Source of the DNA: Elusimicrobiota bacterium
GTDB lineage: Bacteria > Elusimicrobiota > Elusimicrobia > FEN-1173
Length of the DNA: 35,154 nt
Reading direction: 5' to 3'
Assembly (NCBI GenBank): GCA_022703335.1
Contig: JAKLDV010000013.1
Location: 1 to 35,154, forward strand
The position numbers and the translations under genes were made by a program. The notes under the pieces were generated by a model. That model searched no databases, was not told the DNA's origin, and saw only the letters and a program-made list of their open reading frames with translations. This document shows, one piece after another, positions 1 to 35,154 of this stretch. The first letter of the stretch is position 1, and every line of letters begins with the position of its first letter.

Positions 1-191
1 AGGCGGTCCGGCTGCACGGCCGCTTTTTCGGCCGCCGGCCTGAATTCGAGATCGGCGGCCTGCGCCTGATGCCGCGCCAGCGCGTCGCCGCCGAGCGCGA
101 GGGTCTCGGGGGAAAGCGTTTCTATCTTTTCGGGAAGGGGCGTCCGCCCTTCCGGAGGCACAAAGGGACCGTGTTTTTGGGCGGGGTTCAT
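1..191 (-). CDS. Partial unknown protein (N-terminal 63 residues)
   Basis: An open minus-strand frame starts at ATG 189-191 and runs off the left edge, so only the N-terminal 63 residues are visible. They are Pro-, Ala- and Glu-rich, begin MNPAQKHGPF, and show no signal peptide, membrane segment or motif I recognise. The start lies 37 bases downstream of the DUF1805 stop on the same strand, so the two are probably co-transcribed. No clear ribosome binding site precedes the ATG. A plus-strand frame across the same bases is also open but gives an Arg-rich product typical of antisense reading, so I prefer the minus strand. Function unknown; even the strand is only moderately sure. Confidence 0.4.
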   Translation of the reverse strand, partial: MNPAQKHGPFVPPEGRTPLPEKIETLSPETLALGGDALARHQAQAADLEFRPAAEKAAVQPDR

Positions 192-228
192 TGAAGGGAA
201 GGGAGGCCGATCCGGGGAATCCGCTTCG

Positions 229-519
229 CTAAGCGAGGAACCGTTCGACGGCCTGTCGGCCGGTCATGCCGGGGGTGACGCCCAGTTTTTGGGCTTCGGG
301 GGAGATCTCGGCGACGGGTTTGGCCAGGAGTTCGTCCACGGTTTTTACGCCGCGCACCACCGCGGCGGCCACGCCCAGCTTTTCGGCGGCGGCCGGGTTG
401 AGGTAGCCGCACATCACGAACCCTTTTTCCGCGCGCACCAGCACCAGCGGCGCGCCCGGCAGCGGGATCTCGAATCCCACGGCCTTTTTCCCGCTGATGA
501 CGACCTCGCGTGTTTTCAT
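229..519 (-). CDS. DUF1805 family protein (YunC-like)
   Basis: A complete 96-residue protein starting at ATG 517-519, preceded by an AAAGAGG-type ribosome binding site. Its order of elements, MKTREVVISGKKAVGFEI, then a Pro-Gly-Ala turn, a hydrophobic strand, the segment GFVMCGYLNPAAAEKLG and an alpha/beta half ending TGRQAVERFL, matches the DUF1805 family (Bacillus YunC), a small alpha/beta fold of about 95-100 residues with no settled biochemical role. The Cys in the CGYLN segment is a characteristic position. It has its own strong promoter (563-591) and is followed by the partial gene at 1-191. The family call is good; the function is unknown. Confidence 0.75.
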   Translation of the reverse strand: MKTREVVISGKKAVGFEIPLPGAPLVLVRAEKGFVMCGYLNPAAAEKLGVAAAVVRGVKTVDELLAKPVAEISPEAQKLGVTPGMTGRQAVERFLA

Positions 520-562
520 GGCGGCCTCTTTCGTTCGGAAACTTTCGGGCAGGTGAGAGAGA

Positions 563-591
563 ATCATATCTTTCGTCGGGGGAATTGTCAA
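563..591 (-). promoter_or_regulatory. Near-consensus sigma-70 promoter for the DUF1805 gene
   Basis: Read on the minus strand, TTGACA (591-586) is followed by exactly 17 bases and TATGAT (568-563). That is a perfect -35 and a five-of-six -10. Transcription would start near 556, giving a leader of about 37 bases before the ATG at 519. This is the best-scoring housekeeping promoter in the window. Confidence 0.75.
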
Positions 592-604
592 ACCGAGCGG
601 TTTT

Positions 605-632
605 TTGCCCGCCGGGGCGGATAAAATATAGA
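605..632 (+). promoter_or_regulatory. Possible promoter for the family 2 glycosyltransferase
   Basis: TTGCCC (605-610), 16 bases, then TATAGA (627-632) in an AT-rich patch (ATAAAATATAGAAT) that stands out in the GC-rich intergenic region. It points at the gene starting at 676. The -35 is weak, so this is tentative. Confidence 0.3.
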
Positions 633-675
633 ATGAGCGGCGGCAAGCCATTTTCAGCGAAACGGGGATGTCCGG

Positions 676-1434
676 TTGAAAAAACAAAAACTCAGCATCA
701 TCCTGGTCTCCTACAACACCCTGCCGTACGTAAAGCGCTGCCTCGAGAACGTGCGGCAACGGGTGAGGCGGCCCCACGAGATCGTCTGCGTGGACAACGC
801 CTCCCGGGACGGCATCGCGGCGTATATGGCCGCCCGGCCCCGCCTCAAGTTCCGTCGTCTGCCGGAGAACCGGGGATTCGCGGCCGCCATGAACGAGGGG
901 ATGCGGATGGCCGACGGCGACCTTTTTTTGTGGCTGAACGCCGACGCGCTGCTGACCGAAGGGGCGGTGGAACGGATGATCGCCGTCCTCGGCCGGCGTT
1001 CGGATGTGGCCGGCGTGGGTCCCTGCACGGACATCCCGCCGCTGCCGCAGGGCTGCGTGCCCGCTCCCCGAAGGACCGCGGACGTCGAACGGGTGGCGAT
1101 GGCGTGGAGACTGAGACACGCCGGACAGGTGGAGGAGGTCCGCGGCCTCACCGGGTTTTGTTTTTTGACCACGCGGAAAGCGGTGGCGCGGGTGGGGCGG
1201 TTGGACGAGAGATTTTATCCGGCGGGATACGAGGACTACGATTTCTGCGCGCGGGCGCTGAGGAAAGGGTTCCGGTTCCTGCTGGCGCGGGAGGTGTTCG
1301 TCCATCACGACGGCCGGTGCAGTTACCGGTCCCGGTCGCACTGGAAAAGGATATGGACGGAAAACCGGCGGCGGTTCATTGCGAAGTGGGGGCGGCGGTT
1401 CGCCGTGCCGTATTTGGCGGAGTTGTGTTCCTGA
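676..1434 (+). CDS. Family 2 glycosyltransferase (rhamnosyltransferase-like)
   Basis: A GT-A fold inverting glycosyltransferase of 252 residues, expected to move a sugar from a nucleotide sugar to a surface glycan acceptor at the cytoplasmic face. Visible family elements are the first strand LSIILVSYNT (6-15), the nucleotide-binding VDNAS (D40-N41), the ENRGFAAAMNEG segment (64-75), the DxD-equivalent LNAD (N88-D90) and the later GYEDYDFCARA block carrying the acidic catalytic region. This arrangement is typical of the WbbL/rhamnosyltransferase-like branch. There is no membrane domain. The start is TTG at 676; the ATG seven bases upstream stops after three codons. It stands alone, divergent from DUF1805 and followed by a promoter for the next operon. 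Donor and acceptor cannot be told. Confidence 0.85.
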   Translation: MKKQKLSIILVSYNTLPYVKRCLENVRQRVRRPHEIVCVDNASRDGIAAYMAARPRLKFRRLPENRGFAAAMNEGMRMADGDLFLWLNADALLTEGAVERMIAVLGRRSDVAGVGPCTDIPPLPQGCVPAPRRTADVERVAMAWRLRHAGQVEEVRGLTGFCFLTTRKAVARVGRLDERFYPAGYEDYDFCARALRKGFRFLLAREVFVHHDGRCSYRSRSHWKRIWTENRRRFIAKWGRRFAVPYLAELCS

Positions 1435-1465
1435 GACCGTTCCAAAATATTTGACGGTTTGGCCC

Positions 1466-1494
1466 TTGCGCTTTCGCTTGCCAAGTTTTATGAT
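1466..1494 (+). promoter_or_regulatory. Promoter for the DHH/polynucleotide-kinase cassette
   Basis: TTGCGC (1466-1471), 17 bases, TATGAT (1489-1494) in a locally AT-rich 109-base gap. Transcription would begin near 1501, giving a leader of about 43 bases with a strong AAGGAAGG ribosome binding site (1527-1534) nine bases before the ATG at 1544. Confidence 0.5.
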
Positions 1495-1543
1495 TATCCC
1501 CTTCGCAACAATTCGTCCAGCCTACTAAGGAAGGTCCGCAACC

Positions 1544-2977
1544 ATGTCTGAATCGGTTTTGGTCGCCAACGCCGCAAAGTGTTCCGAGAGCCATAAAGCG
1601 CAGTGGGAGTCATTGCGTTCGCAGAACCCGGGGATCGACAAGATCCTCGCGGCGGCGGGCAAGCCGCAGGGCCTCGCCCTGGTCTTCAGCCACGACGACC
1701 CGGACGGGATCACCAGCGGATTGATCTTCAAACGGTTGCTGGAGAAAAAGGGCTGGCGCACCGTGTGGAAGATGCCCGCGGGTTTCGTGCTCACGACCGC
1801 CCAGTTCGACGCCGCCTTGAAGGCCCATCCGGACGCCAAGGCGGTTTTTGTTTTGGACAAGGGCACGCTCGCGCCCTACGCCGATTTCGGGAAACGCATG
1901 CCGGTCTACCTGGTGGACCACCATCCGTCCCCGAAGGCGCCCACCGACTGCGTCCTCTTCAACCCCTGCCTTGAGAAATACGCCTCCTGTTCCGGCTCGT
2001 TCCTGGCGCACGGCCTGGCGACCTTGGCCGGCACCCGCGACGACTACGACGATTTCCTGGCGCTGATCGGCCTGAAAGGCGATTGGGCCATCGAACCGAC
2101 CAAGGGGATCCTGTCGGACATGGTGAAACCGTTCTTCGCGGAATACGCCATGAAATTCCGGAACCTCCTGCAGCTGGTGACCGAGCGGCCCACCATGTTC
2201 GACGCCGAACAGCGCGAGTTGACCTGCCCGCTCTCGAGGTTCGCCGAATTCGTGCACGCCGTGGGCGGCGGCGGGTTCCAATATTTCTACAACGACCGCG
2301 ACGCCTCCCTGCGCGACGTGGACCACCCCGCCTGCATCGGGGCGGCCCTGGAGAAAATGGCCGGCAAGGTGGCGGAGCTGAAAAAGATCACCACCCTGGA
2401 CGACTTCATCAAGCTGTTGCCCGAACCGGAAGCGGGGTCGCTGAAAAAGATTTGGAAGTTCTTCCTGGAGGACTGGGAGAAGGCGTTCCGCCTGCTCGAT
2501 TCCTCCACGAAGATCCTCGGCCTGGCCGACACCTCCCTGTACGTCTTCGTGGGCGGGAAAGTGCCGCTCCTGCCGATGATCGGCTCCATCAAGCTGTTCG
2601 AGCTGAAACAGGCGGCCAAGGACAAGTTCGCGCAGATCATCATGGTCAGTTCGGTGTCCGCCGACTACACGCACGTGTCCGTGCGGGGCACGGGCGACCA
2701 GGTCCATTCCGGCAAGTTCTGCGGCCAGCTGGCCGGCGCGCTGCAGACCAAGTTCCCCAAACAGAAGGACGTCATCAGCGGCGGCGGACATCCCCGCGCG
2801 GCCGAGTGCACCGTCCGCACCGGCGAGGTGCCGTTCATCAAGGTGTTGCACGAGGTGGTGCTGCAGCTCAACGAGATGTCCGAACTGGACAACCGTTCCC
2901 GCGCCGCTGCGGAAGGAAGCCACCAGGCCCGCGCCAAGGAACTGGGCCTGGACTACCTGAGCCTGGCCAAGGCCTAA
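1544..2977 (+). CDS. DHH family phosphoesterase (RecJ/NrnA-like)
   Basis: A 477-residue cytoplasmic DHH-DHHA1 phosphoesterase, the superfamily of RecJ exonucleases, NrnA nanoRNases and archaeal GAN-type nucleases that hydrolyse phosphodiesters with two Mn ions. Motif I is SHDDPDGIT (49-57), motif II VLDKG (D105), motif III the signature DHH (D125-H126-H127) and motif IV probably GLKGDW (D180). The DHHA1 substrate-binding loop is GGGHPRAA (413-420). All metal ligands expected for an active enzyme are present. Between the domains lies a long insert (about 190-340) I do not recognise. It is the first gene after a promoter, and the next gene starts four bases after its stop. The neighbouring Clp1-type kinase suggests the substrate is an RNA or DNA end. 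Fold certain, substrate inferred. Confidence 0.88.
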   Translation: MSESVLVANAAKCSESHKAQWESLRSQNPGIDKILAAAGKPQGLALVFSHDDPDGITSGLIFKRLLEKKGWRTVWKMPAGFVLTTAQFDAALKAHPDAKAVFVLDKGTLAPYADFGKRMPVYLVDHHPSPKAPTDCVLFNPCLEKYASCSGSFLAHGLATLAGTRDDYDDFLALIGLKGDWAIEPTKGILSDMVKPFFAEYAMKFRNLLQLVTERPTMFDAEQRELTCPLSRFAEFVHAVGGGGFQYFYNDRDASLRDVDHPACIGAALEKMAGKVAELKKITTLDDFIKLLPEPEAGSLKKIWKFFLEDWEKAFRLLDSSTKILGLADTSLYVFVGGKVPLLPMIGSIKLFELKQAAKDKFAQIIMVSSVSADYTHVSVRGTGDQVHSGKFCGQLAGALQTKFPKQKDVISGGGHPRAAECTVRTGEVPFIKVLHEVVLQLNEMSELDNRSRAAAEGSHQARAKELGLDYLSLAKA

Positions 2978-2981
2978 CGAT

Positions 2982-3389
2982 ATGACCTTCAAAGAGACCG
3001 AATTCCCCGCGACGCTCAAATACCTGAAAGCCGCCATGGCGGCCGACCCGGACCCGCTCCTTATAAAGGAAGTGCTGGCCCAGATCATCAAGCTCTACGA
3101 GGCGGTGCCTCTCTATCCCGGCATCGCCAACATGTGCGCCGCCCAGGCGGTGAAGGCGGTGGAGCCCAAAGACGTGGCCGTGGGGCAGAAGATTTATTTC
3201 CAGAAGGGGAACGTGTCCTACCTGGGCACCGTGGCGGAGAAGACCGCCGACGGCCTCAAACTCAAGGCGGTGAAGGCCGCCGAGGAGGACGTGAGCGTCT
3301 CCCTGAAGGACATGAGCAAAGTGAAGGCGATCAACGAGAAGATATTGGAAGAGCTGTGGCCGTCGCTCGTTTTCGAGAAGGTAAAATGA
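2982..3389 (+). CDS. Unknown 135-residue protein between nuclease and kinase
   Basis: I do not recognise this protein. Residues 1-60 look helical (a run of Lys/Ala/Leu with LIKEVLAQIIKLYEAVP). Residues 65-110 look like a small beta-barrel of the SH3/KOW type (VAVGQKIYFQKGNVSYLG and later short strands), and the end is helical. There is no signal peptide, membrane segment or Cys cluster, so it is cytoplasmic. The start lies four bases after the DHH stop and the stop overlaps the kinase start as ATGA, so it is probably translated by coupling and made in step with both enzymes. The beta-barrel part could bind nucleic acid or act as an adaptor; that is inference from context and predicted fold only. 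Confidence 0.7.
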   Translation: MTFKETEFPATLKYLKAAMAADPDPLLIKEVLAQIIKLYEAVPLYPGIANMCAAQAVKAVEPKDVAVGQKIYFQKGNVSYLGTVAEKTADGLKLKAVKAAEEDVSVSLKDMSKVKAINEKILEELWPSLVFEKVK

Positions 3390-4642
3390 AAGAACAAAAG
3401 ATAGGCAAAGAGGAATTTTTTCTGTTGGTGGGGCCGGCGCAGTTCGCCGTGACCTCCGGCGCGGTGGAGGTGATCGCGGCGCGGATCGGCAAAGGCGAGA
3501 AGCTCAACGTGCCTCTCGGCAAACGCGTTCCCATCCGGGCGCTGGAAGACACCGTTTTGCAGGTGGAATGCGAACCGGACAAACTCACCAAGATGGAAGG
3601 CAGCTCCATCCCCGCCGAGTGGGACGCGCTGGCCAAGCGCGTCGTGGGGGAGCGCCGCGACGGCCGGCTCTATTCCATCGTGGTCTTGGGCGAGGTGGAC
3701 ACCGGCAAGACGTTTTTCAGCACCTACATCGCCAACCGGCTCCTGCACCACCTGAAGAGGACCGCCATCCTGGACTGCGACACGGGCCAGTCGGACATCG
3801 GCCCGCCGGGAACCTTCGGCATGCTGGTGATGAAAAAACCCGTGGTGTTCCTCACCGAGGAACCGGCCACCTACCTTTATATGCTGGGCGCCCATTCGCC
3901 GGGGCTGCATTTCCTGCCGGCGTTGACCGGCCTGGCGGCCATGCTGGAGAAGGCCCGCGCCGACGCCGACGCGCTCATCATCGACACCACCGGATGGGTG
4001 CAGGGCGACGGCGGCCGCGCCATCAAGAAGTCCAAGCTGGACATCGTCAACCCCGACATGGTGGTCTTGATGCAGCGGGGCACGGAACTGGAGCACCTGG
4101 TCAAACATCTGCCCAAGGAACGGGTGGTGCGGCTGCCGGTTTCCAAGAAGGCGTCGTCCACGTCGCAGATGGAACGGAAATCCCTGCGCGAACTGGTGAG
4201 CGTGCGTTATTTCAAGGGCGCCCAGAAGATGGAAATCCCGTTTTCCCGGGTCTTCACCGACCGCTGTTATTTCCTCACCGGGACCCCGTTGACGCTGGAC
4301 GGGGCCCTGCACGCGGAACGTCTTTCCGCGTGGGAGGGGTCCCTGGCGGTGACGGCCAAACCGCTCACGCCGGACGTGAGCAAGGGCTGGCCGAAGGAGA
4401 TCGGCCGGGTGACCAACTTCGTGGCCGGGGACGAGAAGGGCCTGATGGTGGGCCTTTTGGACGACAAACAGAATTGTCTGGCCATCGCCCGGCTCGATGA
4501 GATCGATTTCGCCAAGAAGTGTTTCCGTCTCCGCACGCCGTTCTCCGGTTCGCCGGAACAGGTGCGCGGCATCCAGTTCGGGTCCCTCAAACTGGCCGAA
4601 GACGGACGGGAAGCCGGTTTCATCGAACCGGGAAGCATTTAG
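3386..4642 (+). CDS. Clp1/Grc3-type polynucleotide 5'-hydroxyl kinase
   Basis: A 418-residue protein with the three-part layout of the Clp1/Nol9/Grc3 family, which transfers the ATP gamma-phosphate to the 5'-OH of RNA or DNA. An N-terminal beta-sandwich (about 10-70) precedes the P-loop GEVDTGKT (102-109). The Clp1 box LDCDTGQSDIGPPGT (129-143) binds the 5'-OH end, and the Walker B-like segment LIIDTTGWVQG (197-207) matches the family's TxGW motif. A C-terminal beta domain (about 320-418) follows. All catalytic elements look intact. Family members are usual in eukaryotes and archaea and scattered in bacteria. The ATG overlaps the upstream stop (ATGA), tying it to the 135-residue protein and the DHH phosphoesterase. 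A generic P-loop GTPase is unlikely given the DTGQ and TTGW boxes. Confidence 0.88.
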   Translation: MKEQKIGKEEFFLLVGPAQFAVTSGAVEVIAARIGKGEKLNVPLGKRVPIRALEDTVLQVECEPDKLTKMEGSSIPAEWDALAKRVVGERRDGRLYSIVVLGEVDTGKTFFSTYIANRLLHHLKRTAILDCDTGQSDIGPPGTFGMLVMKKPVVFLTEEPATYLYMLGAHSPGLHFLPALTGLAAMLEKARADADALIIDTTGWVQGDGGRAIKKSKLDIVNPDMVVLMQRGTELEHLVKHLPKERVVRLPVSKKASSTSQMERKSLRELVSVRYFKGAQKMEIPFSRVFTDRCYFLTGTPLTLDGALHAERLSAWEGSLAVTAKPLTPDVSKGWPKEIGRVTNFVAGDEKGLMVGLLDDKQNCLAIARLDEIDFAKKCFRLRTPFSGSPEQVRGIQFGSLKLAEDGREAGFIEPGSI

Positions 4643-4718
4643 CCTTTAGGCGCTCGCCCTCCGACCGCAACGCCGTCCTCCGCTCCCCGTCTTTTCGTTT
4701 TGTCCCCGGGATAAAACC

Positions 4719-5246
4719 ATGAAAATGCGGTGCGACATCCACATCAACAACGCCTTTCGAAAACTCCTGCTGGTGCAGGAGCGCGAAGAGACGCTGGAAC
4801 ACATGGCGTTGCGGCTCTCGGCGTTCATCCTGTTCTGGGATTTCGACCCGAAGATGGCCGTCCCCATGGACCGGCCCCCCTTGGCGGGGCAGGAGTTCCG
4901 GCCGGACATCATCGGGCTGACCCCGGGCGGGGAGATCGCGCTGTGGGGGGAATGCGGCAACGTGACCCTGCACAAACTCAACAAGCTCACGCGGCGCTAC
5001 CCCTCCAGCAAGATCGTGGTGCTCAAGTCGTCGGAACAGGCGGGACAGAAGCTGCGGGAGGATTTGCGCAAGGACCGGACGGTGCGGGAGAAGCAGATCG
5101 AGATCTGGTGCTGGCCCGCCGCGGCGTTCGCTTCCTGGATGCGCGCCATGGACGAGACGGTCCACGCGGTGGGCGAGGTTTCCGGCCGGTCGCTGAACCT
5201 GACCATCAACGAAGTGCCTCTCGCGGTGGACCTCCGGTCCGCTTAG
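4719..5246 (+). CDS. YaeQ-like protein (PD-(D/E)XK nuclease fold)
   Basis: A 175-residue cytoplasmic protein that follows the YaeQ family end to end. An N-terminal strand with IHIN is followed by the helix EETLEHMALRLSAFILFW (23-40), which corresponds to the conserved E-x-x-MxLRLLAW helix of YaeQ. The core PDIIG (62-66) with EIALWGECG (72-80) and K86 corresponds to the region carrying the PD-(D/E)XK-like acidic and Lys residues. The C-terminal strand pair is LNLTINEVPLAVDL. YaeQ proteins have the nuclease fold but no proven activity. The start is 76 bases after the kinase stop with no clear promoter between, so it is probably the last gene of the cassette. An ATG six bases further in is an alternative start. 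Confidence 0.72.
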   Translation: MKMRCDIHINNAFRKLLLVQEREETLEHMALRLSAFILFWDFDPKMAVPMDRPPLAGQEFRPDIIGLTPGGEIALWGECGNVTLHKLNKLTRRYPSSKIVVLKSSEQAGQKLREDLRKDRTVREKQIEIWCWPAAAFASWMRAMDETVHAVGEVSGRSLNLTINEVPLAVDLRSA

Positions 5247-5268
5247 GACCGCCGTTAAAACTTTTTTT
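5230..5268. terminator. Possible bidirectional terminator between convergent genes
   Basis: In the 20-base gap between convergent stops lies an imperfect inverted repeat. GTTAAAA and TTTAAAC flank a T-run, with GGAC and GTCC outside, and oligo-A and oligo-T occur on each strand. It is the only such AT island for kilobases. The stem is weak. Confidence 0.3.
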
Positions 5269-6928
5269 AAACGTCCGCCCTTTCCAAATAGCGTTTGCCG
5301 GCAAGGAGCGGCCCCAGCACCACCGCGGCGTTGAGGAGGAAGAGCGCGGCCAGCACCAACGCCGTCCCCGGCGCGTCCCAGGCCGAGTTCGCCCGCACCA
5401 CGCTGTAGTAGTGCATCCGCATCAGCACCGCCTCCAGAGAGATCGTCGCCCCCACATAGAACAGACTGCTGACCATGAAGAGGAGCCCCCCCGGGGACGT
5501 CTCGATCTGGGGGACGTTCTCCACGCCGAACCGCGGAAAACGGGCCCCTAATCCCACCCCCATGGCGCAGAGGGCGAAAGACATCACGCCGATGGTCGTC
5601 ACCGACAGGCGCGTGACGAACACGTCCACGCCGAGCAGCCGGTTGGAAGCCCACACCAGCGCCACCCCCAACACGCAGAGCGGGAAAAAGCCGAGGAGCA
5701 CTTTTTCCATCAGGACGGTCCCCAGCCCGAACGGCGCCGTCCGCACCAGCCACCAGCATTTGCCTTCCAGGCTGACGGCGGGGAACACGAACCGCAGCGC
5801 CACCGACGACAGAACGAATCCCACCATGCCGATGTTGAGGAACGAGATCAATCCTTTGAGGTAGGCGTTGTCGAGAGGGAGTTTGTCGATGCTGATGAGA
5901 TACACCGCCACCAGCGCCAGGAGGAGCAGGAGCTGCGACCACTGGTTGGCGTCGCGCACGAAGAGCAGGGCGTCTTTTCCAACCAGCCCGCGGAACCCGC
6001 TGGGAAAGAAGCGCGGCACCCAGCGCCATTCGCGGCCGAGCGCGCTTGTGCCCTGCCGACGGCCGGATTCCTGCGCCGAGGTCCAGCCGAAGTAATAGGC
6101 CTTCTCGGCGAAGAACACCAGGATCGACCCCAGCAGCACCGCCGCCCCGGCCAGCAGCCCCGCGTCGGCCAGCAGGCCGGCGCCTCGGTCCGCGGTGTAG
6201 GCCGCCACCGCCGAGGTCATCCACCAGGACGGGAGATAGGGGGCCAGCGGGGCCTCCAGCAGGGCGATGTATTGGATGAGGACCTCGAACGAGTCGGCGC
6301 GGACGAGTTTTTCCGGCTGGAGCCAGCGGAACAGCACGTAGAGGGAGCCGCCCACGAACACTCCGAGCAGGAGCATCACCTCCCGCACCCGGCGGGAGGG
6401 AAAAACGCACATCAGCGCCAGGCTCAGTCCGATGCCGAGCGTGCAGGCGATGAGGACGAACGGCACCGCCATCGCCGCCAGGAACACCCAGAACCCCTTG
6501 CCCAGTCCGTACACGAACCCGTACGCCGCCAGGAACGGCCACATCGCCAAAAGCACCATCCAGGAGGAGAACGCCGCCGTCTCCACGGCCTTGAAGAGGA
6601 ACACGGACCGGAACGGCAGGGGGCTTTGCACCAGGAAGGGCAGGTCCTGCGCGAAGAAGAGCGTGGTGAAGGAGGCCAGCGTGCTGGAGAAGACGATCAT
6701 CAGGAAAGTGGTGAGGAAAGCCATGGCCATGAGTTTCACGATGAGCAGGCTCCCGATCATCTCCACCGAATGCACCTCCCAGAGGAGGCGGACGAACCCG
6801 TAGTAGAGGACGAAGAGGAAGACGGCGCCCAGGCCGCCGAACCCCAGGAACTCCAGCACGTCGCCGTAACGCATGACGCTCAGGCGGTTCTTCAACATGA
6901 GGAGACGGTTCTTGAGGAGGAGGAACAT
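5267..6928 (-). CDS. ABC-2 type exporter permease
   Basis: A 553-residue polytopic membrane protein and the permease of an ABC exporter; the ATPase gene ends 15 bases upstream. I count about 12 hydrophobic segments in two blocks split by a hydrophilic stretch around residues 280-310. The segment SLEGKCWWLVRTAPF (about 390-404) is a hallmark of a family of large putative ABC-2 permeases in which a central SLEGK-x-WW motif precedes the second membrane block. No periplasmic domain is obvious. The N-terminus has a small tandem LKNRL repeat, and in-frame ATGs at residues 11 and 19 are alternative starts. It is the last gene of a long minus-strand run. The exported substrate is unknown; a lipid is possible given the lipid-kinase neighbour. 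Confidence 0.8.
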   Translation of the reverse strand: MFLLLKNRLLMLKNRLSVMRYGDVLEFLGFGGLGAVFLFVLYYGFVRLLWEVHSVEMIGSLLIVKLMAMAFLTTFLMIVFSSTLASFTTLFFAQDLPFLVQSPLPFRSVFLFKAVETAAFSSWMVLLAMWPFLAAYGFVYGLGKGFWVFLAAMAVPFVLIACTLGIGLSLALMCVFPSRRVREVMLLLGVFVGGSLYVLFRWLQPEKLVRADSFEVLIQYIALLEAPLAPYLPSWWMTSAVAAYTADRGAGLLADAGLLAGAAVLLGSILVFFAEKAYYFGWTSAQESGRRQGTSALGREWRWVPRFFPSGFRGLVGKDALLFVRDANQWSQLLLLLALVAVYLISIDKLPLDNAYLKGLISFLNIGMVGFVLSSVALRFVFPAVSLEGKCWWLVRTAPFGLGTVLMEKVLLGFFPLCVLGVALVWASNRLLGVDVFVTRLSVTTIGVMSFALCAMGVGLGARFPRFGVENVPQIETSPGGLLFMVSSLFYVGATISLEAVLMRMHYYSVVRANSAWDAPGTALVLAALFLLNAAVVLGPLLAGKRYLERADV

Positions 6929-6943
6929 GGGGACGCGGGGCGG

Positions 6944-7693
6944 CTACAGGTATTTCAGGAGTTCGTGGTATTCGTCGCCGCCGGTGAGGCGGAGGAAGAC
7001 GTCCTCGAGGGATCCGGAGGAATCGGCTTTCCGTCGGAGCTCCTCGGTGGAGCCGACGAGCCCGAGCCGGCCCTCCTGCACGATGCCGATGCGGTGGCAG
7101 AGTTTCTCGGCGATTTCAAGCACGTGCGTGCACATGAAGATGCTGACGCCTTTGCCGGCGAGGTTCCGGAAGACGTCTTTCACCAGCCGGGCGCTCTTCG
7201 GGTCGAGGCCCACCATCGGCTCGTCGAGGAAGAGGACCCGCGGCTGGTGCAACAGGACGCCGGCCAGCACCAGCTTCTGCCGCATGCCGTGCGAGTAGGT
7301 CTCCACGAGCTGGTCGCCCCACTCGCCGAGCTCGAACATCTCCAGAAATTCGGGGATCTTCTTTTTCTGGTGGGAAAGGTCCACCTCGTAGAAATCGCCG
7401 ACGAGACGGAGGAATTCTTTCCCGGTGAGCTGGGGATACACGTAGGGCTGGTCGGGCACCAGGGCCAGGATGCGTTTCGCCTCGCGCGGGTGGGTTTGGA
7501 CGTCGAAGCCCCCGACCCAGGCCCGGCCGGCGCTGGGCCGCAGAAGGCCGGTGAGGAGTTTGACGGTGGTGGTCTTCCCCGCGCCGTTGGGGCCGAGGAA
7601 CCCGAATATCTCCCCGGGAGGGATCTCCAAGTCCAGGCGATCCACCGCCACGATGTCACGGAAGCGTTTCGACAGGCCCTGGGTTTTGATCAT
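6944..7693 (-). CDS. ABC transporter ATP-binding protein
   Basis: A 249-residue ATPase that drives the permease encoded just downstream. The Walker A GPNGAGKTT is at 34-42 and the Q-loop is PDQPYVYP (Q82). The signature YSHGMRQK (133-140) is the usual ABC-2 exporter variant of LSGGQ. Walker B is VLFLDEP (153-159), the D-loop GLDP, and the switch His is H190. Length and motifs match the CcmA/NatA-type half transporter ATPases. It starts four bases after the stop of the DGK1-like gene, so the exporter is translated with it. Active-site residues are complete. Confidence 0.92.
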   Translation of the reverse strand: MIKTQGLSKRFRDIVAVDRLDLEIPPGEIFGFLGPNGAGKTTTVKLLTGLLRPSAGRAWVGGFDVQTHPREAKRILALVPDQPYVYPQLTGKEFLRLVGDFYEVDLSHQKKKIPEFLEMFELGEWGDQLVETYSHGMRQKLVLAGVLLHQPRVLFLDEPMVGLDPKSARLVKDVFRNLAGKGVSIFMCTHVLEIAEKLCHRIGIVQEGRLGLVGSTEELRRKADSSGSLEDVFLRLTGGDEYHELLKYL

Positions 7694-7697
7694 GTTC

Positions 7698-8297
7698 TCA
7701 GAACGGGGAAACGGTCAGCCGCAGCAGGCTCAACGCCGCGCCGGAGAGGACCGGCACCCAGAGGTTATCGCCCAACGGCAGGGGGAGGATCTCCGCCAGG
7801 GTGGCGACGAGGGCGCCCACGATGAGCTCGACCGATCCGAAAGGGGAGGCGAGCGTGAGGGAACCGGTGAGCCAGCACGCCAGGAAACACGCCAGACTGC
7901 CTTCCATGCTTTTGCCCCCGATGCGCAGGTGGCCCCACGTCCGGCCCACGAGGGCGGCGGCGGTGTCCCCGACGGCCAGGTAGCACAAGGCGGTGATGAC
8001 CACATCGGGGTACGGCACGAACAGGACCACGAGGAAAACCCCGAGAGCCGTCCAGAGGATGCCCGAGGGACGGTGCTGCTCCTCGGCGCGATGGATCCCC
8101 CGGAAGAGCTTCATCAGGGCGGCGTTGGCCGCCGGAGAACGGAGGCGGACCGCCTCGCCCGCCGCGGCCACGAGGAGGAACGTCCCGAATATCCACAGGG
8201 AGACGTTCTTCCCCGCCGCGGCATAGACCAGCACGTAGAGGAAGGTGAACAGGTGGAAAAATTTCCGTCGAAGTTCCTGGGGGAGGACGATCTTCAT
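7698..8297 (-). CDS. DGK1/SEC59/VTE5-like membrane lipid kinase
   Basis: A 199-residue integral membrane protein with about six hydrophobic segments. It matches the diacylglycerol/polyprenol kinase group (yeast DGK1, SEC59, plant VTE5), relatives of phosphatidate cytidylyltransferase that phosphorylate isoprenoid alcohols or diacylglycerol, usually with CTP. The first cytoplasmic motif ELRRKFFHL (8-16), the core YLAVGDTAAALVGR (106-119) with D111, the GGKSMEGSLA loop (127-136) and the C-terminal PLGDNLWVPVL are the family landmarks. Its ATG overlaps the upstream stop as ATGA. It may recycle a lipid alcohol for envelope building, perhaps linked to the ABC exporter; the substrate is inferred. 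Confidence 0.75.
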   Translation of the reverse strand: MKIVLPQELRRKFFHLFTFLYVLVYAAAGKNVSLWIFGTFLLVAAAGEAVRLRSPAANAALMKLFRGIHRAEEQHRPSGILWTALGVFLVVLFVPYPDVVITALCYLAVGDTAAALVGRTWGHLRIGGKSMEGSLACFLACWLTGSLTLASPFGSVELIVGALVATLAEILPLPLGDNLWVPVLSGAALSLLRLTVSPF

Positions 8298-9070
8298 GGA
8301 TTTTTGAATTTCAGGGCCAGCGGCCCGACCTTGCCGAAGAGGGTTTTGGAGAACGTCCATCCTTTGACGCCGGCCCAGACGGCGAATTGGGCGAGGCGGT
8401 CCAGGATGATCAGCGTGGCGGAGACGAAGTGGGCGGCCAGGGGTTTGAGCGGCACGTTCGCCGGGAAAAGGATCTTCAGCAACAGGACGAACACGAGCAC
8501 GTTGGAGAACAGGATGAGGACCAGCGAGAAGAACGTCCCCGCGTAGCGGAGATCCGGCTGATTTTGAAGGAGGGCGTGTCCGGTGAGGGCGGCGTGAAAA
8601 GAGAAGGTGAGCCCGATGGTGAAGGCGTACCAGAACGGCGGGACGGCGAACCCGACGAATCTCCGTGAGACCTCGAAGAGGCCCAGGGCGGTGAGCGTGT
8701 AGAACGGGACGCAGTACGGCGACAACGCCACCAGGAGGTTGCTGTCGCTGAGGGACACCTCGCCGCCTTTGGCGGAAACTTTCATGGATTTCACTCGGAA
8801 CCCCGACAGCCACGCGGCGAGGGCGTGGGTCAGTTCGTGCCCGAACACGTAGAGCCGCATGGGTTTTTGGAACAGCAGGTGGAGGAGGACGTATCCGCCC
8901 GCGCCGGCCAGCACGGGCGTGAGGGGCAACCGTTTCCCGGCCAGTTCGCAGAGGAGTCGCCACGTGGTCCAGAGGGCCGCCGCCAGCAGCGGCAGAAACG
9001 CCGCGGCCAGGAGGGGGGAGGTCCACGAGCGGCTGGAAAAACCGGCCGTTTTCGAAAAAAGTTTTTTCAC
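8294..9070 (-). CDS. Putative membrane zinc metalloprotease (HExxH, M50-like)
   Basis: A 258-residue membrane protein with about six hydrophobic segments. The motif FGHELTHALAAW (77-88) gives HELTH (H78, E79, H82), the zinc site and catalytic Glu of membrane-embedded peptidases. A following segment, VKSMKVSAKGGEVSL, resembles the beta-hairpin seen after the HExxH in M50-like proteins. I do not see a clear NxxPxxxxD motif for the third ligand; SPYCVPFYT (about 120) may take that place. The start is GTG 9068-9070, the first start codon after the upstream stop (14 bases) that gives a sensible MKKLFSK N-terminus. The stop overlaps the DGK1-like start. Site-2 protease activity is inferred and no substrate is evident nearby. 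Confidence 0.65.
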   Translation of the reverse strand: MKKLFSKTAGFSSRSWTSPLLAAAFLPLLAAALWTTWRLLCELAGKRLPLTPVLAGAGGYVLLHLLFQKPMRLYVFGHELTHALAAWLSGFRVKSMKVSAKGGEVSLSDSNLLVALSPYCVPFYTLTALGLFEVSRRFVGFAVPPFWYAFTIGLTFSFHAALTGHALLQNQPDLRYAGTFFSLVLILFSNVLVFVLLLKILFPANVPLKPLAAHFVSATLIILDRLAQFAVWAGVKGWTFSKTLFGKVGPLALKFKNP

Positions 9071-9084
9071 GGGGGAGACGGGCG

Positions 9085-10524
9085 TCAGCGTCCGCCGGAA
9101 GGCGGAACGAGCCGGGGTTCCGGCAGATCTTTCCAGCCGAAGGGCCGCCGTTTCAGGAACCGGCCGTGGCCCTTCGGGCCGACGAATTTCCCGTTCCGCA
9201 CCACCGGTTCGCCCCGCGACAGGGTGTGCACGGGGAACCCGCCCATCGTCAGGCCCTGGTAGGGGGACCAGTCGCAGCGGGAGACCAGTTCCTTGGAGTC
9301 GATGGTGCGGACGGCGTCGGGGTCGAACATCGCGAGGTCGGCGTCGGACCCGACGGCGATGGCGCCCTTCTGCGGATAGAGGCCCATGAGTTTGGCGGGG
9401 TTGGTGGAGATGAGGGACACGAAATGGTTCATGCCGAACCGCCCGGCTTTCACGCCGAAGGTGTAGAGCGCCGGCAGGAGCGTTTCCACCCCGGGCAGGC
9501 CGTAGGGGATCTTGGTGAAGTCTCCGTTCCAGGCGTCCTTCTGTTTCGTGGTGAAGGGGCAGGTGTCGGTGGAGACCACGGCGATGGTGCCGTCGGCCAG
9601 CCCCTGCCAGAGCCGTTCGTTGTCGGCTTTCTTTTTGATCTGCGGGCAGGTGGCGTACCAATGGCCGGTTTTTTTGTCCTTGAAAACCTCGTCGTTCAGC
9701 AGGAGGTACTGCGGACAGGTTTCGACGTGGGCGTTGACGCCGCGGGCCTGGGCCTGTTTGAAAAGGTCCGCCCCGCCGCCGGTGGAGAGGTGCACCACGT
9801 AGAGATGCCCGCCGGTGGCTTCGGCCCATTTGAGGGCCCGCTGGACGGCTTCTTCCTCGATGAAATTGGGACGGGAGAGCGCGTGGGCCCAGGCGCCGAG
9901 GCGTTCCTTCTGCGCCCGGTGTTCGGCGATGAGGAGGTTCATCACGCGCTCGCTTTCCGCGTGCACGCACACGGTGGCGCCGAGGCCGCGGGCGAGGCGC
10001 AGGGCCGAGAAGATGTCGGCGTCGTCGGACTGCCAGCCTTCCTGTTCGTAGATCATGAACATCTTGACGGACGGGACGCCGAAGTCCAGCAGCCGGCGGA
10101 GGTCCGCGGCGGGGTCCTTGAGGCGTTTATACGCGGAGATGCCGGCGTGCAGGCCGAAATCCACGCAGGCTTTTCCCTCGGCTTCTTTCAGGCGGGCCTC
10201 CACGCCGGCCAGGAGGGTGTCGTCGCGCGGGCCCTGGGTGGAGAAGTCGACGACCGTGGTGACGCCGCCGCAGGCGGCCGACTTGGTGCCGTTCTCGAAA
10301 TCGTCGGCGGAGACGGTGCCGGCCACGCGGAGTTGGAAATGCACGTGGACGTCGACGCCGCCGGGGATCACCCACAGGCCCGAGGCGTCGAGCACCTCGG
10401 CGCCGTCCGCCGGAAGGTTTTTTCCGATGGCGGCGATCTTGCCGTCTTTGATGGCGACGTCCGCCTCGCGGCTGTCGTCGGCGGTGAAGACCTTTCCGCC
10501 TTTTACGATCCGGTCGAACGACAT
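9085..10524 (-). CDS. Dihydropyrimidinase / D-hydantoinase
   Basis: A 479-residue amidohydrolase that hydrolyses the ring of dihydropyrimidines or 5-substituted hydantoins (second step of reductive uracil breakdown). The binuclear metal site is complete: H60 and H62 (DVHVH), the carbamylated Lys K154 in SVKMFM, H188 (VHAE), H245 (HLST) and D320 (STDTCPF). The C-terminal stretch RCDWSPYQG is also typical. Length matches bacterial hydantoinases. No dihydropyrimidine dehydrogenase or beta-ureidopropionase lies in the window, so it may use another cyclic amide. It sits mid-operon, 34 bases after the DUF2007-like gene and 14 before the metalloprotease. The NCS2 permease at the right edge is too far away to link. 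Confidence 0.88.
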   Translation of the reverse strand: MSFDRIVKGGKVFTADDSREADVAIKDGKIAAIGKNLPADGAEVLDASGLWVIPGGVDVHVHFQLRVAGTVSADDFENGTKSAACGGVTTVVDFSTQGPRDDTLLAGVEARLKEAEGKACVDFGLHAGISAYKRLKDPAADLRRLLDFGVPSVKMFMIYEQEGWQSDDADIFSALRLARGLGATVCVHAESERVMNLLIAEHRAQKERLGAWAHALSRPNFIEEEAVQRALKWAEATGGHLYVVHLSTGGGADLFKQAQARGVNAHVETCPQYLLLNDEVFKDKKTGHWYATCPQIKKKADNERLWQGLADGTIAVVSTDTCPFTTKQKDAWNGDFTKIPYGLPGVETLLPALYTFGVKAGRFGMNHFVSLISTNPAKLMGLYPQKGAIAVGSDADLAMFDPDAVRTIDSKELVSRCDWSPYQGLTMGGFPVHTLSRGEPVVRNGKFVGPKGHGRFLKRRPFGWKDLPEPRLVPPSGGR

Positions 10525-10558
10525 GAGGATTCCCGGGGGAGGGAGAGGGGGTGGTGGT

Positions 10559-11254
10559 TCAGCGGCCGAACCCGGCGGCCTTGAGGATTTCGTGGGCTTC
10601 CCAGAACTTGTCGCGCGGCACGAGGATCTTCAGGCCTTCCTGGGGGAGCCGGCCGTGGGCGGGGGCGTCGTAGACCTTGGGCTCGATGCCTTTGGACCGG
10701 AGGAGTTCGGCGGCGCGTTCGGATTCTTTTCGGCCGCGGGTGGAATAGACCATCAGGGTCCCCGGCTCCTCGCCGATCTCCAGGTCCAGCATGTATTCTT
10801 CGAAGGGGATGTTCTTGGCGCGCAGTTCCTCCCGCCAGCGTTCCTTGGCCGCCGGGGCCATCAGGCGGGCCCGGCGCACCCATTTCGATTCCGGCGGGCT
10901 GAAGAGTTCGTAGGTGTCCTTGAACCACTGGTAGGCGTATTTGAGGGACGATTCGCCGACGACCTGGTCGCGGTCGAACTTCAGCACTTCCAGGTCCTGG
11001 TCGTAGTCCTCCTGGGAGATCTCGGCCTTTTCGCGGCGTCGGTCGAGTTTCTTTTTCTCGCGCAGGAATTTTTCCTCGTAGAACTGTTTCTTTTCGTCGG
11101 GGTTCTGCGCCCAGCGCAGAGAGGTCTCTCCCTGGCGGTAAGCCTCCCGGGCGCGCGCCTGGACGTCGATGAAGACCATGAGATAGGCCACCGCCGCCGT
11201 GCCCGCCACCAACAGGGTGTTTTGGACCCACCGTTTTTGAAGCCACTCCTTCAT
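10559..11254 (-). CDS. Membrane-anchored protein with DUF2007-like C-terminus
   Basis: A 231-residue protein of unknown function with one N-terminal membrane segment (about 11-30, with cytoplasmic MKEWLQKRW), then a long charged helical region (about 35-110, probable coiled coil) and a mixed alpha/beta C-terminus. The last 75 residues (GTLMVYSTRGRKESERAAELL, then an ILVPRDKFWEAHEIL helix) resemble DUF2007, a ferredoxin-like small domain sometimes called a putative signal-transducing protein. The start ATG 11252-11254 has an excellent GGAGGAAT ribosome binding site. It follows the receiver-domain gene by 43 bases, so a signalling link is possible but unproven. Confidence 0.65.
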   Translation of the reverse strand: MKEWLQKRWVQNTLLVAGTAAVAYLMVFIDVQARAREAYRQGETSLRWAQNPDEKKQFYEEKFLREKKKLDRRREKAEISQEDYDQDLEVLKFDRDQVVGESSLKYAYQWFKDTYELFSPPESKWVRRARLMAPAAKERWREELRAKNIPFEEYMLDLEIGEEPGTLMVYSTRGRKESERAAELLRSKGIEPKVYDAPAHGRLPQEGLKILVPRDKFWEAHEILKAAGFGR

Positions 11255-11297
11255 GGGATTCCTCCGGATAGTTGAGATGGTCGCCGCGTCGGAGCCG

Positions 11298-11699
11298 TCA
11301 GGCCCCGATGATGGTCTTGAGTTTCGCCACGAACTCCTTGGATCGGATGGGTTTGGTGAACACTTCCCGCACGTTCTTCTGGCTCTGCACCATGCGGCGG
11401 GTGGATTGACTGGCCGTATACGCGCTGACGATGACCACCGGGATTTTCGCCGTCTCGGCGTGTTCGTTCATCCGTTTGAGGATCGTGAACCCGTCGATCT
11501 TCGGCAGCATCAGGTCGAGCACCACCAGGATGGGGAGGTGGGACTGGATCATGTCCAACCCCTCCTGCCCGTCGGCGGCCGGAATGACCTCATACCCCTG
11601 TTGTTCCAGCGTGAACTTCATGAAATCAAGGATGTAATGGTCGTCTTCGACGATGACCACCACGATTTTCTTTCCTGTTGTCGAACCGTTTGTGTCCAT
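11298..11699 (-). CDS. Single-domain response regulator (CheY-like)
   Basis: A 133-residue receiver domain with no output domain. The acidic pocket is E18-D19-D20 (IVEDDHY), the phospho-acceptor is D62 (VVLDLMLPKIDG), the switch Ser is S92 and the conserved Lys is K116 (FTKPI). All residues needed for phosphotransfer are present, so it should be active. No histidine kinase is encoded nearby, making it an orphan that either works as a phosphate relay or contacts a protein partner. A GGGAG ribosome binding site precedes the ATG. It heads the minus-strand run down to the ABC permease, with gaps of 43, 34, 14, -4, 4 and 15 bases. Confidence 0.88.
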   Translation of the reverse strand: MDTNGSTTGKKIVVVIVEDDHYILDFMKFTLEQQGYEVIPAADGQEGLDMIQSHLPILVVLDLMLPKIDGFTILKRMNEHAETAKIPVVIVSAYTASQSTRRMVQSQKNVREVFTKPIRSKEFVAKLKTIIGA

Positions 11700-11784
11700 G
11701 GTGTCTCCCTTTTTTCCCGCGGGGGTTATGATGAAAACCCCGTCACTTCCGATGTCCCGGTTTTGTCCGGGGCGCTGGGCCGGC

Positions 11785-12663
11785 TCACAGGGCGATCTTT
11801 TGGAACGCCGCGGCCGGCCCGGACCAGGTGCAAAATTCGGGATGCAACAGATGGGCCAGAAGCTCGATCCCGTCCACCACGCGCGGGCCGGGCCGGTTGA
11901 TGTAGGCGTCGCCGTCCACCACGTAGAGCCGGTTGTCCCGGAAGGCGCCGATTTTTCCAGGGAAAGGGCATTTGGCCAGAAGAGCCGCCTCTTTCATCGC
12001 GCCGGCCAGATGATGCCCGCAGGGCGCGCAGACGACGACGTCCGGATTGAACTCCGCCAGTTGGTCCCAGGTCATGGGGAGGGAATCCTTTCCGGCCGAC
12101 GCCGGACCGGGCTTTCCGCCGGCGATCTCGATCATCTCCGGGACCCACAGGCCGGCCAGATAGGGCGGATCCATCCAGTGCAGCACGGCCACGCGCGGGA
12201 TCTGTTTGTCCCGATAGGCGTTGCATTGGGCGGCCATGGCGCGGAGCCGAAGATCGTAGACGATGTCCTTGGCCTTGTCGAGGGTGCCGGTGGTGTTGCC
12301 CACCGTGCGGAAGTTCTCGAAGATGTCTTCCAGGGTGCGCGGGGCGAGATAAAGGGTTTTGGAGACGGGGGGGATCTCTCCGTCGGTGGCGGCCCGGGCA
12401 ATGACGACATCGGGTCGGAGTTCGTTCAGCCGGCGCCCATCCACCCGAAGCAGTTTTTCGCCTTTGTGGAGTCTGTCGGAAACGTGCCGGTCCAGCCCCC
12501 GGCTGGACAGCTCGGAAAGGTCCAACGCGTTTTTAAGCACCACCGGTTTTGTCTTCACTTCCGGAGGATAGTCGCAGTCGGGGGACACGCCCACCAGATG
12601 GTCCGTCAGGCCGAGAGCGCACACCATCTCCGTCCCGCTGGGAAGAAACGAACAGATTCTCAT
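11785..12663 (-). CDS. BtuF-like cobalamin-binding protein, no signal peptide
   Basis: A 292-residue class III substrate-binding fold related to BtuF, which binds vitamin B12 or corrinoids. The N-terminus MRICSFLPSGTEMVCALG is the conserved first lobe start (SxxPSxTE), followed by LVGVSPDCDYPPEV, typical of the cobalamin branch. The second lobe contains VAVLHWMDPPYLAGLWVPEM and later PDVVVCAPCG. Unlike periplasmic BtuF it has no signal peptide or lipobox; the fold starts at residue 2. No BtuC or BtuD lies in the window. Such leaderless homologues occur in other genomes and may act in the cytoplasm or use a remote start. It lies 85 bases upstream of the receiver gene on the same strand. Confidence 0.78.
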   Translation of the reverse strand: MRICSFLPSGTEMVCALGLTDHLVGVSPDCDYPPEVKTKPVVLKNALDLSELSSRGLDRHVSDRLHKGEKLLRVDGRRLNELRPDVVIARAATDGEIPPVSKTLYLAPRTLEDIFENFRTVGNTTGTLDKAKDIVYDLRLRAMAAQCNAYRDKQIPRVAVLHWMDPPYLAGLWVPEMIEIAGGKPGPASAGKDSLPMTWDQLAEFNPDVVVCAPCGHHLAGAMKEAALLAKCPFPGKIGAFRDNRLYVVDGDAYINRPGPRVVDGIELLAHLLHPEFCTWSGPAAAFQKIAL

Positions 12664-12828
12664 GACGATCGCCTTTTCTCTTGCAACATCAAGTTACAAA
12701 TGAAACAACGCCGACTTTCCGAGGCCGAAACACAGTGAGGGTCTTGGGAAGTCGGGGTTAAAAAAATCACTCAGCCCCTTATTTTATCTCTGTAGGGTCG
12801 CCTCGTCCATAGTTTTTCCGGGGGGCGG

Positions 12829-12839
12829 TGATATATAAT
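12829..12839 (+). promoter_or_regulatory. Extended -10 promoter for the HAD phosphatase gene
   Basis: A perfect TATAAT (12834-12839) with a TG at 12829-12830 sits 22 bases before the ATG at 12862. No good -35 is visible. Transcription would begin near 12846, giving a leader of only about 16 bases that still contains a GAGGGGG ribosome binding site. The rest of the 198-base divergent gap (12664-12828) shows nothing I can name. Confidence 0.6.
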
Positions 12840-12861
12840 AAGGGAGGACGCGAGGGGGAAA

Positions 12862-13548
12862 ATGGGCAAGAAACTTTTTCTGTTCGATCTGGACGGGACG
12901 CTGGTGACCACCGGCGGCGCGGGGCTGCGGGCGCTGGACCGGGCTTTTGAAAGTCTTCTGGGGCTGAGAAACGCCATGGAGGGCGTTTCTCCGGCCGGCA
13001 AGACCGATCCCCTCATCGTGCGCGAGGTGTTCGTGGAGAAACTCGGCCGCGTCCCGTCCGCCGACGACACCCGCGCCGTGTGCGAGAGCTATCTCCGCTA
13101 TCTTCCGGAGGAGGTCAAGAACGGGTCCGGATACCGGGTGATGGCGGGCGTGCGGGAGACGTTGCGGGCGCTGGCCGCGCGGGAGGAGATGGTCCTGGGG
13201 CTGGGAACGGGGAACCTGGAACGCGGGGCCCGGATCAAATTGGCCCCGGCCGGTCTGAACGATTACTTTCCCTTCGGCGGGTTCGGGTCCGACGCCGAGG
13301 CCCGGCCCGAAGTGTTGCGGGCGGGGGTGCGGCGCGCCGAGGCGCGGTCCGGGGAACGCTTTTCTCCGCGGGACGTTTTCGTGATCGGAGACACTTTGTT
13401 GGACGTGGAGGCGGGAAAAGCCATCGGCGCCACCACGGTGGCGGTGGCCGCCGGCCATGCCGGCCTGGAGGACCTCCGCGCCGGAAATCCGGACATCCTG
13501 CTGGAATCCTTGGCGGCGGAGCGTTTCTGGGAAGGCCTGCCCCGTTGA
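12862..13548 (+). CDS. HAD family phosphatase (phosphoglycolate phosphatase-like)
   Basis: A 228-residue HAD hydrolase with an alpha-helical C1 cap. Motif I is FDLDGTLV (nucleophile D9, acid/base D11), motif II the LGTGN segment, and motif IV GDTLLDVEAG with the Mg-binding Asp pair. The overall layout resembles phosphoglycolate phosphatase (Gph)/PgmB-like enzymes acting on small phosphorylated metabolites. A role in carbohydrate metabolism is possible because a glycogen debranching enzyme follows after 142 bases, but that gene has its own promoter. Substrate cannot be told from sequence. The ATG at 12862 is supported by its GAGGGGG ribosome binding site. Confidence 0.85.
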   Translation: MGKKLFLFDLDGTLVTTGGAGLRALDRAFESLLGLRNAMEGVSPAGKTDPLIVREVFVEKLGRVPSADDTRAVCESYLRYLPEEVKNGSGYRVMAGVRETLRALAAREEMVLGLGTGNLERGARIKLAPAGLNDYFPFGGFGSDAEARPEVLRAGVRRAEARSGERFSPRDVFVIGDTLLDVEAGKAIGATTVAVAAGHAGLEDLRAGNPDILLESLAAERFWEGLPR

Positions 13549-13571
13549 GCCGGAGGAAGAAAAACCGGGGA

Positions 13572-13586
13572 TTTCCGGGCCGGAAA
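13572..13586. repeat. 15-base perfect palindrome upstream of the debranching-enzyme promoter
   Basis: TTTCCGG, one base, CCGGAAA (7-1-7) lies in the gap after the HAD gene, about 35 bases upstream of the candidate -35 at 13621. It is embedded in a repeated CCGGGG context. As a hairpin it would have only a 5-bp stem and no T-run, so it is a poor terminator. A protein-binding site is possible. Confidence 0.3.
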
Positions 13587-13620
13587 CCGGGGACGGCTGT
13601 TTTCAAAAAAGAGTGGAATT

Positions 13621-13648
13621 TTGAGCGTATTTCATGCATGCTTAGGAT
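13621..13648 (+). promoter_or_regulatory. Promoter for the debranching enzyme and downstream run
   Basis: TTGAGC (13621-13626), 16 bases, TAGGAT (13643-13648) in an AT-rich patch. Transcription would begin near 13655. The AAGGA at 13676-13680 is the likely ribosome binding site for ATG 13691. If read-through is complete, this promoter serves nine genes out to 23782. Confidence 0.45.
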
Positions 13649-13690
13649 ATCTGGGCAGCCCACTCAACGTGAGGGAAGGATGACAACGCC

Positions 13691-15637
13691 ATGATCGCGT
13701 TCGGCCGCGGCATTTGCGGGAGATTGTCCGAATCCGGCGAAAAAGAATGGCTCGAAACCAACGGGCGTGGCGGCTATGCCATGGGCACGGTGGCCGGCTG
13801 CAACACCCGCCGATACCACGGTCTCCTGACCGTGCCGCTCCGTCCCCCGGTCCAACGTTTTCAGGTCCTCAACCGTTTGGAAGAGTCCGTGTTCATCAAC
13901 AACACGCGCTACCCCCTCTCCTGCCAGGCCTACCCCGGGGTGGTGCACCCCCACGGCTATCATTATCTCGAGCGTTTCCGTCTGGACCCCTTCCCCGTGT
14001 GGACCTACACGGTTTCCAACGTCCGGCTGGAGAAGACGTTCTTCCTGCGATACGGCGAGGACACCGCCGTGGTGCTGTACCGGCATCTCGCCGGCCCGAA
14101 GATCGCCATCGAGACCCGCCCCCTGGTGACGTGTCGCGACCATCACCACATCGTCCGGGAGGACGAGCGGTTCAAGGACCGCTTCGAGATATCGCCGCAC
14201 CTCGTGAAATTGAAATGCACGTCGGACCACACGCTCTTCATGGGCGCGGAGGAGGGGACGTTCAATCAGGACAGTTTTTGGTATTTGAACCAGGAATATG
14301 AGTGGGAGAAGATGCGGGGGCTGGAACACCGCGAGGACGCGTTTTCCCCCGGGCTGTTCCGCTTCGAACTGGACCTGGGCCGGACGGTGGCGCTGGTTTT
14401 TTCCACTCAGGAACGCAAATCCAGCGAGGCGCTCGACTGGAGCCGGCAGGAACGGCTCCTGCGGAAACAGATCCTGGACAAATCGGCGGTGCGCGGCCCT
14501 CTGGCCGACCGGCTCGTCTTGGCCGCCGACCAGTTCATCGTCGACCGGGACAAAGGATCCTCCGTCATCGCCGGCTACCCCTGGTTCGAGGATTGGAGCC
14601 GCGACGCCATGATCTCCCTGCCCGGCCTGTGTCTGGCCACCGGTCGAACCGACGAGGCGTGGGAGATGCTGGAACTCTATGCCGCCCACCTCAAGGAAGG
14701 ACTCTTGCCGGTGCGTTTCCCGGACGCCGACGCCCCCGTGGATTACAACGCCGTGGACGCGCCCCTCTGGTTCATCCTGGCCGTCCAGAAATATCTGAAG
14801 GCCACCAACGACACGGAACGGGTGAAACGTCTTTTGCCGGCCATGCGGCAGATCGCGGATTCCTACCAGCGCGGCACCCAGTTCGGCATCCGAATGGACC
14901 AGGACGGTCTCATCGCCGCCTCCACCGACGGCCAGGCCCTCACCTGGATGGACGCCAAGGTGGAGAACACGCCGGTGACTCCCCGTTCCGGCAAGGCGGT
15001 GGAGATCCAGGCGCTGTGGTACAACGCGCTTCAATTTCTCACGGAACTGGACTTCAAGCTGAACGAGCCGTCCCGCGGATACGACAAGCTGGCCGCCATC
15101 GCGCGGGCCAGTTTCAACGAGAAGTTCTGGAACGAATCGGCCGGCTACCTCTACGACCGCATCAACGGCCGCGACCGCGCCGGCGCCGTCCGCCCCAACG
15201 CCCTGTTCGCCATCAGCCTGCCGTACGAGATCCTGGAGGAGTCCCGCTTCCGCCCGGTGGTGGACACCGCCTGGCGCGAACTGTACACCACATACGGTCT
15301 GCGCACCCTCGCTCCCGGCGACCCCAACTACAAAGGGAAGTTCGAAGGGCCCCCCGAAGACCGCGATGCCGCCTACCATCAGGGGTCGGTGTGGGCGTGG
15401 CTGATGGGGAGTTTTCTCACCGCCTACGTGAAGGCCTACGGCCCGTCGGAAACGACCAAGGCCCAGGTGGACGAGTTCCTGCGGCCGCTGTTGGACCATC
15501 TCACCGAAGGGGGCGTGGGGAGTTTTTCCGAGGTCTTCGAGGGGGACGCGCCGCACGCGCCGCGCGGCTGCCCGGCCCAGGCCTGGAGCGTGGCGGAAAT
15601 CCTGCGCGTTTTGTGGGAAGAGGGGGTGGTTGTCTGA
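13691..15637 (+). CDS. Glycogen debranching enzyme (amylo-alpha-1,6-glucosidase type)
   Basis: A 648-residue cytoplasmic enzyme with the bacterial GDE_N beta-sandwich domain followed by the GDE_C (alpha/alpha)6 barrel (GH133-like). The N-terminal hallmark EWLETNGRGGYAMGTVAG (19-36) and CNTRRYHGLL (38-47) are near-universal in this family. The catalytic barrel carries GYPWFEDWSRDAMISLPG (about 296-313), DAPLWFI and AYHQGSVWAW (about 560), which hold the acidic catalytic residues. Length matches the 630-720 usual in bacteria and archaea. It removes alpha-1,6 branches during glycogen breakdown. No other glycogen gene is near. Its TGA overlaps the probable CTG start of the haem protein, so that pair is translationally coupled. 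Confidence 0.92.
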   Translation: MIAFGRGICGRLSESGEKEWLETNGRGGYAMGTVAGCNTRRYHGLLTVPLRPPVQRFQVLNRLEESVFINNTRYPLSCQAYPGVVHPHGYHYLERFRLDPFPVWTYTVSNVRLEKTFFLRYGEDTAVVLYRHLAGPKIAIETRPLVTCRDHHHIVREDERFKDRFEISPHLVKLKCTSDHTLFMGAEEGTFNQDSFWYLNQEYEWEKMRGLEHREDAFSPGLFRFELDLGRTVALVFSTQERKSSEALDWSRQERLLRKQILDKSAVRGPLADRLVLAADQFIVDRDKGSSVIAGYPWFEDWSRDAMISLPGLCLATGRTDEAWEMLELYAAHLKEGLLPVRFPDADAPVDYNAVDAPLWFILAVQKYLKATNDTERVKRLLPAMRQIADSYQRGTQFGIRMDQDGLIAASTDGQALTWMDAKVENTPVTPRSGKAVEIQALWYNALQFLTELDFKLNEPSRGYDKLAAIARASFNEKFWNESAGYLYDRINGRDRAGAVRPNALFAISLPYEILEESRFRPVVDTAWRELYTTYGLRTLAPGDPNYKGKFEGPPEDRDAAYHQGSVWAWLMGSFLTAYVKAYGPSETTKAQVDEFLRPLLDHLTEGGVGSFSEVFEGDAPHAPRGCPAQAWSVAEILRVLWEEGVVV

Positions 15638-16719
15638 GCCGTTCCTCCTTTCGGTCGCGGGATCGGGACAACGGAAGCCGCTGGTTCGCCGGCTTCTTTT
15701 TTTTGGCTTTCTGCCTCGCGGCGCCGTCGTCCTCGGAAGCGCTGCCCGGCTTCCGGAATTTCTTTCGCGTGAAGACCGCCTACCGCACCGGATGCCAGGT
15801 GTGCCATCAGCCGCGGGACAACCGCCTGACGCCGTACGCCCGGGAATACGTCCGGCTGAACGGCGGGTTCGCCGCCCTGGACGCCCTCGACGTCATGGAC
15901 CCGGACAAGGACGGTTTTCCGTCCAAAGAAGAGCTGGGTTTTCACTCCAATCCCGGCGACGCCCGTTCCACGCCCGCCCACATCGGCGACTGGCTCTCCA
16001 ACCTGACCCCGTCCGAGCCGCCGCGGGAGATCCTCGTCGACCTCTATGGGAGGATCCCTCCTTATGAGGTTTTTGAAAGGCCGTTGAAGCGCCACCAGGC
16101 CCAGTCCCTCGAACGGGCTCTCGGACAGAAACTCCGGGATGAGGAACTTTTTCCCGTCATTTTCCTTTTCAATAAGAAGGGGGAAGCGGGAGCCCCTCCG
16201 GCTCCGGACCGGGGCGCCTATGCGTTCTGTTGGGGGAAGAAGATGACGTCCCTTTTTGCGGTCGTGGCGCCGGAGGGCACGCTGCGGGCGGTGCGTTTTG
16301 TTCGGCTGTATGGGGACCAGCGGTTCGACAACGAACAGTATTTGAGCCAGTTCCCGGGAAGGACGGCGGAGACGTTGCAGGGGGTGTCTTCCCCGCGGGG
16401 GGCCGAGGCGCAGAACGACGACATCCTCTCGGCGCTGCGGCGGTGCCTCGAGATCATGGACGTGGCGGCCCCCGTGTCCGTGACGCCGGCCGCCCTGAAG
16501 GACGTCTCGCCGGCGGAGGACGACGGTTGGTATTATCGGCCGCGCCCGAGCGAGCCGCTCCCGGAATATCCGGAACCGCCGTTGAAACCCCTGCCCATCG
16601 CCCCGGTCCCTCCGGCCCCGGCCGAGGAGCCGAACGGCGTTTCTCCGGAAAACGGGACGGACCAGGAACCCGCGACCGAAGGGGCCAATCCAAACACGGA
16701 GGATACGAATGGTCGGTGA
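15634..16719 (+). CDS. Secreted protein with one c-type haem motif and an EF-hand loop
   Basis: A frame of about 361 residues that I do not match to a named family. After a signal peptide (basic n-region, hydrophobic FFFLAFCLAA core, cleavage near 34) comes CQVCH (C54-H58), a covalent haem c site, and then the loop DPDKDGFPSKEE (89-100), a textbook EF-hand/calcium loop. A mixed domain with a second small Cys-containing region follows, and the last 60 residues are Pro/Glu-rich and disordered. No ATG, GTG or TTG gives a good start. CTG at 15634 overlaps the upstream stop as CTGA, the same four-base overlap used by neighbouring genes, and has AGAGGGGG upstream; GTG 15613 is the alternative. The next gene, CcdA, supplies reductant for haem attachment. 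Confidence 0.7.
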   Translation: MSRSSFRSRDRDNGSRWFAGFFFLAFCLAAPSSSEALPGFRNFFRVKTAYRTGCQVCHQPRDNRLTPYAREYVRLNGGFAALDALDVMDPDKDGFPSKEELGFHSNPGDARSTPAHIGDWLSNLTPSEPPREILVDLYGRIPPYEVFERPLKRHQAQSLERALGQKLRDEELFPVIFLFNKKGEAGAPPAPDRGAYAFCWGKKMTSLFAVVAPEGTLRAVRFVRLYGDQRFDNEQYLSQFPGRTAETLQGVSSPRGAEAQNDDILSALRRCLEIMDVAAPVSVTPAALKDVSPAEDDGWYYRPRPSEPLPEYPEPPLKPLPIAPVPPAPAEEPNGVSPENGTDQEPATEGANPNTEDTNGR

Positions 16720-17476
16720 CATCGTTGGCGTCGGCGCCGCGTTTCTGGCGGGGGTTCTGACTTTTTTGAGTCCCTGCGTTCTGCCGTTGATCCCGGTCTT
16801 TTTGACGTTCGTGACGGGGGTCTCGTTCGAGGAGCTTTCGGCGTCCGCCTCGCCGGACGGCGGCACGCGCTCCCAGCGCCGCACCACCCTGCTCCACGTG
16901 ACGGCGTTCATCCTGGGTTTTTCCTTCGTGTTCGTCCTCCTGGGGGCGAGCGCCACGTTCTTGGGACGGGTCTTGTTTTCCCACCAGGAGTGGTTCCTCC
17001 GGGGGGGCGGGGTGTTGATCGTCCTCTTCGGCTTCTTGATGATGGGACTTCTTCCCGTGGGGTTCCTGCAGAAGGATTTCCGCGTGCACCTGCGCCAGAA
17101 ACCGGCGGGGCTCGCCGGCTCGTTCCTCGTCGGCGCCGTTTTCGGTTTCGGCTGGACCCCCTGCGTGGGACCGATCCTCGGCTCCATCCTTCTCCTGGCC
17201 AGTTCGTCCGACTCGGTGCGCCAGGGCATGTTCCTTCTCGCCGTGTACTCGCTCGGTTTGGCTTTGCCGTTTTTGGCCGCGGCCTTGTTGTTCAACGGGT
17301 TCCTGCGGTTCTTCCGGAAAATCCGATGGGTGATGGTCTGGCTGGAACGCGCGGCCGGGGCGTTCATGGTGTTGGTGGGCGTTCTGGTGGCCTTCGGGCA
17401 GTTTTCCCGGCTGACGGGATGGATGCTCCAGGCTTTTGAGCCGTGGGTGGACTGGCTCATCCGTCTGGGGATATAG
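16709..17476 (+). CDS. ccdA: CcdA-type thiol transporter for cytochrome c biogenesis
   Basis: A 255-residue membrane protein with six or more hydrophobic segments, of the CcdA/DsbD-beta family. It passes electrons from cytoplasmic thioredoxin to the periplasm so that apocytochrome CxxCH cysteines are kept reduced. The two redox cysteines are in the conserved contexts LSPCVLPLIP (C23) and GWTPCVGPILG (C152), each in a membrane helix. The ATG at 16709 has a GGAGGA ribosome binding site and lies inside the last 11 bases of the haem-protein gene, so the two are coupled. A periplasmic thioredoxin partner (ResA/CcmG) is not encoded here. Confidence 0.9.
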   Translation: MVGDIVGVGAAFLAGVLTFLSPCVLPLIPVFLTFVTGVSFEELSASASPDGGTRSQRRTTLLHVTAFILGFSFVFVLLGASATFLGRVLFSHQEWFLRGGGVLIVLFGFLMMGLLPVGFLQKDFRVHLRQKPAGLAGSFLVGAVFGFGWTPCVGPILGSILLLASSSDSVRQGMFLLAVYSLGLALPFLAAALLFNGFLRFFRKIRWVMVWLERAAGAFMVLVGVLVAFGQFSRLTGWMLQAFEPWVDWLIRLGI

Positions 17477-17490
17477 GAGGGGGGAAGATC

Positions 17491-18483
17491 ATGGCACCCA
17501 AAGACGTTTACGACGTCACCATCATCGGCGGCGGGCCGGTCGGCCTTTACGCCGCCTACTACGCCGGGTTCCGCGCCCTGCGGGTCAAAATCATCGACAG
17601 CCTCGCCGAACTCGGCGGGCAGGTCACGGCGCTTTATCCGGAGAAAATGATCCGCGACGTCGCCGGGTTCCCCGGCATCCTGGGGAAGGACCTGGTCCGG
17701 AACCTGGCGGAACAGGCCTTCCAATACAAACCCGTCATCGGGCTCAGCGAACAGGTTCAGGAACTGACGGTCACCGGCGATAAGGAGATCCGCCTCCTCA
17801 CCGACAAGGGCGAACATTTCACCCGCGTGGTCCTCATCACCGCGGGCATCGGCATGTTCACGCCCAGGAAACTGCCGCTGCCGGAGGCGGACAGGTTCGA
17901 GGGCAAGGGGCTGTTCTACTGGGTGAAACACCTCGAGGAATTCCGGGGGAAGCGTATCCTGGTGGTGGGCGGCGGCGATTCGGCGGTGGATTGGGTGCTG
18001 GGTCTTCTCTCCGTGGCCAAGGAGATCACGCTGGTCCACCGGCGCGACGTTTTCCGCGCCCACGAGGATTCCGTCCGGAAGATGATGGACTCCTCCGCCC
18101 GCATCAAAACGTTTCACGAGGTGAAGTCGATCCTCGGTCGGGACGCCATCACGGGCGCGGTGATCTTCAACAACAAGACCGGACAGGAGGAGACGGTCTC
18201 CGTGGATACCGTGGTGGCCTGCCTCGGTTTCCTCGCCACCCTGGGACCGCTGGAGACGTGGGGTTTGGAACTCGACGGCCGCAGCGTGAAAGTGAATTTC
18301 CGGATGGAAACCAACCGGCCGGGCATCTACGCCGCCGGGGACATGGCGTCCTATCCGGGCAAGGTGAAACTCATCGCCACCGGGTTCGGCGAGGCGGCCA
18401 CCGCGGTCAACAACGCCGCCGCCTACATCAACCCCAAGAGCACGGTGTTCCCGGGGCATTCCACGGAGAAAAAACAATCATGA
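17491..18483 (+). CDS. Ferredoxin--NADP+ reductase, thioredoxin-reductase-like type
   Basis: A 330-residue flavoprotein with FAD-binding IIGGGPVGLYAAYYAG near the N-terminus, a central NADPH-binding GGGDSAVDW and the C-terminal FAD motif GIYAAGDMA. It lacks the CxxC of thioredoxin reductases between the dinucleotide sites, and has the ELGGQVTALYPEK region typical of the Bacillus YumC/Chlorobium FNR group. It moves electrons between NADPH and ferredoxin or flavodoxin. The start at ATG 17491 is chosen for its AGGAGGGGGG site; a frame-matched ATG 48 bases upstream lies inside ccdA. It follows ccdA by 14 bases, and its stop overlaps the NlpC/P60 start (ATGA). Confidence 0.88.
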   Translation: MAPKDVYDVTIIGGGPVGLYAAYYAGFRALRVKIIDSLAELGGQVTALYPEKMIRDVAGFPGILGKDLVRNLAEQAFQYKPVIGLSEQVQELTVTGDKEIRLLTDKGEHFTRVVLITAGIGMFTPRKLPLPEADRFEGKGLFYWVKHLEEFRGKRILVVGGGDSAVDWVLGLLSVAKEITLVHRRDVFRAHEDSVRKMMDSSARIKTFHEVKSILGRDAITGAVIFNNKTGQEETVSVDTVVACLGFLATLGPLETWGLELDGRSVKVNFRMETNRPGIYAAGDMASYPGKVKLIATGFGEAATAVNNAAAYINPKSTVFPGHSTEKKQS

Positions 18484-19550
18484 ACGCGAGACATCGGTTT
18501 TTTGCGGCGGCGGTCCTCTGGGGGAGCTTGGGCGGCTTCGCGGCGGCTCAGGAGGAGATAACGCCTCCCGTCGACGAACAACCGGAATCCGCGAAGATTT
18601 TCCTGCAGGCCTGGCCGATGGCGGACCTGCGCCGGGAACCGTCGCCGCCCATGGACAACGCCGCCTTGAAGAGCCCCTACGACGCCGATCCGTTCCAGGA
18701 AACACAGCTCCTCTTCTGCGAGGAGGTGCGCCTGCGGGAGGAGTCCGGGGCGTGGGCACGCGTGGAGGCGGTGGAACAGCCCGAGTTCTCCCACGCCCAG
18801 GCGTGGGGCGGCTATCCGGGATGGGTCCTGAAGAAATCGCTCGTGCCCAAACCGGCGGGTTTTTCCGCGAACGCCGTGGTGGCCGTGAAATACGCCCGAC
18901 TCCATGAGGAGCCTTCGAAAAAATCCGGGTACGTGGAGATTCCCCTGGGGTCCCGCGTGAGCGCCCAGCCGTCGGCCCCGTGGGCCCTCATCCGTCTTCC
19001 GAACGGCGGCGAAGGATGGACGTCCCTCAAGAGCCTCCGCTTTTTCGAGAACCTGCCGAAAGACGACGGCGCGCTCCGCAAGGCGATCGTGAAGACCGCC
19101 GAACTGTTCGTGGGAGAACCCTATTATTGGGGCGGCCGCTGCTCCCACCGGACGAAGGTCCTCGACCGGCCCACCGGGGTGGATTGTTCCTCCCTGGTGA
19201 ACCTGGCCTATCGCGTCAACGGGGTGGACGTGCCGCGCGACGCGCATGAACAATATTTGAAGTCCCTGCCGCTCGAACGCCGCCAGATGAAACCGGCGGA
19301 CTTGATCTTCCTGGCGAAGGCCGACGATCCCAACCGGGTGGTCCACGTGATGCTTTCCCTGGGGGACGACCTGGTGCTGGAGGCGGTGCAGGAGTTCGAC
19401 GCGGTGCGCGTCACCACCGTCAAGAACAAGCTGGGGAAATCGCTCTCCGAAATATCGCCCCTCGAACCCGCCGGCCGGTATGTGGTCTACCTGGGCCGGC
19501 TCCTGCCGGACCCCGCCGCCGCGGCCGCTTCGCCGGACACTCCCCGCTGA
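18480..19550 (+). CDS. NlpC/P60 peptidase with two SH3 domains (YkfC-like)
   Basis: A 356-residue secreted cysteine peptidase expected to cut gamma-D-Glu-diamino acid bonds in muropeptides. A signal peptide (1-23, ending FAAAQ) is followed by two bacterial SH3-like domains (about 40-125 and 130-185; GYPGWVLKKSLV and GEGWTSLKSL mark their ends). The NlpC/P60 domain (about 195-335) carries YYWGGR, the nucleophile C236 in GVDCSSLVNLAYR and H289 in RVVHVML. The PRDAHEQY segment is typical of the YkfC branch. Unlike cytoplasmic YkfC it is exported. It is encoded immediately before a dipeptide epimerase, the same pairing as ykfC-ykfB in Bacillus, which supports a role in salvaging L-Ala-D-Glu from the wall. 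Confidence 0.88.
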   Translation: MNARHRFFAAAVLWGSLGGFAAAQEEITPPVDEQPESAKIFLQAWPMADLRREPSPPMDNAALKSPYDADPFQETQLLFCEEVRLREESGAWARVEAVEQPEFSHAQAWGGYPGWVLKKSLVPKPAGFSANAVVAVKYARLHEEPSKKSGYVEIPLGSRVSAQPSAPWALIRLPNGGEGWTSLKSLRFFENLPKDDGALRKAIVKTAELFVGEPYYWGGRCSHRTKVLDRPTGVDCSSLVNLAYRVNGVDVPRDAHEQYLKSLPLERRQMKPADLIFLAKADDPNRVVHVMLSLGDDLVLEAVQEFDAVRVTTVKNKLGKSLSEISPLEPAGRYVVYLGRLLPDPAAAAASPDTPR

Positions 19551-19552
19551 AT

Positions 19553-20671
19553 TTGCAGGAAAAATTCCGCCTCAGCGTCCTGCGCGTCGTTCCGGTCCGC
19601 TGGCCCCTGCGCCGGCCGTTCGTCACCTCCCTGGGCGCCAAATCGTATTCGGACAACGTGCGGGTGATGGCCCGGTTGTCCGGCGGCGCCACCGGTTACG
19701 GCGAGGCCTCCTCGTCCCTGGCCATGCCGTTCCAGACCGCGGCGAACATGTCGGCCGCGCTGCGCCGCCTCTTCCATTCCCTGCGCGGCTCGGACGCGCG
19801 CGACATCGAAAAGATCGTTTCCGCGGCGTGGCGGTTGGAGGGGAAATATCCCACCGCGGTGGCCGCTTTCGAGACGGCTCTCTGGGACGCCCTTTCCCGC
19901 GCGCTCGGCATGCCTTTTTCCGTCCTGTGGGGCGGCGCTTCCACGACGATCGAGACGTTGATGAGCGTCTCCGCCGTGGACCCGGAAGAAGTATCCGCCC
20001 GTGTTCGCGCCGGCCGGCGGAGGGGGTTTCGGCTCTTCAAACTGAAACTGAACGGCCACGAACCGCCGGAACGCGACCGGGCCCGCTTGCGGGCCGCCCA
20101 TCGCGCCTGCCCGCGCGGCCGGTTCCTGGCCGACGCCAACCAGAGTTATTCCCCGGAGAATCTTTCGGCGTTCCTCGCCGCGGCTCGGCGGGATGGCCTG
20201 TCCGTCGAGGTGCTGGAGGAACCGTTCAAAAAGAGGAGCTGGGCCGCGCTCGCTTCCGTCCGTGCAACGGTGAGGACGCCCCTCCTCCTCGATGAGTCCG
20301 TCCAGACGCCGGCCGACGCCCGGCGCGCCGCCCGGGGCCGGCTCGCCCGGGGGGTGAACGTGAAGCTCGCCAAGAGCGGGCTTCTCCGCGGCCACCACAT
20401 CCTTCGTGAATTCTGGGGCGAAGATGAACGCTTCCGCCGTTCCGCGGCCTCGCCCCGCCCGCTCTTCATGATCGGCTGCATGGCGGAATCGAAACTCGGC
20501 CTGGCCGCCAGCGTCCATTGGGCCTGCGGGTTGGGCGTGTTCGATTACGCCGACCTCGATTCGGACCTGCTCCTGAAACCCACGCCCTGCCGCGGCGGCT
20601 ATGTCCGCCGCGGACCGACCCTCTCGCTTCCCCGCCCCCTGCCCCCCGGACTCGGCGTGGAGCCCGCGTGA
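19553..20671 (+). CDS. Dipeptide epimerase, L-Ala-D/L-Glu type (enolase superfamily)
   Basis: A 372-residue enolase-superfamily enzyme of the muconate-lactonizing subgroup. The acid/base pair is the KLK motif (K163, K165), opposed by K271/K274 in NVKLAKSG. The Mg ligands are D194 (LADAN), the Glu in LEEPF (222-223) and D247 (LLLDES). The late signatures MIGCMAESKLGLAAS and YADLDSDLLL are those of L-Ala-D/L-Glu epimerases (YkfB/YcjG). It converts the D-Glu dipeptide released from peptidoglycan to the L form so it can be degraded. The start is TTG 19553, two bases after the NlpC/P60 stop; the stop overlaps the next gene as GTGA. Other dipeptides are possible substrates. Confidence 0.9.
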   Translation: MQEKFRLSVLRVVPVRWPLRRPFVTSLGAKSYSDNVRVMARLSGGATGYGEASSSLAMPFQTAANMSAALRRLFHSLRGSDARDIEKIVSAAWRLEGKYPTAVAAFETALWDALSRALGMPFSVLWGGASTTIETLMSVSAVDPEEVSARVRAGRRRGFRLFKLKLNGHEPPERDRARLRAAHRACPRGRFLADANQSYSPENLSAFLAAARRDGLSVEVLEEPFKKRSWAALASVRATVRTPLLLDESVQTPADARRAARGRLARGVNVKLAKSGLLRGHHILREFWGEDERFRRSAASPRPLFMIGCMAESKLGLAASVHWACGLGVFDYADLDSDLLLKPTPCRGGYVRRGPTLSLPRPLPPGLGVEPA

Positions 20672-21816
20672 TCCGCTCTCCCGCCCTTCTCCTCGCCGCC
20701 TTCGTCGGAGTCGTGGCCCTCGTGCTCCACGCGCGGCGTCGGGGCGCGTTCCAGGCGGTCTTCCGGTTTTTGCCGGTTCCGTTCTGGTGCTATCTTCTCC
20801 CCATGTTGGGCACCACCGCCGGCCTTTTTCCGTCGGACGCGCCGCTCTACGGGGCCTTGTCCCGCTACCTTCTGCCGTTTTGCCTGGCCCTGCTTCTGGT
20901 GAGCGCCGACCTTTCGGCCGTGGCCCGGTTGGGCGCCCGGGCCCTGGGCGTGATGGCTTTTTCCGTCGCCGGCATCGTTCTGGGGGCGGTGTTCGGTTTC
21001 GTCCTGTTCCAGGACCGGCTTCCCGAAGACGCCTGGAAGTCGGTCGGGGCCCTTTCGGGGAGTTGGATCGGCGGCAGCGCCAACATGCTGGCGCTGAAAG
21101 AGGCGCTTTCCGTGCCGGACGCGATCTTCGCTCCCGTGATCGTGACGGACACCCTGCTGGCCTATGCCTGGATGGCCTTCCTCATTGCGGGCGCGGGGTT
21201 CCAGAAAAGATTCGACGCCTGGAACGCCGCCGCCGTTCCGACGTTCGGGCTCGCCGGCGTTTCGCCCGCTCCGACGGCCCGGCCCGGTTTCCGGGCGGCG
21301 CCGCTCCTGGCGGCCATCGGCGCGGCGGGATTCTCGATTTTTTTGGGCGACCGGCTTCCCGCCCTCGGCACGGCGGTGACCCACGCCACCTGGACGGTGT
21401 TGATCGTGACGTCTCTGTCGCTGGCCCTGTCCTTCGTCCCCGCTTTTTCAACGGCCGGCGGCCTTACGGAAAAATGGGGCGCGACAATTTTGTATATTCT
21501 ATTGGCTTCCATGGGCGCGCGGGCCCGCTTCACGGACATTTTTCAGTCGCCGCGGTTCCTGGCCCTGGGCGTGGTGTGGCTGGCCGTCCATGGGCTGGCC
21601 CTTTTGGCGGCGGCCCGGTTTCTGCGCGCGCCGTTGGCGCTCCTCGCCACCGCCAGCCAGGCCTGCGTCGGCGGGCCGGTGTCGGCGCCCATCGTCGCGG
21701 CGGTGTATCACCCGTCCCTCGCCGCCCTCGGCCTGCTCCTGGCGGTGTTGGGGAACGTGCTGGGGTCCTATGTCGGTTTTCTCACCGCGCATCTTTGCCG
21801 CTGGGCGGCCGGATGA
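20668..21816 (+). CDS. DUF819 family membrane transporter candidate
   Basis: A 382-residue polytopic membrane protein with about ten hydrophobic segments, matching DUF819 (Bacillus YjcL). The landmark is LSGSWIGGSANMLALKEAL (129-147), the Gly-rich re-entrant region conserved in the family, and the C-terminal ATASQACVGGPVSAPIVAA mirrors it. Together they suggest two inverted repeats like those of secondary transporters. The substrate of the family is not established. The GTG start overlaps the epimerase stop by four bases, and the next gene is a wall amidase. Context therefore points to uptake or export of a peptidoglycan dipeptide; this is inference. Confidence 0.8.
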   Translation: MIRSPALLLAAFVGVVALVLHARRRGAFQAVFRFLPVPFWCYLLPMLGTTAGLFPSDAPLYGALSRYLLPFCLALLLVSADLSAVARLGARALGVMAFSVAGIVLGAVFGFVLFQDRLPEDAWKSVGALSGSWIGGSANMLALKEALSVPDAIFAPVIVTDTLLAYAWMAFLIAGAGFQKRFDAWNAAAVPTFGLAGVSPAPTARPGFRAAPLLAAIGAAGFSIFLGDRLPALGTAVTHATWTVLIVTSLSLALSFVPAFSTAGGLTEKWGATILYILLASMGARARFTDIFQSPRFLALGVVWLAVHGLALLAAARFLRAPLALLATASQACVGGPVSAPIVAAVYHPSLAALGLLLAVLGNVLGSYVGFLTAHLCRWAAG

Positions 21817-21838
21817 CGGATTTCGTGGAGAGGGGAAA

Positions 21839-23782
21839 ATGTCCCTGAAAAAAATCGTCGGGTTCTGTTTTTGTTTGGCGGCGGTCGCCGGCGTGCCTTC
21901 CGCGCTCTGGGCGCAGAACATGGACATGCTCCCGGACATGTCCGTGGACGATCTGTTGCCCCCGCCAACGGTCTACGAGCCCGTTCCGACGATGCCCGAA
22001 GCCTGGGGCGCTCCGGCGCCGCTGCGCCTGGTGCATCCGGCGGAAGGCGCGCGCCTGCCTTTCCTGAAATCCTCTTTCGTCTTCGGCTCCGCCGACCCGC
22101 AGGGAAAATTGTCCCTCAACGGCCAGCCGGTGCCCATCCATCCCGAGGGCGGGTTCCTGGCCATGATCCCGTATTCCACCGGCACTTTTTCCATCCGGGC
22201 CGAACTGGTCCTGCCGAACAGCACGGTCATCGCGGTGCGCACCGTCTCCGTGGCCGGCCCCACGCTGGCCTCGCCGCGCTCCCCCTTGACGGTGGAATAC
22301 GTCCGGCCGGACCTCGACACGACGGTCCGGCCCGGCGATGTCGTGTCGGTGATCTGCAAGGGCAGTCCGGGCATGGAGGCCGTTTTTCAGGTACAGGGGG
22401 TCCACCCGCGATTCCCCATGATGGAGGACGCCTCCGCCGGCGTGAAGGGGGTCTATCGCGGCATGTTCGTCGTTCAGCCCGGCGACGAATTGAACGACAA
22501 CTGGATCCGCGTGACGCTGACCGACAAGGAACGCGGCCGGAAGATCGTCCATGAGTCGCCCGGCCGCCTGAGCCGGCTCAACGACCGCGTCCCCTGGGTG
22601 GTGGCCGTCACCACCGACAACGCCGTCGTCCGCGCCGTCCCCGCCCTCGCCTCCGGCGATAAGGGCGGCTACCTGCTCTTCCCTCCGCCGGGCACCCGCC
22701 TGCAGGTCCTCGGCCGGCAGGGAGCCGAATTAAAGGTGAAGCTGGGTTCCTCGCGGACCGGCTGGATCAGCGAAGGCGACGTGCGCCGACTCCCCGACGG
22801 CACGCCCCCGCCCATCACCTTGGCCGGGACCGTCTCCGTGGCCTCGGACGGCGCGCGCTCGACGCTGGTGCGGCTCATCCTGAAACAAAAGGTTCCGTTC
22901 CTCGTCGAGGCGTCTCCCGACAAAAAACAGCTGGACATTTCCTTCTTCGGCGCGGCCTCCAACACCGACTGGATCCATTACGCCTCCACGGGCGCCGTGG
23001 AACGGATCCAATGGTTCCAGGACGATCCGGAAACCTACCGCCTCCGCGTGCACGCGCCGGCCGGCGACTGGTGGGGATACGACACCCGTTACGAGGGGAC
23101 CACGTTCGTCCTTGAGTTGCGCTCGCCGGCGCCTCCGGCGGCCCACCAGCCGCCGCTCGCCGGATTGCGTATCGCCGTGGACCCGGGCCATTCCGCCGAT
23201 CGCGGTTCCATCGGGCCGACGGGGCTGTTGGAAAAGGACGCCAATTGGGCCATCGCCCAATGCCTGAAGAAAAAACTGGAGGCGGCGGGGGCCGAGGTGG
23301 TTTTTATCCGCGAGGGGAGCCAGAACGTTCCGCTCTACGACCGGCCCAAACTGGCCTGGCAGGCCCGGGCCGACCTCCTCGTCAGCGTCCACAACAACGC
23401 GCTGCCCGAAGGGGGGGACCCTCTGGAGAAGAACGGCTACAGCGTCTACTATTTTCAACCGCACAGCTTTGAACTGGCCCGGGAGATCCACCGGGCCTAT
23501 CGGGACATCCTCGGTGCTTCTTCCCGGCCGGCCGCCCTGCGGGACGACGGCCTGCATTATGGGAACCTGGCGCTGGCCCGGCCGCCCCAAATGCCCGCGG
23601 TGCTCACCGAGTCGGCCTACATCATTGTGCCGGCCGAGGAGGCCCTTCTCAAGAAAGAGCCGTTCCAGTGCGACTGCGCCGAAGCGATGCTGCGGGGGAT
23701 CGTTCGTTTCGTGTCCTCCGCGCGCGGCGGACCGTCGCCCCTTCCGAAGAATTCCAGGGACAAACGCTCCAAGTCGAACTGA
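21839..23782 (+). CDS. N-acetylmuramoyl-L-alanine amidase with SH3 and AMIN-like domains
   Basis: A 647-residue secreted zinc amidase that cuts the MurNAc-L-Ala bond. A signal peptide (1-25, ending SALWAQ) is followed by beta-rich repeats (about 45-250), an SH3-like domain (about 265-320), an AMIN-like beta region (about 325-435) and a C-terminal Amidase_3 domain (about 440-635). The zinc ligands are H451 (DPGHS), E465 (LLEKD) and H518 (SVHNN), and E591 (LTESAY) is the catalytic Glu, all present. The N-terminal region is long for the family and probably directs wall binding. It closes the salvage run, 22 bases after DUF819. Its stop lies only six bases from the stop of a convergent gene. Confidence 0.9.
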   Translation: MSLKKIVGFCFCLAAVAGVPSALWAQNMDMLPDMSVDDLLPPPTVYEPVPTMPEAWGAPAPLRLVHPAEGARLPFLKSSFVFGSADPQGKLSLNGQPVPIHPEGGFLAMIPYSTGTFSIRAELVLPNSTVIAVRTVSVAGPTLASPRSPLTVEYVRPDLDTTVRPGDVVSVICKGSPGMEAVFQVQGVHPRFPMMEDASAGVKGVYRGMFVVQPGDELNDNWIRVTLTDKERGRKIVHESPGRLSRLNDRVPWVVAVTTDNAVVRAVPALASGDKGGYLLFPPPGTRLQVLGRQGAELKVKLGSSRTGWISEGDVRRLPDGTPPPITLAGTVSVASDGARSTLVRLILKQKVPFLVEASPDKKQLDISFFGAASNTDWIHYASTGAVERIQWFQDDPETYRLRVHAPAGDWWGYDTRYEGTTFVLELRSPAPPAAHQPPLAGLRIAVDPGHSADRGSIGPTGLLEKDANWAIAQCLKKKLEAAGAEVVFIREGSQNVPLYDRPKLAWQARADLLVSVHNNALPEGGDPLEKNGYSVYYFQPHSFELAREIHRAYRDILGASSRPAALRDDGLHYGNLALARPPQMPAVLTESAYIIVPAEEALLKKEPFQCDCAEAMLRGIVRFVSSARGGPSPLPKNSRDKRSKSN

Positions 23783-23788
23783 GGGTCG

Positions 23789-25276
23789 TCAGGTCGTTCT
23801 CTTCCGGCGATGGATGACGACGCGGTCTTCCCGCGTCATCGTGTGGAACAGGTGTTCGTCGGGGGTTTCCCGGTTCTCGTAGGGGATGTCCGGAAAATCG
23901 ATCGTGATTTTTTCATAGTCCGGCCACGCCACCTTCTCCAGAAGATAGTTTTTCACCTGTTCGTCCTTGTCGCTGACCGTGTGCTTCCGTAGGATGATCC
24001 AATCCGCTTTCAGGGCCGGCGAGAGGTCTTCTCCGGTCAGCCCGCCCACCACGCGCATCCGCGTGTAGAATTTCAACGGCAAGTCCTCGTAGGTGATCGC
24101 CACGACGTCGCTGTCCCTGCCATTCTTCCGAAGATAGTCCACGATCCCGTCCATCGGTCCCTTGTAACGGTGAGTGATCTCGTAGAGGAACGGCGGCAAC
24201 CCCCCGTAGACGGCCAGGCCCATCAGCAGCGCGGCGGCGGGAACGATCCCCCAAACGTCCTGCAGAAAACGGAGGATCCATCCTTCTCCCGCGCAGGCGA
24301 GCGGGATCAGGGCCGCCAGATATCGGAAATAGTTCGCCGGACTGAGAACGGCGAGAAAAACGAACGTGACGCCGGCGACCATCGACAGGAGAGCCGCGGA
24401 CGAACGGTCGCGGGGCGAGAAGGACGGTTTTCGTCCGGTCATCACCACGGCCAGAAGGGGGAACAGGAGCAGGAGAAGGGGGAAAATATGTTCCAGCGTT
24501 TCGGAGGCGTAGTAACGGAAGAAATCGAGGGCTCGCCCGGCGTTGAAGAGCCCCACGCCCCGGTCCGTTCCCCAAAACAGCCACACCGCCGGCAGGTTCA
24601 CGACGGAAACGGCGAGGCACGCCGCCAGGAGGGGCGGGAACCGGTCCCGCGAGAAAACGGACGCGTGGAGCAGAAGGGCCGCCAGGAGGGCGCCGCAGAG
24701 GACGTAATGCGAATGGAACAGGAAGAAGGAGGCGCAGAAGAGGAGGAGGAATCCGGACTTGTTTTTTTCCGTCAAGCGGTCGTAGGCGTAGAGCCCCAGA
24801 AGGGTAAAAAACGCCGCCGCGCTGTAATAGCGCGCCTCGCGCGCCAGAAGCAGGAACGGCACCGAGAACGTCAGCGCGGCCCCCGCCCAGAGGGCCCGCC
24901 GCGGGTCCTCCCAACGCCGCCGCACGAACAGCATCAACAACGCCACCGTGGCCACGCCCAGCAGGGCGAAGGGGAGTCTCGCCGAAAAAGTCCCGACCCC
25001 GAACACCGCGAAGGATCCCGCACACAGGTAGAACTGGAGCCAGGGGTGCCAGCGCCATAGAAAATCCTTGGTGTAGTCGGCCCCCCGGTTTTGGGAAAAG
25101 ACATTTTTTCCGTCGGTGCCGAACGGCAGTCCGCGCGCAAGGACGGTTTTCGCCACCAGGGCCGTTTCGGACTCGTCTTGCCAGAGGATTTCGCGGTCCA
25201 AGCCGTGAAGGGAAAAGAACGCCGCCAAGGCCACGATGAGGACTCCCCCGAGGGTGTGTTTATCGAGCCGGCGCAT
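23789..25276 (-). CDS. PMT/ArnT-like (GT39/GT83) membrane glycosyltransferase
   Basis: A 495-residue GT-C fold membrane protein with about eleven hydrophobic segments in the N-terminal 370 residues and a soluble C-terminus. The first periplasmic loop carries LWQDESETALVAK with the D34-E35 acidic pair that is catalytic in PMT, ArnT and relatives, and HPWLQFYL follows the third helix region. Such enzymes use polyprenyl-phosphate sugars to glycosylate lipids or proteins on the periplasmic side. The start ATG 25274-25276 lies 14 bases after the permease stop and lacks a clear ribosome binding site, so coupling is likely. Sugar and acceptor are unknown. Confidence 0.8.
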   Translation of the reverse strand: MRRLDKHTLGGVLIVALAAFFSLHGLDREILWQDESETALVAKTVLARGLPFGTDGKNVFSQNRGADYTKDFLWRWHPWLQFYLCAGSFAVFGVGTFSARLPFALLGVATVALLMLFVRRRWEDPRRALWAGAALTFSVPFLLLAREARYYSAAAFFTLLGLYAYDRLTEKNKSGFLLLFCASFFLFHSHYVLCGALLAALLLHASVFSRDRFPPLLAACLAVSVVNLPAVWLFWGTDRGVGLFNAGRALDFFRYYASETLEHIFPLLLLLFPLLAVVMTGRKPSFSPRDRSSAALLSMVAGVTFVFLAVLSPANYFRYLAALIPLACAGEGWILRFLQDVWGIVPAAALLMGLAVYGGLPPFLYEITHRYKGPMDGIVDYLRKNGRDSDVVAITYEDLPLKFYTRMRVVGGLTGEDLSPALKADWIILRKHTVSDKDEQVKNYLLEKVAWPDYEKITIDFPDIPYENRETPDEHLFHTMTREDRVVIHRRKRTT

Positions 25277-25290
25277 AAAACGGACGGCGG

Positions 25291-26655
25291 TCAGCAGGGA
25301 GAGGAGGCCTGTCCCCGTCGGGTCCGCCGTTCGGAAAAAAAGTAAAGAGGGATCCCCAGCCCGGCGACGCCGACCCCGAGAAGGGATTCCTTCGGCCGGC
25401 CCAGAAAGGCGTTGATGGCAAAGGCGAGGCACATCAGGATGAACACCGTCGGCGTCCACGGATATCCCCACACCCGGTAGGCGGAGGGGCTTCGCTGGGC
25501 GGCGCGGCGCCGGAAGAGGAACAGGGAGAGTCCCGTGCCGGCGAAGAAGAGGTAGATGACGATTTCCGTGTAGGTGACGATCTGGTCCAGAGTGCCCGTC
25601 CACACCAGCAACGTCGCGAGGGCCGCCGTGGTCAGAAGGGACATCACGGGGGTGCGCGTTCTCGGCGAGACGAGGGCGAGCTTTCCGAAAAGGGCGTGGT
25701 CCCGCGCCAAGGCGAAGAGGATGCGGCTACCCGTCAGGATGTAGCCGTTGAGCGCGCCCAGGGTGGAGGCCATCACCATGGCGGCCACCACCTGACCGCC
25801 CCGCCCGACCCATATTTTGTCCATGGCCCCGGCCGCCACCAGGTCCGTCTCTCGGAGTTCGGGCAGGGGGAGGTAATAAAGGTAGACCGCGTTCACCACC
25901 AGGTACAGCACCGTGGTCCCCAGCAATCCGAAGACCAGGGCTTTCGGCAGGTTCCGTTCGGGTTCGCGGACCTCTTCCGCCACGTACGCGGCGTTTTCCC
26001 AGCCGCCGTACGTCCACAACGCGAAAATCATGGCCAGGCCGGTGGCGTGCCAGATGTTCCAGGACCACTCCGGCCAGAAAGGCTGGAAGTTCTCCGCCGA
26101 CCCTTTCCCGGCGAAAAGTCCGACGGCGATGATCCCCAGGAGCGCCAGCACCTTGAGCGCGGTCAGAACGTTCTGGACGGTTTTGCCCGCCCGGAGTCCG
26201 ACGATGTTGGTGGCGGTGAGCAGAACGATGCCGCCGGTGGCGAGCGATTTGACGGCGCCCGGGCCGCCGGCGAGTTCGGTCGCGCGGCAGGTATGTTCCG
26301 CAAAAACGAACGCGAGGATGGAGATCGTGCCCACGCGCTGCACGAAGAGTTTCGTCCAGCCGAAGACGAAGCCCCAAAGGCGCCCGTAGGCGTTGGTGAG
26401 GAAAACGTAGTCCCCGCCCGTCTTGGGGAACAGCGACGCCAGCTCCGCGTAGGTCAGCGCGCCGCAGAGGGAGAGCAGCCCGGCGAGCCCCCAGGCCAGC
26501 AGGAACATGAAGCCGGAGGAGGAATGCCCCGCCACGGAATCGGAGAGGCGGAATATCCCGGCGCCGATGATGCATCCCACCACGATGGCGCCGGCGTCCC
26601 AGACGTTCAGCCCCCGGCGCAGGGCGGGTTGGGTTTCGTTGTTCATGGCGCCCAT
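25291..26655 (-). CDS. APC family amino-acid permease
   Basis: A 454-residue membrane transporter with twelve predicted helices. The first-helix motif VVGCIIGAGIFRL (about 26-38) and the TGGDYVFLTNAYG segment (about 79-91) are hallmarks of the APC (amino acid-polyamine-organocation) superfamily, LAT-like branch. LWTYGGWENAAYVAEEV (helix 6 region) is the usual substrate-site element. It moves an amino acid by exchange or proton coupling; the substrate cannot be read. ATG 26653-26655 is used here; ATG nine bases in (MNNETQ) is equally possible, and neither has a good ribosome binding site. It is divergent from fur across 120 bases. Confidence 0.9.
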   Translation of the reverse strand: MGAMNNETQPALRRGLNVWDAGAIVVGCIIGAGIFRLSDSVAGHSSSGFMFLLAWGLAGLLSLCGALTYAELASLFPKTGGDYVFLTNAYGRLWGFVFGWTKLFVQRVGTISILAFVFAEHTCRATELAGGPGAVKSLATGGIVLLTATNIVGLRAGKTVQNVLTALKVLALLGIIAVGLFAGKGSAENFQPFWPEWSWNIWHATGLAMIFALWTYGGWENAAYVAEEVREPERNLPKALVFGLLGTTVLYLVVNAVYLYYLPLPELRETDLVAAGAMDKIWVGRGGQVVAAMVMASTLGALNGYILTGSRILFALARDHALFGKLALVSPRTRTPVMSLLTTAALATLLVWTGTLDQIVTYTEIVIYLFFAGTGLSLFLFRRRAAQRSPSAYRVWGYPWTPTVFILMCLAFAINAFLGRPKESLLGVGVAGLGIPLYFFSERRTRRGQASSPC

Positions 26656-26722
26656 AGACTACCAAAGTCCCCCGGGACCTGGCCAGCCGCCCGGTCCCGC
26701 GGGGCGCGGCGCGGCCGGGGGG

Positions 26723-26752
26723 TTGACAACGCCGTCTTCGATATGAGAAAAT
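26723..26752 (+). promoter_or_regulatory. fur promoter
   Basis: A perfect TTGACA (26723-26728), 18 bases, GAAAAT (26747-26752; four of six). The predicted first transcribed base is near 26759, 17 bases before the ATG at 26776. The palindrome at 26755-26777 would then cover the start point. Confidence 0.55.
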
Positions 26753-26754
26753 AG

Positions 26755-26777
26755 ATTTTGAGACGCCATATCAAAAT
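26755..26777. promoter_or_regulatory. Operator-like palindrome at the fur start (candidate Fur box 1)
   Basis: ATTTTGA, nine bases, TCAAAAT is a perfect 7-9-7 inverted repeat. Treated as 11-1-11 around 26766, nine of eleven pairs match. It contains the half-site TTGAGA beginning eight bases left of centre, the same as the second palindrome at 27244-27262. It overlaps the predicted transcription start and the fur ATG, as expected for autorepression. Confidence 0.5.
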
Positions 26778-27228
26778 GAACGATCACCTCAAGGCCTTCC
26801 GGAACTATCTGAAAGAACAGGGGCTCAAAAACACCTCTCAGCGGGAGGAGATACTCGCTTTCCTGGGAAGATCTTCACGGCACCTCTCGCCGGAAGAGAT
26901 CTTCCGGGAACTCCGGCGACGGGACCCCCGCCTCGGCCGCGCCACGGTGTTCCGCACCCTGCGCCTTTTGGGCGACTGCGGCCTGGCCACGCGGGTGACG
27001 TTCCCCGACGGTAAGCAGAAGTTCGAGACGCGTCTCGGCGGTCATCACCACGACCACATGCTCTGCGTGCATTGCGGCCGGGCCATCGAGTTCGTCAGCC
27101 CGGCGGTGGAAGAGGCCCAGAAACGGTTGGCCCGGCGGTACGGGTTCAAGGTCCTGTGGCACCGCCATGAGATTTTCGGCCGCTGCCGCCGCTGCGAGAC
27201 GGCGGGGCCGTCTCCCCGGCGTTCCTGA
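26776..27228 (+). CDS. fur: Fur family metal-responsive repressor
   Basis: A 150-residue regulator with an N-terminal winged helix (about 5-85; recognition helix RATVFRTLRLL at 55-65) and a C-terminal dimerisation domain. The metal sites are visible: HHHDH (90-94), E105 and H131 for the regulatory metal, and the structural zinc pairs C97/C100 (CVHC) and C137/C140 (CRRC). This pattern fits Fur/PerR/Zur; the HHHDHMLC-x2-CG-x-x-IEF stretch is most Fur-like, and the iron genes that follow support iron sensing. ATG 26776 is preferred over an in-frame TTG at 26758 because it gives the usual N-terminal helix length. Candidate operators lie at its own start and after its stop. Confidence 0.85.
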   Translation: MNDHLKAFRNYLKEQGLKNTSQREEILAFLGRSSRHLSPEEIFRELRRRDPRLGRATVFRTLRLLGDCGLATRVTFPDGKQKFETRLGGHHHDHMLCVHCGRAIEFVSPAVEEAQKRLARRYGFKVLWHRHEIFGRCRRCETAGPSPRRS

Positions 27229-27243
27229 TTTTTTTGTGTTTTT

Positions 27244-27262
27244 ATTGAGATAAAGTCTCAAT
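27244..27262. promoter_or_regulatory. Operator-like palindrome before the iron genes (candidate Fur box 2)
   Basis: ATTGAGA, five bases, TCTCAAT: a 19-base site, the length of a classical Fur box, with seven of nine pairs matching around 27253. The half-site TTGAGA again begins eight bases left of centre, as in the fur-start palindrome. It sits 41 bases upstream of the barrel-protein gene. I see no convincing separate -35/-10 next to it. Confidence 0.55.
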
Positions 27263-27265
27263 TAA

Positions 27266-27283
27266 GACCGGCGCCCGCCGGTC
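27266..27283 (+). other. GC hairpin in the leader of the barrel-protein gene
   Basis: GACCGGC, four bases, GCCGGTC is a perfect 7-bp stem (or 8 bp with a 2-base loop) starting three bases after candidate Fur box 2 and 19 bases before the ATG. No T-run follows, so it is not a terminator. It would form near the 5' end of the iron-operon mRNA and may stabilise it. Confidence 0.45.
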
Positions 27284-27302
27284 GCATGTCCAGGAGGGAT
27301 CG

Positions 27303-28121
27303 ATGGGAGCACGACGGAAGAGAGCGGCGTTGTTTTTGGCGGCGACGGCTTTTGCGGCTTCGGCCGGGGCGGAGGCCCCCGCAAAAATTCAGGACAATTC
27401 GTTCCTTCTGGAGGAGGCCTATAACCAGGAACCGGGCGTCGTTCAGCACATCCAGGCTTTCCAGTATCTGACGAAGGACAAGACCTGGACCGCTTCGTTC
27501 ACCGAGGAGTGGCCGTGGAAGGGGCAAAAGAACCAACTTTCCGTCACGTTGCCCGTCGAGCATTTTCCCGCGCCGGGCAACGACACCGGCTTGGGAGACG
27601 TGGGACTGAACTACCGTTACCAGGCCCTCTTGGACGACCGCGTGGCGGCTTCCCCGCGGGTCACTCTCCTTCTGCCGACCGGCGACGAGGAGGATGGTTT
27701 CGGCGCCGGCGCGTTGGGATACCAGGTCAACATGCCGTTCAGCGTGGACCTCTCGGACCGATGGGTGACGCACTGGAATTTCGGCGCCACCTACACCCCC
27801 GACAGCCGCGCCGCCGGCAGCGTCCGGGCCGATACGCTGGGTTTCAACGCCGGGTTCAGCGTGATCCACGTCCTCTCCGATCGGCTCAACCTGATGATGG
27901 AGACCGCCGCCACGTCGGAGGAAACGCCGTTGCCGGCCGGCGGGACGGAGCGGAACGACACGTTCTTTTTGAACCCCGGTGTGCGGGGGGCGCTGAACTT
28001 CGAGTCGGGGCTGCAGGTCGTCCCCGGCCTGGCGTTTCCCATCGGCGTCGGCCCGTCCGACGGCGAACACGGCGTGTTCCTGTATCTTTCGTTCGAACAT
28101 CCGCTGCGTTCGGGGGGTTGA
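27303..28121 (+). CDS. Outer-membrane beta-barrel protein, transporter-like
   Basis: A 272-residue protein with a signal peptide (1-23, ending SAGAEA) and then regularly spaced amphipathic strands (such as WTASFTEEWPW, QLSVTLPVEHF, LGDVGLNYRYQAL, PRVTLLLPTGD). This suggests a barrel of about 10-12 strands ending in the aromatic-containing strand LYLSFEHPL. The DVGLNYRYQ and RVTLLLPTGD elements recall the PF13557 group of putative outer-membrane channel proteins (phenol-degradation meta-pathway family), whose role is poorly defined. An AGGAGGG site precedes the ATG. It lies between candidate Fur box 2 and feoB, so a role as an iron-responsive outer-membrane channel is plausible but inferred. 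Confidence 0.7.
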   Translation: MGARRKRAALFLAATAFAASAGAEAPAKIQDNSFLLEEAYNQEPGVVQHIQAFQYLTKDKTWTASFTEEWPWKGQKNQLSVTLPVEHFPAPGNDTGLGDVGLNYRYQALLDDRVAASPRVTLLLPTGDEEDGFGAGALGYQVNMPFSVDLSDRWVTHWNFGATYTPDSRAAGSVRADTLGFNAGFSVIHVLSDRLNLMMETAATSEETPLPAGGTERNDTFFLNPGVRGALNFESGLQVVPGLAFPIGVGPSDGEHGVFLYLSFEHPLRSGG

Positions 28122-28161
28122 GCCGCGGGCGGCCATCGGTCGGTGAATTAACGAGGACGGC

Positions 28162-30150
28162 ATGGAAAAGGCGGCGGCGGTTCTGGACGATAAAAAAGTC
28201 GTGGCCATGAAACGGCTGGCCCTGGTGGGCAATCCCAACGTGGGCAAGTCGGTGGTGTTCAACCGCCTCACGGGACAGTACGTGACGGTGTCCAACTACC
28301 CGGGCACGACGGTGGACGTCTCCCGGGGAGGCGGCCGGCTGGGCGGGGAAAACTATGAGATCGTGGACACCCCCGGCGTGAACTCCCTCATCCCCAACTC
28401 CGAGGACGAACGGGTCACGCGAGACCTGCTCCTGCGCGAGAACCCGGACGTGCTGGTCCAGGTGGCCGACGCCAAGAACCTGCACCGCGCACTCCTGCTG
28501 ACGCTGGAACTGGCGGAGTTCCGCCGGCCGATGCTGCTCGTGTTGAATATGATGGACGAGGCCATGTCCCGCGGGCTGGTGATCGACCCCGCCCGGCTTT
28601 CCCGGCGGTTGGGGATCCCCGTGCTCCGGACCGTGGCGACGTTGGGGGAGGGTCTCGCGGACGTGAAGGCGGCGGTGGCGCGGGCGGCGGTGCCGTCGGC
28701 CGCCGTGCCGTATCCGCCGGAAATCCACCGGTCGCTGGAGGCGTTGGACGGGGCTTGGCGGACGGATTTTTCTCCCAAGAGGGCGGTGAGCTTGGCGCTT
28801 TTGTCCGGCGACGGTTCGGCGCTGACGTGGGCTCATCCGGGTCTGCGGCCCGGCGAAACCGAGGAGTCCCTGTGGCGTCGGGCCGACGCACAGAGGGCGG
28901 CTTTTGTCCGGCCGCCCCGGCTGGTGGTCTTCGAGGCGCGCGACGGATGGGTCAAAGAGACGCTGGGGGAGGCGGTGTACCGCCGCGCCGGCCCGTCCGG
29001 GAATTGGGCGTCGCGGTTCGGAAACTGGTGCATGCGGCCCTGGCCCGGGTACCTGATCGCCCTGGCGGCGTTGTACGCCGTCTACCAGTTTGTCGGCGTC
29101 TTCGGCGCGGGGGTGGCGGTGGATTTTTTGGAGGGAACCGTTTTCGGACGGTACATCGTTCCGGCGGCGCAGCGTTTGGCCGATCTGCTTCTGCCGTCGA
29201 CCTTTTTGCGCGACATGGTGGTGGGCCCCTACGGGATCGTCACCATGGCGCTCACCTACGCGTTCGCCTTGATCTTCCCCATCGTGACGACGTTTTTCCT
29301 CGCCTTCGGGATCTTGGAGGATTCGGGGTATTTGCCGCGGCTGTCGGTGATGATGGACCGGTTGTTCCGGCTGATGGGGCTCAACGGCCGCGCGGTGCTG
29401 CCGATGGTGCTGGGGCTGGGCTGCGACAGCATGGCGACGGTCACCACGCGCGTGCTCGACACCGCCAAGGAGCGGCTGATCGTGACGGTGCTCCTGTCCC
29501 TTTCCGTGCCCTGCTCGGCACAGTTGGCGGTGATCTTGGGGATGACCGCCGGCATGTCGCCGCGGGTCTTCCTGTTGTGGCTGGGCGTGGTGGCGGGCAT
29601 CACCTTCGTGGTCGGTTGGGGGTCGGCGCGTTTCCTGCCGGGCGCCCGGTCCACCTTCGTCATGGAGATCCCGCCGTTGCGCCGGCCCATGCTGCGGAAC
29701 CTCCTTCTGAAAATAAAGGCCCGGCTGGAATGGTATTTGAAGGAGGTGGTGCCGCTGTTCGTGCTGGGCACGCTGGTGTTGTTCTTCCTGGACAAGTTCG
29801 GCGGACTGAAACGGCTGGAAGTCCTGGGCGCGCCGGTGGTTCAGAAATTCCTGGGCTTGCCCGCCGCGGCCACGCAGACGTTCCTCATCGGGTTCCTGCG
29901 GCGCGACTACGGCGCCGCCGGACTTTACCATCTGCAGATGGAGGGGCTGATGAACGACCGCCAGGTGACGGTCAGTCTGGTGTTGATCACCCTCTTCATG
30001 CCGTGCATCGCTCAATGGTTGATGGTGGTGAAGGAACGGGGATGGAAGATGGCGGCGGTCGTCACCGCGGTGGTCACGGTGATTGCCCTGGCGGCGGCCG
30101 GCGGACTGAACGCCCTCCTCTCCGTCGCGCCCCGGCTCATTTCATCCTAA
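28162..30150 (+). CDS. feoB: Ferrous iron transporter FeoB
   Basis: A 662-residue Fe(II) transporter with a cytoplasmic G domain and a membrane domain. G1 is GNPNVGKS (23-30), G2 lies around YPGTT (46-50), G3 is DTPG (69-72) and G4 is NMMD (129-132). A helical linker follows, then about eight membrane segments from residue 290. The inner-membrane motifs are GCDSMATVTTR and PCSAQL, the variant of the GCxVP/CSAR gate motifs seen in a delta-proteobacterial/Aquificae-type FeoB subgroup. Downstream, the FeoA domain comes fused to a DtxR-like regulator, so there is no separate feoA. The start ATG 28162 has a GAGGA site; ATG 28207 is an alternative. It follows the barrel gene by 40 bases and precedes the regulator by 14. 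Confidence 0.92.
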   Translation: MEKAAAVLDDKKVVAMKRLALVGNPNVGKSVVFNRLTGQYVTVSNYPGTTVDVSRGGGRLGGENYEIVDTPGVNSLIPNSEDERVTRDLLLRENPDVLVQVADAKNLHRALLLTLELAEFRRPMLLVLNMMDEAMSRGLVIDPARLSRRLGIPVLRTVATLGEGLADVKAAVARAAVPSAAVPYPPEIHRSLEALDGAWRTDFSPKRAVSLALLSGDGSALTWAHPGLRPGETEESLWRRADAQRAAFVRPPRLVVFEARDGWVKETLGEAVYRRAGPSGNWASRFGNWCMRPWPGYLIALAALYAVYQFVGVFGAGVAVDFLEGTVFGRYIVPAAQRLADLLLPSTFLRDMVVGPYGIVTMALTYAFALIFPIVTTFFLAFGILEDSGYLPRLSVMMDRLFRLMGLNGRAVLPMVLGLGCDSMATVTTRVLDTAKERLIVTVLLSLSVPCSAQLAVILGMTAGMSPRVFLLWLGVVAGITFVVGWGSARFLPGARSTFVMEIPPLRRPMLRNLLLKIKARLEWYLKEVVPLFVLGTLVLFFLDKFGGLKRLEVLGAPVVQKFLGLPAAATQTFLIGFLRRDYGAAGLYHLQMEGLMNDRQVTVSLVLITLFMPCIAQWLMVVKERGWKMAAVVTAVVTVIALAAAGGLNALLSVAPRLISS

Positions 30151-30164
30151 GAAAGGTGTGACAA

Positions 30165-30845
30165 ATGACGGAAGACAAGAAATTCCCCATCCCCACCGCC
30201 GAGAAGGAGGACATCGAAGAGGGGCTGAACGTGGTGTGGAACATGTTCGAGAAGAAAGTGCGCCGGCGGGCGGAGATCCAGGCCCGCCTGACCGAGGCCG
30301 TCGGGGAAAAGGCCCTCGATCTGCTGATGCGCGAGGGGCTTCTGCGGGAATCCGGCGACGAACTGGTTTTTTCGCCGGAGGGGGAACGCCTCGCCAAGGA
30401 CATCATCCGCCGGCATCGCCTGGCGGAACGGCTCCTGTCGGACGTGCTGAGCATGGCCCGGGCCGAACTCGATTCCAACGCCTGCCGGCTGGAACACATC
30501 ATCTCGCCGGAGATCAGCGAGTCCATCTGCACCCTCCTGGGCCATCCCCGGCAGTGCCCGCACGGCTCTCCCATCCCGTCCGGCGATTGCTGCCGTCGGG
30601 AGGAGGAAAACATACGCCCCATCGTGGTCTCCCTCGACAACATGAAACTGGGCGAGGAGGGCCGCATCGCCTACCTCCTTCTGCACGACCATCCGGAACT
30701 GCACAAACTCCTGTCTTTGGGAGTGATCCCCGGCGCCGAGGTTCGCCTGCATCAGACGTTCCCCAGCTTCGTGCTGGAGCTGGGAGACAGCCAGCTCGCC
30801 CTCGAAGAGGCCGTGGCCAGGAACATCTACGTCCGAAAAAAATAG
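30165..30845 (+). CDS. DtxR-family metal regulator fused to a FeoA (SH3) domain
   Basis: A 226-residue protein. Residues 15-75 look like a winged helix but are degenerate compared with DtxR. Residues 80-130 are the DtxR metal-binding and dimerisation domain (RRHRLAERLLSDVL, then CRLEHIISPEISESI and GHPRQCPHGSPIP). Residues 152-226 are a FeoA/SH3 domain (GVIPGAEVRLHQTFP). C107, E110, H111 and H127 are likely metal ligands; C131, C142 and C143 add a Cys cluster. This fusion is common next to FeoB of the subtype found here. It may act as an iron-dependent repressor, as FeoB's FeoA partner, or both. An AGAAAGG site precedes the ATG. Two iron regulators thus bracket one operon. Confidence 0.82.
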   Translation: MTEDKKFPIPTAEKEDIEEGLNVVWNMFEKKVRRRAEIQARLTEAVGEKALDLLMREGLLRESGDELVFSPEGERLAKDIIRRHRLAERLLSDVLSMARAELDSNACRLEHIISPEISESICTLLGHPRQCPHGSPIPSGDCCRREEENIRPIVVSLDNMKLGEEGRIAYLLLHDHPELHKLLSLGVIPGAEVRLHQTFPSFVLELGDSQLALEEAVARNIYVRKK

Positions 30846-30847
30846 AT

Positions 30848-30873
30848 CCGCGCGCGGCGGTTCCCCCGCGCGG
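30848..30873 (+). terminator. GC-rich hairpin after the iron operon
   Basis: CCGCGCG (30848-30854), 12-base loop, CGCGCGG (30867-30873): a perfect all-GC 7-bp stem right after the regulator stop. There is no T-run, so it would be a non-canonical terminator or a 3' mRNA-protecting structure. A new promoter follows at 30886. Confidence 0.35.
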
Positions 30874-30885
30874 GCCCCCTCTCCG

Positions 30886-30894
30886 TGATACAAT
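30886..30894 (+). promoter_or_regulatory. Extended -10 promoter predicted to give a leaderless mRNA
   Basis: TGATACAAT: the TG is at 30886-30887 and the -10 TACAAT at 30889-30894. With the usual spacing the first transcribed base is 30901, the A of ATG GAC. No -35 or ribosome binding site is visible. Confidence 0.5.
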
Positions 30895-30900
30895 ATGCCC

Positions 30901-31194
30901 ATGGACACTTTGCCCGTGAAACATCAGAAGGTCTCGGAGGTCCTCGAACCCGAGATCGTGGGCCTGGAACCGGCCGTCCCGTTCTGGAAACGGGCGGTCC
31001 GGCGGGTGACGGCCGGCCTGGCGTTGGGTTTCGTGGGATTGGGGATGACGGTCCTGGGGGGACTTTTCACCCTGACCATCGTCGGCGCCGGGATCGGGCT
31101 CCCGTTGGTGTTCTTGGGGATTCTGGTGATGGTGTTCGCGGTGTTTTTATTTTTCGCGGACCGCTCGACGGTTTCCATACGGTTCCGGCGTTGA
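30901..31194 (+). CDS. Small two-helix membrane protein, unknown function
   Basis: A 97-residue protein with a polar N-terminus (about 1-40), then two closely spaced Gly/Leu/Val-rich membrane segments (about 43-62 and 65-84), and a short basic tail (STVSIRFRR). I do not recognise a family. Two in-frame ATGs exist, at 30895 and 30901. The second is preferred because the extended -10 ends at 30894 and predicts transcription starting on it, and because neither ATG has a ribosome binding site. It sits alone between the iron operon and a DUF4412 gene that has its own promoter. Confidence 0.6.
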   Translation: MDTLPVKHQKVSEVLEPEIVGLEPAVPFWKRAVRRVTAGLALGFVGLGMTVLGGLFTLTIVGAGIGLPLVFLGILVMVFAVFLFFADRSTVSIRFRR

Positions 31195-31239
31195 GCATCT
31201 TCCCCGGGCCGGGCCCGTCGGACGCCGCCGAGGATAATC

Positions 31240-31248
31240 TGATATAAT
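31240..31248 (+). promoter_or_regulatory. Perfect extended -10 promoter for the DUF4412 gene
   Basis: TGATATAAT (TG 31240-31241, TATAAT 31243-31248) is a perfect extended -10. Transcription would begin near 31255, giving a leader of about 51 bases. An AAAGGAA ribosome binding site precedes ATG 31306. No -35 is evident. Confidence 0.65.
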
Positions 31249-31305
31249 GGCGCGCGCGGCCTCGTCGCGAGACTCCGCACCGAACTCAGAAAGGAACCCC
31301 CGCTC

Positions 31306-32082
31306 ATGAAGAAGATCACTTTGTTCTTGTCCGTCCTGCTGTCGGCCGGTCTCTCTTTTGCCGAATTCGAGGGCGTCCTGCATATCAAGATGTCCGCCGG
31401 GCCGACTTCCGGGAATGGGACCATCCTGGTCTCCAAGTCGGGCGTCCGCAACGAGCTGAACATGCAGACGCCCCAAAAACCGGTGCGCATGACGTCTCTC
31501 CTGACGGCCAAAAATCCAGCCACCCTCTACGTCATCAACGACGAAAAGAAGACCTATTCGGAAATGGACCTGGACAAGACCCGTCGGGCCGCCGAAAAGG
31601 CCGAGCGCGCCTCTTATAAAGTGAAGCGCCTGCCCGACGAGACTCTCTTGGGCTATCGATGCGCGCATGTCTTCATCGCCGGGTCCGGCGGCGAATCGGA
31701 ACTCTGGACCAGCCGTGAGATCATGGACTACGACACGTTCGCCAGGATGAACGCCGGGAAGGACCGCGGCCCGGCCGACGGCGCCTACGGGAAGGCCTTG
31801 AAGGAGGCCGGGGCGGACGGTTTTCCCCTGAAATCCATCCATCGCGCCGGAAAAGAGGGTGTCACGGTGGTGGAGGTGGTGCGCGTGGAGAAAAAGCCGA
31901 TCTCGCCGGCCATGTTCGAGGTCCCGGCGGGGTACCAAAAGACCGGCCTGTTGGGGGCCGGCCCGGCGGCGACGTCGATGCCTCCGGACGCCATGAAACG
32001 GATGGAAGAGCAGATGAAGAACATGCCGGCGGAACAGCGCGAGATGATCGAAAAAATGATGAAACAGGGGGGACAGCCGTAG
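31306..32082 (+). CDS. DUF4412-like secreted protein
   Basis: A 258-residue exported protein: signal peptide 1-19 (MKKITLFLS core, cleavage near SFA-EF), then a beta-rich body with FEGVLHIKM, a phrase on conversion to readable form (ATLYVINDEKKTYSEMDL), YRCAHVFIAG and ELWTSREI. This order matches DUF4412, a periplasmic lipoprotein-localisation-like beta fold of unknown function. The final 45 residues are Met/Glu/Lys-rich and helical (MKRMEEQMKNMPAEQREMIE), an extra tail beyond the domain. There is no lipobox. It may bind a hydrophobic ligand like LolA-fold relatives; that is inference. It is a single gene with its own promoter, convergent with the next gene. Confidence 0.72.
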   Translation: MKKITLFLSVLLSAGLSFAEFEGVLHIKMSAGPTSGNGTILVSKSGVRNELNMQTPQKPVRMTSLLTAKNPATLYVINDEKKTYSEMDLDKTRRAAEKAERASYKVKRLPDETLLGYRCAHVFIAGSGGESELWTSREIMDYDTFARMNAGKDRGPADGAYGKALKEAGADGFPLKSIHRAGKEGVTVVEVVRVEKKPISPAMFEVPAGYQKTGLLGAGPAATSMPPDAMKRMEEQMKNMPAEQREMIEKMMKQGGQP

Positions 32083-32119
32083 GGGTCCGGCGGCGAACTT
32101 CGGAGGCGGGCGGGTCGGA

Positions 32120-33730
32120 TCAGTTTTTAGAAAATTCCTTCAAGACAACGTCGGCGACATTCTCGGCCAAGAGGATGTCGCCGTTTTTTGTGAGGTGCCC
32201 GAAATCCCCGGCGAAGAGGTCCGTGAAATATTTCGAGAAGGGTTCTTTTTTCAGGACCTCCCTGAAAGGTTTTTCATTGTCGACGAAGAGGACCCCGGCG
32301 TTCGGACCGAAAATCTCTTTCAGCGGGGCGGTCGACCGCAACGGATAGGAGGCGCACACGTAAACGATCTGCCGCCGCGCCAGGGTTTCCCACAGGCGAA
32401 GATAGTTCCTCCGCGTCTTCTCCGAGAAGTTCTGGTCCATCTCCGCCATTTCAAAATGTTCGGCGGCCTGGATCGGCCGGCCCATCTGGGAGTAGACGAT
32501 GCCCAGCGCGCCGTGGACGGCGGCGCGCGCCTGGCGCTCTGGGTGGGTTCGGCCCTCGGAGAGCAGACCCACGGCCTGCAGACAGACCTTTTCGGCTTTT
32601 TCGTGGTTCCCCCGCAGGCAGTAGAGACCGGCCAGTTCGAGGCGCGCGCGCAGCGCCCCGGGTTTCAGGGAGATGAACTCTTGCAGGGTTTCCGGGGATT
32701 CGTCGAGGCGCCCCTGGAGTTTGAGCGCTTTGGATAAGAGGACTTGGGCGCGCACGTTCCGGGGCTGGGCGGCCAACGCGTTCCGGCACGCGCGTTCCAT
32801 GTCGGCGTGTCGTCCGGCGCGGTAATGCACCGTCGCCAGGAGGAGGAAGGCCGGCACGCTTCGGGGGTTTATTTTCAGGACCGCCTCGGCGAGTTTCACG
32901 GTTTTGGGGTCGTTCCCTTCGCTGTTGTAACAGGCGGCCATCTCGATGGACGCGCTTTCGGAAGCGGGGTCGATCCGGAGGATGTCCCGGCAGATTTTCT
33001 CCGTTTCCGCGCACATCCCCCGATCGCTGAAACAATGCGCCAGTTCCAACAAAAACAGGACGTTCGCCGGCTCGATGGCCAGGGCCCGGCGGCACGAGTC
33101 GACGGCGTCGTCGAATTGCTGCCGTTCGCGCTGGTGGCGGATGGTCGCCAGAAGCGTTTTCATGGCCGGGGACAGTCGTTGAACCGCGTCCCCCGTTCCG
33201 GCCGCGGCGCGGAGGTCGCCCGGGGAGGAGGTTTTCCGGAAACGTTCCCGTAGGCTGGAGGCGACGAGTTTTGTGAGGTGGGTGACGCGCCAGGAAGCGG
33301 GAGAGAGCGCGGGATCCGGCCGGTGTTCGAACCCGTCGTCCTCGGCGTCGTTGATTCCCATCATGGTGACGACCAGCTGGGGTTTGTATTTTTCCAGGTT
33401 CTTTTCCAGTTGCGTCAGTATGACGGAGGTCGTGGTGCCGGGATAGGCGGCGTCAATGACGGTGAACCGGGTCTTCGTCTGTCGGCGGTTGAGGATCTCT
33501 TCGAGATGTTTTGGATAGCCGCCGGCCGTGGTGGATTCGCCCAGGCAGAGGAGGCGGACATCCCCGCCCGAGTTCAACGCTTTGCGGAGGGAGAGGTTCT
33601 GTTTTGCCCGGAGCGCGCCGCCGGTCAGCCGCAGGCCGGTTTCCAAAAACAGAAGGGCCAGCCCGGCGCCCAGCAGAACGAGGCCGGTTTTCTTGACGAA
33701 CCGGGGGAGGAACCGGGAGGGATTTTCCAT
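32120..33730 (-). CDS. Membrane-anchored SGNH/GDSL hydrolase interrupted by TPR repeats
   Basis: A 536-residue protein with an N-terminal membrane anchor (about 13-33). The first half of an SGNH hydrolase follows: block I LCLGESTTAGG with nucleophile S66, block II AAYPGTTT with G98, and block III MMGIND with N127. Residues about 195-455 are then roughly seven tetratricopeptide repeats (for example DAVDSCRRALAIEPAN, HEKAEKVCLQAVGLL). The hydrolase resumes at the end with block V GDFGHLT (D509, H512). All four catalytic blocks are present, so the esterase should be active, with the TPR array as a large insertion that could bind a partner. Such enzymes de-acylate lipids or glycans. Transcription is predicted to start on its ATG. 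Confidence 0.75.
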   Translation of the reverse strand: MENPSRFLPRFVKKTGLVLLGAGLALLFLETGLRLTGGALRAKQNLSLRKALNSGGDVRLLCLGESTTAGGYPKHLEEILNRRQTKTRFTVIDAAYPGTTTSVILTQLEKNLEKYKPQLVVTMMGINDAEDDGFEHRPDPALSPASWRVTHLTKLVASSLRERFRKTSSPGDLRAAAGTGDAVQRLSPAMKTLLATIRHQRERQQFDDAVDSCRRALAIEPANVLFLLELAHCFSDRGMCAETEKICRDILRIDPASESASIEMAACYNSEGNDPKTVKLAEAVLKINPRSVPAFLLLATVHYRAGRHADMERACRNALAAQPRNVRAQVLLSKALKLQGRLDESPETLQEFISLKPGALRARLELAGLYCLRGNHEKAEKVCLQAVGLLSEGRTHPERQARAAVHGALGIVYSQMGRPIQAAEHFEMAEMDQNFSEKTRRNYLRLWETLARRQIVYVCASYPLRSTAPLKEIFGPNAGVLFVDNEKPFREVLKKEPFSKYFTDLFAGDFGHLTKNGDILLAENVADVVLKEFSKN

Positions 33731-33736
33731 GGGGGA

Positions 33737-33745
33737 ATTCTATCA
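33737..33745 (-). promoter_or_regulatory. Extended -10 promoter predicted to give a leaderless mRNA for the SGNH gene
   Basis: On the minus strand TGATAGAAT (33745-33737) is followed by six bases (TCCCCC) and then the ATG at 33730. The usual -7 to +1 distance puts the first transcribed base exactly on the A. The same six-base spacing occurs at 30886-30901. Confidence 0.5.
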
Positions 33746-33790
33746 AAGAGCGGCGGGGCGGGGTAGTTTTCCTCGGGGAAGGCGCCTTTA

Positions 33791-33799
33791 TGCTACGAT
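33791..33799 (+). promoter_or_regulatory. Extended -10 promoter for the NCS2 permease
   Basis: TGCTACGAT (TG 33791-33792, TACGAT 33794-33799) predicts a start near 33806 and a leader of about 47 bases before ATG 33853. No -35 is visible. Confidence 0.45.
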
Positions 33800-33852
33800 A
33801 GAGCCGTTTTTTATGTGAACGACATTCAGAAAAAGGATTCCGGGGATACCGC

Positions 33853-35154
33853 ATGAGACATTTTTTCAGGTTCGAAGAACGGGCGACCAATTTCCGCACG
33901 GAGGTCGTGGCGGGGATCACGACGTTTTTGACCATGGCCTACATCATTTTCGTCAATCCGGGGATCCTGTCGGCGGCCGGCATCTCCTTCCCCGCGGCGG
34001 TGACCGCCACCGCGCTGGGGTCCTGCCTGATTTGCGTGACCATGGGTCTGGTGACGAACCGGCCGTTGGCGTTGGCCCCGGGGATGGGGGTGAACGCGGT
34101 CGTCGCTTTTTCCGTCATCGGGATAAATCAGGCCAACGTGCCCTGGCAGGTGGGAATGTCCGTGATCTTCTTGGAAGGGCTGGTCATCCTCGGGCTGGTG
34201 CTTTTGGGACTGCGGGGAGCCGTGATGGACGCCATCCCGCTCAACCTGAAGAGGGCCATCGGGATCGGCATCGGGTTGTTCATCACGCTCATCGGTCTCA
34301 ACCAGGGCGGCCTCATCCGGCCGGCGCCCATCACCCTGGTCGCCTTGGGCGATTTCTCCCAGAAATACGTGTGGGTCACGCTGATTGGGCTGGGGGCGAT
34401 ACTGATCTTCATGGCGTTGCGCGTCAAGGGGGCCCTGCTGTGGGGGATCCTCTCCGCCACGGGGGCCGCCCTGTGCCTGAGGGTGACCCGTCCGCCGACG
34501 CAGATCGTTGGGCCGCTGGATTTTCAGACGTTTTTCGCGCCTTTCCAGCGGGTCGGCGGCCGGATGGCCCTGGGCGATGTTTTCACGGGTCTCCTTCTGC
34601 TGACCGTGTTCTCCATCATGATGACGGATTTTTTCGACACCATGGGCACCGTGGTGGCGGTGGGCGAACAGGGCGGGTTCGTCGACAAGCGCGGAAAAGT
34701 CTCGGGCATGAAGAAGATATTGACTGTGGATTCGTTGGCCGCCCTGGTGGGGGGTCTTTTCGGGTCCAGTTCCATCACCACCTACGTCGAGTCCGCCGCC
34801 GGGGTGGCGGTGGGCGGGCGCACCGGGTTGACCGCCATCGTCACCGGGTTGTTGTTCGGGGCGGCCGCGTTCTTCGCGCCCGTCATTCAGATGGTCGGCG
34901 GCGGGTATCGGATTCCCAACGCGGACCAATATCGCCTGTTCGTCAACACGGGGTTTCAAACTCCGGCGGACGCGATCCCGCCGGCCGGGGCCGGCGATTT
35001 TTTCGTCTACCCCATCACCGCCGGCGCCTTGATCATCGTCGGGTTCCTTCTCATGAAGACCATCTCCCAGATCGATTGGAACGAGTTCGAGGAGGCTTTC
35101 CCGGCGTTCCTGACCATCGTGGGCATCCCGCTGACCTACAACATCAGCTACGGC
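33853..35154 (+). CDS. NCS2/AzgA-type nucleobase permease, 3' end cut by the window
   Basis: An open frame of 434 codons from ATG 33853 that is still open at the right edge. It begins MRHFFRFEERATNFRTEVVAG, then ITTFLTMAYIIFVNPGIL, the near-invariant start of the AzgA/GhxP purine permease branch of NCS2. Further hallmarks are ALAPGMGVNAVVAFSVI (the substrate-site Gly-rich helix), FFDTMGTVVAVGEQGGF (helix 8, with the acidic residue) and SSITTYVESAAGVAVGGRTG (helix 10). It imports adenine, guanine or hypoxanthine with protons. The usual length is 430-460, so little is missing. It stands alone, divergent from the SGNH gene. Base identity cannot be told. Confidence 0.9.
   Translation, partial: MRHFFRFEERATNFRTEVVAGITTFLTMAYIIFVNPGILSAAGISFPAAVTATALGSCLICVTMGLVTNRPLALAPGMGVNAVVAFSVIGINQANVPWQVGMSVIFLEGLVILGLVLLGLRGAVMDAIPLNLKRAIGIGIGLFITLIGLNQGGLIRPAPITLVALGDFSQKYVWVTLIGLGAILIFMALRVKGALLWGILSATGAALCLRVTRPPTQIVGPLDFQTFFAPFQRVGGRMALGDVFTGLLLLTVFSIMMTDFFDTMGTVVAVGEQGGFVDKRGKVSGMKKILTVDSLAALVGGLFGSSSITTYVESAAGVAVGGRTGLTAIVTGLLFGAAAFFAPVIQMVGGGYRIPNADQYRLFVNTGFQTPADAIPPAGAGDFFVYPITAGALIIVGFLLMKTISQIDWNEFEEAFPAFLTIVGIPLTYNISYG

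Follow-up and report, generated by a model that had tools for sequence, protein, structure and literature searches.

Four plus-strand genes in an Elusimicrobiota genome, for a DHH phosphoesterase, a small protein, a Clp1-type kinase and a YaeQ-like protein, raise the question of which of them belong together and what process they serve. The window analyzed here is a stretch of 35,154 nucleotides, and its open reading frames confirm a RecJ/GAN-like DHH-DHHA1 phosphoesterase of 477 aa (1544..2977), a 135-aa protein, referred to as DUF in gene orders (2982..3389), a Clp1/Grc3-family P-loop kinase of 418 aa (3386..4642) and a YaeQ-like protein of 175 aa (4719..5246). As the first-pass annotation of the sequence had described, a gap of 4 bases separates the DHH gene from the 135-aa gene, which in turn overlaps the kinase gene by ATGA. 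The promoter that it had placed ahead of the cassette was not recovered, as our search there gave no sigma-70-like promoter. The genomes behind all comparisons are metagenome-assembled genomes throughout.

The proposed four-gene set held for the first three genes and failed for the fourth. The YaeQ-like protein matches Pfam YaeQ with 28.3 bits against a cut-off of 25 (1.7e-6), and its membership was rejected: such matches occur in 18 of the 41 genomes searched, nearly all of them without the kinase, no YaeQ-like gene was detected beside other trio loci, and in the trio-bearing genome G005 it lies on a contig other than the trio's. The YaeQ-like gene is a native neighbour and a bystander. The DHH protein, the 135-aa protein and the kinase almost certainly form a conserved functional module. 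Among 295 Elusimicrobiota genomes, the 135-aa protein and the kinase are confined to the identical 6 (plus one weak 135-aa match elsewhere; PF16575 matches below the cut-off were treated as unrelated P-loop proteins), and all 6 fall among the 13 with a full-length DHH protein. Under independence, the probabilities of these co-occurrences would be about 1e-12 and 2e-9, figures uncorrected for relatedness. Among 40 genomes surveyed from the Riflebacteria phylum, which were sampled independently of adjacency, 19 have the 135-aa protein, 19 have the kinase and one more a kinase fragment, and 17 have the full DHH protein and two more a fragment of it; each occurs as a single copy. Of the 18 sampled genomes of this phylum that have an intact DUF-kinase pair, and that share ancestry, 16 carry the three genes contiguously and the other two lack the DHH gene; the trio is contiguous also in two Hydrogenedentota. 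Its members recur in Riflebacteria, Elusimicrobiota, Hydrogenedentota, Caldisericota and one archaeon. Because the co-occurrence of DHH protein and kinase is conserved, the objection that the first-pass annotation had raised against its own proposal, a neighbourhood conserved no better than chance, fails.

The kinase scores 121.5 bits (5e-35) against Pfam CLP1_P, whose curated cut-off is 26.6, and the closest solved structures by PDB profiles are human Clp1 (2e-12), C. elegans CLPF-1 and NOL9. The earlier reading of Clp1/Grc3 motifs was borne out, since the set GxxxxGK[ST], DxDxGQ, TxGW and RxxxR is complete on the plus strand: Walker A GEVDTGKT at 3689-3712 (residues G102-T109), Walker B DCDTGQ at 3773-3790 (D130-Q135), the clasp TTGW at 3986-3997 (T201-W204) and the lid R264-x3-R268 at 4175-4189. 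Walker A, Walker B and the lid arginines show no or almost no variation across 34 relatives. The CLP1_P domain and these motifs are common to the bacterial Clp1 of Thermus scotoductus (Ts-Clp1) and to Clp1/Nol9/Grc3, whereas the window kinase carries an N-terminal domain of about 100 residues, and in a tree whose comparison left the Ts-Clp1 sequence outside, its clade is separate from Armatimonadota short forms and most archaeal Clp1. Researchers have found that Ts-Clp1 is a polynucleotide 5'-kinase, active on 5'-OH ssRNA and to a lesser degree on ssDNA (PMC6777427). The window kinase probably acts on 5'-OH polynucleotide ends as well. The reading frame (window:3386-4639) also matches phage protein family phrog_32231 of unknown function (5.9e-10), so phages may also carry Clp1-like kinases.

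The DHH protein lies just below the Pfam cut-offs for DHH (25.6 bits, 1.6e-5) and DHHA1 (20.2 bits, 8e-4), and a relative 44% identical to it exceeds both. Its metal ligands, which had been read as complete, do not vary across 32 relatives: HDDPDG of motif I (1691-1708), D105, DHH (1916-1924), D180 of motif IV (2081-2083) and GGGH (2780-2791), all on the plus strand. Since it scores 44.8 bits (7.5e-12) against NCBIfam RecJ_archaeal, where the equivalog cut-off is 360, we class it as RecJ-like only. Foldseek matched its AlphaFold model (pLDDT 93.4) best to archaeal RecJ, GAN and RecJ-Cdc45 (E about 1e-14) and next to bacterial RecJ, with pApA and cyclic-dinucleotide esterases behind at about 1e-9, and with modest TM-scores of 0.36-0.58. 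The predicted fold therefore resembles the RecJ/GAN type rather than the NrnA/GdpP type, which favours the earlier assignment to RecJ-like enzymes over one acting on cyclic dinucleotides; a small-molecule DHH esterase is disfavoured by the same comparison. With archaeal PfRecJ (5x4h), MjaRecJ2 (7ykv) and GAN (5ghr) the protein shares the DHH+DHHA1 fold, the ligands and a comparable length, but identity to archaeal RecJ/GAN/RecJ-Cdc45 is only 16-18% and its scores are far under the equivalog cut-offs of RecJ_archaeal, RecJ_Meth and GAN, which argues for a separate bacterial subfamily. The activity of archaeal MjaRecJ1 is promoted by a 5'-phosphate (PMC5615345).

The 135-aa protein gave no match to Pfam or NCBIfam in profile searches, and 31 relatives could be aligned. 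Its model (pLDDT 85.3) has three N-terminal helices and a C-terminal five-strand barrel, which is similar to Sm/LSm small barrels; the N-terminal helices are an addition to that fold, a sequence family is lacking, and the Foldseek matches to Sm/LSm barrels are weak (E above 5e-3). The gene adjoins the kinase gene in nearly all trio-type loci, and the protein looks like a new small partner of the Clp1-type kinase.

The trio of the window is nearest to Riflebacteria, with identities of at most 70% for the kinase, 65% for the DHH protein and 58% for the 135-aa protein, and its kinase is nested in the Riflebacteria clade with support of 100/100. The trio was therefore gained as a unit, from a Riflebacteria-like source. 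Misbinning of a Riflebacteria contig was ruled out: the ABC permease next after the YaeQ-like gene (5267-6928) shows 66/63/61/55/52% identity from the same family to the same order, gene order in the flank agrees with that of relatives, and the tetranucleotide correlation with another contig of the genome is r=0.98. A different contig of the genome (L031) bears a native salvage operon with a second kinase, 33% identical to the window kinase, and this operon lacks the DHH and 135-aa genes exactly where G005 has both. The native kinase (G000:C218, L031:8156-9469) reads GKN for GKT and DPDQ for DTGQ; having lost the Walker A threonine and the DxDxGQ glycine, it is probably eroded. In the window genome the trio stands alone, with neither ComEC nor ComEA beside it.

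Elsewhere, trio members stand in two kinds of context. The first is nucleoside salvage, seen in Elusimicrobia, Caldiserica, Hydrogenedentota and further bacteria; around trio members in Elusimicrobiota and Caldisericota, the operon genes include deoB, PNP, PyNP, RecJ, MTAP, ADA, CDA and dGTPase. G005, of the same order as the window genome, has the order PNP-PyNP-DHH-MTAP-ADA-CDA-135aa-kinase-dGTPase, and a Caldiserica locus (L055) reads deoB-PNP-PyNP-TIM barrel-P-loop kinase-DHH-MTAP-TIM barrel-P-loop kinase-ADA-135aa-kinase-dGTPase. In Endomicrobia, ADA, the 135-aa gene and the kinase stand together, and the DHH gene lies on another contig beside RecJ, PyNP, PNP, MTAP and PfkB; this separation of DHH and kinase was seen in four genomes. 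The duplicated pair of TIM barrel and P-loop kinase genes (L055:2928-4535 and 6969-8554) also occurs in the salvage operons of L121, L123 and L126; its TIM barrel is xylose-isomerase/endonuclease-IV-like, and the kinase partner carries a GRPGCGK P-loop. A long RecJ gene lies beside or near the DHH gene at L121:3627-5846, L124:6628-8850, L127:8913-11159 and L059:5607-7919, and the last of these copies contains an RNase_T (DEDD) exonuclease domain.

The second context is DNA uptake. Most Riflebacteria loci with enough upstream sequence have ComEC (PF03772) and ComEA beside the module, followed by a separate metallo-beta-lactamase (MBL) gene and then the trio. The MBL protein is of the ComEC type, corresponding to the C-terminal part of TIGR00361, and the metallo-beta-lactamase domain of ComEC is a nuclease (PMC8579336). 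ComEC, ComEA and MBL follow in the same order as in ComEC/ComEA competence loci, with the difference that the nuclease is a gene of its own and DHH-DUF-kinase comes after it. In G005 and Endomicrobia, ComEC-type MBL or DUF3006 genes lie near the kinase. One Riflebacteria locus (L153, G327:C27:50000-64000) retains ComEC-ComEA-MBL-DHH with a broken 135-aa gene and only a remnant of the kinase, and in another (L036:11740-13113) a group II intron reverse transcriptase/maturase lies downstream of the trio. The kinase also occurs without the DHH gene, in two Riflebacteria genomes that keep MBL-DUF-kinase and in a Clostridia MAG with PNP-MTAP-kinase. The DHH protein is therefore not the sole partner of the kinase, and in genomes lacking it RecJ may be the nuclease partner. 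A Hodarchaeaceae MAG (L066) has DUF-kinase behind a true archaeal RecJ, in an operon of informational genes that includes rps15 and KEOPS-like members. There (L066:7604-11493), with rps15 upstream of RecJ, and in a Hadesarchaea genome (L091:8474-10720), the Clp1-like kinase lies between archaeal RecJ and a 77-aa Pcc1-looking protein; the Hadesarchaea kinase frame has only 158 aa and is truncated or decayed.

Since relatives of the trio lie beside DNA-uptake genes or in nucleoside-recycling operons, the module quite probably serves the uptake and breakdown of nucleic acids and the salvage of their nucleosides. As an explanation of the whole, a transferable nucleic-acid scavenging module is the best that we can offer, and we hold it to be somewhat more probable than its negation. 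On nucleic acid that has been imported or fragmented, the Clp1-type kinase would phosphorylate 5'-OH ends, and the Sm-like 135-aa protein may serve as an adaptor, bound either to the nucleic acid or to the enzymes. Strands that carry a 5'-phosphate would then be digested 5'-to-3' by the RecJ-like DHH protein, and also by RecJ itself, to mononucleotides, which, once dephosphorylated, could enter PNP, PyNP, MTAP, ADA and CDA and yield bases and (deoxy)ribose-1-phosphate, the latter for DeoB. For the coupling at the center of this scheme, that the DHH or RecJ nuclease takes the product of the kinase as its substrate, we see the chances as even. MBL-fold nucleases generally leave 5'-phosphates, which counts against the scavenging reading, as do the separate contigs of DHH and kinase in Endomicrobia, the kinases without a DHH gene and the fact that no 5'-nucleotidase was identified in the salvage operon. 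The earlier idea that a kinase prepares 5' ends for a nuclease is plausible in view of the motifs and the cited biochemistry (PMC5615345, PMC6777427), whereas its RNA-decay, repair or defence setting finds no support in the contexts read; together with the linkage and the predicted folds, these lines of evidence let end preparation survive as a hypothesis, shifted to uptake and salvage.

Other roles have to be weighed against scavenging. The trio may be an accessory of transformation: it would trim imported ssDNA and repair its 5' ends so that the DNA is recombined and ligated, the latter a step that needs a 5'-phosphate, instead of being consumed. Most Riflebacteria loci have ComEC-ComEA-MBL immediately upstream, RecJ acts in recombination as a nuclease, and the kinase stays beside MBL/ComEA where the DHH gene has been lost; however, the neighbours in Elusimicrobiota, Caldisericota and Hydrogenedentota serve catabolism (PNP, PyNP, ADA, CDA, MTAP, dGTPase) rather than recombination, and we regard this role as improbable. 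Of similarly low probability is that the Clp1-like protein is a nucleoside or small-molecule 5'-kinase of salvage, with the DHH protein cutting short oligonucleotides and no end preparation involved. The constant presence of nucleoside phosphorylases and deaminases would fit, as would the order PNP-MTAP-kinase without DHH or DUF in the Clostridia MAG (L060), but all Clp1 polynucleotide-kinase motifs are retained, clasp and lid included, PfkB and other P-loop kinases are already present in the same operons, and those members of the family that have been assayed elsewhere proved to be polynucleotide kinases (PMC6777427). Less likely still is the cassette for cellular RNA decay, repair or defence that the first-pass annotation had envisaged. 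A RecJ-like fold next to a 5'-kinase and the archaeal DUF-kinase in its informational operon are compatible with it; the recurrent neighbours, however, are nucleoside phosphorylases, deaminases, dGTPase, RecJ and ComEC/ComEA/metallo-nuclease genes, which belong to salvage and DNA uptake, the link to YaeQ fails, and among the genes read in bacterial loci there was none for a toxin, CRISPR, restriction or another kind of defence. That the genes are chance neighbours applies to the YaeQ-like gene and nothing else, and is next to impossible for the trio, for which recurrence across four phyla and one archaeon and the confinement of DUF and kinase to the identical 6 of 295 genomes already refute it.

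Within the scavenging reading, a second P-loop protein deserves attention. In the four operons read from Elusimicrobiota with the DHH gene and without the Clp1-type kinase, a 395-aa protein (P395) follows ADA or CDA (L126:15715-16899, L124:15519-16694, L121:15531-16727 and L123:2115-3344). All 6 genomes with P395 have the DHH protein and none has the Clp1-type kinase, and the 13 Elusimicrobiota DHH genomes comprise 6 with DUF-kinase, 6 with P395, none with both, and one (G121) with neither, whose DHH gene lies on a 7-kb contig. All four members scanned match AAA_33 (best 2.2e-4), and P395 matches the PHROG family 'polynucleotide kinase' at 4.7e-4, with the signature GxxGxGKST...CDNxR. These weak profile scores suggest an AAA_33/T4-PNK-like phosphotransferase, possibly a T4-PNK-like kinase with an N-terminal domain that appears new. 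PDB profiles do not identify P395 as a polynucleotide kinase, as the top match, Pnkp1, is not significant (E=0.32), and homology to Clp1 was rejected because only the P-loop matches (hhalign probability 40%). We infer that P395 may be a non-orthologous replacement of the Clp1-type kinase in the 5'-end kinase step. More tentatively, we speculate that 5'-end phosphorylation gates an as yet undescribed DNA/RNA-eating pathway of uncultivated bacteria, in which, just behind ComEC, the Clp1-type kinase and its Sm-like partner would mark incoming strands for attack by RecJ-like nucleases, and Clp1-type and T4-PNK-like kinases would be interchangeable; in this complete form the idea is possible but rather doubtful.

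Bacterial Clp1 kinases are rare, and our search of open-access full texts turned up none that assigns them a biological function. Nor did a full-text search of the open-access literature find a paper that joins the DHH, 135-aa and kinase genes, in agreement with the earlier remark that no described system with the four-gene set was known. The component families are of known kinds, whereas their combination and the 135-aa protein look new. This analysis links one Clp1 kinase clade to DNA uptake and nucleoside catabolism in several phyla, and adds to it a small partner protein that is new and a RecJ-like subfamily of bacteria. With P395 as a candidate non-homologous replacement kinase, the functional guess becomes testable, and it would bear on the question of whether these uncultivated phyla take up DNA as food or for recombination.

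Follow-up and report, generated by a model that had tools for sequence, protein, structure and literature searches.

Organization of the fur and feo locus

The DNA analysed here, which we call the window, is a stretch of 35,154 nucleotides (positions 1-35,154, forward strand) of contig JAKLDV010000013.1 in assembly GCA_022703335.1, from an Elusimicrobiota bacterium (Elusimicrobia; FEN-1173). The genome containing it (G000, contig C35) is a 2.66-Mb draft, and the named relatives are Elusimicrobia MAGs. The features of the locus are as follows.

26723..26752, + strand: predicted fur promoter (-35 TTGACA at 26723-26728, 18-bp spacer, -10 GAAAAT at 26747-26752)
26755..26777, unstranded: operator 1, the predicted fur autoregulatory box, ATTTTGAGACGCCATATCAAAAT, with core TTGAGACGCCATATCAA at 26758-26774
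26776..27228, + strand: fur-A, encoding a Fur-family regulator of 150 aa (PF01475) that retains the S1, S2 and S3 metal ligands
27244..27262, unstranded: operator 2, the predicted feo-operon box, ATTGAGATAAAGTCTCAAT, with core TTGAGATAAAGTCTCAA at 27245-27261
27303..28121, + strand: gene for a putative outer-membrane beta-barrel protein of 272 aa with a signal-peptide-like N-terminus, the first gene past operator 2
28162..30150, + strand: feoB, ferrous iron transporter (TIGR00437, 375 bits, above the cut-off)
30165..30845, + strand: gene for a DtxR-like protein (PF02742, Fe_dep_repr_C, and PF04023, FeoA/SH3 domain)

A DtxR-like gene of this last type comes after feoB in many genomes. The barrel protein had no match in Pfam, and its predicted structure consists of about 12 long strands at low confidence (pLDDT 50); homologues 57-61% identical to it occur in distant families (in G028 and, adjacent to fur and feoB, in G020).

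An earlier note on this DNA had described two palindromes bracketing fur, and its coordinates hold: the TTGAGA half-sites start at 26758 and 27245, the two palindromes are centred on 26766 and 27253, and their right arms, TATCAA at 26769-26774 and TCTCAA at 27256-27261, agree with the note in full, with TTGAGA-N5-TATCAA (26758-26774) before fur and TTGAGA-N5-TCTCAA (27245-27261) after it. The first palindrome can be extended to ATTTTGA-N9-TCAAAAT (26755-26777). Operator 1 lies 5 bp past the predicted -10 hexamer and its right end runs into the fur ATG (26776), positions that agree with the proposal that it covers the predicted transcription start and the ATG; operator 2 comes after the fur stop, and the 41 bases separating it from the barrel ATG (27303) were likewise given correctly. 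Both operators contain the 15-bp inverted repeat TGA-N9-TCA (TGAGACGCCATATCA and TGAGATAAAGTCTCA), their half-sites being TGAGACG, TGATATG, TGAGATA and TGAGACT, and the classical half-site TGATAAT is absent from both.

The fur promoter is the sole promoter-like site predicted in 26600-27320, and promoter prediction over this interval detected no clear promoter at operator 2. A perfect GC hairpin (GAGACGGCGGGGCCGTCTC, 27196-27214) stands at the end of fur with a T run about 16 bases further on, and the two together may form a weak terminator. Their position ahead of operator 2, and the reach of operator 1 to the ATG, would fit a reading in which the inverted repeats act in RNA, as a terminator behind fur and a translation control at its start. 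We consider this extremely unlikely, given that the same core, which at one site keeps its spacing from the -10, also occurs past the fur stop, that half-site sequence is kept beyond what mere pairing requires, and that prediction returned no terminator-like site in 26600-27320.

Occurrence of the motif in the window and genome

The window holds 24 perfect 6-5-6 palindromes, mostly GC-rich, so symmetry alone is little proof, and this abundance speaks for a chance origin of the two sites. To be set against it are the results of pattern searches of the genome, in which up to one mismatch was allowed and the reversed pattern served as control. The degenerate box TTGAKAYNNNRTMTCAA, derived mainly from upstream regions of relatives and drawn when the window sites were already known, had two matches in the 2.66-Mb genome, namely operators 1 and 2, and none in the reversed control; it had no match in 2.1 Mb of Markov-2 sequence, and composition predicts about 0.018 exact (rounded, 0.02) and 0.8 one-mismatch matches in the genome. 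Together with conservation across genera, families and phyla, these counts refute chance for the motif as a whole and leave it a negligible probability. The motif is unusual by its sequence and conservation, not by its palindromy. Matches to the degenerate box are concentrated at iron genes, the pattern for which the earlier note had proposed a genome scan, and the regulon apparent in this genome is local, comprising two promoters only.

The literal pattern TTGAGA-N5-TCTCAA has one further exact match in the genome (C90:23748-23764; L002:1501-1517). It lies upstream of a histidine-phosphatase-like gene, with a thioredoxin-reductase-like gene next in line (both named on visual inspection), and its surroundings contained no recognisable iron gene. 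We rejected it as a Fur box, with G and C at positions 7 and 11 where the conserved box has Y and R. At the level of two mismatches there were 26 matches, compared to 7 in the reversed control. Seven other one- or two-mismatch matches were inspected and rejected; none adjoins a recognised iron gene, and five of them (L127-L131) lie inside large ORFs. Matches to TTGAGAYNNNRTCTCAA in relatives were also set aside as probable chance occurrences, those in G019, G031 and G012 and one in G008 (C18) overlapping predicted ORFs, and those in G009 and G059 having no recognised iron gene adjoining. Two perfect TTGAGA palindromes abut directly at one locus (L138, G059:C59:20646-20679), where the vicinity showed no recognisable iron gene; in this family the box is absent from most Fur genes.

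Conservation of the box and gene order in relatives

Fur relatives were drawn from 60 genomes together with named GTDB genomes. In close relatives, whose Fur proteins are 45-61% identical, the box recurs at the fur promoter, which reads TTGACA-N17/18-TATAAT with the box just downstream. The distance from TATAAT is 5 bp in most members of families f1 and f5, with other distances in a few, and the window-like spacing of 5 bp is found in G001, G004, G024, G029, G042 and G045. Counterparts of operator 1 occupy the same place at L004, L005/L137, L007, L008, L009, L011, L012 and L014, and counterparts of operator 2 lie from a few to about 26 bp past fur at L010, L012, L014, L047 and L135, and about 490 bp past it at L248. 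Many relatives carry two copies of the box offset by 6 bp (TTGATATTGAGATTCAATCTCAA in G001). Omnitrophota share the box as GATAATGAGACTCGATCTCAA, a form that still shows the outer GATAAT hexamer of the classical box. Conservation in relatives, the second check that had been proposed, therefore extends to about 45% Fur identity and into another phylum. In other Elusimicrobiota families (f9 mostly, and f14), the majority of Fur genes have neither this box, with its GAGA or GATA half-sites, nor the GAAA form described below.

A composite of promoter and box (TTGACA-N20-34-TTGAKAYNNNRTMTCAA) was searched for across 341 genomes of the phylum. It matched in 13 of them, with no match in the reversed control, and fur lies directly downstream in 11 of the 13; the matches in G041 and G264 had no fur behind them. 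Seven of these 11 genomes had contributed to TTGAKAYNNNRTMTCAA, and the remaining four (G324, G329, G331 and G335), which lie outside the class, had not. All four have fur behind the composite; in three of them the gene after fur is feoB, and the remaining one carries a second box at a distance of 491 bp.

A second box past fur, before a barrel, FMN, PepSY, ApbE, feoB or similar cluster, is present in G008, G017, G024, G039, L047 and G335. In family f5 no more than about 5 bp separate it from the fur stop, and the barrel gene comes next; on long contigs this gene is followed by FMN-binding, PepSY and ApbE genes, feoB and the DtxR-like gene; in f1 (G001 and G004) fur runs directly into feoB with no second box. 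The window thus shows one of two ways of arranging the same genes. In G008 the interval between fur-A and feoB (L210:3448-7202) encodes barrel-like, FMN-binding and PepSY_TM proteins and ApbE. The f5 set of barrel, FMN-binding, PepSY_TM and ApbE genes could represent a flavin-based iron-reduction module tied to FeoB.

The Fur protein as probable reader of the boxes

The fur-A product scores 115.9 bits against PF01475 (cut-off 23.1) and thus has the FUR domain; its best PDB matches are the Fur proteins of C. jejuni and H. pylori, and its structural model has Foldseek matches to the Fur structures 2xig and 4rb1. With ligand positions mapped through an alignment to 4raz, S2 ligands H36, E84, H92, H94 and E105 and S3 ligands H91, D93, E112 and H129 are invariant across 21 aligned sequences, as are C97 and C100 of the Cys4 site S1, in which C137 and C140 are nearly so. 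We take S2 and S3 to bind metal and the Cys4 site to hold structural zinc, as in Fur. The curated NCBIfam Fur equivalogs, which model Helicobacter- and Bacillus-type Fur and are not required for the wider family, were not reached (105 bits, cut-offs 200 and 220), so the functional name rests on residues and context.

Two other kinds of protein were considered as readers. A PerR- or Zur-type regulator, with the boxes serving peroxide or zinc control, might be proposed because the 7-1-7 plan is common to Fur, PerR and Zur boxes and NCBIfam models of PerR and Zur also match fur-A weakly. The best matches, however, are the Fur models and the two Fur proteins named above, Glu rather than Asp stands at the PerR-typical positions (E84 and E105, which we assume to favour Fur over PerR), and the genes downstream are feoB here and, behind the paralogue described below, FTR1 or ApbE/FMN genes; we therefore regard this explanation as highly unlikely. 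It is very unlikely, too, that the boxes are read by the DtxR/FeoA-like regulator at the end of the operon. Its gene shares the operon with feoB, and the DtxR family, too, has palindromic sites at iron genes, but no DtxR N-terminal HTH is recognisable in the protein by Pfam search and the boxes have the 7-1-7 TGA-N9-TCA register characteristic of the Fur family. Moreover, three feoB-DtxR loci unlinked to fur-A (L218 in G009, L222 in G007 and L227 in G015) and a locus in G034 have no box, whereas fur-A genes have one, which makes the DtxR-like protein a poor candidate. Judged from sequence, the fur-A protein itself is the probable reader of both operators.

Comparison with known Fur sites

The Fur box of E. 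coli and B. subtilis, GATAATGATAATCATTATC, consists of two overlapping 7-1-7 repeats, TGATAATNATTATCA (Baichoo and Helmann 2002, reviewed in PMC11353095). The Elusimicrobiota box resembles it as a 15-bp TGA-N9-TCA inverted repeat at the fur promoter and feo genes, often in two copies offset by 6 bp in relatives, and its register is identical to that of the 7-1-7 site and its overlaps described in PMC11353095. It differs in its half-site, TGA(G/T)A(Y) rather than TGATAAT, and the window sites are single where the classical repeats overlap. The earlier note had called the box different from the classical GATAAT repeat; this stands for the half-sites, but the register is kept and the outer GATA hexamer persists in relatives. 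Given this register, the 6-bp overlaps and the GATAAT hexamer in Omnitrophota, the box is by its sequence a dialect of the 7-1-7 Fur box rather than an unrelated kind of signal.

A lineage-specific Fur box, WTGAAAATNATTTTCAW, has been described in delta-proteobacteria; it is missed by E. coli profiles, governs a small regulon (fur, feoAB and porins) and shows 6-bp-shifted overlaps in Desulfovibrio (Rodionov et al. 2004, PMC545781). The window box is likewise lineage-specific, with a small regulon at fur and feo, and Geobacter in the same study offers a near parallel to the bracketed fur arrangement. The likeness in letters, however, is between the delta-proteobacterial box and the GAAA dialect beside a second Elusimicrobiota paralogue; the GAGA dialect of the window does not share it. 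The fold, the metal ligands and, presumably, the use of one dimer per 7-1-7 site are shared with Magnetospirillum gryphiswaldense Fur (4RB3 on the feoAB1 operator, 4RB1 on the E. coli Fur box), which differs in having Tyr56 where Phe59 occupies the equivalent position in all 21 aligned sequences here. Tyr56 is, we presume, a base-contacting residue. In the literature searched, we found no paper joining Elusimicrobia and a Fur box, and what was found on TTGAGA was primers and noise only.

Two dialects and two Fur paralogues

Relatives encode a second Fur paralogue whose gene is flanked on either side by TTGAAAY-N3-RTTTCAA; where the sequence behind it was read, FTR1 or ApbE follows. Box-bracketed copies were seen at L160 (G008), L164 (G001), L154 (G011), L156 (G023) and L015 (G007); an FTR1 iron permease gene lies behind the paralogue in G015, and genes for ApbE, a large exported protein and an FMN-binding-like protein in G007. 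Among 118 Fur loci, a GAGA/GATA box was found within about 260 bp in 17 and a GAAA box in 16, with none in reversed windows. In the five genomes in which both paralogues were examined (G001, G002, G004, G008 and G017), each gene has its own dialect, 5 of 5, and its box is at least two mismatches from the other. The term Fur box of the lineage, used in the earlier note, is thus apt in that the box is conserved and linked to iron genes, and too narrow in that there are two dialects, each beside its own paralogue.

On the protein tree, which is poorly resolved, four changes suffice for the two dialect labels among 33 rows. Both forms occur within one clade of Omnitrophota, which suggests that changing dialect is easy and has probably occurred repeatedly, and the likeness of the GAAA form to the delta-proteobacterial box suggests that it is probably the more widespread dialect. 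A single-residue cause (Ala56 versus Val/Ile56) was rejected, L041 and L158 combining Ala56 with a GAAA box, and Phe59 is common to both dialects and so cannot alone explain the split. We give about even chances to the idea that cells with two paralogues run two insulated iron circuits, one in which fur-A acts on its own gene and on feo by way of GAGA/GATA boxes, the other in which fur-B acts by way of GAAA boxes on its own gene and on those of the FTR1/ApbE type. Two or three bases of the half-site would make the difference, and the lineage in question also has a Tyr-to-Phe change at a base-contacting position of the recognition helix.

Discussion

We consider it very likely that operators 1 and 2 are sites of the Fur protein encoded between them, serving autorepression and repression of the feo operon. 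This reading is based on sequence, position, conservation, restriction to fur and feo loci and the Fur metal ligands. Weighing against it are the NCBIfam Fur scores below cut-off, the lack of either box at the majority of Fur genes in other families of the phylum, and the failure of promoter prediction to detect a clear promoter at operator 2. The earlier proposals of fur autorepression and iron-operon control are both supported, with the position of the box fitting the former and its presence at fur and feo loci here and in relatives the latter. Metal-loaded Fur dimers, with Fe2+ as the most likely metal, would bind the 7-1-7 inverted repeat TGAGAyN-N-NrT(C/A)TCA. At 26758-26774 a dimer would cover the transcription start, predicted at about 26759, behind the -10 and block fur; at 27245-27261 it would presumably repress rather than activate the barrel gene, feoB and the DtxR-like gene, which are predicted to form one transcription unit. 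Scarcity of iron would then release ferrous iron import.

These results provide a usable definition of Fur sites for Elusimicrobiota and, in part, for Omnitrophota. They also make the putative outer-membrane barrel gene a candidate partner of FeoB, comparable to the porins for which a similar role has been proposed in Geobacter. Lastly, the pairs of paralogues residing in the same cells offer a natural set for studying how Fur proteins acquire different half-sites.
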